NCBI GenBank assembly: GCA_011032825.1 | Contig: JAADJZ010000002.1 | Coordinates: forward strand, 2,170,001 to 2,234,000 | Length of the DNA: 64,000 bases | Origin: Massariosphaeria phaeospora | Lineage: Eukaryota; Ascomycota; Dothideomycetes; Pleosporales | Direction of reading: 5' to 3' | Part shown: positions 1 to 64,000 of the stretch, in pieces | Position numbering within the stretch: position 1 is the first letter of the stretch | How the letters are laid out: each line of letters begins with the position of its first letter | The notes under the pieces: model-generated | Database searches by the model: none | What the model saw: only the letters and a program-made list of their open reading frames with translations | What the model was told of the DNA's origin: nothing | Program-made: the position numbers and the translations under genes

Positions 1-1576
1 GTCGAATTCATCGTCAAAGTACCCATACCTCACGCCGTCGAAGTTTTCAGTAGCAGTTCAGCCCAGTCGGCCCGCCTCCACAAGCCGAGTCATGTTCGAC
101 CGTCTCCTGCATATGAGCTTCGGGCCTCTGCGAACGGACGGCGTTTATCTCGGCTCGCCGCTGCACTTCCCGCACGGATTTGGCGCTCGAGCCGCGAGCA
201 CTACTCGTATTCGTCCTAATTGCATGCGCCAGTGCCGGTAGCAGGCAGATCATCGACCGGGCGGGCCGGGGCCATGCCGAGCTGCCGGCAGTGTCGTGGC
301 CCTGAACCCCTGAGCCCGCACGCTAGGGGGTTCTTGCCCCCAGTGCTGCTTCATGAATACCTAGAGAGCGGGCGAACAGGGCAGGCTTCCAAGTTGCAAG
401 TCTTCGCTGGAAGCAGCCTCTAAGATCTGTACTCCAGATTACTTTCGAGTTACGGAGCAATCATGCTATAACGCCTCCAGCGCGCGCAAGCGTCCAAGCC
501 TGTAGATAAACAACAATCGATAGTTGCCCTGGGAACGACGGATCAAACAGCGCTACGAGCGTCTGCGTCAACTTACACTCAGTGCTACCACTCAGATATC
601 GCACGACTCAGTGACAGTTCCGTGCAGTTCAGAGATCGCAAAGTAACTCTTTGCGGATTCACGTCCGCAGCAGGTAGGTGGTTGTGGTTCCGTTCGTTTA
701 AACTTTTTTCGTTCACCGTTCAGCGGGCGTCGGCTTCCGAGCCGAATGTGGTTTTTCTCACTATTTATCTCGCTTATCGGTATGCTTTACTTTCATCCGG
801 CTGGCGCGCAGAGAGGAGGATGCCGCTGTGCCTGTAAGTCAGTGGAGTATTCGTACACGGAGTTCAAGAGCGGGTTTGGGTGTGCTGAAGTTATTGGAGT
901 AAATGTAGACTCGACAGATCCCGTAATTGCCGCCTGCTGTCCTGTCCCACTTTGGGTCGGTAGCAGTGTGCACATTTCCTATCAGATCAAAAGTCCTGGC
1001 GAGCTCATTGCTCTATTTGTTTTCAGCGGGAGGTGAGTGGGCGGTTCGTTATGTGGAGCGTACACTCGGAACTGGAGCCATGGTTCGTTTCGTCAAGATA
1101 AAACTCTTATCAGATCGCGTCTTTGGTCATCTTCGCCTCTTCGCAAACCCATACACCAAAACTCCCCTCAAGATACTTACTTACTATAGCGCCAACGGCA
1201 CTGTACGACAACAGCCAATTCCTAGCCATTACAGGCAACGAGGTACTCTTCTAATATCCTCGGTAACCACGTCCAAGCTAAAGCGTAGCGTTTGGCAAAC
1301 AGGATATTGATTGCACTCATTGGTGAAGCGTCTTTGCGCGTTTTTTCCACGTCTACCCCACACCGACTCATTTCCAGGACGGGCACATCAGGATCAGAAT
1401 AGACAGCTACCCCTCGCCTAGGTAGACTTAAGACCTCATCCACCACCTAGCTAAACCTCAAGGCTGTTGCTCAACAACTTCTCCAGCCTAGCTTCATTAG
1501 TGACTTAACGCCCTCCAAGACCGCGTCCGAGTCGTCACTCTCCCCCGGCAACACCCTACAGCCACTCTTTCGCAAG
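1..1576. other. Gene-free left edge
   Basis: I see no convincing gene here. The open frames are short, overlap on both strands, show no domain and have no supporting intron signals. The last 100 bases or so would be the promoter and leader of the thioesterase-like gene that follows. Confidence 0.5.
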
Positions 1577-2365
1577 ATGGCCGACTCGATCCACGCCATC
1601 GCTCCATCGGTCAAGCACACCCATACCATCGTCTTCCTCCACGGCCGAGGAGGCACGGGCCCAGAATTCGAAAGCGAACTCTTCGAAAGCCAGGACAGCG
1701 GCGACCGATTCTTCACAGACATCTTCCCGGGCGTCAAATGGGTATTCCCCAGCACCGCAACGAGCTACGCGGAGACCGAGCAAGAAGACATGCACCAGTG
1801 GTTCGACATGGCTTCCGTGCAGCGCCCGAACGAGCGACCCGAGATCCAGAAACCAGGATTGAGCAAAAGTGTGCATTATCTGCTGTCGATTGTGGAGATG
1901 GAGGCCCGCACAGTTCCGCTGAACCACATCGTACTTGCGGGCATCAGCCAGGGCTGCGCGACGGCGATTTTCGCTCTTCTGTGCTGCGGCGTGCAGCTAG
2001 GGGGCTTCGTCGGGCTCAGCGGATGGTTGCCGTTTCTGGGACAGCTCAGAGCGGGGTTTGACGCGCATGGCGGCTTTGCTGGATCGATGCGCGCGGCTCG
2101 TGAGGTCGTGGACCTGGTTTCCGCTCCGCAGTTTTCGAGTGCGCATTTGCAGTATGGGGTGCTCGAGACGCCGATACTGCTGCAGCACTGTCGGGACGAC
2201 AGCGTTGTACCAGTCGAAAACGGGATGGCTCTTGCAGATGCACTACGAGACATGGGATTGCCGGTGGAAGCGATGTATTTCGATGACGGAGGCCACTGGT
2301 TGAACGAGCCGGCTGGCATGGACGGCATCGTCCGGTTCCTCACGGGCATCATGTCAAGAGCGTAA
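1577..2365 (+). CDS. Acyl-protein thioesterase / carboxylesterase-like alpha/beta hydrolase
   Basis: A single-exon 262-residue protein of the phospholipase/carboxylesterase (APT1-like) family, expected to hydrolyse thioesters or esters such as acyl groups on proteins. The start has FLHGRGGTGPEFE, the usual HGxGG oxyanion-side motif. The nucleophile is Ser124 in GISQG, the likely acid is Asp207 or Asp208 in HCRDDSVVP, and the base is His240 in GGHWLNEP. The full triad is present in the right order and the length is slightly above the family's 220-240 residues. There is no signal peptide, so it is probably cytosolic. It ends 13 bases from the convergent gene at 2379. The fungal paralogues differ in substrate, which the sequence does not settle. 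Confidence 0.85.
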   Translation: MADSIHAIAPSVKHTHTIVFLHGRGGTGPEFESELFESQDSGDRFFTDIFPGVKWVFPSTATSYAETEQEDMHQWFDMASVQRPNERPEIQKPGLSKSVHYLLSIVEMEARTVPLNHIVLAGISQGCATAIFALLCCGVQLGGFVGLSGWLPFLGQLRAGFDAHGGFAGSMRAAREVVDLVSAPQFSSAHLQYGVLETPILLQHCRDDSVVPVENGMALADALRDMGLPVEAMYFDDGGHWLNEPAGMDGIVRFLTGIMSRA

Positions 2366-2378
2366 CACCGGCACTCCC

Positions 2379-3086
2379 TCACTCGCTGGCATCCACCGTA
2401 TTCGAACTTCCGACCAACTCCAGACTCTCTCCCGCACCCGACAGAGCCTTACCCCGTTTCGCGCGCTCCCAACACCGACAGGTTTGGCTGTGCCGATACC
2501 CCACAACGCCCATCGGGACCCCGAAGACAGCGACGATGTACGCGCCCATGGTGAAGCCGCCCGAGACGTCGGCGTGCGCGATGGACCACCAGAGCGATAG
2601 GGCGAGACTGGAGGATACACCGAGGAAAGCGAGGGACGCGAGGATGAAGCAGAACGGCGGCTGGGTCTTGTCGCTGGTGGTAGGGCTCATTTGCAGAGGG
2701 GCAATGTTCGTTTGGAGCGCGGTTTCCTGAGCTTCGATGTCGTCGCGACTGCTGGCAATTGCAAGTTGTTCAAGCGTCCTGCTTTCCAAACCCTTCATGC
2801 CCTCACCAGAGAACCTCGCTCCTACTCTAGCACCACGCCGCCATCTCACATACTGAGCGCGCGTAGGCATTTCGTACGTGCGCGTACTTGGGTTTGACAG
2901 TTCGTCAATTTCCCGGGTTAGCCGGCGGATTAACGCAGCATCGCGGTCGGGCGCTTGCAGAGCTTCAGCCTTGCGTAGTCTTTTGGCTCGGCTGTGGAGC
3001 TCGGCGATTGTTTGGCGCATAGAGGTAGCGAGGGTGATGGAGTCGATAGATTCGGGCATGATTGGTTGGTTTATGGTGGAATCCAT
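2379..3086 (-). CDS. Hypothetical protein with two C-terminal membrane segments
   Basis: A 235-residue single-exon protein with no domain I recognise. The N-terminal half is charged and helical (RAKRLRKAEAL, RRLTREIDEL). Two hydrophobic segments follow at about residues 145-168 (FCFILASLAFLGVSS region) and 175-197 (GAYIVAVFGVPMGVVGY). A Cys- and Lys/Arg-containing tail ends the protein. The ATG at 3086 is used; the codon just upstream in frame is GTG. It is convergent with the thioesterase-like gene, with a gap of only 13 bases, so their 3' UTRs probably overlap. Function unknown. Confidence 0.55.
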   Translation of the reverse strand: MDSTINQPIMPESIDSITLATSMRQTIAELHSRAKRLRKAEALQAPDRDAALIRRLTREIDELSNPSTRTYEMPTRAQYVRWRRGARVGARFSGEGMKGLESRTLEQLAIASSRDDIEAQETALQTNIAPLQMSPTTSDKTQPPFCFILASLAFLGVSSSLALSLWWSIAHADVSGGFTMGAYIVAVFGVPMGVVGYRHSQTCRCWERAKRGKALSGAGESLELVGSSNTVDASE

Positions 3087-5526
3087 CACTCAGACTCGTC
3101 GCTCGTAATCAGATGAATCGATCGCTCTTCTAATGTTACTCTTGAGGTTGCTCGGATATATGAGGAAGTGAAATGCCGGTCTGCAGCGGTTGATCGCGAC
3201 GAGAAGTTGGATCAGGAGGCTTGGTGGGGTAGGTGAGATGCGAATTCTGTTGATGATCTATGACCGGTGAGTATATAATACGAGTGCTGCTGCAAGAGCA
3301 GTGCAGTGCAGCTATGATAGGTCCGACGCCTGGCGAGGCAGACAGACATGACGGGGCTGGAACTGCGCCTCCCAGGCATGAGATCGCGATCTCCAAGTTG
3401 GCGCGAGAACTACTTACTTCGCGCCCTCCAGCACCACCTGCAAGCGCTCGACGATCTTCTCTGCCAGCGCGATAAGCGAGCATTATGTTCAGGGCGCAGA
3501 CGATGCCGCCGATATGGCTCGTTATACCAATATGCCGTATCCCGATGTAAGGTTGCTTGTGCTCCTGCAACGGGCTTCATTTGCGTCACTATTTGGCGCA
3601 AGACCCATTCAAAAATGAGGCGTTACTCTTCGGTAACTTTCAGTTTTCCGACATCGAATAACTTTGGACATCTTGCGATGTACAATACGGCAGCCCAGTT
3701 CATGCTTATACTTTTCTTGTACAGTACCATATTTATCGTTTCGACTCTTCGGCTCGCAGGTCTATTTCTCATTGTGAGTTTCTGGAATTGACGACGGAGC
3801 TGCTAAAAGACGGACTTCTACGTCGCACGAGGATAAGCTCGGTAATAACATTGTGGTCGTGGTCTCGAGTGAACATAGCAACGTGTACTGAAGTTGCCAT
3901 GCCCCGAATTACATGCTGTTGTTAGCTACGCTTTCGAGTGCTTCGTACACGGTCTCCAACTATATTCGTTGGTGGGGATTCATGGCCGCCGTTTCTTGTG
4001 GCGATATATTGAAAACTCGTTTGTCAAAAGTCTCCCGTGTCTTCAGCAAGGAAAGGGCCACAAATATGATTGACTATGCGATCCATTACCATCGTCGGGA
4101 TCCCGGAGAAGGAACGCATATTCATCGTAAGGATCCACTGAGACATGTGACCAGTATCTTGACCGGCGATGGAAAATCCCCAAAGCTCTTGAGGGTGGGA
4201 GTGTACTAGAATTGACTTTTGTCATTCTTGATGCTGACAAGTCCAAAACGGGTAGTTTGCTGTGCTGCTGGGCAATGTCCCACTGGCGAAACTCTTGGAT
4301 GAAAGTATATTTTGTCCCTAAACGCGAAAGACGTTTCCTGAGGAAGCCAACCCTAATATGTCTTGACGACTAGTCCCAGCCGAACTGTCTCCACCGTAGA
4401 CCTCCATACCTAGGTTTGTGCCTCTTGGAAAGACAATATCGCTTTCTGAAGGATTGCAACCCAATCTAACGAGTGGTAGCACAGTTGTGTGGCCCGTAAA
4501 GAGAGTAGGTAGGCATTCCGTTTAGAGCGGGCAATCAGGTATAGCTACCTGGCTAGGTAGCTAAGGAAGCTCGTCGTAGAAGTACGCAGAATTTTAGGTG
4601 GTGAAGTGAGGATACGGTATGACGTTTAGAGTCTTTAGAGTCCCGCTCCCGAGGTCCGAAGTTCAACCGAGCCCGAGAGTGCTTGGCGTATGGGCTGAGA
4701 GAACTCCTGAACTCCTCCTCCAAATCCGACATGCATACCTATCAATCAGATAAAGTTTGCGCGAGTAGCTCAAACGGAGCCTCAATTTTTTACCTCACGC
4801 TCGTGATCCTTCAATCCGTTCACAAATAGCGCGCGTGGGTCTATGCTTACCATGTTCCGTCCGAGGAGGTGCAGTCTGACCCGTCTTACGGCAAAGCTCA
4901 ACAATGAGATTCCTGAAGCGGGTGTAAACTAACTGCCAATCGTAACCGATCGTAGATTACGGCAGAGCTCCAGGACATGTCCGATGTAAGAATCCCACTC
5001 TCACGTGCCGAGTATGTACTAATCAGCCCTACAGTCGCGCCATTTGGTGCTTCTGTCTTCGTCAAGCAGCCGCAACGGATCGATAGCAAGAATCTAACCA
5101 AGTGTGCAACGGTAATCGTTGACCGATGAGATTAGTTGTATGACGCACACAACTCTTCTATCACGCAAGGCTTCTCCGGCCTTGTACTATGTGTACCATA
5201 TCGTTGCGTACACTCTACAAATGAAACGGTCCTACCGTGCGCACCTCACTCTCCTTCCAAGGATTTCGGAGTCCGATTTCCTTGCCGGAATCACGATCTT
5301 ATGCTAGTCAATTATTTAGACTGTTCTTGACCTGGTTGATCATACAGGTGGGTACTGGGCCATCAGCTTTGAAATGCCACAAATGCTTGATTTGTCCGGA
5401 TAGTCTTACGTGTCTCAAAGGTGCCTTCAAAGTAGCAAGTCAAATGACCTCTCTGTAACCTTGGAGGCCATCTTTCCGCATTATCGTACCAACTTCGAAC
5501 TCGCATTGCAAACAACGTTCAACACT
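3087..5526. other. Gene-poor intergenic region
   Basis: About 2.4 kb without a supportable gene. The open frames are short and mutually overlapping, and no domain, tRNA or transposon end was recognised. The right end is the promoter side of the rhodopsin-like gene. Confidence 0.45.
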
Positions 5527-6742
5527 ATGGCGGACTCTTTGGCTTCGTCTAACCCCATCGGATGGAGACTGGTAATATTTACTGCTTTTTTCATACCACT
5601 CCAAATCATCGCTGTCGCACTACGCTTCTACGCTCGCTGGCTCGTCGTCGGTCAAGAATTTGCTCTTGATGACGCTCTCATCCTCGTATCTTTCGTTTTT
5701 CAGCTGTCTTTGACCGCCGTTGGAGTCGGTGAGTTGGTTGAATATGATTTTGGCAACATTTCGCTAACATGAATACTGTAGCCACTGTCCCTTTCGTAGA
5801 AGAGAGTGATCCCTCCAAGTTGCGTGATTGGGGAAAGTACCTATTAGCCATAATAACGCTGTACGCTGTCAACGTCAATCTTCCCAAGCTAGCAATTCTA
5901 GTTCTGTACAAAAGACTATTTCCTATACGATCCACCCACATCATTATTTATCTCATTGCTGGGATTCTTGTTGGGGGGTCAATCGCGAACGTTGCCACAG
6001 CGCTTGCAGCATGCCAACCTTTCGAAGCGAATTACAACCCTACAGTTCCTGGAGCGAAATGTATCAACAAAGACGCTTTCTTCATCTGGGCCAGTGTTCC
6101 CAACATGATCACCGACTTAGTAATGCTCATTTTACCTTTACCTATTGTGTGGGGCCTCCACAACACCAAATGGGTCAAAATCGGGTTAACACTTACGTTT
6201 CTTGTTGGTAGTTTGTAAGTACATCAGTTTACGCGTTAATGGCTACCATGTAGATGCATTATCTCCGGACAGATGAATGGATGCTAACTAAGAAAAGCGG
6301 CCTTGCTACCTCCATCATACGATTCACAACCTTTGTTCGTACCAGTTCATTCGATGATACGACTTACGACAATGTCGATTTGGTGATCTGGACGGTCACT
6401 GAACCTGGTATATACCTGATATCGGCTTGCCTTATGACCTACCGACCACTCCTCGAGCGCCTAGGCAGGAGTCGGCCCATGAATAGTCTGAAAACCAGCA
6501 TGAATCGTTCCCGGGGCCTCAAGCGTACCGGTTACAGTGACGGGCAACGTAGCGAACGGGAGACTCGGAGTGGATCCATTCCCCTGAAAACGATAGACAA
6601 GAGCAACATGGGATTCACGCAGTTAGCAGATGAAGAGAGTGGTAGCAAATCCGTCAACGGCAGCCCGGATTTGGATCCGTCGAGTATCAATGGGGCAATC
6701 AAGGTGACAACCAACATTGAAAATACTTGGAGTCGTCAGTAA
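5527..6742 (+). CDS. Fungal rhodopsin-like (SAT4-type) integral membrane protein
   Basis: A three-exon gene: 5527-5728, 5782-6214 and 6298-6742. Introns are 5729-5781 (GTGAGT...CTGTAG) and 6215-6297 (GTAAGT, with GCTAAC before AAAG). Splicing is in phase and gives 359 residues. It belongs to the large Pezizomycotina family of seven-helix proteins annotated as rhodopsin-domain or integral membrane proteins. Seen here: a first helix followed by RFYARW and an acidic DDALIL start of helix 2, a TLYAVNVNLPKLAILVLYKR segment, an extracellular CQPFEANYNP loop with paired Cys, and FGLATSIIRF before the last helix. The roughly 110-residue tail is hydrophilic and Ser-rich. It lacks evidence of retinal binding. 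The family is often found near secondary-metabolism genes, and here it lies 0.9 kb before an NRPS-like gene. Confidence 0.85.
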
Positions 6743-7663
6743 GTGGAAAACATTAGATTTCACAAAGAAAATAGACAGATGCTGAAAAATATAGTATCAA
6801 ATGATGTTAATCATTTAGATACAAAACCATCTTCTCAGTAGGAGTAATGGTAGTCCATACTCGCGACGGACCTATACGTGGGACGCACGTGATGGCCCCT
6901 TGTGGACTAAGCTTGCGTCTTGGCGTACCTCACCAATCCAAAGATTTCACCTTTTCATCTCTCCACCACCCTGGACGTCTCCTAGGACCATCTGTATTCC
7001 GCTCCGACCCATTCCCGCTCTGACCTGAGGTACGAAACGATGAGACGCAACGATTGAGCTGCGTTGGTATGACCGACGACCCGCATCCTGGAGATGGTGT
7101 TTTTCCCGATCATTGCTTAACGATGTCGTGCCGCAATCTACAGACCGACTTATGGCGGGCAAAGCTGTGCCACGAAACGCCAGGATCCTCCAGGCTGAAA
7201 GCTTTCTTCGCTGATCCAATCTTGATACGCTGTCATCGCCCTGCATATGCATGCACTCGTCGGATCCGGTCTATGTTGTGTGTTGCCACATCGAAGGCTT
7301 AGGTGCATGTTATGTGCACCACGATCCAGGGGTATGCTGGAATTTGATGATCGCCTGACTCAGACACTATGGATTGTGGCACAGTCACCAAGTTTGTCAC
7401 CGACCAGGTATTCGCACTTCGCCACTGGGATGCAGTGCAACTGCTTGCAACGTTGGACCTTCTAGATTCCGCAGTCCTATGTAATTATTGAGAGATTGTC
7501 AGCCAGCTAGGATCGAGCCTTCCCCTTCTTAACATGCTAGTCACTGCGCCGCTGGATATCGGGTTGCAACGTTTATAATCCTTCCAAACTCCAGTGTTCT
7601 TGGTTCTCCACATTTCGGCCTTTATCTTGACGAATTTATCGCCAGCCAACACACGCCAGTACC
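6743..7663. other. Intergenic region
   Basis: About 0.9 kb between the rhodopsin-like gene and the NRPS-like gene. No gene or RNA was recognised. The right part is the NRPS-like promoter and leader. Confidence 0.5.
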
Positions 7664-10600
7664 ATGGCGACGAACCACCCTCGAGTCTCAAAATGGAAGA
7701 ATGAACTTACTCCAAACATTGTAGACCACATGGCAAAGATAGCGCCCGGCGCCCCGTACGCCCTGTATCCGAATTCGCCAGTCACTTACGATGAAGGCTA
7801 CCGAACTGTGACATACAAGGATTTTGCTAATGCCATCAACGGGCTGGCGTGGTGGTTGAATGAGACTTTGGGTCCTTCCAAGGAATTCGACGTCCTGGCA
7901 TACATTGGCCCAAATGACATTCGATACACTGCTTTGTTACTCGGTGCCGTCAAGGCTGGCTATGTGGTACATTTTGTTCATGCTCCTACGCCTAGTCATG
8001 AAGCGCTTACGCATATGTCAGGCGTTCTTTACCTCTCCACGCAACAGTATCGGCGCACATGAGGCCCTGTTCAAGCAGTTGAAATGCAGGATCATGCTGA
8101 CTCCCGATCCGACCCCCCCGATAGTCGAGTCCATTCTTAAAGCTCATTCCATGAGGCATCTTCAGGTGCCGAGCGTGGCAGATCTTTTGGATAAGACCCA
8201 TCCACACTACGAGTATGACAAAACGTTTGAGAAGGCGAGGATGGAGCCATTGGCCGTAATGTATGCATATTGATATACAATGCATGATTCCTTACTGATT
8301 ATTGTCATCCAAAGTCACACCTCGGGCTCAACTGGTTTGCCTAAGCCACTGATCTGGACTCATGAGACCATAACGAGAGCATCGAACCAAGGGGCGTTAA
8401 AGCCACCGCCAGGATCTCAGACCCTTCAAGGACGGTTCCATGGGAAGCGCATTCTGAACACTTTTCCGCCATTCCACGTAAGTAAGTTGGAAAACAGTCC
8501 CTTTTATACTGACCAAAGTGTAGGCCGCTGGACTGGCAATTTACCTCTCGAACGGAGTCCCCTTCGGCACAGTCTCTATTGCTCTCTTATCGGGCGCAAT
8601 TCCGACTGCTGAGGGCACGGTCCAGGCTCTAAAGAGAGCACATGCAGATCTTGCTTTTCTAATACCCTTAATAGCCTCCGACTTAGCGCAAAACTCAGCG
8701 CTCCTTGATTACTGCTCATAGCATCTCGAGTATGTTCTCTACGCAGGTGGAGATCTTCCCCAAGTGGTAGGCGATGTTATTTCAGCTAAACTGCCCATAT
8801 ATTCTCAATATGGCGCATCCGGGGTTGGCTTTCCCTGTCAGCTTCTACGTCCGGGGACTTCAGCAACCAATTGGCATTACGTGCAATTTCACCCCGATCT
8901 CGGACTCGCATTCGAAGAGATTGCGCCCAAAATGTTCGAAATGGTCGTCAGACGGGATGCGAGATATGAAGAAAATCAACTTCCGTTCAGTATGGGGCCT
9001 TCATTGCAAAAGCTTCAAGACTACAGGAGCCGTGATCTATTCGAGAAACATCCAACAGTCTCCAATTGCTGGGCATGGCGCGGGCGCGCGGACGATATCA
9101 TCGTGTTTCTCAACGGGGAAAAGACAAATCCCATATCCATGGAGCAACATATCGTTGCCCGTGCCAAAACAGTTTCAGCTGCGCTAGTTGTCGACATGCA
9201 ACGATTCCAGGCGGCGTTGCTCATCGAACCAGCTGCAAATCTGGGTGAGCTTGACCCCGACGCTTTTATCGAGCAAATCTGGCCTGTCATTGAAGAAGCA
9301 AACAAAACCACTCCAGCGCATGCTCGCATCGAAAAGCCAATGATTTTGTTGACCACCCCCAACAAATCAATGATCCGCTCGGGCAAAGGCACGATTCAGC
9401 GACAAGGCACGATCTCTCAATATGCTACCGAGATTGATGACTTGTATGTGAAGGCCGATATCACAGTTAGCGGCGTTGCGAGAGCATCTATTGATACCGA
9501 AAACGCTGACCAAGTGTCGCAATTCATTCAGCATACAATCTCCAAGGTCAGTCCTGGATTACTACAAGAGGGAACAGAGAATTTCTTCGCATTGGGCATG
9601 GACTCGTTGATGGCAATGAGACTTATCAGGCTGTTACGACATGGTCTTGGACAGCCGGACCTCAACGTCTCTGTTATCTACAACAACCCTAGTGTGCAAC
9701 AACTAACCCAATACGCCACCGGCGGGCAGGCAAACTCTCTGGCTGCTCCAGAGCAACAGCCCGAAATGGAGTCTTTACTAGCAGGATACGAGCGTGTCGT
9801 TGAGACCATTCCAGTACACCACCATGACGTCAGTGATCCGGTGAAGCAACATCCGTTTGGCGACGTTGTTCTTCTGACCGGGTCCACTGGCTCCTTGGGT
9901 ACTCATCTTCTCCAAGCACTACTAGTAAATCCTGCTATATCCCACATCTACTGTTTGAACCGGCGCCAGAACGCACGAGAAATCCACGAAGCCAAAGCCG
10001 AATCTACAGGATTTCAGCTGGAACAATACAGCGACCGCTTCAGTTGCATTCACGCCATCCTGGATCAGGCAAATCTGGGCATCGACGATTGGACTTCGAA
10101 ACGCCTTCGTTCCACAACGACTCTGATCATTCACAGTGCCTGGCCCGTGAACTTTATGATGCCTCTGAAGGCTTTCCGACCTCAGTTTGACGGTCTCATC
10201 AACCTCTTCCGCTTTGCCACCAGCAGCACTCACTCCCCAAAGCTGCTGTACATCTCCTCGGTCAGTGCAGCAGCGCAGTACTCCCGAACAATCACCCCTC
10301 GCGCTGTTCCCGAAGAAGCAATCAGAGACTTCAACGCCCCATACGACATGGGCTACGGGAAGTCGAAGCTTCTATCGGAGCTCCTCTGCGACGCCGCTGC
10401 TCGAACTCTCGGCATAGCTACCTCCTTCGCACGTGTAGGCCAGATCGCAGGCCCTGTGAACGGTCCAAAAAGGGCAAGTCTATGGAACCCAGCGGAGATA
10501 CTCCCAAGCCTGATAATCACGTCGATCAGTCTCGGCGCTCTACCCGACGACTTAGGCGCCGAGCTCGACCAAATCGACTGGATGCCCGTTGATCTGCTCG

Positions 10601-11031
10601 CGCCCGCGCTGGTCGAACTCGGAACAAGCCCGCCGGTGGCCAAGCACCATGGCGCGCAAGTCTTCAACGTGCTCAATCCTCGTCTCACGTCGTGGGAGAA
10701 ACTACTCCCTAGTCTCATATCCAGCGTACAAAAACATGCAAACAAGCGCATCGAGGTTGTAACGGTGGCGACATGGCTGCAGCGACTAGGCGAGGCCGCT
10801 GAAAGGTACTCCACTAATGCCGCGCATCTGGTACGTACACATCCTGCGATCAAACTGCAAGAGTTCTACGAGACAAACCTGCAGCGCGGTGGGAACGCTG
10901 TCGCTTGGGAGATGGAGCATGTCATGGGGAAGAGTACAACAATTCGGGAAATGTCGGCTGTAGGGGAGGAGTGGGTGGACAAGTGGGTTGAGGGGTGGGT
11001 TGCCGAGTTGAAGGAGGTGCACATGCATTGA
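7664..11031 (+). pseudogene. NRPS-like adenylate-forming reductase (A-PCP-R) with one in-frame stop
   Basis: Four exons, 7664-7966, 8022-8260, 8315-8477 and 8524-11031, join in phase to 1,070 codons. Order: an AMP-binding adenylation domain (A3 motif HTSGSTGLPKP near codon 181; FPPFHAAGLA across the last intron), a carrier domain with its phosphopantetheine Ser near codon 596 (FALGMDSLMAM), and a thioester-reductase domain (TGSTGSLG near codon 688; Ser...Tyr846-x3-Lys in YGKSK). Such enzymes activate a carboxylic acid, tether it, and release it reductively as an aldehyde or alcohol; the substrate cannot be read from the sequence. TAG at 8719-8721 (codon 301) interrupts the frame in CS-stop-HLEYVLYAGGDLP, while everything on both sides remains open. 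This is a young nonsense mutation or a sequencing error. If real, the reductase is not made unless the stop is read through. Confidence 0.8.
8719..8721 (+). other. In-frame TAG inside the adenylation domain
   Basis: Frame +1 reads LLDYCS, TAG, HLEYVLYAGG. I expect Lys or Gln at this position in the family. CAG to TAG would be a single C-to-T change in a CpA context, the type made by repeat-induced point mutation, but one site cannot show that. No GT-AG intron removes it in phase. Confidence 0.75.
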
Positions 11032-11582
11032 TGGTGGTTGGACCGTGGAATTTGCAGCTGGAGTATCCTTCAAAGTAGGCGGGTAGTATGAGATACGTTT
11101 TGTTGTGGCGTCGGCTGTTTCGCCACATACCTTTTCGCAGAAGCCATGGACGGGATATCGGCAGATGCACGTTTGTTCCTGAAAAAGCCGCGTTCTGTCC
11201 AATGGTGCTCGCCAAGCATATATTGGCCAGATATCGACTACGTTGTGCCTCTCTTCTCGAAGATGATTCTTGAAGACGAAAGCGTCCACGAGAGCAACAA
11301 GGAATATTCAATCGATCTGTTCTGTGTCGTGAGCTCTGGTGCAGTAAGCGTCACGTAGCGGTGGCACCTGTCGCTGAGATCGCGTGCATTCTTCGCCCAC
11401 TCGCCCACCCAGTAGATTGTCTGATACTATAAACGTCATCCAATATTCCCCTAAAGATAGCACTGTCGTATGTCCGTACACACACCATAAGCCCGAGTAT
11501 CAGTCCACTCGCGAAGCATACGCGCAGTCCAGACATGTCCTAACTTCCATACGATATATACCAACTACCACGCAAAACTGAC
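11032..11582. other. Intergenic region before the 5S gene
   Basis: Terminator side of the NRPS-like gene and the upstream flank of the 5S rRNA gene. No other gene seen. Confidence 0.5.
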
Positions 11583-11701
11583 ACATACGACCATAGGACA
11601 CTGAATACAGCGCTTCCCGTTCGCTCAGCTGAACTTAAGCAGTGTACCGGCGGATTAGTAGTTAGGTGGGTGACCACTAGCGAATACCCGCTGTTGTATG
11701 T
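11583..11701 (+). rRNA. 5S ribosomal RNA
   Basis: About 119 nt that match the fungal 5S plan from end to end. It starts ACATACGACCATAGG, has the GCTTCCCGTTCGCTCAGC core and the ACTTAAGC box, then GGTGGGTGACCACTAGCGAA, and closes with CTGTTGTATGT, which pairs with the 5' end. The stem ACACTG pairs with CAGTGT, so a helix that differs from the usual fungal sequence keeps its pairing. Dispersed single 5S genes are normal in filamentous ascomycetes. Transcribed by RNA polymerase III from internal boxes. Whether it is a functional variant or an ageing copy is not certain. Confidence 0.9.
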
Positions 11702-11706
11702 TTTTT
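11701..11706 (+). terminator. Pol III terminator of the 5S gene
   Basis: A run of six T directly after the 5S sequence, the standard RNA polymerase III stop, with a second T-run at 11713-11719. Confidence 0.75.
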
Positions 11707-12128
11707 AGTGTTTTTTTGGACACTTGGTTGGGTGGATGGATGTACCTGAAGGGCGTCGTTGAGATGGAATAGGACGACAGGTCTCTCTATATTTTTGTTG
11801 ATTAAGTATACTAAAAGTTAATATACTCACTCGTACTACAGACTCTGTTGCGGAGCGCTTGTTAACGTGTGCGACGAGCATCTCCTTGTTTTGCATCATG
11901 TTAGATTTTAGTATTGGGTATGCGTTTTGTCAAGTATGAGAATACCTATTGTTGCCTCCTAATAAAGCGCGAGACTGAGTCTAACAATTAGGGGACAGTA
12001 AACTCTCAAGCTTGTCTGGCATACACTGTAGAAACAAACATAGCTCGTAGCTAATATGCCTATCACATTGCCAAACGCTGGACATGTGTTTGACCACACA
12101 CAAAAGGACGCTCCAAACCTCGACGCAT
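11707..12128. other. Intergenic region
   Basis: AT-rich stretch between the 5S gene and the 3' end of the next minus-strand gene. Nothing else recognised. Confidence 0.45.
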
Positions 12129-13235
12129 TTAGGCTTTACCAGCCACCTTCACCCGCTTAGTCCTCGACTCATCGATATCACCCTCGGCCGGCCTCTTGAA
12201 CTCGACCCCAACTCCCCCATCCCGCATGCAGTCATCGCCTCCCCCCTCCCCATCACTATCCGCCATCTTGCTGACCTCGTCCTCCCCCTCACTCTCCCCG
12301 CCGTCCTTCTCCCCAACCACCATCTCCATCACCACCCTGAAACTCCCCTCAACCACATATCGCGCATCCACCGCACGGTCCCACTCCTCCCCCACGTTCG
12401 CATACAGGCCGTCGACGGGCAGCCCAGGATTCATGTCCACCCGGCCCCGGCACACCGCCAGCAGGAACGCGTCTTGGAAGTCGAGCATCTCGGGATGGTC
12501 GCGCAGCATGCCGGTGATGGACGCCCACGCTGCGTCGAACACCGCCGCCCGCGTGTCTGAATGTTGACCTTCGATGCCGCTGCTGCCCGCGCCCGTTGCA
12601 GCGGCGTCGAGCCAGCGCGGCCAGTATGCGCGTACCGGCGCCGTGCTCCCCTTGCGCAGGTGGTCTATCAGGCCCGTCGCGGCTCGCGCTTCGTGACCCG
12701 TGAACCGGCCGCCGCCCGTCGTCGACAGCCGGCCTACGAAGTCGCGCTCCGCGCCGCGCGCAGGCACGAGCTCGCTGTCGAGCCACGCGCGGTCGAACGC
12801 CGGCTTGACAATATCGTTGTGCCAGACGCGGAGGAACGTCTCGTCGCGCACGAAGGCGCGCGAGGCGTGCGGGAACACGACGTAGAGTTGCGGGCACGCG
12901 CCGCGCTGCTCGCTGTGGGTGGCCGAGGCGTACGTTTCGCCGAAGAGGAGGGCGCGCTGCAGCATGGGCGCTGTGATGGGGATGGGGGTGTTGACGTGCG
13001 CGGCGACGTGGGAGGCCATGGTGTATGCGTCGTGTACGCTGATGGCTGTCGCGGGTTTCTCGGCGATGGAAGTCGGGAGCCAGGGCGTTTGTTCCCACGT
13101 GAGGCGTTTGGCGGCGGCGAGGGAAGTCAGGACGCAGAAGGAGAGTTCGGTGTGGAATTCGTGGATGTGGGAGGTGGAGGCGCCGGCGGCGATGCTGGGG
13201 ATGTCGAGCTCGTGGGTGGGAGGAGATGCAGCCAT
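12129..13235 (-). CDS. Hypothetical fungal protein, 368 residues
   Basis: A single long GC-rich exon with a clear ATG at 13235. I do not recognise the family. The N-terminal two-thirds looks globular, with Trp-containing stretches (LTWEQTPWLP, FLRVWHNDIVKPAFDRAW, YWPRWLDAA). The C-terminal 70 residues are acidic and Gly-rich (GEKDGGESEGEDE) and end in a basic patch, SRTKRVKV, that could be a nuclear localisation signal. No signal peptide or membrane segment. Overlapping frames on the other strand are GC-rich shadows. Confidence 0.6.
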   Translation of the reverse strand: MAASPPTHELDIPSIAAGASTSHIHEFHTELSFCVLTSLAAAKRLTWEQTPWLPTSIAEKPATAISVHDAYTMASHVAAHVNTPIPITAPMLQRALLFGETYASATHSEQRGACPQLYVVFPHASRAFVRDETFLRVWHNDIVKPAFDRAWLDSELVPARGAERDFVGRLSTTGGGRFTGHEARAATGLIDHLRKGSTAPVRAYWPRWLDAAATGAGSSGIEGQHSDTRAAVFDAAWASITGMLRDHPEMLDFQDAFLLAVCRGRVDMNPGLPVDGLYANVGEEWDRAVDARYVVEGSFRVVMEMVVGEKDGGESEGEDEVSKMADSDGEGGGDDCMRDGGVGVEFKRPAEGDIDESRTKRVKVAGKA

Positions 13236-13725
13236 TGTGCAGTCTGGATTCGCTGTGGCCAGTTTGTTACGTGAGGGTTGTACGAAGGGTGCGGTAGACG
13301 ATTGTGAAATTCCGGGGGGTTATATAGTGAGAAGAGGTCGTTAGCGAAGGGTGGAGTTGGTTGGAGGAGATATTGCGTAGTGAATGCTCCCGGTGCGGCA
13401 TCGAAGTTTCGTGAACAATGCATGGCGAAACTCGGGGGAAGTGAGACATTGCCAGCTCTGGAAAGAATACTAGAAGTGACGCGGAGAAAGAGAGACATTG
13501 AAGGTCTTATCCGCGATGTAGGCAGCAAGCTTCTCGGTCGACATGAGATCAGACGAAAGAACACTGCCTCTGACGTAGTTTAGAGACGGGGAAGACTGAA
13601 AGACAACCACTTCACCACAGCGCCATAGCTTTATAGTATGTCTTTGGATCATGCTGACGCTATGGTGTACGATGAGACCTCGCGATGGAACCACACCGTT
13701 CGCACATGTGTTGTAACCCGTCGCC
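13236..13725. other. Intergenic region upstream of the 368-residue gene
   Basis: About 0.5 kb. It holds the promoter of the 12129-13235 gene and the 3' flank of HRQ1. A 67-codon plus-strand frame at 13380-13583 has no support. Confidence 0.5.
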
Positions 13726-16700
13726 CTATTGATGCGCCCCAATGAATGTCCTCTCCGCCCCAAACATCTGTATACTTCTCGCAAACTCATCATCGTCTTC
13801 CTCCTTCTTGATCCAAACGCCGTCCACAAACTTCCCCCTCACCATCCTCACCTCCTCTGCCTCAACCACTGTCTCAATACCGGCTGAGACCGTGTCTTCC
13901 TCGCCCCACGGCAGTGCCTCAACATCGATCTCTTCCGCTCTTCCTAAAATGCACATCACGATGACAAGTGCACCCGCTTTGCTCATAACCTGATTCATCT
14001 GCTTACAACGCTCGTCGCAGCAACACTCCAGGCAGCCTTCGAGACAATGACACGCCTGGAGCCGGTCACATGCCTGCTTCAATAGAGTATCGATGAACTC
14101 GAAGGCTTTGGTGCTAATACCGCTGCCACTGGCGCCGCCTTTTGCATCATAGAAGGTCAGTCGTGCCGGCCTCTTTCGTTGTGTTTCGCGCTTAGCAAAC
14201 TCTTTCAGTGCTACCTTGCATTCTGTGCGAACGTCGCCGGGCATGCTTACGACGTAGTTAGGCATAAGTGATAAGACGGCATGTTCAGCGGCATGAATTG
14301 CAGCAGCAATGTTTAGTCTCCGGGATTTGAGGATGTCGAGGGCCGATTTGGGTACGTCGAGCCACATGCCCTTGGAATACAATATGATGGGTGGGTTGTC
14401 AACATGTACGGCATCTAGGATCCGACGCTTCTTGTCGACTTTGAAGAAGCCAAAGACGACTTGTTGGATCTTGATGGGTCCATAGAAGGCTTTGGACCGG
14501 GAGCCAGGGATGCGGCGGGTGGCTTCCGTCTCTACCGGGTCGATATCTGTAAAGTCGCGCTGCTGGGTAGTCCAGTCCACTTTCACATATTCGACCTTTG
14601 CAATCATTCGCTCCTGACTAAACTCTTTGACAAGGTAGGTATTACCTTGGTGTAGGAAGATCCCGCCTTCGTAGATAGTGAAGAAGGCCCGCGACGCTTC
14701 CAGTTCTTCGAGGACAGTGTTTTTGTTATTCGTAACGTCGATAATGGCGAAATGAGTGTCCTCTGTATCCCGAATCGCAACGTGACGGGACGGTTGAGGA
14801 AGGAAACGTTCATTGCAGTGGTAAAAGCCCTGGGGGTCCTTGCGCATACGCTCCTTCGCTATCTTGGCTAAGAGAGGGCCAAAATATGGTGCGTCCACCT
14901 CAGGATTTATTGGCATCTCGTAGGCCGCGCATTGAATATGCCCTTCAAGAACGAGAATATTTTCAAGATCCACTTGGAGTGCACAATTCGGCTTCGTGAA
15001 AATCTCGTCCGGGTTCGACATGTAGTACTGATCGGTGGGAAAGCAATCTCCTACTAAAACAGATAGAGAGTCTTTGTTCCTCCGACCCGCTCGACCGCTC
15101 TGCTGCCGGAGGTTCGCAATAGTGTATGGAAAGCCGACAGTGATTACAGCATCTAGGGACCCAATATCGACACCGAGCTCTAGTGCACTGGTAGCGACGA
15201 TGCCAATCAGCTTCCCGTCAAACATCTCTCGTTCGATCTGGCGTCTGTCCTGCGGCGTATATCCGCCGCGGTACGACATCACGCGTGGCAAGACTTCCGA
15301 TCGTTCCAGATTCGTCAGTTCAGTCTTGATTGCCGCTAGAAGACCTTCACACTGCTTCCGTACACGACAAAACGCAATGACGCGCACGCCTCGCAGTATA
15401 AGTTGACAAAACAGTCTGGCGGACTCTACTTGAGTGTCGCCTCTGCCGGATGAGGGGTCGCCGGGATCTCTAAATGGTGTGTTCCAGCACAAGAACTCCT
15501 TTCTGCCGGATGGAGAACCATCGAAGTCAGTCAACTTCACTTGGTCCACTCCAAAGATAGTCTTCATATGGTGTTCTGGGTTCGCGACAGTAGCGGAACA
15601 GGATATGAACTTCACATGCCGATTTCCCACCGCAGCGCATATTCTCCGTAGTCGCCGCATGATGAATGCCATGTGAGACCCAAAGAGGCCATTGTAGACA
15701 TGCAGTTCATCGACTACCACAAATCGAAGATTCTGAAGGAAGCTCCGCCACGCTTCTTCTTGTGGCAGGATTGTGATGTGAAGCATGTCCGGGTTAGTGA
15801 AGATGATACGACCTTCGTCACGGATGTAGTTCCGTTCCGCCATTGGCGTATCTCCGTCAAAGGTCTCTACGACAATGTCTTGTAGGCCGTCCATAAAACG
15901 GAGCAAATCCTTCAAGCTGCGCCGTTGGTCCTGCGCCAAAGCTTTCGTGGGGAATATGTACATAGCCCGGGTGTTGATATCTTGTTCCAATTGATGCAAG
16001 ACAGGTATTTGGTAGATCAACGACTTCCCGGAACTTGTCGACGTCGAAACGATGACATTGTGTCCGTCGTACAGGTTGTTGATAGCTTCGGCCTGATGGG
16101 CATACAACTGGGTGATGCTCCGCGTATTGTATAGCGCGTTCACCATATTCTGAGTCATCTGGAAGTTAAGATCACCATATATAGGAGGCTGCGGGTCAAA
16201 GACTCTGTGACCGTCGGGCACAATCTGGTTGGCATACCACTCAAGCGTCTTGATCTCTTCAATGATGTCGGGGATGGGTTTACGCTCGGATGGAATCGTT
16301 GTCGGCAATCGCGAGATGTCCAGTCCAGGGGTGGTAGGTCTACTCTCCGGCATGGGAATGAAAGACAGTGATAGTTCTTTGATCTTTTGTACAGCATCCT
16401 CGTCATTCTCGGCGCATTCTTCAAGGAATAAGTCGATGGCAGCAGCAAACTTTATACGCCTCTTATCGATCAGTTTCATCTGCTGCTGCTGACTGAAGAC
16501 CGGCATCTTCAAGTCCTCCTTTCGAAGCCGCTGGACAGCGTTCGTCGGCTCGCCGGTTTTCGCGTGCCGTACCTGACGTTTCAGGCCACCGTCTACAAAC
16601 TCGAACAACAGAACCTCCCTGTGCTCATGTTTGTCTAATCCCGGTTCGGCAATGACAAACTCTTTCTCTCGCTTTCCACTCATGTTGTCTTCCGAGCCCA

Positions 16701-17196
16701 TCAGGTTTATTTGTAACATAGCCTCGTCGACATATGCGAAGTAGATCGCCTTTGGTAGCAATGCCGTTATTTGCGCCACATCCTCGATAAGAAGCTCTCG
16801 CTTTGTATGGCTTTCGATCGTCTTTTTAAGGTTGTGAAAGGTCGTCGCCAAGTTTTGCCGTGTGCCGAAGAAGGTGTATACGAGGTTCAGCGCGCGGAAG
16901 GTGTTAGAAAGCGTCGTGAAGTGCTCCGGCCAGGGAACGGTGTTTTTAACCAAGATGCCATTTCGATAAATACCTGGCGGTTTTGGTCCTTCTTTCTTCG
17001 GTGTTCGTTTCGGCCTCTTCCCGCCATCGTGAGTCTTTGTAGGAACGGTCGTGGTCGTCGTACTCGGGTTGGGGAACTCTGCTACGTCGTTCTCCGGCGC
17101 CGGTGTCTCTCGCGATGGCAGCTCATCTTCATGGGGCTTTCGCTTTCTTTTTTTAACGGTTTGGTCGGACACGGATGCTCCCTTCATGCGGGGCAT
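13726..17196 (-). CDS. HRQ1: ATP-dependent 3'-5' DNA helicase Hrq1 (RecQ4-like)
   Basis: An intronless gene for 1,156 residues, the usual size. Hrq1 is a RecQ4-family helicase acting in interstrand-crosslink repair, telomere maintenance and excision repair in the nucleus. Seen here: a basic N-terminus (KKRKRKPHE) as a probable nuclear signal; helicase motif I near residues 384-394 (STSSGKSLIYQ); motif II as DELH near 492 (VVDELHVYNG); motif III FISCSATVAN; motif VI near 698 (QQSGRAGRR); and the C-terminal MZB/DUF1998 domain with its zinc-type Cys cluster near 1045-1060 (CLEGCLECCCDERC). Plus-strand frames inside it are shadows. Confidence 0.93.
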   Translation of the reverse strand: MPRMKGASVSDQTVKKRKRKPHEDELPSRETPAPENDVAEFPNPSTTTTTVPTKTHDGGKRPKRTPKKEGPKPPGIYRNGILVKNTVPWPEHFTTLSNTFRALNLVYTFFGTRQNLATTFHNLKKTIESHTKRELLIEDVAQITALLPKAIYFAYVDEAMLQINLMGSEDNMSGKREKEFVIAEPGLDKHEHREVLLFEFVDGGLKRQVRHAKTGEPTNAVQRLRKEDLKMPVFSQQQQMKLIDKRRIKFAAAIDLFLEECAENDEDAVQKIKELSLSFIPMPESRPTTPGLDISRLPTTIPSERKPIPDIIEEIKTLEWYANQIVPDGHRVFDPQPPIYGDLNFQMTQNMVNALYNTRSITQLYAHQAEAINNLYDGHNVIVSTSTSSGKSLIYQIPVLHQLEQDINTRAMYIFPTKALAQDQRRSLKDLLRFMDGLQDIVVETFDGDTPMAERNYIRDEGRIIFTNPDMLHITILPQEEAWRSFLQNLRFVVVDELHVYNGLFGSHMAFIMRRLRRICAAVGNRHVKFISCSATVANPEHHMKTIFGVDQVKLTDFDGSPSGRKEFLCWNTPFRDPGDPSSGRGDTQVESARLFCQLILRGVRVIAFCRVRKQCEGLLAAIKTELTNLERSEVLPRVMSYRGGYTPQDRRQIEREMFDGKLIGIVATSALELGVDIGSLDAVITVGFPYTIANLRQQSGRAGRRNKDSLSVLVGDCFPTDQYYMSNPDEIFTKPNCALQVDLENILVLEGHIQCAAYEMPINPEVDAPYFGPLLAKIAKERMRKDPQGFYHCNERFLPQPSRHVAIRDTEDTHFAIIDVTNNKNTVLEELEASRAFFTIYEGGIFLHQGNTYLVKEFSQERMIAKVEYVKVDWTTQQRDFTDIDPVETEATRRIPGSRSKAFYGPIKIQQVVFGFFKVDKKRRILDAVHVDNPPIILYSKGMWLDVPKSALDILKSRRLNIAAAIHAAEHAVLSLMPNYVVSMPGDVRTECKVALKEFAKRETQRKRPARLTFYDAKGGASGSGISTKAFEFIDTLLKQACDRLQACHCLEGCLECCCDERCKQMNQVMSKAGALVIVMCILGRAEEIDVEALPWGEEDTVSAGIETVVEAEEVRMVRGKFVDGVWIKKEEDDDEFARSIQMFGAERTFIGAHQ

Positions 17197-19178
17197 GGTT
17201 GCATCATAGTGGAAGTCGGTCGAGAGGGTCGAGGTTGCGACAATGACAAGCGATCCGAGGTGGCGCGCAGTCGGTAGCGCGCAGTTGATGACGCACGCGT
17301 GGGAAGAACGAACAACTTCTCTATACTGCGACCGAGTTTAGCTAGTTTTCGCAAAGCAATTATCCTCTTCACTTGCTTTCACTGCGTAGTTTCACTAGAC
17401 ACCAGAGAGAGTGTGTCTGTATATCTATGTGAAAAGCACTATTTTGTACTTCGGTAACAGTCACCGTGGGTAAACTATTTGGTTCCGGGAGCGCGCTCCA
17501 CAAGGGGAACCATTTAGCGCATGCTAAGAGCAAATCAAGCTCGTCGGAGTGGGAGCACACAAGAAAAGGTTCTGTGTACAATGCACCAGATGCCAAAGCG
17601 TGAATTCGGAAAACTGTCCGACGCGCTCTGGCGCGAAAAACAGGCGCGATCACGTGTGAGTTCTTCATGGATTCGTCCCTAGGTAACCGCCTTCCCTTCC
17701 AACATACTCCGTAAACAGAACTCTTCTAAAGGTCCGCCACTCTACCTAGATGAAAAATAGGATCGCCGGCTTGACGATAAATGTTCTGGAAAAGGCTACA
17801 AGACACAATCCATCAATACGATGCCGACAACAGGTCAGCCGCACCCGCGTCGAATACCCATCACAGTAACGTTCCAGCTGTTCAGGCTACACGCAAGAAG
17901 TCTCTGGCTTCCATCTTACACCCGTTGCTGTTCTCATCGATCTCCCTCTTCTCAGAGTCTCTCTGCCGCGGACAGCATTTTTTCTCCGCTTTCGGCCTGC
18001 GGCGCTTAGGTTAGATACGAATGCTCCTATTTACTACTGCCTCTCATCCTTAGATTCAGAGTCACCTTATATGAGAGCAAGCCCATGGCTCCCATCATGC
18101 ATGCACCATGCATTTTCAACCTAGGATTGCCTCCGCAACTTTGGCTGGCGTCTCCCTCTACAGAGTGTCGCTCTATTCGCTACTGCAGTGGCTGCCACTG
18201 ATACAGGAAGCTGTGTGCTCAATCGACCATGGTCGCGGCAGTCGATGGAGTTATCGTCGTGGGACTGGCAGGCGCAGGTTTTAGGATATCGGTAAATGTA
18301 GCGAGAGATGAAGGATTGATCTGCGGTGACCACAAGGCAGTACCTACTCTTATGCTAATAGCAAGTCCATGGCTGTGAGGCTATTGGAGTCGTGATACGT
18401 CGCAGTCTAATTAATAACGGTGCAAAAGTGCAGTTGGATCTGAAGGCGTGAATGACCCGGGCTTATTTAGCGCGGCGCTCACCGCTCAGAACGCCGCAAG
18501 TCCGGACAAAGATCAAAGCAAGAGAGTTGTGTAGACCAGTCCAGTGCAAATTCATATCACTACCATCTGAATAACCAGTGGAAATCCTCGTTGTTCATCA
18601 CCGAGTTCCTCACCGTTAACGTCTTCGGATCCCCGTTTCCACGACAACATATCCCACCCCTCAGCAGCGAACAGAAATAGCGCGCACGACGCACCCAGCG
18701 ATCCGCGCTCAATCGCCCTCAAACAACCTTGCGTCCACAGTCAAACACAACAACACTCCACCACGCTCGACATCCTCATTCCTACACTCTACCTTCGCCT
18801 TTACCTTTATTCTCCTGTAAATTCTTAGCAACCGTTAATTTCTACTCTGCACAATGGTAAGTCGCACACCCCTCGTTCCTGCCCAAGCACGCCATCAGGC
18901 GCCTTCCCCATGCCCGTCGCCGCTGCCAGCCCGCCCGCCAGCGCAGTTTCCGTCTCGGCCTCACCCAGCTGCGAGCGGTTGGGTTGAGCGCAGCAGCGCT
19001 CGGGGAACACAAACGGCCCCGGGCGCTCCTTGCATGCCCTTTCCACGCTGTGCCACGCCACGCTCTGCACTCATACACACAAACAACCCCCTCCACCCTC
19101 TCTTTCTTTCTTCACTACGGCTAAACACACCGTCTGCCACACACATACCCGTTCTGCTGTCGCATCCCAAAGACCACA
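17197..19178. other. Two-kilobase intergenic region and leader of the myosin light chain gene
   Basis: It separates two divergent genes and contains both promoters. No gene was recognised in 17200-18800. An ATG at 18854 followed at once by GTAAGT could be a one-codon first exon of the light-chain gene: with an acceptor at AAAG before ACCACAATGG the reading frame continues in phase. Confidence 0.5.
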
Positions 19179-19816
19179 ATGGATAACCCCGCGCAGGCCT
19201 CGACCAACTACCGCGAAGCCTTCCAGCTGTTCGACAAGCGCGGCAACGGGCGCGTTGAGCGCGGCTCTCTGGGCGACCTGCTGCGCGCCTGCGGCCAGAA
19301 CCCGACGCTGGCGGAGATCGCAGACCTAGAGCACGGCGTGAGCACCGACTGTAAGCCTCACAAACCCTTCAATTCCTCCCCCCTACCCTACACTACACCA
19401 TACCCCCCTTTCCCCACCGCTCAGCCACCTCAACTCAACTCCCGCTAACCCGTTCCCCACCCCGCAGTCGACTTCGAGACCTTCTCCAAGATCCTCAACC
19501 GGCCCGGCGGCTTCCGCGAGCCCTTCGACATCGAAGAGTACATACGCGGCTTCCAAGTCTTCGACAAGGACCGCTCGGGCTTCGTCGGCAAGGGCCAGAT
19601 CAAGTACATTCTGACGAACCTGGGCGAGAAGATGAGCGAGGAGGAGGTCGAGGAGCTGTTCAAGAGCACTATTGACACGAATAACAACGAGATCGACTAT
19701 AGGGGTGAGTTTCTCTATATCGGTTATCCGTCTTGGAGAGTGCTTTGCTAGGGAGATAAATGCGTGTGCTAACGAGGCTGTGTGCAGAGTTCGTCAAGAC
19801 GATTGCGGAGAACTAG
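19179..19816 (+). CDS. cdc4: Myosin essential light chain (Cdc4-like EF-hand protein)
   Basis: Three exons, 19179-19350, 19468-19704 and 19788-19816, join in phase to 145 residues, the normal size for this calmodulin-related family. Start MDNPAQASTNYREAFQLFD; degenerate first EF loop DKRGNGRVERGS; LRACGQNPTLAE linker; a canonical-looking loop DKDRSGFVGKGQ; a last loop with TIDTNNNEIDYREF; end VKTIAEN. In fungi Cdc4 binds IQ motifs of type II and V myosins at the contractile ring. The second loop keeps acidic positions, but calcium binding cannot be assumed. An alternative start at 18854 would add MTT through a one-codon first exon. Confidence 0.88.
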
Positions 19817-20723
19817 AGCGCGTGGGTTGCTCTGTTTTGCTTTGCCTTTATTTTGGTTTTATTCGCTTTTTCGGTCCGGCGCGAGCGAGCTCGTCGGCAG
19901 CAGCACGCACGCACGCAAGACGTGTGCGCGACGACCTTCTGCCCGACGCGGACCCATCCGCATGCTATGCTCACCCCCGGCGTTATTACGACTTCACCAG
20001 CTTTGTCATGGGCCTTGCTTACATTTTCTTCGGCTTCGGGTCTCGTCGGGTCGGGTCAGGTCAGGTCAGGTCATGGGCGGAGTCCAACAATAACATCAAC
20101 AGCTCAGCTCAGCTCAGCTCATTCACGGCAACGGGAGGGGCAGATGTAGACACGAACAGATATATGCATGGACAGTTCACCTGTATACATCATGCATGAG
20201 TCGATATGGAACGTGAAGAATGAATTAACATGTATTGTCTGATTGATCCCCTCTGTTTTTTGGGTCCCCCATGTCGGAAACGCATGTCTATCTAGGCCTG
20301 TCTTCGTAGCTTGAGAAGCCTTGCGCGTTCGCTTTCGCCAATGGGGTATCTAGATGAATGATGATGTAGCCTTGCAGCTCAGTTCAGCTCCGTTGCAGAC
20401 CAAGGAAAGAAAATAAAAAAAGAAGAGAAAACAATGACGACCCCCAGTTTGATGACTCCTTATGCCGGTCATTCCCATAGGATAGCCCCGGACGCGGTTC
20501 GCTGTTGCACGCCGCCTTGTACCTGTCGTGTCCCCGATAAATACGCCAGGCCGTTTGTCGTTGAATGGTACAGTATAGTTGGTTGGTAGAGAAGAAAATG
20601 AGATGTGTTTCGTAAGTGCCGCGCTCTGTCGCTAAGAGCATCGCCTCGCATCGCCGCATTCGCAGTCGCAGTCGCAGTCGACTGCACCCAATAACAGGCC
20701 TTGCCCATCCTTAGTCAACCGCC
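19817..20723. other. Shared 3' region of two convergent genes, with pentamer repeats
   Basis: About 0.9 kb between the stops of the light-chain and STEEP1-like genes. It contains short pentanucleotide runs: GGTCR at about 20046-20074 and AGCTC at 20101-20120. No gene recognised. Confidence 0.6.
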
Positions 20724-21275
20724 TCAAGCCTTCACCTCCGTAACGCCAACCATCTCGATGCCCGCCTCGGGCTTGCGCCCCATGATCATCTCGCTCGTCG
20801 TGACAAAGCCGCCCGGCAGCAGAAACACGACGTCCTCGCGACGCCCGCTGCGCTCGCCGCCAAACTGCTGCCAGTCGAGCTGGTAACCGACGACCAGGGC
20901 GCAGCGGCCGCAGCGCTGCAGGTAGCGCTTCTCGAAGCCGTCGTCGCTGCACAGCATCTCCGGGTGGCGGTCCAGCGTCGTCGAGAGCAGCAGCCCGTAG
21001 TGTTCGCCGCCGTCGGATGTGTTACCGGTGTGGGCGGAGCCGCGACGCGCAGCTGCGGGTGTGGGCGGCGGTGGCAGCGGCATGATGGCGGCGCGGTCCA
21101 TGCTGTTGGCGCGCGTGGGCAGCGCGGGCAGCGGCGTCGTGGTCGCGAGCAGCAGGTGCGTGCAAAGGCAGTGGTATGTGTAGACGGTGTTGGAGGCGGC
21201 GAGCGAGATTTTCTCTTCGGCGGTGGGGGAGGGCGGCAGCGCGAAGAAGGGGCGCGAGGAGGGGGCGATGTCCAT
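20724..21275 (-). CDS. STEEP1-domain (CXorf56/UPF0428-type) protein
   Basis: A 183-residue intronless protein. The domain shows as VYTYHCLCTHLLL near residue 32, a Pro/Ala-rich variable linker with RRGSAHTGN, then the C-terminal core EKRYLQRCGRCALVVGYQLDW with its CxxC and a final GVTEVKA. The animal homologue STEEP promotes exit of STING from the endoplasmic reticulum; fungal members are uncharacterised to my knowledge, so only the family is claimed. It is divergent from the HIT gene across a 1.3-kb interval. Confidence 0.8.
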   Translation of the reverse strand: MDIAPSSRPFFALPPSPTAEEKISLAASNTVYTYHCLCTHLLLATTTPLPALPTRANSMDRAAIMPLPPPPTPAAARRGSAHTGNTSDGGEHYGLLLSTTLDRHPEMLCSDDGFEKRYLQRCGRCALVVGYQLDWQQFGGERSGRREDVVFLLPGGFVTTSEMIMGRKPEAGIEMVGVTEVKA

Positions 21276-22587
21276 GGTGCGCGGAAGGTGTGGTTTGTCT
21301 GTGGGTTTGTGGATTTGGAGATTCGAGTGTTGAGCTGGTTGGTTGAGACGCTTGTCGAGTGAGCAGTAGTGGTGTGGTAGTGTGGAGTGTGGTGTGTGAT
21401 GTATTGTGGTGGGATCGCCAGGGACTTTTATATCAGATGGCCCGAAGTCGGTGGGTCCGCGATGATTCTCCCTGGGCGGTTGGCGAGTAATCAGGAGTGC
21501 GAGAATTGGTTGCGCACTGGCAGAGTTTAAATTCCCCAGAAAATCCTTCGACCTGGGTGGCGGAGTCAGGGTCCGATCAGATATCTCGCTGTTGCGGTGG
21601 GGACGGGTTTCTGGTAGTGTTCCGGATTCGGCTGAGACGCCCTTTCGGGACGTTGCCTGTGCCGATAAGAACGATGGATCGATCGGTCGATGTGGCGGGA
21701 ACGGTGACGGTGATGATTTGGAGAAGAAGGCAGCTGTCAGAGAAACTGCGGTGGAGCTCAGGGTCTTTGTACCGCGGGGGGTAGTCGCCTCTGCACGGCT
21801 GGCGGTTTGTCGTGCGGCGAGGTCGGAGCCTGGGACTAGGTAGTAAACAGTGGGGTTGCTTGGTCAGGGTCGCGTAGAGCGTGGCCTGGGGAGATGTGAC
21901 AGCGAAAACGACAGCCTCCAGCCCAAGTATTTCAAGTCAAGCCGAAGTCAGAGTGGAACTGCAGTCTGTCGTAGCTGGCTTGCGAACGAGACAGCGAAGC
22001 AGCAATGGTGAGGCTCTCTCTCTGTGCGGGACGAGGGAGGGGGATCCGCAACAAAAAGAACAAAAAGCCTGTGGTGAGTCTGACTGGCCGGCGATCTGAT
22101 AAGCAGCGCCGCGCACGCTGCGCAAGTTGCTTGATTTCTGCGGACGGGCCGTGGGAATGACGACGGCAGGCCAGATTTATATCTGCACAAGCGCATGTGG
22201 ATAGTGCTCGCTGGAAGCGGTGGCAGCCGGGGTGGTGGGTTCATCAGCAGCCAGATTGATTGCCCGAGCAGGCCGTCCGTCCCACGCGCCCGTCGCCCGT
22301 CGCCCGTCGCCCAACTGCGCGGGCTCGTTGGCACACGCGAATGAGTGCGCAGAAACGCTGCACGCGTTGGGGACCCCGTGACGTCGCTGGATAAGCAGCC
22401 TTGCGCAGGCAATCCTGCGATGCGCGGTCGAGGCCCGTCTCCGGCGTCCGATTGCGCCGGCCCGGCCGCCAACGGAACTTCAGGCTTCGCCGCGCCAGGG
22501 ACCCGTCGCCAACGCTCTTGAGCTCACTTGGCGACATCTCTTGTTATTGCGCCCTCTGGACGTCGGCCGAGTCGCAGCAGAAGAGGC
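21276..22587. other. Divergent promoter region
   Basis: About 1.3 kb of GC-rich DNA between the STEEP1-like and HIT genes. Overlapping frames on both strands look like composition effects. No domain or RNA recognised. Confidence 0.5.
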
Positions 22588-23304
22588 ATGTCGCCGCTCA
22601 CAAAGGACGTGGTCAAGTTCGGCGCCTTTGTCGTGACCAGCCAGGTCAGTCCGCCCCTCCATCCACCCTCCCTCTGCAACATATCACATCGCCGCGGCAT
22701 GACGTACGCGTGCGGATGAATAATGCAATGTGCTCACCCCCCGCGATAGGTCTTCCATCTGACGCCGCTGTCGTTCGCCCTCGTCAACCTCAAGCCGCTG
22801 CTCCCAGGCCATGTCCTAGTCTCACCGCGCCGCAGCGTACCCCGCTTCCACGACCTGTCCCCCGCCGAAGTCCAGGATCTCTTCCTGACGGTGCAGCGCG
22901 TCTCGCGCATGGTCGAGCGCGTGTTCGACGCCTCGGCGCTCAACATCGCGATCCAGGACGGCGTCGACGCCGGCCAGAGCGTGCCCCATGTGCACGCCCA
23001 CATTATCCCCCGCCGCCGGGAGGATCTGGCGCACGCCGGCGGCACGGATGCGGTATACCGCATGATGGAGGGCGAGCAGGGCGACCTGGGAGCACAGCTT
23101 CGGGGGCGCGCGGCTGAAGCTGAGGCCGGCGCGGGCGCGGGAGGGGTTCCGTCGAATAATGACGGGCAGCAGAGCAGAGCGCGGTTCCCCGCCGTCGACG
23201 CAGACGAGAGTCGGAAGCCGAGGGGTGAGCAGGAGATGCAGAAGGAGGCCGAGTGGTTGGCTGCCGAGATGGCGGGGGATGAGCAGTCGGGCAGGAATAC
23301 ATGA
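22588..23304 (+). CDS. HNT2: HIT-family dinucleoside triphosphate hydrolase (FHIT/Hnt2-like)
   Basis: Two exons, 22588-22644 and 22750-23304 (donor GTCAGT, acceptor GATAG), phase 0, give 203 residues. The core reads FHLTPLSFALVNLKPLLPGHVLVSPRR, a typical Fhit opening, then VGRMVE-like helices and the histidine triad HVHAHII at about residues 99-103 followed by PRR. Members cleave ApppA to AMP and ADP. The C-terminal part after the triad is a long Ala/Gly/Glu-rich extension, as in other fungal members. The start at MSPLTK fits the family; an upstream in-frame ATG at 22528 would add 20 unrelated residues. Confidence 0.88.
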
Positions 23305-23757
23305 ACATGGGGAAAAAAGAAAAGATGGCCCCTCCCAGCGCGGCCCAGAAGGAGCACCCCCCTGCCATGTCAGAGGAGTGCTTGCGGAAAAGGGCCGATG
23401 CATGCGTCGTCGAACCACGAGTGCGCTCCCTTCGCTCCCTTAGCGACTTCGATCATGGTGCCTACCGTTGGGCCTGATGTTATCATACTCAAGGACTTTC
23501 GACACCTGCTGCACGAATGGGCACACCTGAGTGCGGGGGAATGCTGCCACAATAGCCACAATATCAAAAAGAAAGAAATGTATCACCATCCATGGATCGA
23601 GTTGTCAAGATAAGATCACGCAACTATTCTTCCACCACCATTACGCCCAACCTTGCTTGTCCACTACTGCCTAACAACATCGTGGTCCGTTGCAGCTTAT
23701 TCGATCCATTTCAATACTTCTATACTTGTTCTGCCGAGTGATAACCGCTCGCTTTAC
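23305..23757. other. Intergenic region
   Basis: 3' flank of the HIT gene. Nothing else recognised. Confidence 0.5.
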
Positions 23758-23970
23758 ATGCGCCCCTTGTCTCTGTTGACAGCTGCTCTGGGTTTGGGCC
23801 TCGCAATCGTCTTGATGGGGCTTGGGGCATCGGATGATATCGATACTAATTGCGGAACGGGAAAGCTAACAGTGCAAGGCAGCGAGTCACCGTGTTCCAA
23901 CAAAGTCGTGGGCAACTTGAATATTCACTTGATCAACCAGAGTCGTCTAGTCATGGCTGGCTATAAGTAA
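23758..23970 (+). CDS. Possible small secreted or membrane-anchored peptide
   Basis: A 70-residue frame that begins MRPLSLLTAALGLGLAIVLM, a good hydrophobic signal or anchor, followed by a short hydrophilic part with two Cys (DTNCGTG, ESPCSN). No homologue is recognised and there is no expression evidence. It could be a chance open frame. The alternative start at 23653 would bury the hydrophobic stretch. Confidence 0.25.
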   Translation: MRPLSLLTAALGLGLAIVLMGLGASDDIDTNCGTGKLTVQGSESPCSNKVVGNLNIHLINQSRLVMAGYK

Positions 23971-24258
23971 GTGAGTGACTGAGCCTAGGACAGACTTATA
24001 AACCAGCCAGAACCGAACCGAACCGAACCGAACCAAACTGAACTGAACTGGCGAGAAGACATGTACTCGGAGGGAAGAGATGAACAGTTGAAAAAGTTAT
24101 GACTAAGCGATCTGGTTATAGTAACTGCATTATGTTCGCTCTTCTATGCGAGGAATGTGTCGAACTATATACAGGAAGGGGATAGGATGTTCAACTCAAC
24201 GAAACTACGAGATGCAGCATAGACAAGCACCACGCGTTCAAGGCGGTTCCAGCGACTT
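23971..24258. repeat. Intergenic region with an AACCG/AACTG pentamer run
   Basis: A microsatellite at about 24011-24050 moves from repeated GAACC to repeated GAACT. The rest shows nothing. Confidence 0.7.
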
Positions 24259-25239
24259 TCACAACGCGCGCACCAGCCTAGCCCTCGACGCCCACCCCAC
24301 GGCCACCACCTCACGCTTGCTCATCGCCTTCACGCTCTCCGCATAGTTGCCCGTCCCACGCTTCGGATCCGCATCCGCAGCCTTGCACGTCGGCCTAACG
24401 CCATTCTTGCCCAACTTGCCGTCCACACTCGCGAACTTGTTCTTCTCGGCCGTAGCCGCCACCATGTTCAGCGCCGCGTCGGCAGTCCAGCCGTTGATGA
24501 AGTCGCCGTGGCTGCAGTGCGCAGGCCCGCACGCGAGCTGCAGCGGCGCGGTGCCGCTCCAGCCGCCCGGCAGCGCTTTGCGCACGTCGTAGCGGATGCT
24601 GAAGCGGAGCTGGGGCATGGCTTTCGTGCCGGCGGGGCAGGCTTTGTAGGCGCCGGGTCGGCCGGCTTTGTAGGCTGTTTTTAATGTCGTCGTGTCGACG
24701 CAGTTGGGGAAGTACAGCAGTTGCTGGAGGTGCGTGGTGCACGCCTTGCTCGGGAACCCGTTCTTGTCTAAGGGTCCGCCGTCGCTGCCCTCGCAGAACC
24801 ATTCGCTGTGGGCCTCGGCGACCATGGTATCGGCCGTCTGGGCCTGCGCGTTACCCGCAACCATCTGCAGGTTCTGCGGGATGGGCACTTCGGCCTTGGT
24901 GTCTCCAAGGCTGTAGTACGCACTGAAGCGCGACACGGGCACGGGCTCCCACGTGCTGCCCTTCTGGTATAGCACCGTGGGCGTCCAGTACACAGAAAGG
25001 TCGTTCGGGTTCTCAGCGGCAGTGCAGCCGGACTGCAGCTCGGCGCTCGTCTTGGTGTCGATGGTGACGGCGTCGGAGCCGTAGAAGGAGTGCAGGTGCG
25101 ATTTGTTGTGTTGGCCCGGGAAGACGATGGGGTCGATGTTCTTGGTCATGAAGGGCGTGGCGATGTTGACTTGGGTGTAGGCGTGCGCTAGACCGCCGCT
25201 GGTCAACAGGGCGGCGCTGAGGAGAGTGAGGGAGGGCAT
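24259..25239 (-). CDS. Secreted DUF1996-domain protein
   Basis: A 326-residue protein with a clear signal peptide (MPSLTLLSAALLTSGGLAHAY), probably cut after AHA. The mature part has the DUF1996 hallmarks: PIVFPGQHNKSHLHSFYGSDA, paired Cys residues, SVYWTPTVL, the FPNCVD segment, a RFSIRYDVR stretch and HGDFINGW near the end. The family is widespread in fungal secretomes, often with WSC domains; there is no WSC domain here. Enzymatic function is not established. The ATG at 25239 is chosen because the in-frame upstream start would put 14 residues ahead of the signal peptide. Confidence 0.88.
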   Translation of the reverse strand: MPSLTLLSAALLTSGGLAHAYTQVNIATPFMTKNIDPIVFPGQHNKSHLHSFYGSDAVTIDTKTSAELQSGCTAAENPNDLSVYWTPTVLYQKGSTWEPVPVSRFSAYYSLGDTKAEVPIPQNLQMVAGNAQAQTADTMVAEAHSEWFCEGSDGGPLDKNGFPSKACTTHLQQLLYFPNCVDTTTLKTAYKAGRPGAYKACPAGTKAMPQLRFSIRYDVRKALPGGWSGTAPLQLACGPAHCSHGDFINGWTADAALNMVAATAEKNKFASVDGKLGKNGVRPTCKAADADPKRGTGNYAESVKAMSKREVVAVGWASRARLVRAL

Positions 25240-26069
25240 CGTGCGGTAGGTAGATGGATAAGAAAATAGATAGATACACAATGGAGAAACGAATGGAAAG
25301 TGGGATTATTATCAACACGAATTGAACGAATGTAAAATGAAACAGAGACGAGTTGGGTTCTGCGTGCCTCGACCTACAGAGTACCGCCGGGTACATATAC
25401 ATGCCATTAGTCTTGCTACTCGCTGTCAGAATGCCTACTAGCTCCCTACTATGAGGTCGCTTCGCGAGAAAACGTCTAGATGGTTGTTTGATCGCCTGTG
25501 CTGGCCAAGCCTATTGGAGCTAGTGAATTGAAACGGAATTAATCCGTCCGCGGGCTGAAACAAACATTGCGATAGAGAATTTTGGCTTGGGAGAGATGGG
25601 TTGATGGTGAGGAGACGTGATGTTTACGGTTTGTGATCTATGAAGGGAGAGGAGCACAGGAGGTCGTGGATGCCAGATGAGCTGGAGACGGACCGCCAAG
25701 TGCGGGGTTTGATGCTTGCACGTGATTTTTCATCTGAGACATCACGTCCTTCGTGCCGTCCTCGGCATTTCTCACACTATCCTATCTCTTTTCGAACACT
25801 GTTAATCAACAAGACCTGAGACTTCGAGCTCTTTATTAAAACTGTCTTAAAGTACCTGTTGCGTCCCGTACGTGCTCAGCCTCGTGCTATGCAGCCTTGG
25901 GTGCGGCCAGAGGCTGCGCAATGCCACCTTGCTTTCATATCCAGCTGCATGCTCAGCCTCACAAGTCGAAGGCTGCGCTAGCGAACTTATAAAAACTCTC
26001 GTGGCCATGAAGGAAGCGCTATGAGCATCGTGCTGGCGAAATTCGTAGGACTTCCCTTTCAATCTCACC
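25240..26069. other. Divergent intergenic region
   Basis: About 0.8 kb between the DUF1996 and HET genes, holding both promoters. No gene recognised. Confidence 0.5.
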
Positions 26070-27293
26070 ATGTCTGTCTCAGAGGTTTCTAGCTTCAGGC
26101 ACCAGCCACTCGACCTACATCACCGTCAGATCAGGCTTTTACGTTATCGCGAGACCTCGGCGTCTCTGGATCTCAACTTTACGATCTCTCACCATGACCT
26201 CAATGACTGTCTACAGTATTGGGCACTATCATATACATGGGGAGAGGAAATCCCGCTTCATGCGATTTCCATCAACGATAACAGGTTTCTTATCCGCGAA
26301 AACCTACACAGCCTTCTCAAAGCAATCAACGCTGGCGCTCCGAGCAATCACAATGAGTTTCAGCCCCGCGACATGTACTTCTGGGTCGACCAAATCTGCA
26401 TCGACCAGAGCACTACCAGCGAGAGAAACCATCAGGTCGGCATGATGCAATCAATATACAAACAAGCCGAGTCCACAGTAATATGGCTAGGCTCCGAAAA
26501 TCACGCAGTTGTAGCTGCAATAGCGCGAGACGACACTGTTTCAGAAACCGCAGTGAATGATCTCTGGAGACAGCCATACTGGTCAAGGCTCTGGGTGGTT
26601 CAGGAGATCATGTCCAGCCAGTGCCTTTTACTCTTGTGTGGTCACGAAAGCGTGTCATGGGCAAAATTTGCGGACTACCACAAAGAGAGACGCCTCAACG
26701 ACTTGATTGGCGCATGGTATCCTCACGATCATGATACTCGCAGGATTGAACCGGACATCTGGCCGCTGATTAGAGAGAAGGAGGAATTTGGGACTGGCTA
26801 CGCGACCTTGAGCTATATCATCGACACCTTCGGGCGTCTCGGGTGCCAAAATACTAAAGACAAGATCTTCGGGGTTCTAGGTCTCGTCGAAGAACATCAC
26901 CGCGTCCCAGTCAACTATGGTCTGTGCAGGAGAGATCTATTCTTCGCCGTCATAGACAAGATACTCGCAGACGAAAGCCATAATTCGAGGCATATATTAG
27001 AAGACTTTGCACCCCGCTTGATGGAACTGTTACTTCTCGATGCCGATCCCCTTACCCGAAAACTATGGAACGCCACGGTGCCTTTGAGGGAGCAGAAATC
27101 AACAGCGCACCAAAAGTCTCTACTGCTACAGGCGAAGTTTAGGATGTTTAAAGCCTCTGGAAAGAGCTCGGACACTGGCCTACGGACGAAATTGCACCAG
27201 GTGGAGTTGGAGAAATCCAGATTAAATGATGCCATAATAGCTGTGTCGAAATACCCTTCCAATCACATGGGAGATGCGGCTTCAGTCAACTAG
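26070..27293 (+). CDS. HET-domain (heterokaryon incompatibility-type) protein
   Basis: An intronless gene for 407 residues. The HET domain spans about residues 50-185 and shows its three blocks: YWALSYTWGE, FWVDQICIDQ...ERNHQVGMMQSIYKQA with VIWLG, and PYWSRLWVVQEI. A helical region of about 200 residues follows and matches the usual NTRKDKIFGVLGL segment (here NTKDKIFGVLGLVEEHH). HET proteins mediate cell death on fusion of unlike mycelia or act as innate-immunity-like executors; partner and trigger are not visible. No NACHT or repeat domain is attached. Confidence 0.9.
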   Translation: MSVSEVSSFRHQPLDLHHRQIRLLRYRETSASLDLNFTISHHDLNDCLQYWALSYTWGEEIPLHAISINDNRFLIRENLHSLLKAINAGAPSNHNEFQPRDMYFWVDQICIDQSTTSERNHQVGMMQSIYKQAESTVIWLGSENHAVVAAIARDDTVSETAVNDLWRQPYWSRLWVVQEIMSSQCLLLLCGHESVSWAKFADYHKERRLNDLIGAWYPHDHDTRRIEPDIWPLIREKEEFGTGYATLSYIIDTFGRLGCQNTKDKIFGVLGLVEEHHRVPVNYGLCRRDLFFAVIDKILADESHNSRHILEDFAPRLMELLLLDADPLTRKLWNATVPLREQKSTAHQKSLLLQAKFRMFKASGKSSDTGLRTKLHQVELEKSRLNDAIIAVSKYPSNHMGDAASVN

Positions 27294-27854
27294 TGGACGA
27301 GTGGCCAAACATGCCAAAGGCACTGAGCTGTTGGGTCCGTGATAATCGTGTGTGTAAGGAGACATAACTTCCGTCTTGTTAGAATATTACTAACTTTCTT
27401 AGGTTTTGCGCTCAGTCCTCACACTTGACTGATTGACCTACGTACAACACTCTGTCATCCTTACTTTAAACTTCCATCGCCCTTTAGACAGTCACGGACA
27501 TCCGGATTACCAGCCTTTAAACTAGGTCCAAGAACACAGTAATCGGCAGATATCAATCAGCAAACCGGGTACACTCGCACTCGTCGAGCGATCTATAGAG
27601 TTATCTGTCCACTCCTCAAATTCAATTACTTCGTCCAGAAGGCTTTGTTGTTATGAGCTTCGCAACATCGGTCAGATCGAGCATTCCTGGTTGCATACAT
27701 GCAACAGGTGTAGATTTCTAGTCTTCCTATCCGGGCACCTAATATAAGACGCACTGTGTGTAACGAACTCTCGAATGAATCGCGCATTCTAATATCTATT
27801 TCTATCTATGGATCTCTACAGCAATCCCTGCATCACATTCTCAAATCGCCCTCT
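27294..27854. other. Intergenic region between convergent genes
   Basis: 3' flanks of the HET and short-chain dehydrogenase genes. Nothing else recognised. Confidence 0.5.
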
Positions 27855-28568
27855 CTACCACGGCACCTCTTCCCCATCATACCGATAAAACTTCGCCGTA
27901 TCCTCCTTCTTCAACCCACCTATCACCTTCAACATCCCCTCAATACTAACCTTCGGCTCGATCATCGCCCCCTCACCCCCCATATCCGTCTTCACCCACC
28001 CGGGATCCATACACACGACCACGGCCTCAATACCCTTCAGATCCTTCGCCTGGTGCACACTTAGCATGTTCAGCGCCGCCTTGCTAATGCTGTACGTGCA
28101 GCACTTCGTCATATCCTTCGCGACCGTCAGACTGCCCAGCCCACTCGTCATGTTCATGACCACCGCGCCCTGCGCCAACTGGCCCTGCAGCGCCTCGACG
28201 ATCTTAGCCGGGCCCAGCACATTCACGGCAATGTGCGTCTGCAGCGACGCCGGGTCGATGCTCAGCGACGTGTCCGACGACGTGGCGTTGATGCCGGCGT
28301 TGTTGAGCAGGTAGTTGAGCTTCTGGCCGCTTTTGGCGAGGATCTCGCTGACGCGCGAGGACAGGCTGGAGATGGATGACGTCGAGCCCACGTCGCATTC
28401 GATGATGTGCACGTTCTTGGTGTCGCGGGTGAGGGACTGGAGCGTGCTGAGGTCGGCGGATAGAGAGCGCACGGCGGCGATGACGACGTTGGAGGGGTTG
28501 CTGGAGAGTTGGCGCACGAATTCGAGGCCGAGGCCGCGGTTGGCGCCGGTGAGGAAGTAGGTGGGCAT
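27855..28568 (-). CDS. Short-chain dehydrogenase/reductase
   Basis: A 237-residue classical SDR of the sniffer/C-factor-like type. The Rossmann motif TGANRGLG is at residues 7-14, NNAG at 89-92, a catalytic Ser at about 142 (NMTSGLGS), and Tyr159-x3-Lys163 in YSISK. PGWVKTDMGG follows, as in NAD(P)-dependent carbonyl reductases. The substrate is unknown. No intron and no targeting signal. Confidence 0.9.
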   Translation of the reverse strand: MPTYFLTGANRGLGLEFVRQLSSNPSNVVIAAVRSLSADLSTLQSLTRDTKNVHIIECDVGSTSSISSLSSRVSEILAKSGQKLNYLLNNAGINATSSDTSLSIDPASLQTHIAVNVLGPAKIVEALQGQLAQGAVVMNMTSGLGSLTVAKDMTKCCTYSISKAALNMLSVHQAKDLKGIEAVVVCMDPGWVKTDMGGEGAMIEPKVSIEGMLKVIGGLKKEDTAKFYRYDGEEVPW

Positions 28569-29317
28569 TTTTTGGTTGTTGTCTTTCTTCTTGTTTGATT
28601 GTTGAGTGCGGTGGTTGGGTTGAGGTTCGATTCAAGCGTTGGACAATAGTTGAGGTTGTTTTGGTGCGAGTGGTATAACTTATGACAACCGAATGCTTCC
28701 CATCGCTCTTCTTATATCATTGTTCCGCGTACATTTTCCATGTACGTCATGCGAAGCCGTTCGGCAATGGCATTAGGCTATTGTACGGGCCCATTTGGTT
28801 TAGCATCATTTGCCGCCTGCTTCGCTTATCGGAAGTTCGTCTATGCATAGCCCTTTTCACGCGGCACGATTAGTGGGGTGCGTTTCGGGTAGTGTGCTTT
28901 GCAAGTGGTGGTGTTTTGTAGGATTGCAGGAAGACGACGGTTTCTGGCGACGATGTAGCTAGCCTGCAGAAGTTTTGGTGGGAAAGCGGGCCGAGTTCCG
29001 GTGGTGGGTAACATTGGGGTAGAAACAACGATTGGGTGGATACTTGCAGTTGGTGGTTTCTTAGTTGGTAAAGAATCTGAAGCCTAGGACGATGATGAGT
29101 TGACGTTGCGGGAAACTAAAGTACCTTAGTGAATAACTAGTCCATCGAGAATGAGAATGCGTATGGTGATCGGAATGTTGTAGTGTTCTATTTGATTGTC
29201 GATTGCATGGAGACGTAAGTTCTCCTGTACCAAATAGGTGCAGCTGATACGTGCCGATCGACTACGAAAAAGTGAAGAGTGTAGCTAAAGAAAGGGTATA
29301 TATGCAAAAGCCTTTTC
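28569..29317. other. Intergenic region
   Basis: Promoter of the SDR gene and the 3' flank of the CoA-binding gene. No gene recognised. Confidence 0.5.
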
Positions 29318-29881
29318 TCACAACCTCGCCCACTCCCTCCCCGCCTTCTTCAGCCCATCCTCTCCATCGACAAGCACACACCAGCCCTCCCCACCGCCTC
29401 CGCCCTCCCCCGCAATCGCCGCCTTGAACTCCCTCCGCGCATACTCCACCACCTCGCCGTCGAAACTGCCCGGCTGCAGCCACACCGCCGGCACACCAGC
29501 CTCCTTCGCCTCCTTCAGCAGCTGCTTCGTCACAGCCGGCGGAGTTATCACGCTGAGCGAGTACGACGAGGGGTCGGTGAGTGCCGAGGGCGAGGCGACG
29601 GTGGTGTGTGCTTGCGAGAGGATGGTCACGGTGGGAGAACGCGGGTTGATGGGTGTGGCGGGGAGCGAGTGCGTGAGGTACCAGGCGAACACTGTTATAG
29701 AGTTAGTTTTGAAGCTGAGGGTAGAGGGGACGGAGGCCTGGAGAGAGCGCGACGGACCTTTGTGGCCGTATTTGCTGAGGTCGGATGAGGCGCCCGCGAC
29801 TGCGAAGCGCGGCGAGGAGAAGAAGAGCTTCAGGGCTGCGTCCATGTCTGGCGCGCGGGTCTGGCCTCGAGTTGTGGGCAT
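29318..29881 (-). CDS. CoA-binding (Rossmann) domain protein
   Basis: Two exons on the minus strand, 29881-29758 and 29691-29318, with a 66-nt intron (GTCCGT...ACAG). The unspliced frame happens to stay open, but splicing restores the family sequence KYGHKVFAWYLTHSLPATPINPR. The protein is 165 residues. It starts with FAVAGASSDLSKYGHK, the glycine-rich nucleotide loop, and contains SVITPPAVTKQLL and VPAVWLQPGSFD. Family members resemble the CoA-binding domain of succinyl-CoA synthetase; no reaction is assigned. Confidence 0.82.
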   Translation of the reverse strand: MPTTRGQTRAPDMDAALKLFFSSPRFAVAGASSDLSKYGHKGPSRSLQASVPSTLSFKTNSITVFAWYLTHSLPATPINPRSPTVTILSQAHTTVASPSALTDPSSYSLSVITPPAVTKQLLKEAKEAGVPAVWLQPGSFDGEVVEYARREFKAAIAGEGGGGGEGWCVLVDGEDGLKKAGREWARL

Positions 29882-31858
29882 GAGGAGATGGAGCTGTTTG
29901 GGTGTTGGTGTTGGTGGTGGTGTTGTAATTGTTCAAGTGCCGGGGCTGGCGGGGTCGCGAAACCGAGGCTCGACATAGATCTATCACATCACATGACGTC
30001 ATCTCGTGTCGCGCGTCTTGTCACAACCTCCCATTGACATCAACAGGCGAGTTGGTGTACATCAAAGCGCACAATGCTTTCTGTTGTCGTGGAATTGGGA
30101 GCCAGAACGTGTGGCTGAAGTCCTTACTTTCCCCAATGTAGATCCCCTGAGGCCCCTTCACACCGGAGCACCTCGCAACGTCCTCCATGCTCGCAACGCC
30201 CTTCGCTCACGGACCGCGCGTTTCCCTCCCTCTCCCGTACCGGCATCAGTCCAAATCAATCACCTCTCCGGACCCCATGGCGTCTTCCAGGTCCGTGAAA
30301 GGCGCGATTCGTCGCCTCACTTTCCGGGCGTGAACCATCGACATCTACGACCACCCACAAACCTCCGTGGACCAGTTGCGCCGTCAGCTGGTGCTGAATT
30401 CGTCCGCCGGTATGGGGAACCGACCCGAACTGAACTGAACTGCTCTCGGGTCTCGTCTCGAAGGCGGGGGATGATTGTGTTGCCCTGGCGTTGGTGGTGC
30501 ATTGTTGCCTTGCTGCCTTGGATATTCGGTCTTGCGGGTCCTTCGTCAGAGGGCTATAGGTCTGACTTCCGCGCTTCGGGGGGTAAAGGACTGGATTGAC
30601 GGCATGACGGAGGTGTTTACCTCCGGTGGAGCCGGAGACATAGTTTCTGACCCGAACAAGGGATTTCAAAGCACTATTGTATCGTGCCTTACGGTGATGT
30701 AGGAGAGAGGCATGCCCTTCTTAGTCAGACTGATACTTGAAAGGGAATTGTTCATTAGGAATGAATTATCGCATGTTACCCGTGGAAAGAGGACTGGCAG
30801 TGTTGTGTATTGGAATACTTGTACATGTAACATATAGGGGGTTTGCTGTAAATGTTGGTTGTTATGCGTAGTGAAGTAGGTGAATGGGGATGGAAAGCAA
30901 TATCGAGGGACCTCGGGATCCAACTAAGCACGTGTTCAATTAAAGCTCCTAAAAGTATCCCATTTCTGACTGGAAAGCTCAACTGTCCTAGGGTTTATTT
31001 TATTTTGTTATGTGGTAACACTGTGTTTTGCCTAAGAGATGCTTCTTAGCCAATTTCTCGGAACAAAAGCTCAACAAGATTATCAAAAAACTGCACAGGA
31101 TAATTATTTGAGAGCCAAACCCGCAAACTACTACAACACCATAAGAGAGGAAAAACACCCAGTTCAGGTCAATCTGCCCAACACGTGCTATCCCCACAGC
31201 CCAAAACTGCTAAAACTTCCGCGCAATCGCAACGAGAGAAACGATATTGTCCAAGCGCCCACCACCGATAGAGAGCCGACCCAAAGAAACGACAATGATG
31301 TAGATAACGACCGCTGGCACCGTCGTGCAACGTCTCACATGCACAAACGTCGTGGAGACAAGTGATTGGACCCCCGGCTGAACACCACACCTCCTCAATC
31401 CAGTCCGCCTCGAAGCAAGGAAAAACAGAGACGACGTGGTACGACACGAGCCAGCGCACTCGTAAGAGATGCCGTGAGGGGCGCTGGAAGGAGGCGAGTA
31501 GTCTTCTGTGGTGCCGATTAGAAGGCACAACAGCATACGAGAGGGGCTGGGACAGAAGACGGTGGTTGGATCCCCATGTCTCGGTGTTTGCACTGCAGAC
31601 GATAGCATGCTGTGCCATGTGGGACCCGGCGGAACAGGCAATGGTGGTACAGGGGAGTGGAAAATGTAACGTCCGTTGCAGCGTTGCCGGTATCGGGTCA
31701 AGCGTTGAGGGTGCTGGTTGATGGGAGAACAGAACTTCGGTTTACACCCGACGAAGATGCAGATACGTGATGTAATGAGCATCAGCTGCTATCGTGTGCG
31801 TTTGGAGACCGTCCGCAATGTGTTGTCGTATCCAACTGTAATCGAGTCCTTAGCGACT
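29882..31858. other. Two-kilobase region without a supported gene
   Basis: Open frames on both strands are unsupported, and the longest plus-strand frame (30006-30599) begins with GTG rather than ATG. A short GAACT pentamer run lies at about 30427-30442. Confidence 0.45.
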
Positions 31859-33425
31859 CTAGTAGAATGCCCGAACTGCCTCGGCGTCCTCTTCAGTCTC
31901 AGCAAGCTGCCACAGCTCATCCACACGGCTCAAGTTTCCACGGCGTTCTTCAAATGTCTCGCCCATGCGCATCACGCACGAAAAGACGATGTTCCATCCA
32001 TTGACTCCGGCGGCGAAGAACGCCTCTGCTGCGACAGCTTCTCTGCTTCCGCACTTGATCAACTTGTAAATCTGTTTACCGTTGAAATGCGCCCCGTGTA
32101 TGAAGGGCTCGCTAGCCTGGCACGTTGAGAGAACCAGGTAGTAAACAAGCGGTGTCGCGTCCAGTGCTTCAGACTTCTCGTCAGTACAGGAATGACATGG
32201 GCCAGTGTAGTCGTCTTCGAGACTATGTCCTGCGACACAGTCGTAAATGTCGTCATCCGTGGGCGTTGTGAAGACTGGGGATAACCACACTCGTGGTGTC
32301 TCCAAACTGACCGGTCTCGGATTCTGTAGGAGTGGCAAATCCTTGTCACCGACAGTGTTCATGTGTCTTACACCCGACCTGCCGGGTTTCTCGTACCAGA
32401 CCTCGGTATCGGCATTTTGGATGATCCACCGGTATTCCGCAAAGTCCCCGGGTTGAGCTCGGTGTGGAGTAGTGAAGACGTTGCGCTTGAACGGTGCGAT
32501 ACGGATGACTTTCCCCGTTTCCAAGATAGTGGACTCGCCAGTGTAGTGCGTGGGAGCGAACTGTGCTGGATTGTAGATCTCTTCTGTATAAGTCTCACCA
32601 TATGCATGCAGTCTAGGAGGTGGATCCGGTAGAAACATGGCTGGTGGAGGAGGAGGAGGTGGTGGTGGTGGCGGTGGCGGCGGCGGCGGCGGTGGTGGCT
32701 ATCAACCAGAAGTCAGTAGGGCAATCAATATCTGAAGAGGGTACACAAACCGGGGGAGGTGGAGGAGGTGGAGGAGGAGGTGGCACCGAAGGCAGAGACG
32801 TTGACCATTTTGGAAAGGTATCAGGCGGCGGCTTTGGTATTATCAGTAAGTACTCCTATACAGACGCAGGTCACTCAAAGCTTACTGGGGGAGGAGGCTA
32901 GAACTATGATTAACTAGGTTTTAGGCAGATTGACGAACCAAAACTTACAGGTGGTGGCGGAGGAAAATTGGTTTTCGACTTCGATGTTCCAGCGTTGTTA
33001 AGGTTGGAAAATCCTGGCGGCGGCTGCAAATAAGGTAGGGGTGGAATTCCCCAGTTGCAAGCCATATCAGCTGGGGCTTCCAGTTCAAGTTTCAAACCAT
33101 GACCTTCCCTCAAGTTTTGTGGACTAGAGTAGGTCTGGTCGCAGGTATATGGCGAAGCTTTGGGCATGCTAGCTGGAAGAGGCGGAGGTAAAGCCACTTT
33201 TTGCCCAGGTCTGAAAGCGCCGCAAGCGAGAGATTCGTTGCGACATAATCTCTGTAATACTGATGGAGGTAAAGGACATGGAAGGCTACTGTCCGTCTTT
33301 TCATCCTGCTCACATTGGTCTCTTTCTGGTTGGGGCGGCAGAAGCCAACGTGCATCAAATGACGGCGAAGGGACAACGGTCATGGACGGTTCGTCACCGA
33401 TGACAACAAGATCATCCTCTTCCAT
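31859..33425 (-). CDS. Proline-rich hypothetical protein, three exons
   Basis: Minus-strand exons 33425-32949, 32855-32751 and 32698-31859, all phase 0 (GTAAGT...TATAG; GTTTGT...GATAG), give 473 residues. I do not recognise a family. Both introns fall inside proline codons: exon 1 ends in FPPPPP, exon 2 ends in eleven Pro, and exon 3 opens with nineteen Pro codons. The C-terminal 280 residues look globular, with several Cys (DCVAGHSLEDDYTGPCHSC) and YRWIIQNADTEVWYEKPG. Start is the ATG at 33425; the frame extends to an upstream GTG that is ignored. The long Pro tract could bind profilin, SH3 or WW domains, which is inference. Confidence 0.6.
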
Positions 33426-35802
33426 GGTCACTGAGGCCAGTAGAGTGGGAATTGGAATGAATAAGAGGAACGCTTTTCAAAATGACAGTGAAGTCGGTGG
33501 CAGAGGGTAGCGGAATCACACCTCTTATATGTACGTCGATGGCCCTCGGGCTAGTGGGCGGGGAGAACAAGAGAAGGCTGTAGCCTGCAGCTATACGCAG
33601 TGCGGAGACCGTACGTGGCGGTTCTTCAAACGAGGCTTCCACTTATAGAGGTGCGACTAGCATACCGGTTGAATGGCCAACGAGTAGAGTTGTGTCGCCC
33701 TTTGTTGTACAGATCCACTCGGCGCGTTCGAGTCCGTGTGTATTGCATGGCGGTGAGGGGTCAATGCTTGCTAACAATGATGTCGACTGCGATACTCCTG
33801 TTACCCCCACCCGTTCAGTATACTTCAGCGGTGTTGCCCTTCCCGACGGTTCAATCGGACTTTGTAAGCCATGATGACGAAGAGTGCTACTCATGCACTG
33901 AAACTGCCACTACCGCCAAGCCCTCAAAGTGGTCCGGTGTAAAACTTACCAGTAGTAATTCATAGATGGACCACACTCTATTTCGCCTCATTATAAGACT
34001 TGCCCTTGGCTTGAAGATCTACAAATTTCAAGCGCTTCAGTACTACACTCCGTACTGACGTGGCGAATTGAATTCGATATCGTTTCAACAAGGGTCGTAC
34101 AGCTTCATACTAGAAACGATTGTGCGACGCTGTCGGACGCTGTATCTGGATGTAACAGTTAGTGTGGTGATTTACAGCAATAACGTGGTCTCAAGATGGA
34201 ACGCTTTGACGGATCACACTCACGTAGCTAGGCCTCACCAATTGTACCCACTGGAATACAAGGCGTTCTAGTTCGCAAGTATGTCGCGCATTTGCTCGTC
34301 CCGAACTAGTATTCGATCCGATGATATTGCTCCGCGGAGTCAAGTGACCCCAGCCTCTGTTCCAAATCTAGTTCCATGTGGGATCGGAACTCCAGACATG
34401 CGCTCATCCCGAGCTCGACGAACAAGGCCGGGACTCGGGACGGTGTATCCCGGCAGTAGATGATATCAATTGGGTCTATGAATGAAGCTATCCTGGAACG
34501 GCAAGCAAAGCAGAAACGTGGGGTCTATTTCGGAAGAGGACGAGCCAGCAACCGGTGAACTCCAGTAAGTGTAACGTGTCCGGTATCGGACACGATGAGC
34601 AGTACATGTCAGTCCCGGTCCGGATCACTAAACATCAGAGTGTGGAGAGCCGGGCGCTACCCGATGAGGAGCATACCGAGAGGTTCTAATTGACTGTGAC
34701 GACTACCGCCCGTTTAAAAGTTGAACGTGTCGCGAGGGAATTTCAAGTCCTAGCGAACATATAAGCGATGTCCTTCGAGAAGCTGTCAATCGCTAATTCC
34801 GTACACGCTGGGCCCCGTAGCGGCTCTAGCCGGCACCTCAGACGTGTACCTAAACATGTCAAGCTTGAGGCTTGTGATAGTTAACCGGAAACTGATAGTG
34901 AGGCGTATGAATCGTGGCGGATTTTAGCAATTTGAGGAAGATGTTCAAACAGCCATGAGACGTAGTGGTGCGGCTGAGATGAGGCTCGACATGGTGGCGT
35001 AGAAATGTTCCGCAGTGAGGCTGAGAGCTCACTCACCGGAGACGTCGCTTGGAAAGACAGTAATTAGCAGACGCCAACATGGCCCTTCAATAAATGGGAA
35101 AGAGAACCGGATCGCCATTTGCTGTAACGATTTGGTGGCAAAGAGCCACTGTCCAACAGATGGTCCCATAGAGAGACCCCAGCGGAGATGGTCAAAAGAT
35201 GGGCGAAGAAAAGAGTCAAAGTGATACAAGAAGGACCGAATGATACAACCTGCAAACGCCAATGTAGTGTAAGGCATCAAATAAGGAGCAAAGACGAAAG
35301 TGACAGGGAGTTTGGCAGGGAAACGTGAAAAACCAGAGTGGAAGGTAGATACTTAAGTACGCAGAAGCATGCTGATCATGGGAGATGGGGCTGGGATCGT
35401 CATATATAGTGCCGTTGAAGGTACTGATCGACATACCTCCCTGGGAATGAAGCAAAAGGGACGATCGCAATGGGTTGAGACGAGGGGCAGCTGGCCACAG
35501 GAAAGGTAACAAGAAACGACAGGGCGTCCTGTATGATGAACAGAACTCAACGACAATCAACGTGCTCCATCATCGTGGAAGACGAAGTGATGAAGTCGAT
35601 TTAAAGGACATGTCCTTCTCATTATGGAACGGTACGCTAGGCCCAGGCTGGCCTGGTTTGCCAAGACCAACCGACAACCTTGGTAAAGCGTCATCAGAGC
35701 TCCAGCCAGAGCTCACCTCTCCACACGCATACACATCGCCTCCAGCAGCCCGAGATCACCACATATCGCCCGTTTATACCTCGCTCGTCGATCGCATACA
35801 TC
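33426..35802. other. Gene-poor intergenic region
   Basis: About 2.4 kb with only short frames. I recognise no domain, RNA gene or transposon end. The right end is the promoter of the V-ATPase subunit gene. Confidence 0.45.
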
Positions 35803-36472
35803 ATGGCTAACGGGTACCGCGCCCTTCCTCCCCGTCTTACGCGTCCGCGCCGCTAACAACATGAAGCTGGGCACCTTTCATCGGCCTGATTGTCCTCGCG
35901 GTGTTTTGCGCCGTGGTCTGGTTCGCAGCGCCGAAAGGGGAGAATCAGACGTACGTCTCTTTTGTCCATATCTCGCTGGAGCATGTTGTAGTTCTATATA
36001 CCGGCTGTTGCGTTCCTGGCGCCTCTCCGCTCGAAGGAGACAGCTGCGCCCGCTCACTGAACGAACGACTACACAAGACCATCTGCTAACAAGACAACCA
36101 TAGTGTCTGGCGATCCACACTCGTGCTCTCGGCGGTAGCAATGTACATCATGTGGGGTGAGTACTCTCCTCTTCACTATCCTCCCTCCATGCCGCTACAA
36201 GGTCACGCCCGGCGGCGGCGGCGGCGCATATGGGTATGCAGTGGACATATCTATCCGTGCTATCAACACCTGCGCCTACGAGAATACCACCGACGAGCGC
36301 TCGAGCACCTACGCATCCTACCGTCACATCTTCCGGCCCTCCGATAGTTTCTACAAAGTCAATACCTCGCTAACCCTTTACTGCAACAGCGATAACCTTA
36401 CTCGCACAACTGCACCCTCTCATCTCGCCGATCCGGGCCCATCTTCGACCCGAACACGAAACGCCCCGTTAG
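35803..36472 (+). CDS. VMA9: V-type ATPase V0 subunit e (Vma9)
   Basis: A very small gene in four exons: 35803-35813, 35867-35950, 36104-36156 and 36390-36472. All junctions are GT-AG and in phase, giving 76 residues. The product starts MANGWAPFIGLIVLAVFC and contains the family signature PKGENQTVWRSTLVLSAV, then MYIMWAITLLAQLHPLISP, ending LRPEHETPR. Two membrane helices (about residues 5-27 and 37-58) fit the proton-translocating V0 sector of the vacuolar ATPase. The first exon is only 11 nt and the last intron is 233 nt, so simple frame searches miss it. Confidence 0.9.
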
Positions 36473-36854
36473 CGGTACAACGAGCCCTCAAACGTCTTTG
36501 GAGAGGGGGCGGCGGAGGGTTACGCAGACATCGGATCAGATGGAGAGGCATGCATCCGATTGAGATGCTGCGGCTGAGGTCGGGGATCGAGTCCGTGGCA
36601 TACAGGCTGCGCGATTGAATTGGATGTGGATGCAGGTTCGAGCGGTCTTTGCAGAGAGGACCGGTTGTATTATGACTGTTTGAGCTCTGGAGTTTGACAT
36701 GGATATCTTAGCATAGTCAGGGCTGTACAAATATATTCACGAGATATCGCTGTCTTCATCGAGATACTTGGAATGCGACATCGCATGCAGCCTTCAACAA
36801 CACCGCGACCTCATAAATCGTATTCATATATTGAACCCCATCTCCCTCCAGCAA
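36473..36854. other. Intergenic region between convergent genes
   Basis: 3' flanks of VMA9 and ARV1. Nothing else recognised. Confidence 0.5.
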
Positions 36855-37882
36855 TCACCCCTTCTCCAACAGCCCCCCAACCCAACCCAGCCCTTCCCAC
36901 CCTGTCCCCAACCCCACGCCCCTCAACACCGCCTCCTCAACCACCCACCTACACCCCGCCCCTACCGCAACCAGCACGCCCGCGCGCCCATACCCGCAAT
37001 CCATCAGGATCTCCAGCGCCGCCACATTATTCACAATAACGGCCCAGCTGACGGCCGTGGCGCTCGACGGCAAATCATACTCCCAGATGATCAGCAAGAT
37101 GGGAAACAGCTTCGTGCACGACGACACGAGCAGCGCGGTGGACAGCGGCGTCGGCGACGGGTAGTGCGGGATCAGCGTGTGCAGGTAAGAGGAGCGCGGC
37201 GGCATCAGCGAGCAGAGGAGCCGGATGGGGAAGTGGAAGGCGAGGGTGGAGGTTGTGACCAGGAGGAGGAAGAAGAGGTATTGCAGGATGAGGGGCTGGG
37301 CTTGTAGGAGGAGCGCGTTAGTGGGGGGTGGGGGTGGTGCGAAGAGGTTGTGGTAGGTGGGGTGGGGAGGGCGAGTTTCTCGATGCGCGCCCAGGTGAGG
37401 TAGACGTCGAAGAGGAGGAGTAGGATGCCGAGGCGGAGGATGGAGCGCTGTGGTGGGAGGTGAGGGGTTAGTCTGGTGTGTAAGAGGAGAGATGCGATGG
37501 GATAGACATGGAGGGACGTACGTCGAACTTATCATCCTCCCGCCCGAGGCGATTGAACAGCAAGTGCCGATACACCTATTCTCGAAGCATCAGCCCAGCT
37601 CTCTTTCTCCTTCCCAATATAACACCTCTACCCTTCTCCTTCCCAACATAACACCTCCACCCTTCCACCCTTCCACCCTCCGCCCCTACATACCTGCGGC
37701 TTAATCAACACCAAATCAATAAACAGCACCACGAAATCATGCTCGACGTATTTATCCGCGAAGCGTCGACAGCGCCGACACTGCGTGAGGCGCACGCCCT
37801 TGCCCAGCGAGCGGTCGTCGGCTTTGCTGTATTCCGTGTAGAGCGTTTTGACGGGCGCGCGGCATTCGATGCAGATGGGCAT
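36855..37882 (-). CDS. ARV1: ARV1 sterol/lipid-homeostasis protein, with an apparent frameshift
   Basis: ARV1 is an endoplasmic-reticulum protein needed for sterol distribution and GPI-anchor assembly. Exon 1 (37882-37694) gives the Arv1 homology domain: MPICIECRAP with C4 and C7, CRRC at 35-38, DKYVEHDFVVLFIDLVLIKPQ. Exon 2 (37575-37522) continues VYRHLLFNRLGREDDKFD. Exon 3 starts at 37447 with RSILRLGILLLLFDVYLTWARIEK, but the remaining conserved part (QYLFFLLLVTTSTLAFHFPIRLL onward, to 36855) lies in another frame. One base seems missing in the C-rich stretch at about 37320-37362. An intron 37405-37296 (GTCTAC...CCCAG) would also restore phase but would drop a segment I believe is conserved. 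Error or real mutation cannot be told apart here. Confidence 0.8.
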
Positions 37883-38478
37883 TCGGGGGAGGTTCGGCGC
37901 GGTGCGGTACGGTGCGGTTCGCAGACGATGGATGGGTTGAGGGAAGCGCGGAGGGCGTAGAGATTAGCGGCGTGGGTGGGCAGAGTCAAGACGCGCGTGC
38001 TTGAACGCATTAGTGCGTTCTTGGGGGAGGTTTTTGGTGTTGATGCGGGGACGGAGGTTACGCGTGCCAAGAGCGGTTAAGTCCGAAACCGTCAGTTATG
38101 GGTTTGGAGGACAGGGGACGAGTTCATTCATGATCGTCAGATTCCTAGCATAATTCGTATGATACAATATATGGATCCGACACAGTGTGCACCTGCGCCT
38201 GCGCCACAATTGCCAGACCGGGTCATGTGCTCCCGGAGTCACCATCCATCGAAGAGATGATGAATGGAAATGTCCCACCAAGCCAAACAATATAAAAGAG
38301 ATACGTCCTCTTAACTCCCAAAACAGCACTCCCGTGTCGTGCAGATGAGAAGATCCAGCCGAATATATTCAGTGGAAGATTCCAAGGTATCCAACCGCTC
38401 AAGAAAGCGTTGCCAGCATCGCCGCGACAAGCTTCGGGTTGGGCTCCTTTCGTCCTATCCAAATCATCAACGCCAATC
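37883..38478. other. Intergenic region
   Basis: Promoter of ARV1 and the 3' flank of the Arg/Pro-rich gene. No further gene recognised. Confidence 0.5.
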
Positions 38479-40218
38479 CTAATGGGTCGAGCGGACAAGG
38501 GCCAACCTACCCTTTCGGTCCTTATCGACCCGGAGGACCTCTTTGCGAGGTTCACGGCGTTCCACGAACTCGTAGTCGGTTTCCCGCTCATACTTGAGCA
38601 TGCGTCGCTCCTCCTCCAGCTGGCGGATCTCGTCCTTGATGTCGCGCGCAGCGCGGGAACCTCGTCGGTCGTCGGGGACGAGCACAGTCAACGGCCCGCC
38701 AATGTGGTTGGACTCCTCAATGCGCTCTTCGTAGACCTCGTGGCGCGAAGGGGAGACGCTGCGGACTGATTGAGCGTAGTGAACGCTGGGCGCAGGCTGA
38801 TGATGTGTGTGGTGCGAGCGGACAGAGTGAGCGACACTTGCAGGAGGAGGTGGGGCATAGAAAGTGGCGGGAGGCGGAGGCGGCCTCGAATATGCATCTG
38901 GCGGAGGAGGAGGCGGCATGGAGAACTCGGGTGGAGGAGGGGGCATTGAGAACTCTGGCGGAGGAGGGGCCATGGAGAACTCTGGGGGAGGCGGAGGTGG
39001 AGGAGCGTGCGAGAAATCGTTGTTATCTCCATAGACGTATAACGTCTTTTCTGGTGTGGCTTTTAGCTGCTAGTACCCCGTTCCCTGGAATGAACAACCA
39101 TACCTTCTTTGTAGCTCTCGCTGATTTTGATCAGCTCATCGATATGGTCTTTCTCGAGAGCTCTACGAATAACGATGAAGTCGTCCTACACGTAATTAGA
39201 CATATTCATCAAGGTAGACAGCACAACTGACCTCTTCTTCGAACGGATAACCAAGGTCAACAACAGCCTGTTTCTTGACCAAGCGCTTTGGCATCCTGGT
39301 CCGGCCCTTCTTACCAAAGCTTGATCGAGCAGGTTCAACTTCCTCAAAACTGGAGGACGAGGAGCTGCGGCCGGATTGAGCTACGGAATGAGCAACAGAA
39401 TGAGCAACGGATGGAGCAATAGAGTGGGCGACGCTGCGAGAAGGTGCCCGGCTTCGACTTTTGCGCGTGGTGCTCTTTTCTCTCCTGACTTCGACTTCGC
39501 GGTACTCTTCGCGTTTCGGCTCAGGTGGACCAGACTCTCTATAGGTGACTTCTTCGAAATCTTCCTCCTGGAAGCGGCGGGGAGGAGACCTGCGTCTTTC
39601 GCGGATAGGAAGAGGGATTGGGACGTTTGCTGGGGGCCTCCATTCGTCGCGTTCCAGCTCACCGTAACGAGGGAGGGGCCGGCGGTCGAAAGTGTCAAGT
39701 GACGATTGCCGTCGCAGATACCCAGGACGCGCGGGTCGTCTCGGCGCGATCTCGACCTCTTTTTCCACGATGGACTTGCGACGGTAAGGGGCAAGCGCGC
39801 GGTTGGCTACTTCAGACGGAGTGTAATCTTCGAAAAGATCATCCCGCCGACGTGATGGTCCGCGGTCAAAGTGATCGTGTTCATGAAATCGCTCTTTCTC
39901 AAGGACACGAGCACCGCGGCGGTCACGGTCTTCGTGGATATCGATTTCGCGGTGGCCGCCAGGAAATCGATCGCGCTCTTGGAATCGGAAATGCTCGTGG
40001 TCGTCGCCTCCTCTGCGGCTCATGCGCTCAGAACGGTCATCGTCATCGCCCCCGCCTCTGCGGCTCATGCGATCCGAACGGCTGTCGTCATCACCACCTC
40101 CTCTGCGGCTCATGCGCTCGAACTTGGCGCGATCCCAGCGTTCACCACCACCACCACCGCCGCCTCGTGGCGGTGGGTCGTCGAAATGGCCTAGGGTTCC
40201 GGTAGATGAGCGATACAT
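38479..40218 (-). CDS. Low-complexity Arg/Asp- and Pro-rich protein (possibly DUF8035-type)
   Basis: Minus-strand exons 40218-39232, 39185-39104 and 39059-38479, in phase, give 549 residues. The N-terminus holds three near-identical blocks built on RMSRRGGGDDD, then a charged region (YTPSEVANRALAPYRRKSIVEKE) and a run of SVAHS repeats. The middle exon encodes DDFIVIRRALEKDHIDELIKISESYKE, the most conserved-looking part. The third exon has repeated PPPPPEFSM blocks, a His/Ser part, and a coiled-coil-like end (IRQLEEERRMLKYERE). I recall such proteins in Dothideomycetes as DUF8035 but cannot confirm that. Function unknown; the layout suggests a disordered scaffold or RNA-binding protein. Confidence 0.7.
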
Positions 40219-41040
40219 GGTTGAGGCGGTTGAGTGGGCTGTTACTCCACGGTTGGGGTACTGATGTCAAAAGCGGGGCAGGGACTCCGAGGACGATGGA
40301 GCTGAAGACAAGCGATGAATGACGAAGGGAGGCTTTATCTACGTAGGAGGAGAAGACGCTAGCTAAGCGTTGGGAGCAAAGGCTTTTTAACTGCTGAATG
40401 ATCGGTTACGTCTTCAGAGTGCAATGTGGGGGGTGGTGTGGCTGCGGCAGGGAGATGCATGGAGATCGCATGCACGGTGACGTCGCCGACGAAACAGGAT
40501 TGGTCTTGGTGGCCTCGCGCCATGTAACACCCACCAATCCACCTTCAATTATCGTGAGCTTTATTATCGGTTCTAGCCAGGTCGTGCAGGTATGCTACAG
40601 TGTATACAAGACGAAGTTCCAAGGTTTGTTTGACTACTATACATGGCATCCGCAAAGAGTCCAGAAGGTAGAACTGTCTGCTCACTGCACTTGGGAAGAC
40701 TCAGTCAGCATCCCCGGTAAGCGAAGGGTCTCCAACAGTGAAATTCGTCGTTGTTAGCCAGGAAGGCCATCCCGAGTGTCATAAAGAGCAACCCATAGCT
40801 ATCTGTCCTGATTTGTCTGCGGGAAGCATAAGCATATGAGCTGTTTGCCTGACATTTTAGGCGGTTCGTTGGTTGAAGTAATTGCAGATCGGGTCTTGGT
40901 TTATTATGTTCTCCTCTGGAAGTGCTTCCAGTGTCATAGCGGAGCTGAGTTATGTATTTTACATCCCATTCCATAAAGTACACCTTATCCGTACAAGACT
41001 TACAGCAGTATGCAGTGCCCTCCCCGATGAAGCTTCATTT
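40219..41040. other. Intergenic region
   Basis: Promoter of the Arg/Pro-rich gene and the 3' flank of AIM41. No gene recognised. Confidence 0.5.
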
Positions 41041-41610
41041 CTACTCCTTTTTCAATCGAACCACTTCCTCGATTTTACCTCTAAGCAAATCCAGATCACA
41101 CGGCCTTGGTGACATGGCACCCATTACTTTTCCCATGATTGGACCAAATTTCACTTCCGACTTGTCCAACCTTTGCACCACATCGGCCACTATACGATCC
41201 ATCTCCTCCGCACTAACAGTGGGGATTTCCTGCGTATAGTCTTTCAGGATCTTGAGCTGGCCTTGCTCCTTCTCGACCAGATCGTCTCTCTTCGCATTTG
41301 AAAACTCATCGATTGCCGACCGCGCCGCATTGATTTGCTTCTGGAGTAGTGAGTAAAGACGTGCGTCTGAGGATATAGGCTTGGCTGTTTTGGAGGCATT
41401 TGTGATTTCGGCGAGGATAGCGCGGATGACGTCGAGCCGGGGCTTGTCTTTGGCGCGCATGGCATCTTTCAGGTCGGCTTTGAGGCGTGGGATGACGATG
41501 TCGGAAGAGGTATCTTCGTGGTAGCGGAGTGGATGGGTCGTCGCGAGGGTTCGGAGGAGGGTTGGAGAGGACGTGAGGTAGCGGGATCGGGCGAGTCGGA
41601 GGAGTGGCAT
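41041..41610 (-). CDS. AIM41: Mitochondrial GatB/YqeY-domain protein (Aim41-like)
   Basis: A 189-residue intronless protein. The first 25 residues (MPLLRLARSRYLTSSPTLLRTLATT) form an Arg- and Ser-rich presequence without acidic residues, as expected for mitochondrial import. The YqeY domain follows: RLKADLKDAMRAKDKPRLDVIRAILAEITNA, then YSLLQKQINAARSAIDEF and GPIMGKVMGAM. YqeY is related to the tail of the GatB amidotransferase subunit; its role is unclear. The ATG at 41610 is chosen because the longer frame begins at a non-ATG codon. It is divergent from NUP170 across 575 bases. Confidence 0.87.
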   Translation of the reverse strand: MPLLRLARSRYLTSSPTLLRTLATTHPLRYHEDTSSDIVIPRLKADLKDAMRAKDKPRLDVIRAILAEITNASKTAKPISSDARLYSLLQKQINAARSAIDEFSNAKRDDLVEKEQGQLKILKDYTQEIPTVSAEEMDRIVADVVQRLDKSEVKFGPIMGKVMGAMSPRPCDLDLLRGKIEEVVRLKKE

Positions 41611-42185
41611 GGTTGGCCGTTTGTTGCACTGTTTGGCACGTCTCGTAGGTGTTGTCCTGTAGCTCAATTGCAGTTTGGTCGTTGTGCGCAAACCCGTCGC
41701 AGCTGTGAGCGCAGAAGCTTGTAGGAGAGGAGCAGGTGTGGCGAAGCAGAAGGGGAATGGACTGAGCAAGTTCGAGGTAGACTATGCATACAGTCTTATT
41801 GGTCTAAGCTCTCGAACCCCCCTCGAGCACGAACTTCGACGCAATGTTTCGCCGATCTCCAGAGTCCACAAAAAGCGGCCTCGGCTGACTCAGCGACGCG
41901 ACCATCCCTGCACGCTTGGCTTGGCACATAGGTTTTGTTGTCGGCGCCAGCAGCAGCAGCAGCAGCTTGAGCTTGCGCATCCGACAACCTGCATTCACCG
42001 GCGCAATTGGCCGTGTTCCTATTCTTGTTTCCTCTTGTGAGCGCGCTTTCGGTCTCTGCAGCTGCCCTGCCCCGCGCCGTCCAATGCCCATGTCTCCTCG
42101 TCGGCGCGTCACCCCAACCTCTTCCTAAGCTTTTCCTTCGCCAGGCCGCCGCAACACTTCGTCCACACCCCGACCGCTGCCCGCC
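41611..42185. promoter_or_regulatory. Bidirectional promoter between AIM41 and NUP170
   Basis: 575 bases between divergent start codons. A short CAG-type run lies at about 41948-41966. No clear TATA box. Confidence 0.5.
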
Positions 42186-45100
42186 ATGGCGCTCAACATG
42201 CCTCCCCAGACGCCCCAGCGGCCGACTCCGGGCGCCTTCATCAAGACACCTGCGCCGGGCCGCCAAGGGCTCTTCCGGCCAGCCTCCACGCAGCAACCAC
42301 AGCCCGCGCAGCTGCAGGCTCCACCCTCGGAAACGCCCCTCGAACGCGCCGCGCATACGATCAATGGCATGCTGAAGAAAGATGCGAGCTATCCGTCTCT
42401 GGAGACATACATCGGACGTGAGTGGCTCAGCTGGCAGCGCAATCGCAGTCAGCAGGACTAACGTGCATCTACAGAGGGCTATTCTGGAGACTACGACATA
42501 ACGTCGAGCCCGGCATGGACGCCCTTCCAGAAACTGCGGACGTATCCCCTCCCCGATATTATTCTGCAGCAGATCGACTCGATGAACATGTCCTTGAACA
42601 TGGGTCTCTTCGCCGAGATCAACCACGCCTGGATCACCATCGACAATCAGCTGTATCTCTGGGACTACACTCACCCCAACCCCGAGATCGTTGGCTACGA
42701 GGAACAGCCGAACCCCATCAGTTGCGTGAAGCTGGTCAAGCCGCGCGCCAAGGTGTTCGTCGACAACATCTCGTACGTTTTGGTCGTCGCAACCACCACC
42801 GACGTTTTCCTCATCGCCGTGGAATGCCAAAGGGGGCCCGAAGGTGTTCACAGCGTCACTCTGTACCGTACTGGCCTATCAGTCTCGGTCCGCGGTATAC
42901 AGGTCGGCTCTATCGAGGGCTCTGCTAAGACGGGTCGGATATTCTTCGCCGATGGTCGGGATTCGGAAGATGTCTATGAGCTCAATTACCAACAGGAAGA
43001 CAAGTGGTTTTCTAGCCGGTGTAGCAAGACGAACCATATCCGGAAACCCATCGGCCTGCCCACGTTGCCCTTCTATGCCACCCCAGCGCATCACCACGTA
43101 CTTCAGGTGGCCGTCGATGACACTCGGAATCTGCTGTATACGTTATCTTCAAATGGTACGATACGAGTGTTCTACATGCGAACCCCGGGGACTCTAGACT
43201 GCGTCATCACGACCACCCTAGGGATGCTTCACACAATGGCTGGCCACCACATCCAGCGGGCGCCCATCATTGAAAAGATGAAGCTTGTTCGAATTGACCC
43301 TATAACTGCTACGGAAGCGGAGCAGATGTCCTTGATGGTCACGACTTCGACTGGATGTAGGCTGTTCCTGAGCACCACCTCGGGAGGCTGGATGAGCGAC
43401 AGCACGAGTGCTCCGAGCAGCATGCAGTTACGACACATCCGGTTTCCACCGTCCGATGGGAGGGCTCCGCCTCAAGCACCAGGCTCACAACTACAACAGT
43501 ATCAGAATGGTTCGACCGTGGACACCAACTCGAAGGCTTTAGTACATACCGAAAGCGGATATCGATTTGCCCCAGGATCCTTCTTCTGTTTTGTGCGGGA
43601 AGACAGTACACAGGCTAGAAATGTCCTGTTCGCATCAGTTCCGCATTCCGGTGCGCTCGGCCAGCGACAAGACAGGCTGAAGTATGATGAGACAGGGCAG
43701 GTCTTGCAGCTGATTGGCAACATGCAGGACGTTGGTCAGGTCACCGACCCGTTCTCTGCTACCAAAAGGCCACTCGGATTCGGGAACGAGCTCGCAGTCC
43801 AGTTTGACAAGCCCCTTTGCGAGATTGCGATCATGACACACCAGGGCATCGAAACCGTTCGTCGAAGGAGACTCGTGGACCTCTTTGCCGCCGTCATTAA
43901 GTATGGTGGTGGTGCTGAAGGCCTTGAAGGAGACGTGCGCAAGATTGTGAAGCAGTATGGTCTCGCCGAGACAGCTTCCACAGCCTTGGCCGTTGCCTGC
44001 GGTCAAGGTTCCGATGTTGGTCCAGATTCTCGAGTATCCAAAGTCACCGACCCGGAAGTTCTCGAATTTGCGCGGAAGGTCTTCCTCGAGCTCGGTGGAA
44101 AAGCCCATTTGAACGAGACTGCAACCTTGGAGGACTTGTCCGTGGAGAATGTGCGCCCTTCGCAGCGCCATGACGGCATTGCAATGTATATTGCTCGTCT
44201 TGTCCGCTCAGTCTGGGATACGCCCGTCATCAAGGAGACAAAAATAGTTACGGGGCTGGTGCTCACCTCTACCCACGATATTGCGAAGCTGCAGGAAATT
44301 CAGCGCGCTCTGGTTCAACTACAGGACTTTATGGACACGAACAAGTCCTTCATCGATGGGCTAGCGGGCCCGGAGGCCCTGGGCCGCGTGACTTCGCGGC
44401 AAGACGAGGTAGAGCTTCAGGGAGAAAATCGAGCTCTAAGTAGCCTCGTACAAATGATCAACAACATCATCGAAGGCATCGCGTTTGTGCTGGTACTCTT
44501 CGATGAGAGACTAGAAGACATCCTGCTGCTCCTTCCCGAAGAGTCGCGGCAAAAGGTTAGGAGACTGACTTTCCAGGGGCTGTTTTCTGTGAAGGAAGGC
44601 AAAGATCTTGCCAAGGATCTAGTCAAAGCGATCGTCAATCGTAACATTGCCAAAGGCTCGAACGTTGAGACAGTTGCTGAAGCCTTGCGACGCAAGTGTG
44701 GCAGTTTCTGTAGCTCGGATGACGTAGTTGTCTTCAAGGCACAAGAAAACCTGAAGAAAGCTACTGATGTTGGTGCGAATGCAGAGAGAGGTCGCGTTCT
44801 GTTGAACGACAGTCTGAGACTTTTCGAGCAAGTGGCACAGAGCCTGAGTTTCGAGAATCTTTCTACCGCGGTGGAGAGGTACATTGAGCTGGAGTTCTAC
44901 GCTGGTCCGTACTGCAGCCACTGCAACTATTTTGGCTAACACATCTATAGGGGCTATCCGACTCGCACTTAAAGCTGCACAAGAGCTAGATCGCGGAAAC
45001 AAAGCTTTGTCATGGATCAAAGATGGCCGACCCATCCCGGACGCCCGGCAAGAGGCTTACACCCAGCGGACGCAGTGCTATGGATTGATCTTCAGGGTTA

Positions 45101-46413
45101 TAGAAGCAGTGGACCGCGCGTTCAACAACCAAGGCGTTGCGCAAGAGGGTGTTCTCTCGCAAATCTCGAAACGAAAGTACGAAGCGTACGAACAGATCAA
45201 TAACTCGGACGATGAAGTTTTTCAAAACTACCTCTACGACTGGTACCTCACCAAGGGCTGGGCTGATCGGTTGCTTGAGATCAACTCGGCTTTTGTTGTC
45301 GATTTCCTTCGACGGAGCTTGGAGACCGACATCGCTCACGCAGATCTACTGTGGCGTTATTATGCCCATTACAATGACTACTTGAGCGCTGCCGAGGTCC
45401 AGCACCAGCTTGCTCAGAGCGCCTTTGAGCTGCGACTAGAGAAGCGGATTGAGTATCTGTCCCGGGCCAAGGCCAACGCATCCACTCGCATGACGGGTTT
45501 TTCTGAATCCGGTGTACGAAATCGACAATCGAGACAAGAACTACTTCGGAACATTGGCGACCTTCTCGACATCGCCAACATCCAAGACGACATCTTACAG
45601 AAGATGAAGAGTGATGTACGACTACAAGGTGACCGTAGGGAGCAAGTCATCCACAAACTGGACGGAGCCATTCTCCCGCTCGATGATGTAGGTCTCTTCT
45701 CGCCGTAACCCTTTTACCCCCAATAGCATTATATTAACCCACATCCTTAGCTCTTCCACAGTTTCGCCGACCAAGCCGGCTACTACGACATCTGCCTGCT
45801 GATCTATCACTCGGCGGATTACCGCAACCTCTCCGAAATCCACGCGACATGGACCAACGTCGTCGAGCAGACGCACCAACAAGCCCTGCAGAACTCGCAC
45901 ACTGCGCCCTGGGAAATGGTCGCCTTCACAGTCGAACACATCGGCCGCCGCGTCAACCTCAACGAGAACGTCTTCCCCGTCAACATCATCCTGCAGATCC
46001 TCCTACAATACGACATCCGCGAATACGTGCACGACGCCGCCCTCGCCCGCTCCTCGACCCGCCTGCTCTGCCCCAACGTCCACTGGCCCATCAACGTCTT
46101 CGTGAACCTCAACGCGCCGTTCGAGCTCATCGTCGCCACGCTCGAGGCCGTGTGGTACGCGCAAGAGGCCCCGTTCGTCGGCCGCGAGCGCAGGCTCGTC
46201 GTCAAGTGGATCATCTACACGGTCGAGAGGTGGCATGACGTGAGCCGCAGGACGGGCGCGCCGTTCGGAAGCATCGATAACGCGATTGGGCTGGCGGATT
46301 GCTTGCGCGTTGTGCTGGGCAGTGGCGAGTTGGCTCGCGATAGCGAGGATGGCGTGCAGTGGCTGGAGAGGGGTAGGGTCGTCAGTGAGGCAGTTGAGAG
46401 CGCGGCGAGGTGA
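42186..46413 (+). CDS. NUP170: Inner-ring nucleoporin Nup170/Nup155
   Basis: Four exons, 42186-42417, 42475-44904, 44951-45687 and 45751-46413, join in phase to 1,353 residues, the normal size. The protein is a scaffold of the nuclear pore inner ring. After a Pro/Gln-rich N-terminus come GYSGDYDITSSPAWTPFQKL and the beta-propeller (NMGLFAEINHAWITIDNQLY, LYLWDYTHPNP, VVATTTDVFLIAVECQ), then a long helical C-terminal solenoid ending near WLERGRVVSEAVESAAR. The TYPLPDIILQQ segment just before the propeller is typical. Intron donors are GTGAGT, GTCCGT and GTAGGT. Confidence 0.93.
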
Positions 46414-47066
46414 GGTGGCTTGTGGAAGGTCGGAACGATTATGTGAGCATCAGATGTAATAGGTAGGCGTGGCGTCCGTCCGTCCGCTTACCAGAGATAT
46501 AGGTACGTCCAGTGTCGCAATTCCTCATCTTGCAGATTGGGGCCTGGAGTGGATTGATTGAATTGGGGGGCCGGTCATGTTCGTCATCTTCATCTTCATT
46601 TTCTTGTCTCTTTTTCAAACAGGGAAAGGTACTTGTAACTGAGCGCTTTGGCGTTTTGCTTGGAGTATGCTTGCATTTTGATCGACCGGGTCAATGTTTC
46701 TTTGACGGCGGGGGACACGAAGGAGAGAGACAGAGGCTGAGAGCCGAGAGAGAGCCGAGAGAGCGCGATAAATGTGCTGTGTGCTTGTACTACAATTGAG
46801 GGTCAGAGCCAGAGTCGGGATGGGACGGGGTATCGGCAGAGAAAGAAAGAACGAGTATTTATCACCGTCGTGCACTTGTGGAAGCGTTGTGATGTCGGGT
46901 TGGGTTCCGAGTGGGATTGTTATATCTACACTGAAGAATGAGTCGGTGCCGGACTGATGTGGGCCAACCAAGCCAAGATGTCCAATTGAACCTTGAGTGT
47001 CGTTCTTTTCTAAACACGCCTTCTCTACAGCCATAACACCCACCTCCTACCGTCTACCCATCTACC
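46414..47066. other. Intergenic region between convergent genes
   Basis: 3' flanks of NUP170 and the CobW-type gene. No gene recognised. Confidence 0.5.
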
Positions 47067-48411
47067 CTATTTATCCCCGCCGCTCCCTCCCAACACCTCC
47101 AACAAACTCTCCCTCAACGCCTCCTGCGCAACGCCCTTGCCGATCAATACCAACCTCGCCTCTTCTTCACCTCCCGCCACGGCAGTTTTTCCCTCGGTGA
47201 CGTCGTACGTGCTGCGCACGCCCTGCACGAGCAGCACGCGGCCGTCCGTGACGGGTACCCGCCCTTTGAGGCGGTGGATCTCGAAGGCGGAGTGCGGGTG
47301 CGCGGTCGGGAGGGCTTCGTCCCAGAGGATTGAGCGCAGGAAGGTGTCGAGGAGGGGGATTTGTGGGGGGGAAAGGGCGGGGAAGGGGAGGGTTGTGGTG
47401 GTTATGGACTGTGGGTTGTTAGAGGTGTTGGTTGAGAATGAAACGTATAGGTTTGGAAGGGAGGAGGAGAAGGGACCGTGTGACGTGTGCTTACCGGGTC
47501 GAGGTGGCTGTGGCCTTTGCTCGCGAACGAGAGGTCGGCAGCCGACACGTCGTCGTAGGCGTGCAGGTCGAGGACCAGGCCTTCGAGCTGCGGCACTTGG
47601 GTGCGGGTTGTGGTCTGGATGTGCGCGAGGCCGTTGATCGAGCGGATGCGCGTGGTTACGGCGGCGAGCTCTTGCTCAGAGACTAGGTCGGTTTTGTTGA
47701 CGATGATGACGTCCGCATGGCTGATTTGCAGATGCGCCGTCGTCAGCAGCGGGCCGCCGTGTCCCTCATGCCCATCTTCATGCTCATGCTCCTGCTGCCC
47801 CGCCGGCCCATCGCCGTACCCCTCGTCCAGGCTCCGCAGCACATTCTTCGCGTCGACGAGCGTCACGATGCCGTCGAGGAAGATGCTGCTGCCCAGGCCG
47901 TCGTCCAGCCAGAACAGCGGCGCGATGTTGCCCGGGTCGGCCAGCCCCGTCGTCTCCAGCAGGATGTAGTCGAAGGCGCCGCGCTGCTCCATCAGGTTCT
48001 CGATGGCCGCGACGCCGACGTCCTTGACCGAGCAGCAGATGCAGCCATTGGCGAGGGGCACAAAGGGCACGGGGCGCGCGTCCGTCGTGTGCGCCTCGGA
48101 CACGGTGAGCTGCTTTTCGATGTCGATGGCTGCGGCAGTGGGGGGTCAGCGCGTGTGTCCTCGCGTCGGGTGTGGGTGCGTGGGTAGGGCAGGTAGTTAC
48201 AGTCGCCGAATTCGTTGAGGATCACGGCGATCTTCTTGCCGTGCTCTTCGGTGAGGATGTAGTTGAGCAGCGTGGTCTTGCCGGCGCCGAGGTAGCCCGT
48301 CACGATGGTGATGGGCACTTTGGCTGCGGGGGCGGCATCGTCGCTGCTGGGGACGGCGTCTGGCACGTTGTTGTGTGGCACCAGGGTCGGGATCTCGTCG
48401 TCGGCGTCCAT
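47067..48411 (-). CDS. CobW/ZNG1-type G3E GTPase (metal chaperone-like)
   Basis: Minus-strand exons 48411-48201, 48129-47495 and 47408-47067, in phase, give 395 residues. The P-loop GYLGAGKTT is at residues 39-47, followed by ILNEFGDSIDIEKQL. The metal-binding CxCC is at 100-103 (NGCICCSV), ETTGLADP is the Walker-B region, and NKTD the guanine motif. A His/Glu/Gly-rich loop sits at about 184-195 ([13 protein letters not shown]). A CobW C-terminal domain follows ([12 protein letters not shown]). These GTPases deliver metal; the eukaryotic ZNG1 branch hands zinc to methionine aminopeptidase. Zinc is likely but inferred. Confidence 0.9.
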
Positions 48412-48807
48412 GGCGATCCTCTTGACGGCCTAGGAGTTTTTAGAATCAAGTAGACAGTCTGCCTTTACCTTTGCAAAGCCCTACTGTATCCAGTATACTG
48501 GGTAATGTCTAATTAGGGTAGACTTGCTAGGTAGGCACTGGAACCTGGAAAGCGCAAGGCGGGGGTTGTTGTCGTGGGACCTCTGGACGCCCCTGCCCCT
48601 GCCCCTCCTGCTAGCGTCCTGGCATGATTCGAGCCCGACGCGCACCTTCGCGCCCTCTTACCTCTGCAATCTCTACCAAGACAATACCTAGTATACTAGA
48701 TACAGCAGGGCTTTGTAGAGATCGAGGTAGGTTATCCACCTATTGCTGAAATCTCCTAGCCTGTCAAGAGGATCGCCTACTGCCTACTAAAGTCTACCTT
48801 ATCGGCA
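48412..48807. other. Divergent intergenic region
   Basis: Promoter region between the CobW-type gene and the MOB gene or its upstream frame. Nothing else recognised. Confidence 0.45.
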
Positions 48808-49329
48808 ATGAATTATGTCAGCGGGGTGGTGCTCACTAGCGTCCAGCGCGCTTTCCACGACCTCGCGACGCCAGGTTCATCAACGGCGCGCCCGCTCCCA
48901 GCCACCCAACAACCACTCCCCTACGCCCCCGCCATCCCTATCCTCCATTCTACCACCGACAACCTGGCCCGCAAATCGACCCGACAGATTGCACGCGAGT
49001 GCAATTACAGGATCCCAGAAGGACCTTGGGACAACTACACGCCCGTGCCGTGGAGAGAGCAGGCCGCAGCCTACAACGAGCAGCGTGCCCGCGTCAAGGC
49101 TGCTAAGGCGAGGGCAGAGCGCCGACGGCAACGACAATGCGGAGAGGTTCAAGCTCCCCGCGACTCCCTAGCCCCCCGCCGATGGCTGAAGACCAGCTGG
49201 CGCAGGGGCCCAAGTCCCCTGGCCCAGTCTTCAGTAACCTCGACAATGGGGTCTCGAGGAGAATCCGGCCAGGCACGAAGGCAGAAAACATGGCCGATGG
49301 TCCTCCACTGGTGGAGCTCTCGGAAGTAG
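48808..49329 (+). CDS. Possible upstream frame overlapping the MOB gene start
   Basis: A 173-codon frame from a good ATG. The first 105 residues look protein-like: a Pro-rich part, then STRQIARECNYRIPEGPWDNY and a basic helix with many Arg and Lys (RARVKAAKARAERRRQRQ). It runs in another frame over the first MOB exon, and its tail there is probably meaningless. It could be an independent small protein, an alternative N-terminus joined by an unseen intron, or an upstream frame in the MOB transcript. Confidence 0.35.
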   Translation: MNYVSGVVLTSVQRAFHDLATPGSSTARPLPATQQPLPYAPAIPILHSTTDNLARKSTRQIARECNYRIPEGPWDNYTPVPWREQAAAYNEQRARVKAAKARAERRRQRQCGEVQAPRDSLAPRRWLKTSWRRGPSPLAQSSVTSTMGSRGESGQARRQKTWPMVLHWWSSRK

Positions 49330-50520
49330 GTGATTTTCTGGCACGCAAGCTGGAGCTTACTGGGATGGGGCCAAGCCAGTGCTGACGGTATACAACCAAT
49401 ATAGATCGACTCCGCTTTCCAACTCACGGAGCACCTCAAGGCCCTCCACGCTTTCCTCACACACCCGGTCGGCTCGAACAGCACCGTAGCTCTGGATCGC
49501 GAGTCGGCACAAAAGCTCGCCCAACCGCCGGACAATGTTGACAAAACCATATGGCTCTACGAGCTCTGCCGCTTCCTCACGCAAAAGGTCAATGCCGTCG
49601 TCATAGCCCTCTTCGCCGATAGTCCTCCCTGCTCGTCGCTTACGTGCCCCGAGATGCGCGCTTCGGAATGGCAGTACCTCTGCGCTGTCCACGAGCCCCC
49701 CAAGTCCTGCTGCGCGATCGACTACTGCTGCCATACCTTGGACTGGGCCGCCAACTCGCTTGCACTGCCCAAGATATTCCCCTCGAGACTGTCATTGGGG
49801 TCCGACGTGGATGTCCAGCACCAACAAATCAAGCACATGACCAACATCTTCCGACGGGTATACAGAATCTTCGCGCATGCGTGGTTCCAGCACCGTGAGA
49901 TGTTCTGGAAAGTGGAAATGCGGTCTGGGCTGTATGTTCTGTTCAAGACAGTGTGCGATGCCTATGGCTTGATTCCCGAGGACAACTATACGATTCCGCC
50001 AGAGGCAGAGGGCATCGAACCGACTGCGGAGACCCCGATGGCTCCCCCACTGATCCTCCAGCGCGAGCCTTCAGATCCTGGACCACAAGACTCGGAGAAT
50101 TCATCCATCATTGAAGGCGTGACGGAGCACACCTTGTCCACGGCAGGGACTACGAAGCGGCATCGCCACTCGCCATCCGTCGGCGCCACTTCAGTTACTA
50201 CCGTCATGGAGGAGAGCGAAGAGGAGGAGGGTCTGTCGACGAAGGAAGGAAGCCCAACGCAGATTTCAGAAGACTCTGAAGACTACGAGTTTGAAGAGGA
50301 GGATGTCGCCGAGGCCCTTGGGGTTGCTGAGCCGAAGACAAACGAAGATGCCGCTGAGGTGGTCACAGAAGCAGAAGCAGAAGCAGATGCAGACGCAGAT
50401 GCAGAAGTAGATGCAGATGCAGATGCTGTTGAGGTTGCAGACAATCCCCTCGGGGCCGACGAGGCGGAATCGCAAAGCGCAAGTGATGATGCGCAGGAGG
50501 TCGAGACTACACCTGCGTAA
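49182..50520 (+). CDS. mob3: MOB-family protein of the phocein/Mob3 type (STRIPAK)
   Basis: Two exons, 49182-49325 and 49405-50520 (GTAGGT...ATATAG, phase 0), encode 419 residues. The MOB fold covers about residues 45-235: IWLYELCRFLTQKV; zinc ligands in CSSLTCPEM and HAWFQH; EWQYLCAVHEPPKSCCAIDY and KIFPSRLSL, as in phocein (Mob4) rather than Mob1 or Mob2. Fungal MOB3 is a subunit of the STRIPAK complex, which controls hyphal fusion and fruiting. The C-terminal 180 residues are disordered and acidic, with EAEAEADADADAEVDADAD-like repeats. Part of this tail-coding exon is duplicated at 60874-61008. Confidence 0.88.
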
Positions 50521-52810
50521 GGGGATGGGAGGATAGCTACCTAGCTTAGATGCGAATGTCATTCCTATGAGCCTTGCCTCACAACCAGTAATCATTCTTC
50601 GACTTGTTACGTGATGAAGCCGTATAAGATAAAAGCATTGCACACCCCTGTATGCTCGCTATTGGCCAGCATGCGCACGTGTGACGGGCCAGCAACGAGT
50701 CGGTCACGGTTCGGTTAGCTGCGGGCGGCCATGGCCATGCACGGCACGTCACGTCACGTACAGGACGCCCCCACAATTATAAAGTCGGGCTTGGCTTGGC
50801 CTTTGCTTTGCTGCAGTTCAGATCGTGATGGGGTGCAGCTGAGCGGAAAGCAGTGGATCTGGGAAAGGAAAAGGAAAGAGAGGGGGTGCAGGTTTAGGAG
50901 GGGTGGAGCTGGAAAGTAGGCAGGCACGTGTGATGAGTAGTACCTACCTAGGTAGGCGGTAATGCACAGGGCTGCAGCACAACCGCTTGTTCACTGTCAA
51001 ACCATCTGCACGCAAACAGCGAAGAAGCGATGAACGAACGCAAGTTCTCTCGAGAAACAGGGACATTTCTACGCTTTCTGGCCGTGGTCGAACATGTTGT
51101 GGATGCAGCTAAACCTGGAGCAGTGCTAGCCCCGTGACGACGCTCGCGGCTCGCAGCTCGCAGCATTCTACGCGGGACTCCCGCATTAAGTTTCGAGTTT
51201 GGAGGGTGCACTGCACTGTAATGCATGCACTGTGTAGCAGCTTCCTGTTTCTGCTTTCTTCAGGAATCTGGACATCAAGTAGCTACGTAGACGGCGTAAA
51301 GCATTACAGCAGAATATACCATCTCCAGGCTGTCTTCTTGGCCTTTGGTTGTGACAAGCATTGAATTGCTGACTGACTTGCGCATCCCCGCGGCTGCGAG
51401 TGTCGAGTCGCCCACGGCCGCCGCCCCCCACGCTGCAACTCAACTCGCTTCTCCACGCTTTACTTTGCGGGCTGCAGGTCGCGCGCAGAACGGTGCTGCA
51501 ACTCGGCCCTGGCGGTAGTGGTCTAGCCAGCAAGGCATTAGCCATCGCATCGCATCGCATCGCAGCACATCTCGGGGTGCATTGCTGTTCCGCCCTTATA
51601 CCACATTATGGACGGCGCAGGACTGGAATTCATTACTGAGTTGATGACGGGGTCAGGCAGAGGCAGGCGCCGAAAGCTACCCCTCTTTTAGCCCTGCCCG
51701 TGCCTGCCCGTCATCAGCGGCCAGCGGCTTCCCAAGTCCACGGCGTGCACACCGCGTCAGAGTGAGGGCGTGTCGAGTCGCAGTCGCAGTCGCAGGGCGG
51801 CACCAAGGCTTCGGCTTCGTCGAGGTCGTTCGCAACAACAACTGGGTGGGCACCCAATTTATCACCGGCACCGGCACCGGCACCGGCAGCCCGTCGCGGC
51901 GGGTGATGGCGCGCCCCTCTTATCGCGGCTACAGCGGAGATCTCGTCTTCCCGGCTCTTGCCTCGGGCTGTGCTTGGCCGTCGCCGTCCCAGTGGCAGCC
52001 AGTGCCCGCCTGCCAGTGCCAACCTGCGCGCATCGAGGTCTTGCAGTGCACGGGTCACGGGCCCCCAGCCCCGGCTCTCCCACTCCCACTCCCACCCCCC
52101 ATATCCACTCTATCCACCCCCATCTTCCTCCCTCCGCCGCACGCCTCTCCGAGCTTGTGCTCCAGCTTGTCTCTCTTCCCCACGTCTTCCTGCTGTCCGC
52201 ATCCGGCCCAGCAGTCAACCATCCGCCAGCCTGCTCCCGACGCCGCCCAGCCGCCGCACGTTCGTCGTCACGTCCCCGGTCCCGCCGCCGCAGCCAGTGA
52301 GCGCTCGCGTCCTGCAGGTCATCTTCTGGCGGCGGAGCAGTCCGACGAGCGATTACCTGAGTAAATCGCTCCCCAGCACATCACGCACCCCTCCACCTCC
52401 ACGCGCGCCCCCAACGACCCCGTAGCCAACCCAGCCTCCCATCTGCGCTCCGCCAGCGACTCGACGTCGCCATCGTCGTCCCACAAGCACCACGGCACCG
52501 GTACCTCCCTGTCCGGCTCGCCAGTCCCAGTCCCGTGACCTCGCCCACCTGCCCGCTGGCCTGTTTGAGCTTTGCCCGCCACACGTTTCTTTTTCCGCCG
52601 CCGTCCTGTGCAACCCGCCTTTGCTGTGATCGAGAACCTCTTAGCATGCGCGCCGACCTCCGAAAGCCTCACGTCGTTGACTAACACCAACCTCACTTGT
52701 GGCAGTCGAACACGCGAGCTGCCCGCCACCCAGGCTACACAGAAGCTCGCTTTCGCCGCCGACGCGCACCGCCGCCCTTTGCACTCTACATCGTCCCTGC
52801 TCGGCCGGCG
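50521..52810. other. Long intergenic region and probable 5' leader of the C2H2 regulator
   Basis: About 2.3 kb without a supported gene; the right half is GC- and Pro-codon-rich but its frames contradict each other. Short runs: ATCGC at about 51543-51562 and CACCGG at about 51863-51889. Long leaders are common for fungal regulators. Confidence 0.45.
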
Positions 52811-55800
52811 ATGACGGCGCAAATCCTACCAATGCACGCAGGGCACGCGCCAGACTTTGGCAAGATTCAGACGCAGTTTCCTCAGAAGATGGACACCTCG
52901 AGCGGTGCCACTGAGCCGCCGACACCCGCGTCTCCAGACCAGGACCACGACCACGATCATGATCACGATCACGACGAGAGCAGAGGCCGTCGGCGCGACA
53001 GAGAAGACGACGATGAAACTGGGGATGGTGCAGACGGCGGCGATGCAACGGGGGGGTCGAGGAAGAGGAGGAGAAGCCGGAAAGGCATGGACAAGAAGTT
53101 TGAGTGTCCACACGAGGGATGCGGGAAGAGCTACTCGAGGGCGGAGCATCTCTACCGACACCAGCTGAATCGTAAGTCACGCACAACTTTCTGTTTGCCC
53201 AGGGACTTGTACTTCCCAACTGTCGTTCCCATGTGCGCAAAACTCAAACTAATCATCACCTCGCATTACAGACAATCCGAAACAAATCTACCACTGCGAC
53301 TTTCCCGAATGCCACCGCTCCTTCGTCCGACAAGACCTCTGCGCGCGACACAAGGAAAGACATACGGCGCGGGGCTCTCAATTGCTGCGCAAAGACACCT
53401 TCATGCACAACCTTAATCCCATCGTCACAGCAGCAATGGCCCCGAAGGACGGACCGCTAAAGCTTGCTAGCATTAAGAACACCCGCCCGGTACAATCAAG
53501 CCCCAGCGCTTTTCCTAGAAGCCCAACTAAAGCGCACCAGGTACGGCAAGGGCCACCGGAGCGGTCCTTTGCCCTGCAGTCCCCTGCATCTGCCGTCACG
53601 GCTTCTTCTGCCACCGCTACTCAGATGTCGCCGCCACATCTCCATTCCCCCGCTTCCAACATCGGTAGACAAGACTCACTTCATAGGGCAGGCAGCGACG
53701 AATCATACCGCAGTGTTCCAGACAGTAACCCCTATGACATGGTCGCCCAGGGCTCTGGGAACTTTGCACCCCCACCACGCCCCTCCACATTCAGTAGCTT
53801 CAATGGACCCCAGCAGCCGCACCACCACAGCCCGCATATGAACAATGCCAATTTCCAACGCCCAGAATTGCGCACACAGACTTCGAACTTGTCATCGTAT
53901 GGTACGAGCTCGCCTTATACTTCCGCAACCACACCCTCTCAATCATACCCCCCTTCGGCGGTGCCTACTACCTATCAGAACAACGCCCCAAGCAGTTACC
54001 AGACACAGGGGAGTTTTCCACCATTATCGACCTTGCCGCCGCCAGAGTATCCCCCGCAAGCTGATGCTCCTGTCCCGAGAGAGCAGGATAGCCAGTACTA
54101 CAACGGCGCCTCTGGACATACTCCCATGAACGGCGTGGAGACTACCTCTCAAATGAATTCGAGGATGAACAGTGTCTCTGATGCCATTCTAGAGACTACC
54201 CCGTCATATGCCATGCCCATGTTTGGTGGAGAAGGCTATAGTAGGTCTCCGTTTGCTATGGCGGATGACTTCGCCGCATGGCTGTTCAATGATTCCAACT
54301 TCGGTCCGGGCGCCTCGCCAATGGGATACCCCGCCGGATCCGGTAGTGTTGGTGGTACGGCGGGTAGCGCATCCTCGCAAATCGGTCTGCAGGCACCATA
54401 CTTCAACTACGATCCAGCTGTAGCTGGCTACTACAACAATCCGGCACCCCCATCACATCCCATGGCTGTCCATAGCATTCTAGACACTTCGCTGCCTGAG
54501 ACCGTCCTCTCCGAGGATAAGCGCAAAGACTTGCTGGACCTCATTGGCGGCCGCTTCAACGAGACGGATCATGCGCCGGTCAAGAAGCAAAAAGACGACA
54601 TTTTCGAAGGTAACAAAGATGACGACAGCCATGTCTTGAGTCTCCATATGATGCAGACGTATATCAGTTCGTACTGGGTGCACTTTCATCCGCAGCTCCC
54701 AATCCTGCACAAGCCGACCTTCAACGCGGCGGCCTGTCCGGATCTACTGCTGCTGTCTATTATGTGTCTCGGAGCCTCATGTCTGGAGAAAAGTTACGGC
54801 CACGAGGTGACCCAGGCGTCGGCTGCGGTGTCCAGTTTTCTAGCCTGGCACCTCCGGTGGGAAATCTTCATGGACGCGGACTTCCGCCCGCCCGCCAAGT
54901 TGTGGATCTTCCAAGCGCTTCTGTTGCTTGAAGTCTTCGAGAAGATGTACTCGACACGGCCGCTGCACGAACGCGCGCATATCCACCACGCGACGACGTT
55001 GACGCTGATGCGGCGCGGCAGTTCTCTGATCGGTAGGTCCGCCATGGACTCCCCACCAAGCGTAAAGGACAGCAAGGGTAGCGGTGCAGCTGGTGGCGCG
55101 AACAGTCCGGACGAATGGTGGAACCATTGGATTACAAACGAGGCCACGAGGCGAGCCGCGTTCGGGGCGTTTGTCATCGACAGCATCCACGCAACCATGT
55201 TCGGGCATTCTGCGGTGATGGTTGCACACGAGATGCGCCTGCCGCTTCCATGCGACGAGGCGCTATGGTCAGCTACCAGCAGTTCAGAGGTTGGCAGAGT
55301 GGAGGCGAGCTTGCATTCCAACGGCATCAAGCAGACTACCTTCTTAGACGGCTTAAAGAAGACATTGAACGGACAAACCGTGAGAACAAATTCTTTTGGC
55401 AGGACCATTCTAATGGCAGGCCTGTTGAGTGTATCTTGGCACATGAACCAGCGAGATCTGCAAGTCAGTTCCTTGGGGGTTTCACAGGCTCTCGGAGGAC
55501 GCGATAAGTGGAGAGGATCGTTGACACGCGCGTTCGACCACTGGAAACAAGACTTCGACACATCACTGTCCCGTCCGAACGATTTGACGGCGCCCAACGC
55601 ATATACCTATTCGAACGGCTCGGCCGATGACAACATCTACGAATCGCGCACGGTCCTTCACCATTTGGCTCATATGGCCATGCATGTGGACATAGTCGAT
55701 TGCCAGATCTATGCTGGTGCGACTAGACTGCTCGGCCGGTCAATAACACCGCAGGACTACAATGGGGCCCAACGAAGGATGAAGGAAGCCTGGGCTCCGA

Positions 55801-56267
55801 CAGCACGGGCTCGAGATGCGACCTTCTACGCTCTCCGGTTCCTGTCGAATGTTATGATTCCACGTGAGCACGACGTGGTACCAGGGCATAACGGCCCATC
55901 AACACGCTATTACAACGCCCGCGACGACTATCTGCTCAACCGACCTTGGGTGTTGTATTTCGCTACGCTCATTGTATGGTCGTATGGCTATGCTTTGGAC
56001 GGCCCGGTCAAATCGCCATACCAGCTTCCAAAGTACGAGGACAAGGTCCAGGACATGGTACGCTACTTGCATAGAGTCGGCGGGGTGCGCGCGCCAGACG
56101 ACCTGGCGAAGCTTCCGGACCGGAACGCCTGCTTGGGCCTGTTGGTCATCATGCGCGATAACTTCAAGAAGACGAGGTGGGAGTTGCTGCACGAGGCGAG
56201 CAACCTGCTGACCAAGTGCATCGACATGCTCGTCCCCGGCGCAGGGCCGGGGGCGATGACTCTGTAA
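52811..56267 (+). CDS. C2H2 zinc-finger and fungal_trans transcription regulator
   Basis: Two exons, 52811-53171 and 53272-56267 (GTAAGT...TTACAG), give 1,118 residues. An Asp/His run (QDHDHDHDHDHDHDE) and a basic KRRRRSRK-type stretch precede two C2H2 fingers: FECPHEGCGKSYSRAEHLYRH at about 98-118 and YHCDFPECHRSFVRQDLCARH at about 127-147. The intron splits the linker between them. A Ser/Pro/Tyr-rich region to about 490 follows, then the fungal_trans (middle homology) domain: MMQTYISSYWVHFHPQLPILHKPTF, later RRAAFGAFVIDSIHATMFGH. This C2H2 plus fungal_trans layout is a known Pezizomycotina class. Targets unknown. Confidence 0.88.
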
Positions 56268-56987
56268 TGGATGTTTGAGATGTGCGCTTCGGGCGCTGAT
56301 TTGGTGCTGTTCTGCTGTTTGTTTGTTTCGAGCGCTGCAGATTGGATATGTGATCACGAGGACTACGGCATTTTCTCTTCGCTTTTCTCTCCAGCCTTGC
56401 CTTTCTGGTGGTGGAACTGTTGATGATGTTTGCGTGCGATTCAGCGGGTTCTAACTAAAGGAGTGTCTGGGTTCTGTTCTGTTATGATTATTGCGTGTAT
56501 ATATAGGGATCTCTGTTGTTTTGAAGTTGGAAGGGGACTTGGGGTGGGCGGATGGATGGATAGAAAAGTTGTTGGCATGCATGTAGAGATGAGATGGGGT
56601 CGGGTCGGGTCAGGTCAGGTCGCACGGGGAGGGTTGGTTAGTTGATTGACTTGCCGTTGCGGAGAATTTATACCCTGGGTGGTTTGTGTTTTTTCACAAA
56701 TGCTGAGCACTACGATTGAACATAACAAGTGATTTGTTGTATTTAAGTCAAGTTTTGAATGGGATTGGTATTGGTATCTGGGTAGGAGAGCAGGTCGAAG
56801 CTTTTGCCAAGACTGTTGGGGCTAATGCGTTATTGGGATAGCGTACACACTAGTCCCCGACTCGACCTAACTTCAACTCGACACCTTGTCGTCTGCGAAA
56901 TCTTATATCTATTTACCGTTAGTTGTTCACCCCCTTGTCCTGAATAACATCCTACAATTTCTTCATTGACATCCACACACATACGAC
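56268..56987. other. Intergenic region with a GGTCR run
   Basis: 3' flank of the regulator. A short pentamer run of GGTCG/GGTCA lies at about 56598-56620, the same type as at 20046. Nothing else recognised. Confidence 0.5.
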
Positions 56988-57869
56988 ATGTCTCCGTCGT
57001 CATCGACGACGCCCAATCTGGCCGTGTCGTCCTCGTCGTCCAAAGTGTCGCCGATATGGAGCCGGAAGAAGGATTTGGTGTATTTGGTGTTCTTTTTGGT
57101 CCATGGGGTGGTTATGCTGGGTGAGTGAGTGAGTGTGTGTGTGTGTGTGTGAGGAGGAAGGGGGAGGGAGGGGACGTCGGTGCTAGGTGCTTGGTGCTTC
57201 GTCTCGGAGATGACAAGCCGTGGCGGGTTTTCTGATAAGTGCTGGAAACGAAAGAGATAGACTGTGGTTTCCATCGGGTCGGCCATGCATTATACCAATG
57301 CGTTTACAGACGGCGACTGATTTTCTATCGACTAGGCTTCGACCTCACGCACTACTATCCCGCGGCCGTGAAACCCGGCTGGATGACCGGCGTGCGTACT
57401 TGGTATGTCGCTACGTACGGCGATCGCTTCTTCTACAACCCGCCGTAAGCCTTTCACCCCTTCCCCTCCCCCCACCCCGTTTTCACCCTTCCCTCCCCCG
57501 CCATTCTCCCTCCCTCCTAACTCCCCACCCAGCTCCTTCTTCCCCCTCTACTCCCTCCTCGAACTGCTCTTCCACCTGCCCCTCACCCTCTGGCTCATGC
57601 CCGCGCTGCTTCGCAACGACCCGCGCACGCCGCTCGCGCTGCTGGTCTTCAGTCTCGAGACGACGGTTACCACCATGACGTGCTTGGCCGAGATGTGGGG
57701 GTGGGAGGAGCTGAGTAGCGCGCAGAGGGGATGGGGAGGGTTGGGCGGCATGTATGGGGCGTATGTGGTGGTTGCTGTGTTTATGGGCGTGGATGCTTGG
57801 GCGAGGTTGGAGAGGGTTGTTGCGAGGGCGAATGGGGGGGTTGAGCCGGTGGCGAAGAAGGAGCTTTGA
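56988..57869 (+). CDS. EXPERA-domain (TMEM97/sigma-2-like) membrane protein
   Basis: Three exons, 56988-57120, 57336-57444 and 57533-57869, in phase, give 192 residues. Intron 1 (215 nt) opens with GTGAGT copies and a GT run. Four predicted membrane helices: KKDLVYLVFFLVHGVVMLG; then after FDLTHYYPAAVKPGW and RFFYNPP the helices SSFFPLYSLLELLFHLPLTL, PLALLVFSLETTVTTMTCLAEM and GMYGAYVVVAVFMGVDAW. This matches the EXPERA superfamily (EBP, TM6SF, TMEM97), linked to sterol binding or isomerisation in the ER. Catalytic activity is not claimed. Confidence 0.8.
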
Positions 57870-58231
57870 GAGGAGGGGCGAAAGGGAGGGAGGGGGAGAG
57901 GGGGGTGATGGAGCTGGTTTGATTTGGTATGCATGTTTGATGCTGGATACGCTGAGCGCAGACAGCGCATCCGTGGCAGAGTCGTTTCTATCGGCATCCG
58001 CGGTCCGGCAAGAGCAGTAATGATGACCACGCAGCTGGAAACACTTGCATGTAGGATAGCACGTGGATAGGTAGCGCGCGGGGCAAGACACGGACGAGCT
58101 ATGGTACCACACACACCGCATGTAACAAACAGTCCAGTCCAGTTCAGTTCAGTTCAGTTCAATTCAGTTCAGTCCAATCCTTCCTCACCGCCACATCTCC
58201 ATCTGCTTACTCACCGGCAGTATTCAGGTCC
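57870..58231. repeat. Left flank of the cassette array, with a TTCAG pentamer run
   Basis: 3' flank of the EXPERA gene. A TTCAG microsatellite (complement AACTG class) fills about 58131-58174, immediately before the first cassette. Confidence 0.65.
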
Positions 58232-58541
58232 GTATATAAGCCCCTCGAATCTCGCTATTTTCCTCCTCTTCTTCTTTTTCTTTTACACTTCTTCGTCGCA
58301 GTCTACGACGGGACTTCTAAAACTCCTGGCAACATTCTTCATGGGTTCGGAGTTGGGCGGGCGGTGGAAAAATTGACGAGATATGGCGATCATGGCAGAG
58401 TGGGTTGGTTTTGGGGCGGTGTAGCCATGGTGATGATGGTGAGAGTTAATGATGCTGAACATCTGCACACACACACAGACACACACATGTTCACGGATGG
58501 TTTGCGCGTTAGCGCTTCGAGATAAGGGAATAGATGGAGAG
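58232..58541 (+). repeat. Cassette 1
   Basis: TATA box 58232, a tract ending in CGCAG, TCTAAAA, ATGGG at 58341 (109 after the TATA start). The frame encodes 11 residues. A CA run lies in the distal part at about 58470-58490. Confidence 0.6.
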
Positions 58542-58807
58542 GTATATAAGCCCCCCCTCTCTTTGCCCTCTCTTTGCCCTCTCTACGAATTTCTTCTTCC
58601 ACTACGACTGCGCATCCATCTGCTTGATGCTATCTAAAAACTAGCACCAATCCAGTCCATGAGGATTTTCCTCCGTTGATTGAAACTAGAAATACACGCA
58701 TCCATGGAGTGGAGCAGGGTTTTCGGGGCGTCGAGTTTGTGTTACGAGGTGGAGTCGGTGATGTTGAGTATCTACACTCCACCTATCAACAATCCTCAAA
58801 GCAAAAA
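58542..58807 (+). repeat. Cassette 2
   Basis: GTATATAAG followed by seven C, CTCTACG tract, ATCTAAAAA, CCATGAGGATTTTC at 58659. Distal TTGAGTATCTAC at about 58764. Confidence 0.65.
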
Positions 58808-59112
58808 GCATATAAGCCCCTCTCCCTTCTCACCCCCACCGCTTTCTCTCTTTTCTTACCCTACGCTTCAATCTGCATGCATTATGCTGTCTAAAAACAA
58901 GCATTCCCCTACATGATGGAGATTGTCTTTTCGTGGCTTTGGAAAATAAGACAGGTGTTGGGAATGGAGTAAGGGTTAGGTTTGGCTGCGTTTAAGATGG
59001 GTGGTAGGGGATTGAGAGGGCGATAGTGGTGAGGCCAGTGGTGAAGAGTATATGCGCGCTGTAATAGAATAGTGGATGTAAAGGAGGGTAAAGTGAGTGG
59101 CTGGGTAGGTGG
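58808..59112 (+). repeat. Cassette 3
   Basis: GCATATAAGCCCC, CTACGCTTC tract, GTCTAAAAAC, ATGGAGATTGTC at 58916. Frame of about 17 residues. Confidence 0.6.
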
Positions 59113-59410
59113 GTATATAAGCCCCCTCTTGTTGTTCACTCTACGCTTCTTTATTGCTACATTATAGGCGCGCGAGTTCGCTGACTCTAAAAAGTATGAG
59201 CACATCCAATACATGGGGATTTTCGCTGTGCGTTTGGAAAAGAGGACTAGTCTCGTTCATGGGGGAAGGGGTTTGTGATACTGTTTGGCGTTGGTGTAAG
59301 AAAACGGGGATAGTCGTAGTAATGATGGTGATGATAGTGATAAGGAGAGGATGCTTAACATCTGCGCTTTGGACGTGTCACGTGGACGTCAAAATAGGTA
59401 AAGTAGGTGG
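59113..59410 (+). repeat. Cassette 4
   Basis: GTATATAAGCCCCC, ACTCTACGCTTCTTT tract ending TATAG, GCGAGTTCGCTGACTCTAAAA shared with cassette 5, ATGGGGATTTTC at 59213. Confidence 0.7.
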
Positions 59411-59693
59411 GTATATAGGCCCCCCTTGCCGTGCCGTTAATGCTTCTTTCTTTCTTACACACACCAGGCGTGCGAGTTCGCTAACTCTAAAACAAACCAT
59501 GTGCTTGTGCATGAATTGTCCTCGTAGGCTCGGAAAACTAAAGTTTATTGAGAACATAGAGCAGGAGTTTTGGTTGCTGTTCAGAATGTGTTGATAGTAG
59601 TTTAAGAGAATACTAGTCTAACACCTAAGATGTAGGGATTTGTGGCGATGACGGTGAGTAGCTGCTGTTTCGAGACAGTGGACGTGGAGTTGG
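59411..59693 (+). repeat. Cassette 5
   Basis: GTATATAGGCCCCCC, TTCTTACAC tract ending CCAG, GCGAGTTCGCTAACTCTAAAA, ATG at 59511. Distal GGTGAGTAGCTGC at about 59653. Confidence 0.7.
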
Positions 59694-59925
59694 GTATATA
59701 AGCCCTCTTATTGCCCTCTCTACGCTTCTTTCTTACCATTTTGAGTCCTTCTATTTAAATGAAAAAGAGTATACATTGAACTTATGGGGATTCTCTTTGC
59801 GAGTTCAAAAAATAATATACATCAGGATCATGGAGCAGAGATTTTTGTTCATTTTGAGAGTTGATCAACATAAAGAGGTAACGATGATGGTGAGTATCCG
59901 CAGCTTTGAAGCCGGGGGGGAGTGG
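59694..59925 (+). repeat. Cassette 6
   Basis: GTATATAAGCCC, CTCTACGCTTCTTTCTTAC tract, TTTAAATGAAAA, ATGGGGATTCTC at 59784. Distal GATGATGGTGAGTATCCGC at about 59883. Confidence 0.7.
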
Positions 59926-60156
59926 GTATATAAGCCCCCCTTTCGTACCTTGTACAGCATTCCTCTTGCATTACACATTCCTCTGTGGTCTGCTCGATCT
60001 TTCTAAAATATATCCCAGGTATGCTCATGGCGGAGGATTTTGCTTGCGAGAAAAGAAATAGGAAACTGGGTGATGGGGCAGGGTTTGCATGCTTGGTAGG
60101 GTAGTGATAGTGCTATCGATGATGATGATGATGATGATGGTCGAGGATGAAGGTGC
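59926..60156 (+). repeat. Cassette 7
   Basis: GTATATAAGCCCCCC, TTCTAAAATATA, ATGGCGGAGGATTTTGC at 60027, followed by TTGCGAGAAAAG. A GAT triplet run lies at about 60118-60139. Confidence 0.7.
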
Positions 60157-60437
60157 GCATACAGCTCCCCCCTTTCTCGTCGTACCTTCCACACTCTTTA
60201 CAGTACATATTGTTCCGCTTGGTCTGCCTGAAAAGACATGGAATGGCGATTCAAGACGACTGTCTTCGCTTGCGAAAAGATACAGTCTGTCCGGATCATG
60301 GAGTGAGGATCTTGGAGACCTTTGGGGTCGCTTTGGCGATTGCGTTGTGTGACGGTGGTGGTGAGTATCTACAGTCTTTGTAGTGAGGTATTTAGCTAAC
60401 ATTATCCAGCCGTCTCGTTTGCGTGCCTGCTTGTCAA
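60157..60437 (+). repeat. Cassette 8 (degenerate box)
   Basis: The TATA box is reduced to CATACAGCTCCCCCC, but CTGAAAA, ATGGCGATTC at 60243, CTTGCGAAAAGA and distal GGTGAGTATCTAC at about 60354 remain. Confidence 0.55.
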
Positions 60438-60693
60438 GTATATAAGCCCCCTTCCTCGCACTCTTAGCATTCTCTTATCCAAAACCTAGGTTCGCGAGTC
60501 TCCTGTCTCTAAAAAAAAACGAACAAAAGCGTCCATGGCGACTCTTTGCTCGCGAGGAAGAGATAGCCAACATAGGTTATGGGGTAGGCTTGGATGCTTT
60601 CTCTGAAGGGGGTAACAGTAGTGATAGTAAGTATCTACATTTTGAGATATTGAGGTATTGGCACGTTCAATTAATAGTGTTTCCGCTAGTCAA
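60438..60693 (+). repeat. Cassette 9
   Basis: TCAAGTATATAAGCCCCC (shared with cassette 10), tract ending CCTAG, GTCTCTAAAA, CCATGGCGACTC at 60535, CTCGCGAGGAAGAGA, distal AGTAAGTATCTAC at about 60624. Confidence 0.72.
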
Positions 60694-61175
60694 GTATATA
60701 AGCCCCCTCTCCTCTTACCCTTAGCGCTTTCTTCTCACAATCTAGGCTTGTGAGTCTGTAGTCTCTAAACTGTACCTAACAAGACGCATGGGGGATTTTT
60801 CTCGCTCGCGAAACAGCAGTTAAGAGTAGTAATTGGGCAAGGCATGGATGCTTTCCACGGCTGCAAAGCCGCCATGGAGGAGAGCGAAGAGGAGGAGAGT
60901 CTGTCAGCGAAGGAAGGAAGCCCGTCACAGATTTCGGAAGACTCTGAAGACTACGAGTTCGAAGAGGAGGATGTGGCCGAGGCTGTTGAGCCGAAAACAG
61001 ACGAAGATTCTCGATGGCGCTGATCTCCACTCCATGCTGACAGCTGTGGTGCGGTCTACCCAAGCAAATTGCGCATTACTACTTCGTCGTACTACGTGGC
61101 CGTCGTCGTGGCAGATTTCTGGGTGGGGGGGTGGATGGTAGACGGTGGCTATGAAGAGTATCTACAAGTTGCAGA
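60694..61175 (+). repeat. Cassette 10, carrying the MOB fragment
   Basis: GTATATAAGCCCCC, tract ending TCTAG, GTCTCTAAAC, ATGGGGGATTTTTC at 60788, CTCGCGAAAC. Its distal half contains the captured MOB exon piece, which explains the 482-base length. Distal AGAGTATCTAC at about 61154. Confidence 0.7.
60844..61023 (+). pseudogene. Captured fragment of the MOB acidic-tail exon, still open
   Basis: 60874-61008 matches 50206-50349 of the mob3 exon at roughly 90% by eye, with one in-frame 9-base gap and several silent changes (TCA/TCG, TTT/TTC, GTC/GTG). An ATG at 60844, from cassette sequence, reads in frame through MDAFHGCKAA into MEESEEEESLSAKEGS and ends with TGA at 61021, for 59 residues. It has neither the MOB domain nor the gene's own promoter. 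It could be an inert insert or a chimeric short protein. Confidence 0.8.
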
Positions 61176-61424
61176 GGTACATAATTCCCTCTCCTCCTAC
61201 TTTTCTATAGCTTCCTCTTCTGCACTTTACGTCTATCTTGTTGATGATTTTCAAAATCGAATACTACAAAAACCATGGGAAGTCGGTGGACTGCGTAAAA
61301 GAGATTGTTGGTGTGTGCTATGGGGCAGACGACGGGTTTGAGAAGGTCGTGATGATGGTAACGATGATGATAGTAAGTATCTGCATCCGCACTCCTGAAT
61401 CTTATGTCAATGCTCGCCAAGGAA
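61176..61424 (+). repeat. Cassette 11 (degenerate box)
   Basis: GGTACATAATTCCC in place of the TATA box, TTTTCAAAAT for TCTAAAA, CCATGGGAAG at 61275, distal ATGATAGTAAGTATCTGC at about 61364. Confidence 0.55.
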
Positions 61425-61673
61425 GTATAGAAGCTCCCTCTTCGTCTATCTACTCTTTCTTCCTCACACTTTGCAGTTCTACTGTAGAGTTTCTAGAAAG
61501 AAATAGAGGACGGCGCCATGGAGATTTTGCGAGTTCCGTAAAAAGAAATGGTTCCTAGCGCATGTGCTGGAACAGGACTTTTGCGCTGATTTCGATAACT
61601 GGCTTGGGAGGGAGTAATAATAAACATCCTCGAACCGGAGCTGTAGGTGTTTGTGATAGTAAAGATTTGGCGA
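61425..61673 (+). repeat. Cassette 12
   Basis: GTATAGAAGCTCCC, tract ending TTGCAG, TTTCTAGAAAG, CCATGGAGATTTTGCGAG at 61518; the frame closes after seven residues. Confidence 0.6.
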
Positions 61674-61925
61674 GTATACAAGTCCCCTTCTCCTTCCTCT
61701 TAATTTTCCCTTCTCTATCCCGCAGGCCATTGAGGCGCGAAAAAAATCAATTCCTCAACGAGCCAGGGCGCTTCCGTGGGCTCTGGAGTAAGATTTAGAG
61801 ATGCAGATGCATGGAGGAAGAATTTTTCGCTTCCAATGATTCGGCCAAGTGGACGACAGTGGTGCTGGTGAGTAGCAATGGTTCTGTTCGGGTTCGAGGG
61901 CGTATTGGTGCCATTTAAGAGGTAA
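61674..61925 (+). repeat. Cassette 13
   Basis: GTATACAAGTCCCC, tract ending CCGCAG, ATGGAGG at 61811 (137 after the box, the longest spacing seen), distal GGTGAGTAGC at about 61866. Confidence 0.55.
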
Positions 61926-62169
61926 GTATATAAGTCCCTCGGTGTTTTTTCAACGCATTCTTCTCTATACTTCACAGTACCGATCACGTTCTTACTAAAA
62001 CAGATTCAAACTCTGTCCATGGAGGTTCTCGCCGCGGTCTTCCCAAAAGAAAGTGGCTCCTGGTGTATGGAGCAAGGATCTCGGATTGCTTTCCATGACT
62101 CTGACGGAAAAGGTTGGTGATGGTGGTGAGCATATGCGATCACGAATTCGGTGATTACGAGATACCTAG
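61926..62169 (+). repeat. Cassette 14
   Basis: GTATATAAGTCCC, tract ending TTCACAG, TTACTAAAAC, CCATGGAGGTTCTCGCCGCG at 62019; a frame of about 33 residues follows. Distal GGTGAGCATATGC. Confidence 0.65.
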
Positions 62170-62386
62170 GTATATAAGCCCCCTTCCACGCCCTTTCAAC
62201 GCTTTCTTTTCTTTCACACTCGCAGCTCTACTGCATTCTGTTTAAAGCTTTGCGAATTCCCCTACAATGAGATTCTTATTTTTTGTCGTGCGCGGTGCAA
62301 GATCTTCGAGCAATAATCCCAAGACAATGGTAGTGAGTATCTGCAATCTTGGACTACACACATTCTTCAAAACGGTTGACTGCAGG
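62170..62386 (+). repeat. Cassette 15
   Basis: GTATATAAGCCCCC, CACACTCGCAG, TGTTTAAAGC, ATGAGATTCTT at 62267, distal AGTGAGTATCTGC at about 62333. Confidence 0.65.
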
Positions 62387-62637
62387 GTATAAATGAGCCC
62401 TTACTCATCGCATCCACTGCTTGCTTCTATACGTTTCACATGTCCCATTGTGACCTCTCTAGAATTCAATATCGGTACTGACCAAGAGAATTCTCGTCAC
62501 TTTCTTAGCATTGCCAATGCATCAAGATTCCCGGGCAATGATCTCGGTTGCTCATGCTGAGAATCTGCGTTTCTAAATCGGATGCTCGCCCTCGAGGGTA
62601 TTAGCTGTTGCTGTTGTGGTTTCTAAGCAAGGAGTGA
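62387..62637 (+). repeat. Cassette 16
   Basis: GTATAAATGAGCCC, CTTCTATACG tract, CTCTCTAGAATTC; no clear ATGG. Distal CTGAGAATCTGC at about 62559. Confidence 0.45.
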
Positions 62638-62888
62638 GTATATAAGAACCTCTCTTCGCCTTCTACGCTCTCTTGCTTTCTTCTACACCCGCAGTATGTA
62701 CTGCTTTTCTCTAAAATACGCAGGTAACGAGGCTATGGAAGTTTTCTTCGCGGTCCAGAAACTTTGGTACATTTCATTCATGGAGAAAGCTTTGGTGTTA
62801 CTTAACCGAGGTAATGATGATGATGATGTCATGATAACCCGTGGTCCGAGATAAGTAACTACGCGCTTGACACCGCCTAACCAACGAG
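62638..62888 (+). repeat. Cassette 17
   Basis: GTATATAAGAACC, CTACACCCGCAG, TCTCTAAAATACG, ATGGAAGTTTTCTTCGCG at 62735; a frame of about 40 residues follows. Confidence 0.62.
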
Positions 62889-63184
62889 GTAGATAAGCCG
62901 TCATTCTCCTAGTTTGCCTAATCTCTTCAATACAATCATCCACTTGATTCTCTGAAATACTTTTAACGAGATTGATGGAAGCTCCCTCCTATCTGAAACA
63001 CGGGTTCAAACGCTACATGGAGCCAGCTCTCGTCTTCTCCTAAACAAACGCGATACAAAAGAGAAGTTTGAGTCTTCTAACTTGCAAAGAAACCTGTAAC
63101 GGACTATGTTGTTTATACGGGTGTCAAAGTAGTGATGCGACGCATTGCTAATCCGCTGTGCACGTGATCTTCGATACGAGCGAG
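62889..63184 (+). repeat. Cassette 18 (degenerate)
   Basis: GTAGATAAGCCG, TCTCTGAAATAC, ATGGAAGCTCCC at 62975. The distal part is unlike the others. Confidence 0.45.
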
Positions 63185-63434
63185 GTATATGAGGTGATTC
63201 GTCTGATCAATAGCGGAGTATAGCCTCAACCTGATCTAGACCTACTGTAGGATAACACTATAAGGTAAACAATAGTTGCCTTTACCCTAAAGGACTTACG
63301 TTACACTTGAACAAGGATGAGATGAAAACTGGAGATGAAAACTGGAGATGAAAACTGGAGATGAAAACTGGAGATGAAAACTGGAGATGAAAACTGGAGA
63401 TGAAAACTGGAGATGAAAACTGTAAACGAGCGAG
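63185..63434 (+). repeat. Cassette 19 (heavily degenerate)
   Basis: GAGCGAGGTATATGAG is all that remains of the box and no ATGG module is visible. The second half holds a 13-base minisatellite. Confidence 0.4.
63322..63424 (+). repeat. 13-bp minisatellite
   Basis: Almost eight perfect head-to-tail copies of ATGAAAACTGGAG. No spacers, so not CRISPR-like. It lies just upstream of the box of cassette 20. Confidence 0.95.
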
Positions 63435-63649
63435 GTATATAAGTCCCTTCTTAAGTCCCTTCTTCTTACTTGGTCTTTTCTATTACTACATACGGCAGCT
63501 CGAAGGCTGTTGCAATCTAAATATTGACGAAATTCGATCGCATGAAGGAATCGCTGGCTCTTTTTCCTCTTGAAAACTTGCGTGGAGCGTGTCATGATGC
63601 GACTCGTTATTGTGTTATTCTTTTTCTCTATTGTCTGCGACTCCGCGAG
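63435..63649 (+). repeat. Cassette 20
   Basis: GAGCGAGGTATATAAGTCCC with the tail TTCTTAAGTCCC duplicated, tract ending GGCAG, AATCTAAATA, ATGAAGG at 63542; a frame of about 38 residues. Confidence 0.6.
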
Positions 63650-63874
63650 GTATATAAGCTCCTCCTTCTTGCGTCAATTTGAGTTATTCTGCTCTATACT
63701 ACAAGAGACCAAACTGTTAGATTCTAAAAACGAATGCCGGCATATCCATGGACTTGTGTCCGTTCTCCCGTTTCTTTAAAATATTCAACAGCTCCGTTCC
63801 ATGTTGGGGTGAAGCAGAGCATTACTTCCTAGTTTATCTCAGCCTCACTCTCCCTTGCCGTATGGCGAGGGAGG
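63650..63874 (+). repeat. Cassette 21
   Basis: GCGAGGTATATAAGCTCC, GATTCTAAAAACGAATG, CCATGGACTTG at 63748; the frame runs on for about 50 residues into the next cassette. Confidence 0.6.
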
Positions 63875-64000
63875 CGTATAAGTCCCGCTGCTTGCATTAG
63901 TTTCTTCCGCTTTCTTAATTATAACTTGAACCTGTCACGTTTTAAAAGCGAATCTACACCAATTGATGGCATTTTTTTCGTTCTCTCCTCTCGAAAATGT
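63875..64000 (+). repeat. Cassette 22, cut by the window edge
   Basis: GCGTATAAGTCCC, GTTTTAAAAGCGAATC, ATGGCATTTTTTTCG at 63966, open to the last base of the window. Confidence 0.55.

What the first reader, a model, noticed from the sequence alone, without database searches (positions are those of the whole stretch)
58232..64000. Undescribed tandem array of TATA-box cassettes with modular conservation
About 22 head-to-tail units keep the same ordered modules (upstream GTRAGTATCTRC, GTATATAAGCCCCC, pyrimidine tract, TCTAAAA, ATGG) while the DNA between them has diverged almost beyond alignment. Ordinary satellite decay should erode all positions alike; here short promoter-like elements persist at near-constant spacing. 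That fits a family of tiny TATA-driven transcription units, coding or non-coding, in which each unit keeps its own promoter. I know of no described fungal family with this layout. A promoter-bearing satellite with biased gene conversion is the main alternative.
Basis: partly seen in the sequence, partly recalled or inferred. Interest (0 to 1): 0.92.

Follow-up and report, generated by a model that had tools for sequence, protein, structure and literature searches.

The report
Arrays of tiny putative RNA genes
A fungal genome carries hundreds of short, head-to-tail DNA units that each keep their own promoter and the same small non-protein layout, including a stretch of fixed length but free sequence; they match no RNA family we searched and may be a new kind of RNA gene, although nobody has yet shown that they are transcribed.

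Summary
The window is from Massariosphaeria phaeospora. The array has 21 units here, runs on to about 66.5 kb, and belongs to a dispersed family: 241 units at E<1e-3 in 227 kb fetched. A strict unit pattern has 92 genome hits on 15 contigs, 0 reversed. Layout: upstream element, GTATATAAGCCCC, pyrimidine tract, inverted repeat, TAAAA, 17-20 free nt, ATGG, often a second AAAA-N-ATG. The TAAAA-ATGG gap is 17-20 nt for 109 of 236 TAAAA. The gap sequence is as diverged as a length-free spacer, while upstream, mid and right segments keep homology: constrained blocks around a length-fixed, sequence-free segment. No coding signal. Scores fall 5' to 3' in 15 of 18 arrays. Against: the inverted repeat lacks compensatory evolution, and no RNA data were reachable. 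Best reading: hundreds of autonomous TATA-driven non-coding transcription units. A guide-like role for the free segment is untested; about 9 Argonaute loci make it worth testing.

The parts
58222..64000 (+). tandem array: 21 hand-delimited units within the window; continues past the window end to about window-equivalent 66,483 (E<1)
58130..58178 (+). (CAGTT)n tract just upstream of the first unit; a similar tract lies upstream of the first unit of array D (L019) and, more weakly, array A (L013)
58233..58243 (+). TATA box, unit 1 (TATATAAGCCC)
58292..58312 (+). predicted inverted repeat/hairpin upstream of TAAAA, unit 1 (-7.0 kcal/mol for the 34 nt before TAAAA)
58318..58344 (+). TAAAA (58318-58322), free 18-mer (58323-58340), ATGG (58341-58344), unit 1
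58543..58662 (+). unit 2: TATA 58543, TAAAA 58635, free 19-mer 58640-58658, ATG 58659 (ATGA)
58809..58919 (+). unit 3: CATATAAG 58809, TAAAA 58892, free 19-mer 58897-58915, ATGG 58916
59114..59216 (+). unit 4: TATA 59114, TAAAA 59188, free 20-mer 59193-59212, ATGG 59213; the 20-mer matches only itself in the genome at up to 2 mismatches
59411..59514 (+). unit 5: TATA 59411-59423 (1 mismatch); TCTAAAA, free 18-mer 59493-59510, then ATGA
59694..59706 (+). TATA box of unit 6 (1 mismatch)
59927..60030 (+). unit 7: TATA 59927, TAAAA 60004, free 18-mer 60009-60026, ATGG 60027
60439..60538 (+). unit 9: TATA 60439, TAAAA 60510, free 20-mer 60515-60534, ATGG 60535
60695..60791 (+). unit 10: TATA 60695, CTAAA 60765, free 18-mer 60770-60787, ATGG 60788
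60869..61008 (+). fragment inside unit 10, 85% identical (127/149 aligned columns, 9 gaps) to window 50201-50349 of a Mob1/phocein gene
61927..62022 (+). unit 14: TATA 61927, TAAAA 61996, free 18-mer 62001-62018, ATGG 62019
62170..62182 (+). TATA box of unit 15 (exact)
62638..62738 (+). unit 17: TATA 62638 (2 mismatches), TAAAA 62712, free 18-mer 62717-62734, ATGG 62735
63651..63751 (+). unit 20: TATA 63651, TAAAA 63725, free 18-mer 63730-63747, ATGG 63748
63874..63969 (+). unit 21: degenerate TATA box GCGTATAAGTCCC from 63874 (3 mismatches), TAAAA 63943, free 18-mer 63948-63965, ATGG 63966

Best explanation
This is a genome-wide family of small autonomous non-coding transcription units, arranged in mostly polar head-to-tail arrays. 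Each unit has an upstream element (about GGTGATGATGGTGATCATC; GTGAGTATCTAC in the window), a strict TATA box, a pyrimidine-rich initiation region, and a short RNA that begins near the inverted repeat and contains TAAAA, a free segment of 17-20 nt, ATGG, and often a second AAAA-N-ATG. Selection keeps the promoter and the framing modules in many units. The free segment is held in length, not in sequence, as expected of a loop, linker or address segment measured by whatever binds the two flanking boxes. Newer or better-maintained units tend to lie at the 5' end of an array and old ones decay at the 3' end. Shown: layout, dispersal, rigid spacing, inverted-repeat excess, lack of coding signal, constraint against a saturated spacer, polarity in most arrays. 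Inferred: transcription, the polymerase (Pol II), the start site, and any binding partner or target.
For: Family-wide modules among 184 detected units (detection favours conserved ones): TATA core positions 90-99% identical, AAAA 90-98%, ATGG 86-100%. Alignment-free gap peak: TAAAA-to-ATGG gap 17/18/19/20 nt = 11/34/42/12 outside the window array, mean 1.7 per other distance; 0/6/2/2 in the window array, mean 0.18. Genome-wide strict unit pattern 92 against 0 reversed; CTAAAA-N17-20-CATGG 153 against 46. Length-free spacer at chance (z 0.15) while up 0.66, mid 0.86, right 1.25 (160 same-cluster pairs). Inverted-repeat excess only in windows starting -34, -30 and -26 from TAAAA (t -4.7, -6.5, -7.1); the other 17 of 20 sense windows have |t| 1.8 or less. 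No coding signal. Polarity: 15 of 18 arrays of six or more units, Wilcoxon p 0.010. Strand composition fits rightward transcription: pyrimidines after TATA, then G over C after ATGG, GC skew 0.27-0.37. Second module: after ATG1 the AAAA-to-ATGG gaps of 17-20 nt number 57, against 0-5 at each other gap length from 0 to 49; found in 42 of 110 units (gap 16-21 and ATGG or ATGA allowed, 39 of them 17-20).
Against: No transcript evidence at all. Compensatory changes do not support the hairpin as a selected RNA structure: changed stem pairs stay canonical no more often than control pairs (0.30 against 0.30; 0.25-0.27 against 0.25-0.26). Where both sides changed, 9 of 37 (0.24) against 0.31, and 0.40-0.44 against 0.36-0.37, a small excess that I did not test. 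The antisense strand shows nearly the same folding excess. Arrays contain decayed units. Three of 18 arrays run against the polarity, one significantly (array B, rho +0.57, p 0.004), and only 6 of the 15 negative ones are individually significant. The HMM was seeded with the window array. Cross-species conservation could not be tested: no other fungal genome is held.
Confidence: 0.55

Rival explanations
1. Promoter-bearing satellite without function: a tandem repeat that spreads by unequal exchange, in which promoter modules are kept only because transcription helps amplification, or because detected units are young.
For: Head-to-tail arrays, falling scores from 5' to 3' in 15 of 18 arrays, many degenerate units, a captured gene fragment in one unit.
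Against: No homogenisation: the length-free spacer between units of one cluster is at chance while 4-13 bp modules persist. In the continuous window array 16 of 21 units keep the TATA with at most 2 mismatches. Gene conversion is not expected to leave islands of 4-13 bp (general knowledge). The rigid 17-20 nt gap with free sequence is not expected of decay.
Confidence: 0.2
2. DNA-level element: TAAAA and ATGG are half-sites of a DNA-binding protein about two helical turns apart, and the arrays are regulatory, boundary or origin-like elements rather than RNA genes.
For: TAAAA-to-ATGG start distance 22-25 bp, about two turns; repeated as AAAA-ATGG-AAAA-ATGG in part of the units; inverted repeat nearly as strong on both strands; no clear compensatory evolution; the upstream consensus contains a palindrome (my reading).
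Against: The order upstream element, TATA, pyrimidine tract, then downstream modules, and the strand-specific pyrimidine-then-purine composition, are those of a directed transcription unit; a binding array would not need a TATA box in each copy.
Confidence: 0.17
3. Micropeptide or leader-peptide genes: ATGG is a start codon with a short leader.
For: ATGG is a near-constant downstream module and a promoter-like element lies upstream.
Against: In-frame length hardly longer than in the other frames (median 19 against 17 and 17 codons); differences by codon position 244/264/248 in 87 pairs; eight L021 units read ATG, one codon, stop; position -3 is not the purine of a good start context (T 35, C 32, A 23, G 20 of 110).
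Confidence: 0.04
4. Pol III small-RNA genes (U6-like: TATA, 5' hairpin, then a CTAAAA...ATGG-like core; the U6 resemblance is recalled, not tested by alignment).
For: TATA upstream, 5' inverted repeat, short units.
Against: Rfam finds no U6-like or other match near threshold in 5 loci; A and B boxes are rarer than in one composition shuffle (5 and 2 of 110 against 18 and 6); only 12 of 110 units have TTTT in the 60 nt after ATG1, and 27 of 110 have it already between TATA+25 and TAAAA.
Confidence: 0.04

Closest known systems
C. elegans 21U-RNA (type I piRNA) genes (PMC3597512; I read the abstract and passages)
   Same: Large numbers of tiny autonomous units, each with its own upstream promoter motif; a unit-specific sequence of 21 nt; genomic clusters.
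   Different: The worm motif is a different one, and worm units are Piwi-dependent transcripts; they are not known as head-to-tail copies of a ~250 bp TATA-bearing unit (recalled). Here the variable segment has fixed boxes on both sides, and transcription and Argonaute binding are unknown.
CRISPR arrays (recalled)
   Same: Array of repeats alternating with unique segments of fixed length; one end younger.
   Different: Here the repeat is long, diverged and promoter-bearing, no source of the segments was found in the limited tests, nothing shows that they are acquired, and the host is a eukaryote.
Box C/D guide RNAs (recalled)
   Same: Sequence-free segments of fixed length between short invariant boxes, twice per RNA.
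   Different: Boxes differ, Rfam does not match, no target complementarity known.
Tandem 5S rRNA or snRNA gene arrays (recalled)
   Same: Tandem units each with a promoter and a short non-coding product.
   Different: Those keep the RNA nearly identical between copies; here only short boxes are kept.
Promoter-bearing satellites
   Same: Head-to-tail repeats with promoter-like motifs.
   Different: No homogenisation; modules held while spacers are saturated.

Membership tests
C. elegans-type 21U-RNA genes | each unit has its own promoter element upstream of a unique ~21 nt sequence at an optimal distance | tested here: inconclusive
   a promoter-like TATA and a free 17-20 nt segment are present in each intact unit, but the TATA-to-segment distance varies and no RNA was seen
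C. elegans-type 21U-RNA genes | core motif CTGTTTCA | tested here: not met
   read from the consensus of the profile built on 184 units, which has no such motif; not searched unit by unit
C. elegans-type 21U-RNA genes | Piwi/Argonaute-bound small RNA product | not testable with these tools
   no RNA data; about 9 Argonaute loci in the genome make it possible only
Rfam RNA families | match at gathering score | tested here: not met
   window at gathering score: only a 5S rRNA at 11583; L013, L015, L021, L022, L030 at E<=3: 7 weak hits, all far below gathering; the other loci were not scanned
Protein-coding tandem gene family | open frame from ATG with codon-position bias | tested here: not met
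Homogenised satellite DNA | concerted evolution: copies of one array similar along the whole unit | tested here: not met
   same-cluster far spacer z 0.15, N -0.15 against up 0.66, mid 0.86, right 1.25; Tandem Repeats Finder reports short repeats there but no array of the ~250 bp period
Pol III small RNA genes | A/B boxes or a terminating T-run behind the RNA | tested here: not met
   5 and 2 of 110 units with A or B box; 12 of 110 with TTTT within 60 nt after ATG1
CRISPR arrays | identical short repeats and spacers matching foreign or genomic DNA | tested here: not met
   repeats diverged; of 4 segments tested genome-wide 3 match only themselves at up to 2 mismatches, the fourth has 7 further 2-mismatch places against 4 for its reversed control
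RNA hairpin as a conserved structure | compensatory base changes | tested here: not met
   overall retention equals control; among pairs with both sides changed below control, slightly above

The most novel reading that the evidence does not exclude
The arrays are a fungal guide-RNA system: several hundred promoter-bearing mini-genes, each giving a short RNA in which the 17-20 nt segment between TAAAA and ATGG is a unit-specific address read by one or more of the genome's roughly 9 Argonaute loci (or another effector), with new units arising at the 5' end of each array, that is, a piRNA-like repertoire in an ascomycete.
Probability: 0.13. Interest if true: 0.97.

Novelty: categorically new. 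Interest (0 to 1): 0.78.

Why it matters
If the units are transcribed, a fungus has hundreds of tiny non-coding genes of one unnamed family, with a length-fixed but sequence-free segment that looks like an address. That would either give fungi a guide-RNA repertoire comparable to worm piRNAs or reveal a new class of structured promoter arrays. Both are directly testable with one strain and standard sequencing. Even as a dead family it would show how promoter-bearing repeats can persist in arrays for a long time without homogenising.

Tried and rejected
Hypervariability of N17-20 beyond neutral: first suggested by close pairs and by cluster bootstraps against up, mid and right segments (5 of 6 contrasts exclude zero, with a heuristic scaling for length). 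It was not separated from other spacers with fixed windows, and the length-free far spacer is equally at chance, so I do not claim it. Single pairs remain striking (L015 7939/7641: up 53/66, mid 49/54, right 45/50 aligned positions identical; N aligns only 13 positions, with long gaps). Counter-examples: L012 4966/5280 share most of the segment, and so does the second-module pair L023 1323/874.

Hairpin between N17-20 and its own unit (miRNA-like): none (8.04 own against 7.95 swapped). Targets or sources of N in the fetched DNA: 22 of 74 have an exact match of at least 12 nt elsewhere against 56 of 370 shuffles, the longest 14 nt in a CCA-type repeat; a weak excess, and the shuffles keep composition only. 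Genome targets of four segments out of 74: none beyond chance. Joined-segment search of the genome found nothing, not even the segments themselves, so it is uninformative. RIP: arrays are not clearly marked (TA/AT 0.88 against 0.71 in window 1-58,000; (CA+TG)/(AC+GT) 1.12 against 1.15). Shared leader upstream of the first units: only a (CAGTT)n tract in 2-3 of 10 arrays. Splice-donor reading of GTRAGTATCTRC: the family consensus there is GTGATCATC, so not a donor. Helitron, LTR and U6 resemblances were considered from memory and not pursued beyond Rfam. Gene models or transcripts inside the arrays were not searched for. Other species: the collections held have no fungal genomes; scans of viral contigs (10 stretches) and genome contigs (58 stretches), one match each, fit chance by my arithmetic.
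Full report
WHERE IT IS. The window is C12:2170001-2234000 of a 42.1 Mb assembly in 51 contigs. Its Nup155 reading frame is 100% identical (99% covered) to a protein of Massariosphaeria (species name cut off in the listing; contig length 2,441,825), and 2,441,825 is the length of C12, so I take it as Massariosphaeria phaeospora, a pleosporalean ascomycete (species and order recalled).

THE OBSERVATION. Between 58,232 and 64,000 I delimit 21 head-to-tail units by hand. Sixteen keep GTATATAAGCCCC with at most two mismatches. Tandem Repeats Finder reports no array of this period, because the units have diverged. A profile built from them and iterated on 20 fetched 10-kb stretches finds 184 units at E<1e-3; with four more stretches it finds 241 at E<1e-3 and 296 at E<1 in 227 kb. 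Arrays are head-to-tail, with rare inverted units (for example L012 5618-5927 and L014 3397-3623). A strict pattern, ATAAGYCC-N46-74-TAAAA-N17-20-ATGG, has 92 exact hits in the genome and none when read backwards; they fall on 15 contigs in 39 clusters, 20 of them with more than one strict hit, and 56 of the 92 lie in the stretches I fetched. By proportion the genome would hold roughly 400 detectable units (241 x 92/56; inference). A related pattern with 20 specified bases gives 58 stretches with one match each in 257 Gb of prokaryotic DNA, where about 54 are expected by chance with equal base frequencies (my arithmetic), and 10 such stretches in viral contigs.

ANATOMY. In order: an upstream element, about GGTGATGATGGTGATCATC family-wide and GTGAGTATCTAC in the window; some tens of nt; GTATATAAGCCCC (core positions 90-99% identical among detected units); a pyrimidine tract (C+T 85%); an inverted repeat; TAAAA; 17-20 nt; ATGG; about 20 nt; often AAAA, 17-20 nt and ATG again (42 of 110 units with a first module, gap 16-21 allowed); then a spacer of free length. 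The TAAAA-to-ATGG gap is the one rigid distance. Counting every TAAAA and every ATGG without alignment, the gap is 17, 18, 19 or 20 nt 11, 34, 42 and 12 times outside the window's array (217 TAAAA), with a mean of 1.7 per other distance, and 0, 6, 2 and 2 times in the window's array (19 TAAAA), with a mean of 0.18. TATA-to-AAAA is looser (median 73, 5-95% range 64-83) and ATG1-to-ATG2 looser still (33-65).

THE FREE SEGMENT. The 17-20 nt between TAAAA and ATGG have no shared sequence (under 0.2 bits at nearly all model positions between the boxes). They are not complementary to the rest of their unit. Four of 74 were tested against the genome: three match only themselves at up to two mismatches; the fourth has seven more places at two mismatches against four for the reversed control. 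In the best pairs of units the flanks are 80-95% identical on both sides while this segment is unalignable; two related pairs do keep it (L012 4966/5280, and a second-module pair in L023). I asked whether it evolves faster than neutral DNA. Against upstream, mid and right segments it is less similar in five of six cluster bootstraps, but those segments hold constrained elements. Against the length-free spacer it is not clearly different: same-cluster z is -0.15 for the free segment and 0.15 for that spacer, against 0.66, 0.86 and 1.25 for upstream, mid and right. A fixed-window version of the test also failed to separate it from spacers. The supported statement is that its sequence is free and its length is held.

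CONSTRAINT. Because the length-free spacer between units of one cluster is at chance, the units are old, yet TATA, TAAAA and ATGG stay. Detection favours conserved units elsewhere, but in the continuous window array all units are in view and 16 of 21 keep the TATA. Homogenisation of the whole unit is excluded by the same numbers. Maintenance by selection on many units is the simplest reading.

INVERTED REPEAT. In 110 units, 30-nt windows starting -34, -30 and -26 from TAAAA fold better than dinucleotide shuffles (t -4.7, -6.5, -7.1); the other 17 of 20 sense windows have |t| of 1.8 or less. The predicted stem ends 1-5 nt before TAAAA in 68 of the 104 units that have one. Against it as a selected RNA structure: changed stem pairs stay canonical no more often than control pairs (0.30 against 0.30; 0.25-0.27 against 0.25-0.26); pairs changed on both sides are below control and slightly above; the antisense strand shows nearly the same excess and the sense preference is weak (t -2.2). 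It may act at the DNA level.

NOT CODING. Frames from ATG1 are hardly longer than the other two (median 19, 17, 17 codons), differences are even over codon positions (244/264/248 in 87 pairs), and eight L021 units stop after two codons. No Pol III signals: A and B boxes are rarer than in one composition shuffle and T-runs behind ATG1 are few. Rfam matches nothing but a distant 5S rRNA in the window at gathering score and nothing near threshold in five other loci at E<=3.

POLARITY. Profile scores fall from the 5' to the 3' end in 15 of 18 arrays of six or more units (mean rho -0.32, Wilcoxon p 0.010; window array rho -0.88). Six of the 15 are individually significant; one stretch of array B goes the other way significantly (rho 0.57), and two more are positive without significance (rho 0.05 and 0.64). 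The profile was seeded in the window. Newer or better-kept units therefore tend to lie upstream.

HOW IT MIGHT WORK. Best reading: each unit is a small RNA gene with its own promoter, probably read by Pol II (inference from the TATA box, pyrimidine tract and lack of Pol III signals). Two boxes at fixed distance are bound, in the RNA or the DNA, by something that measures the gap but does not read it, or reads it differently in each unit. The boldest reading is a guide repertoire: the genome has 14 Piwi-domain matches at about 9 loci, RdRP matches at 5 loci and two Dicer-dimer matches. Nine Argonautes looks like many for an ascomycete (recalled, not tested), some of the matches contain stops that may be introns or decay, and none is tied to the arrays.

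COMPARISON. C. elegans piRNA genes are the nearest known kind: tiny autonomous units, each with its own upstream motif (PMC3597512, abstract and passages read). The layout, motif and tandem origin differ. Seven paper searches for a counterpart gave six empty answers and one list of three unrelated titles; they were narrow and the library holds open-licence papers only. Three further searches were for the organism, 21U-RNAs and fungal Argonautes (listings seen).

VERDICT. The kind is new to me and to the libraries searched.

Noticed in passing
window 60869-61008 and 50201-50349: A fragment of the nearby Mob1/phocein gene (85% identical over 149 aligned columns) sits inside unit 10 of the array; the copied stretch begins close to a CATGGAGG, like the array's own ATGG module.
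   Followed up: partly
genome: C48:1042064, C4:304143, C15:135285/211896/714125, C27:253236/402317, C30:179087, C12:733588: About nine loci with Argonaute Piwi domains (14 exon-level matches) against only two Dicer-dimer matches; some have in-frame stops that may be introns or decay. Looks like an Argonaute expansion.
   Followed up: partly
window 58130-58178; L019 and L013 upstream of the first unit: A (CAGTT)n tract lies just upstream of the first unit in two arrays and weakly in a third, of 10 examined: possibly a shared leader or only a common microsatellite.
   Followed up: partly
window 63319-63422: Perfect 13-bp tandem repeat (GAGATGAAAACTG, 8 copies) in the long unit near the 3' end of the array.
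   Followed up: no
window 11583-11702: A single dispersed 5S rRNA gene (Rfam 85.1 bits).
   Followed up: no
window 26070-27293: HET-domain (heterokaryon incompatibility) gene.
   Followed up: no
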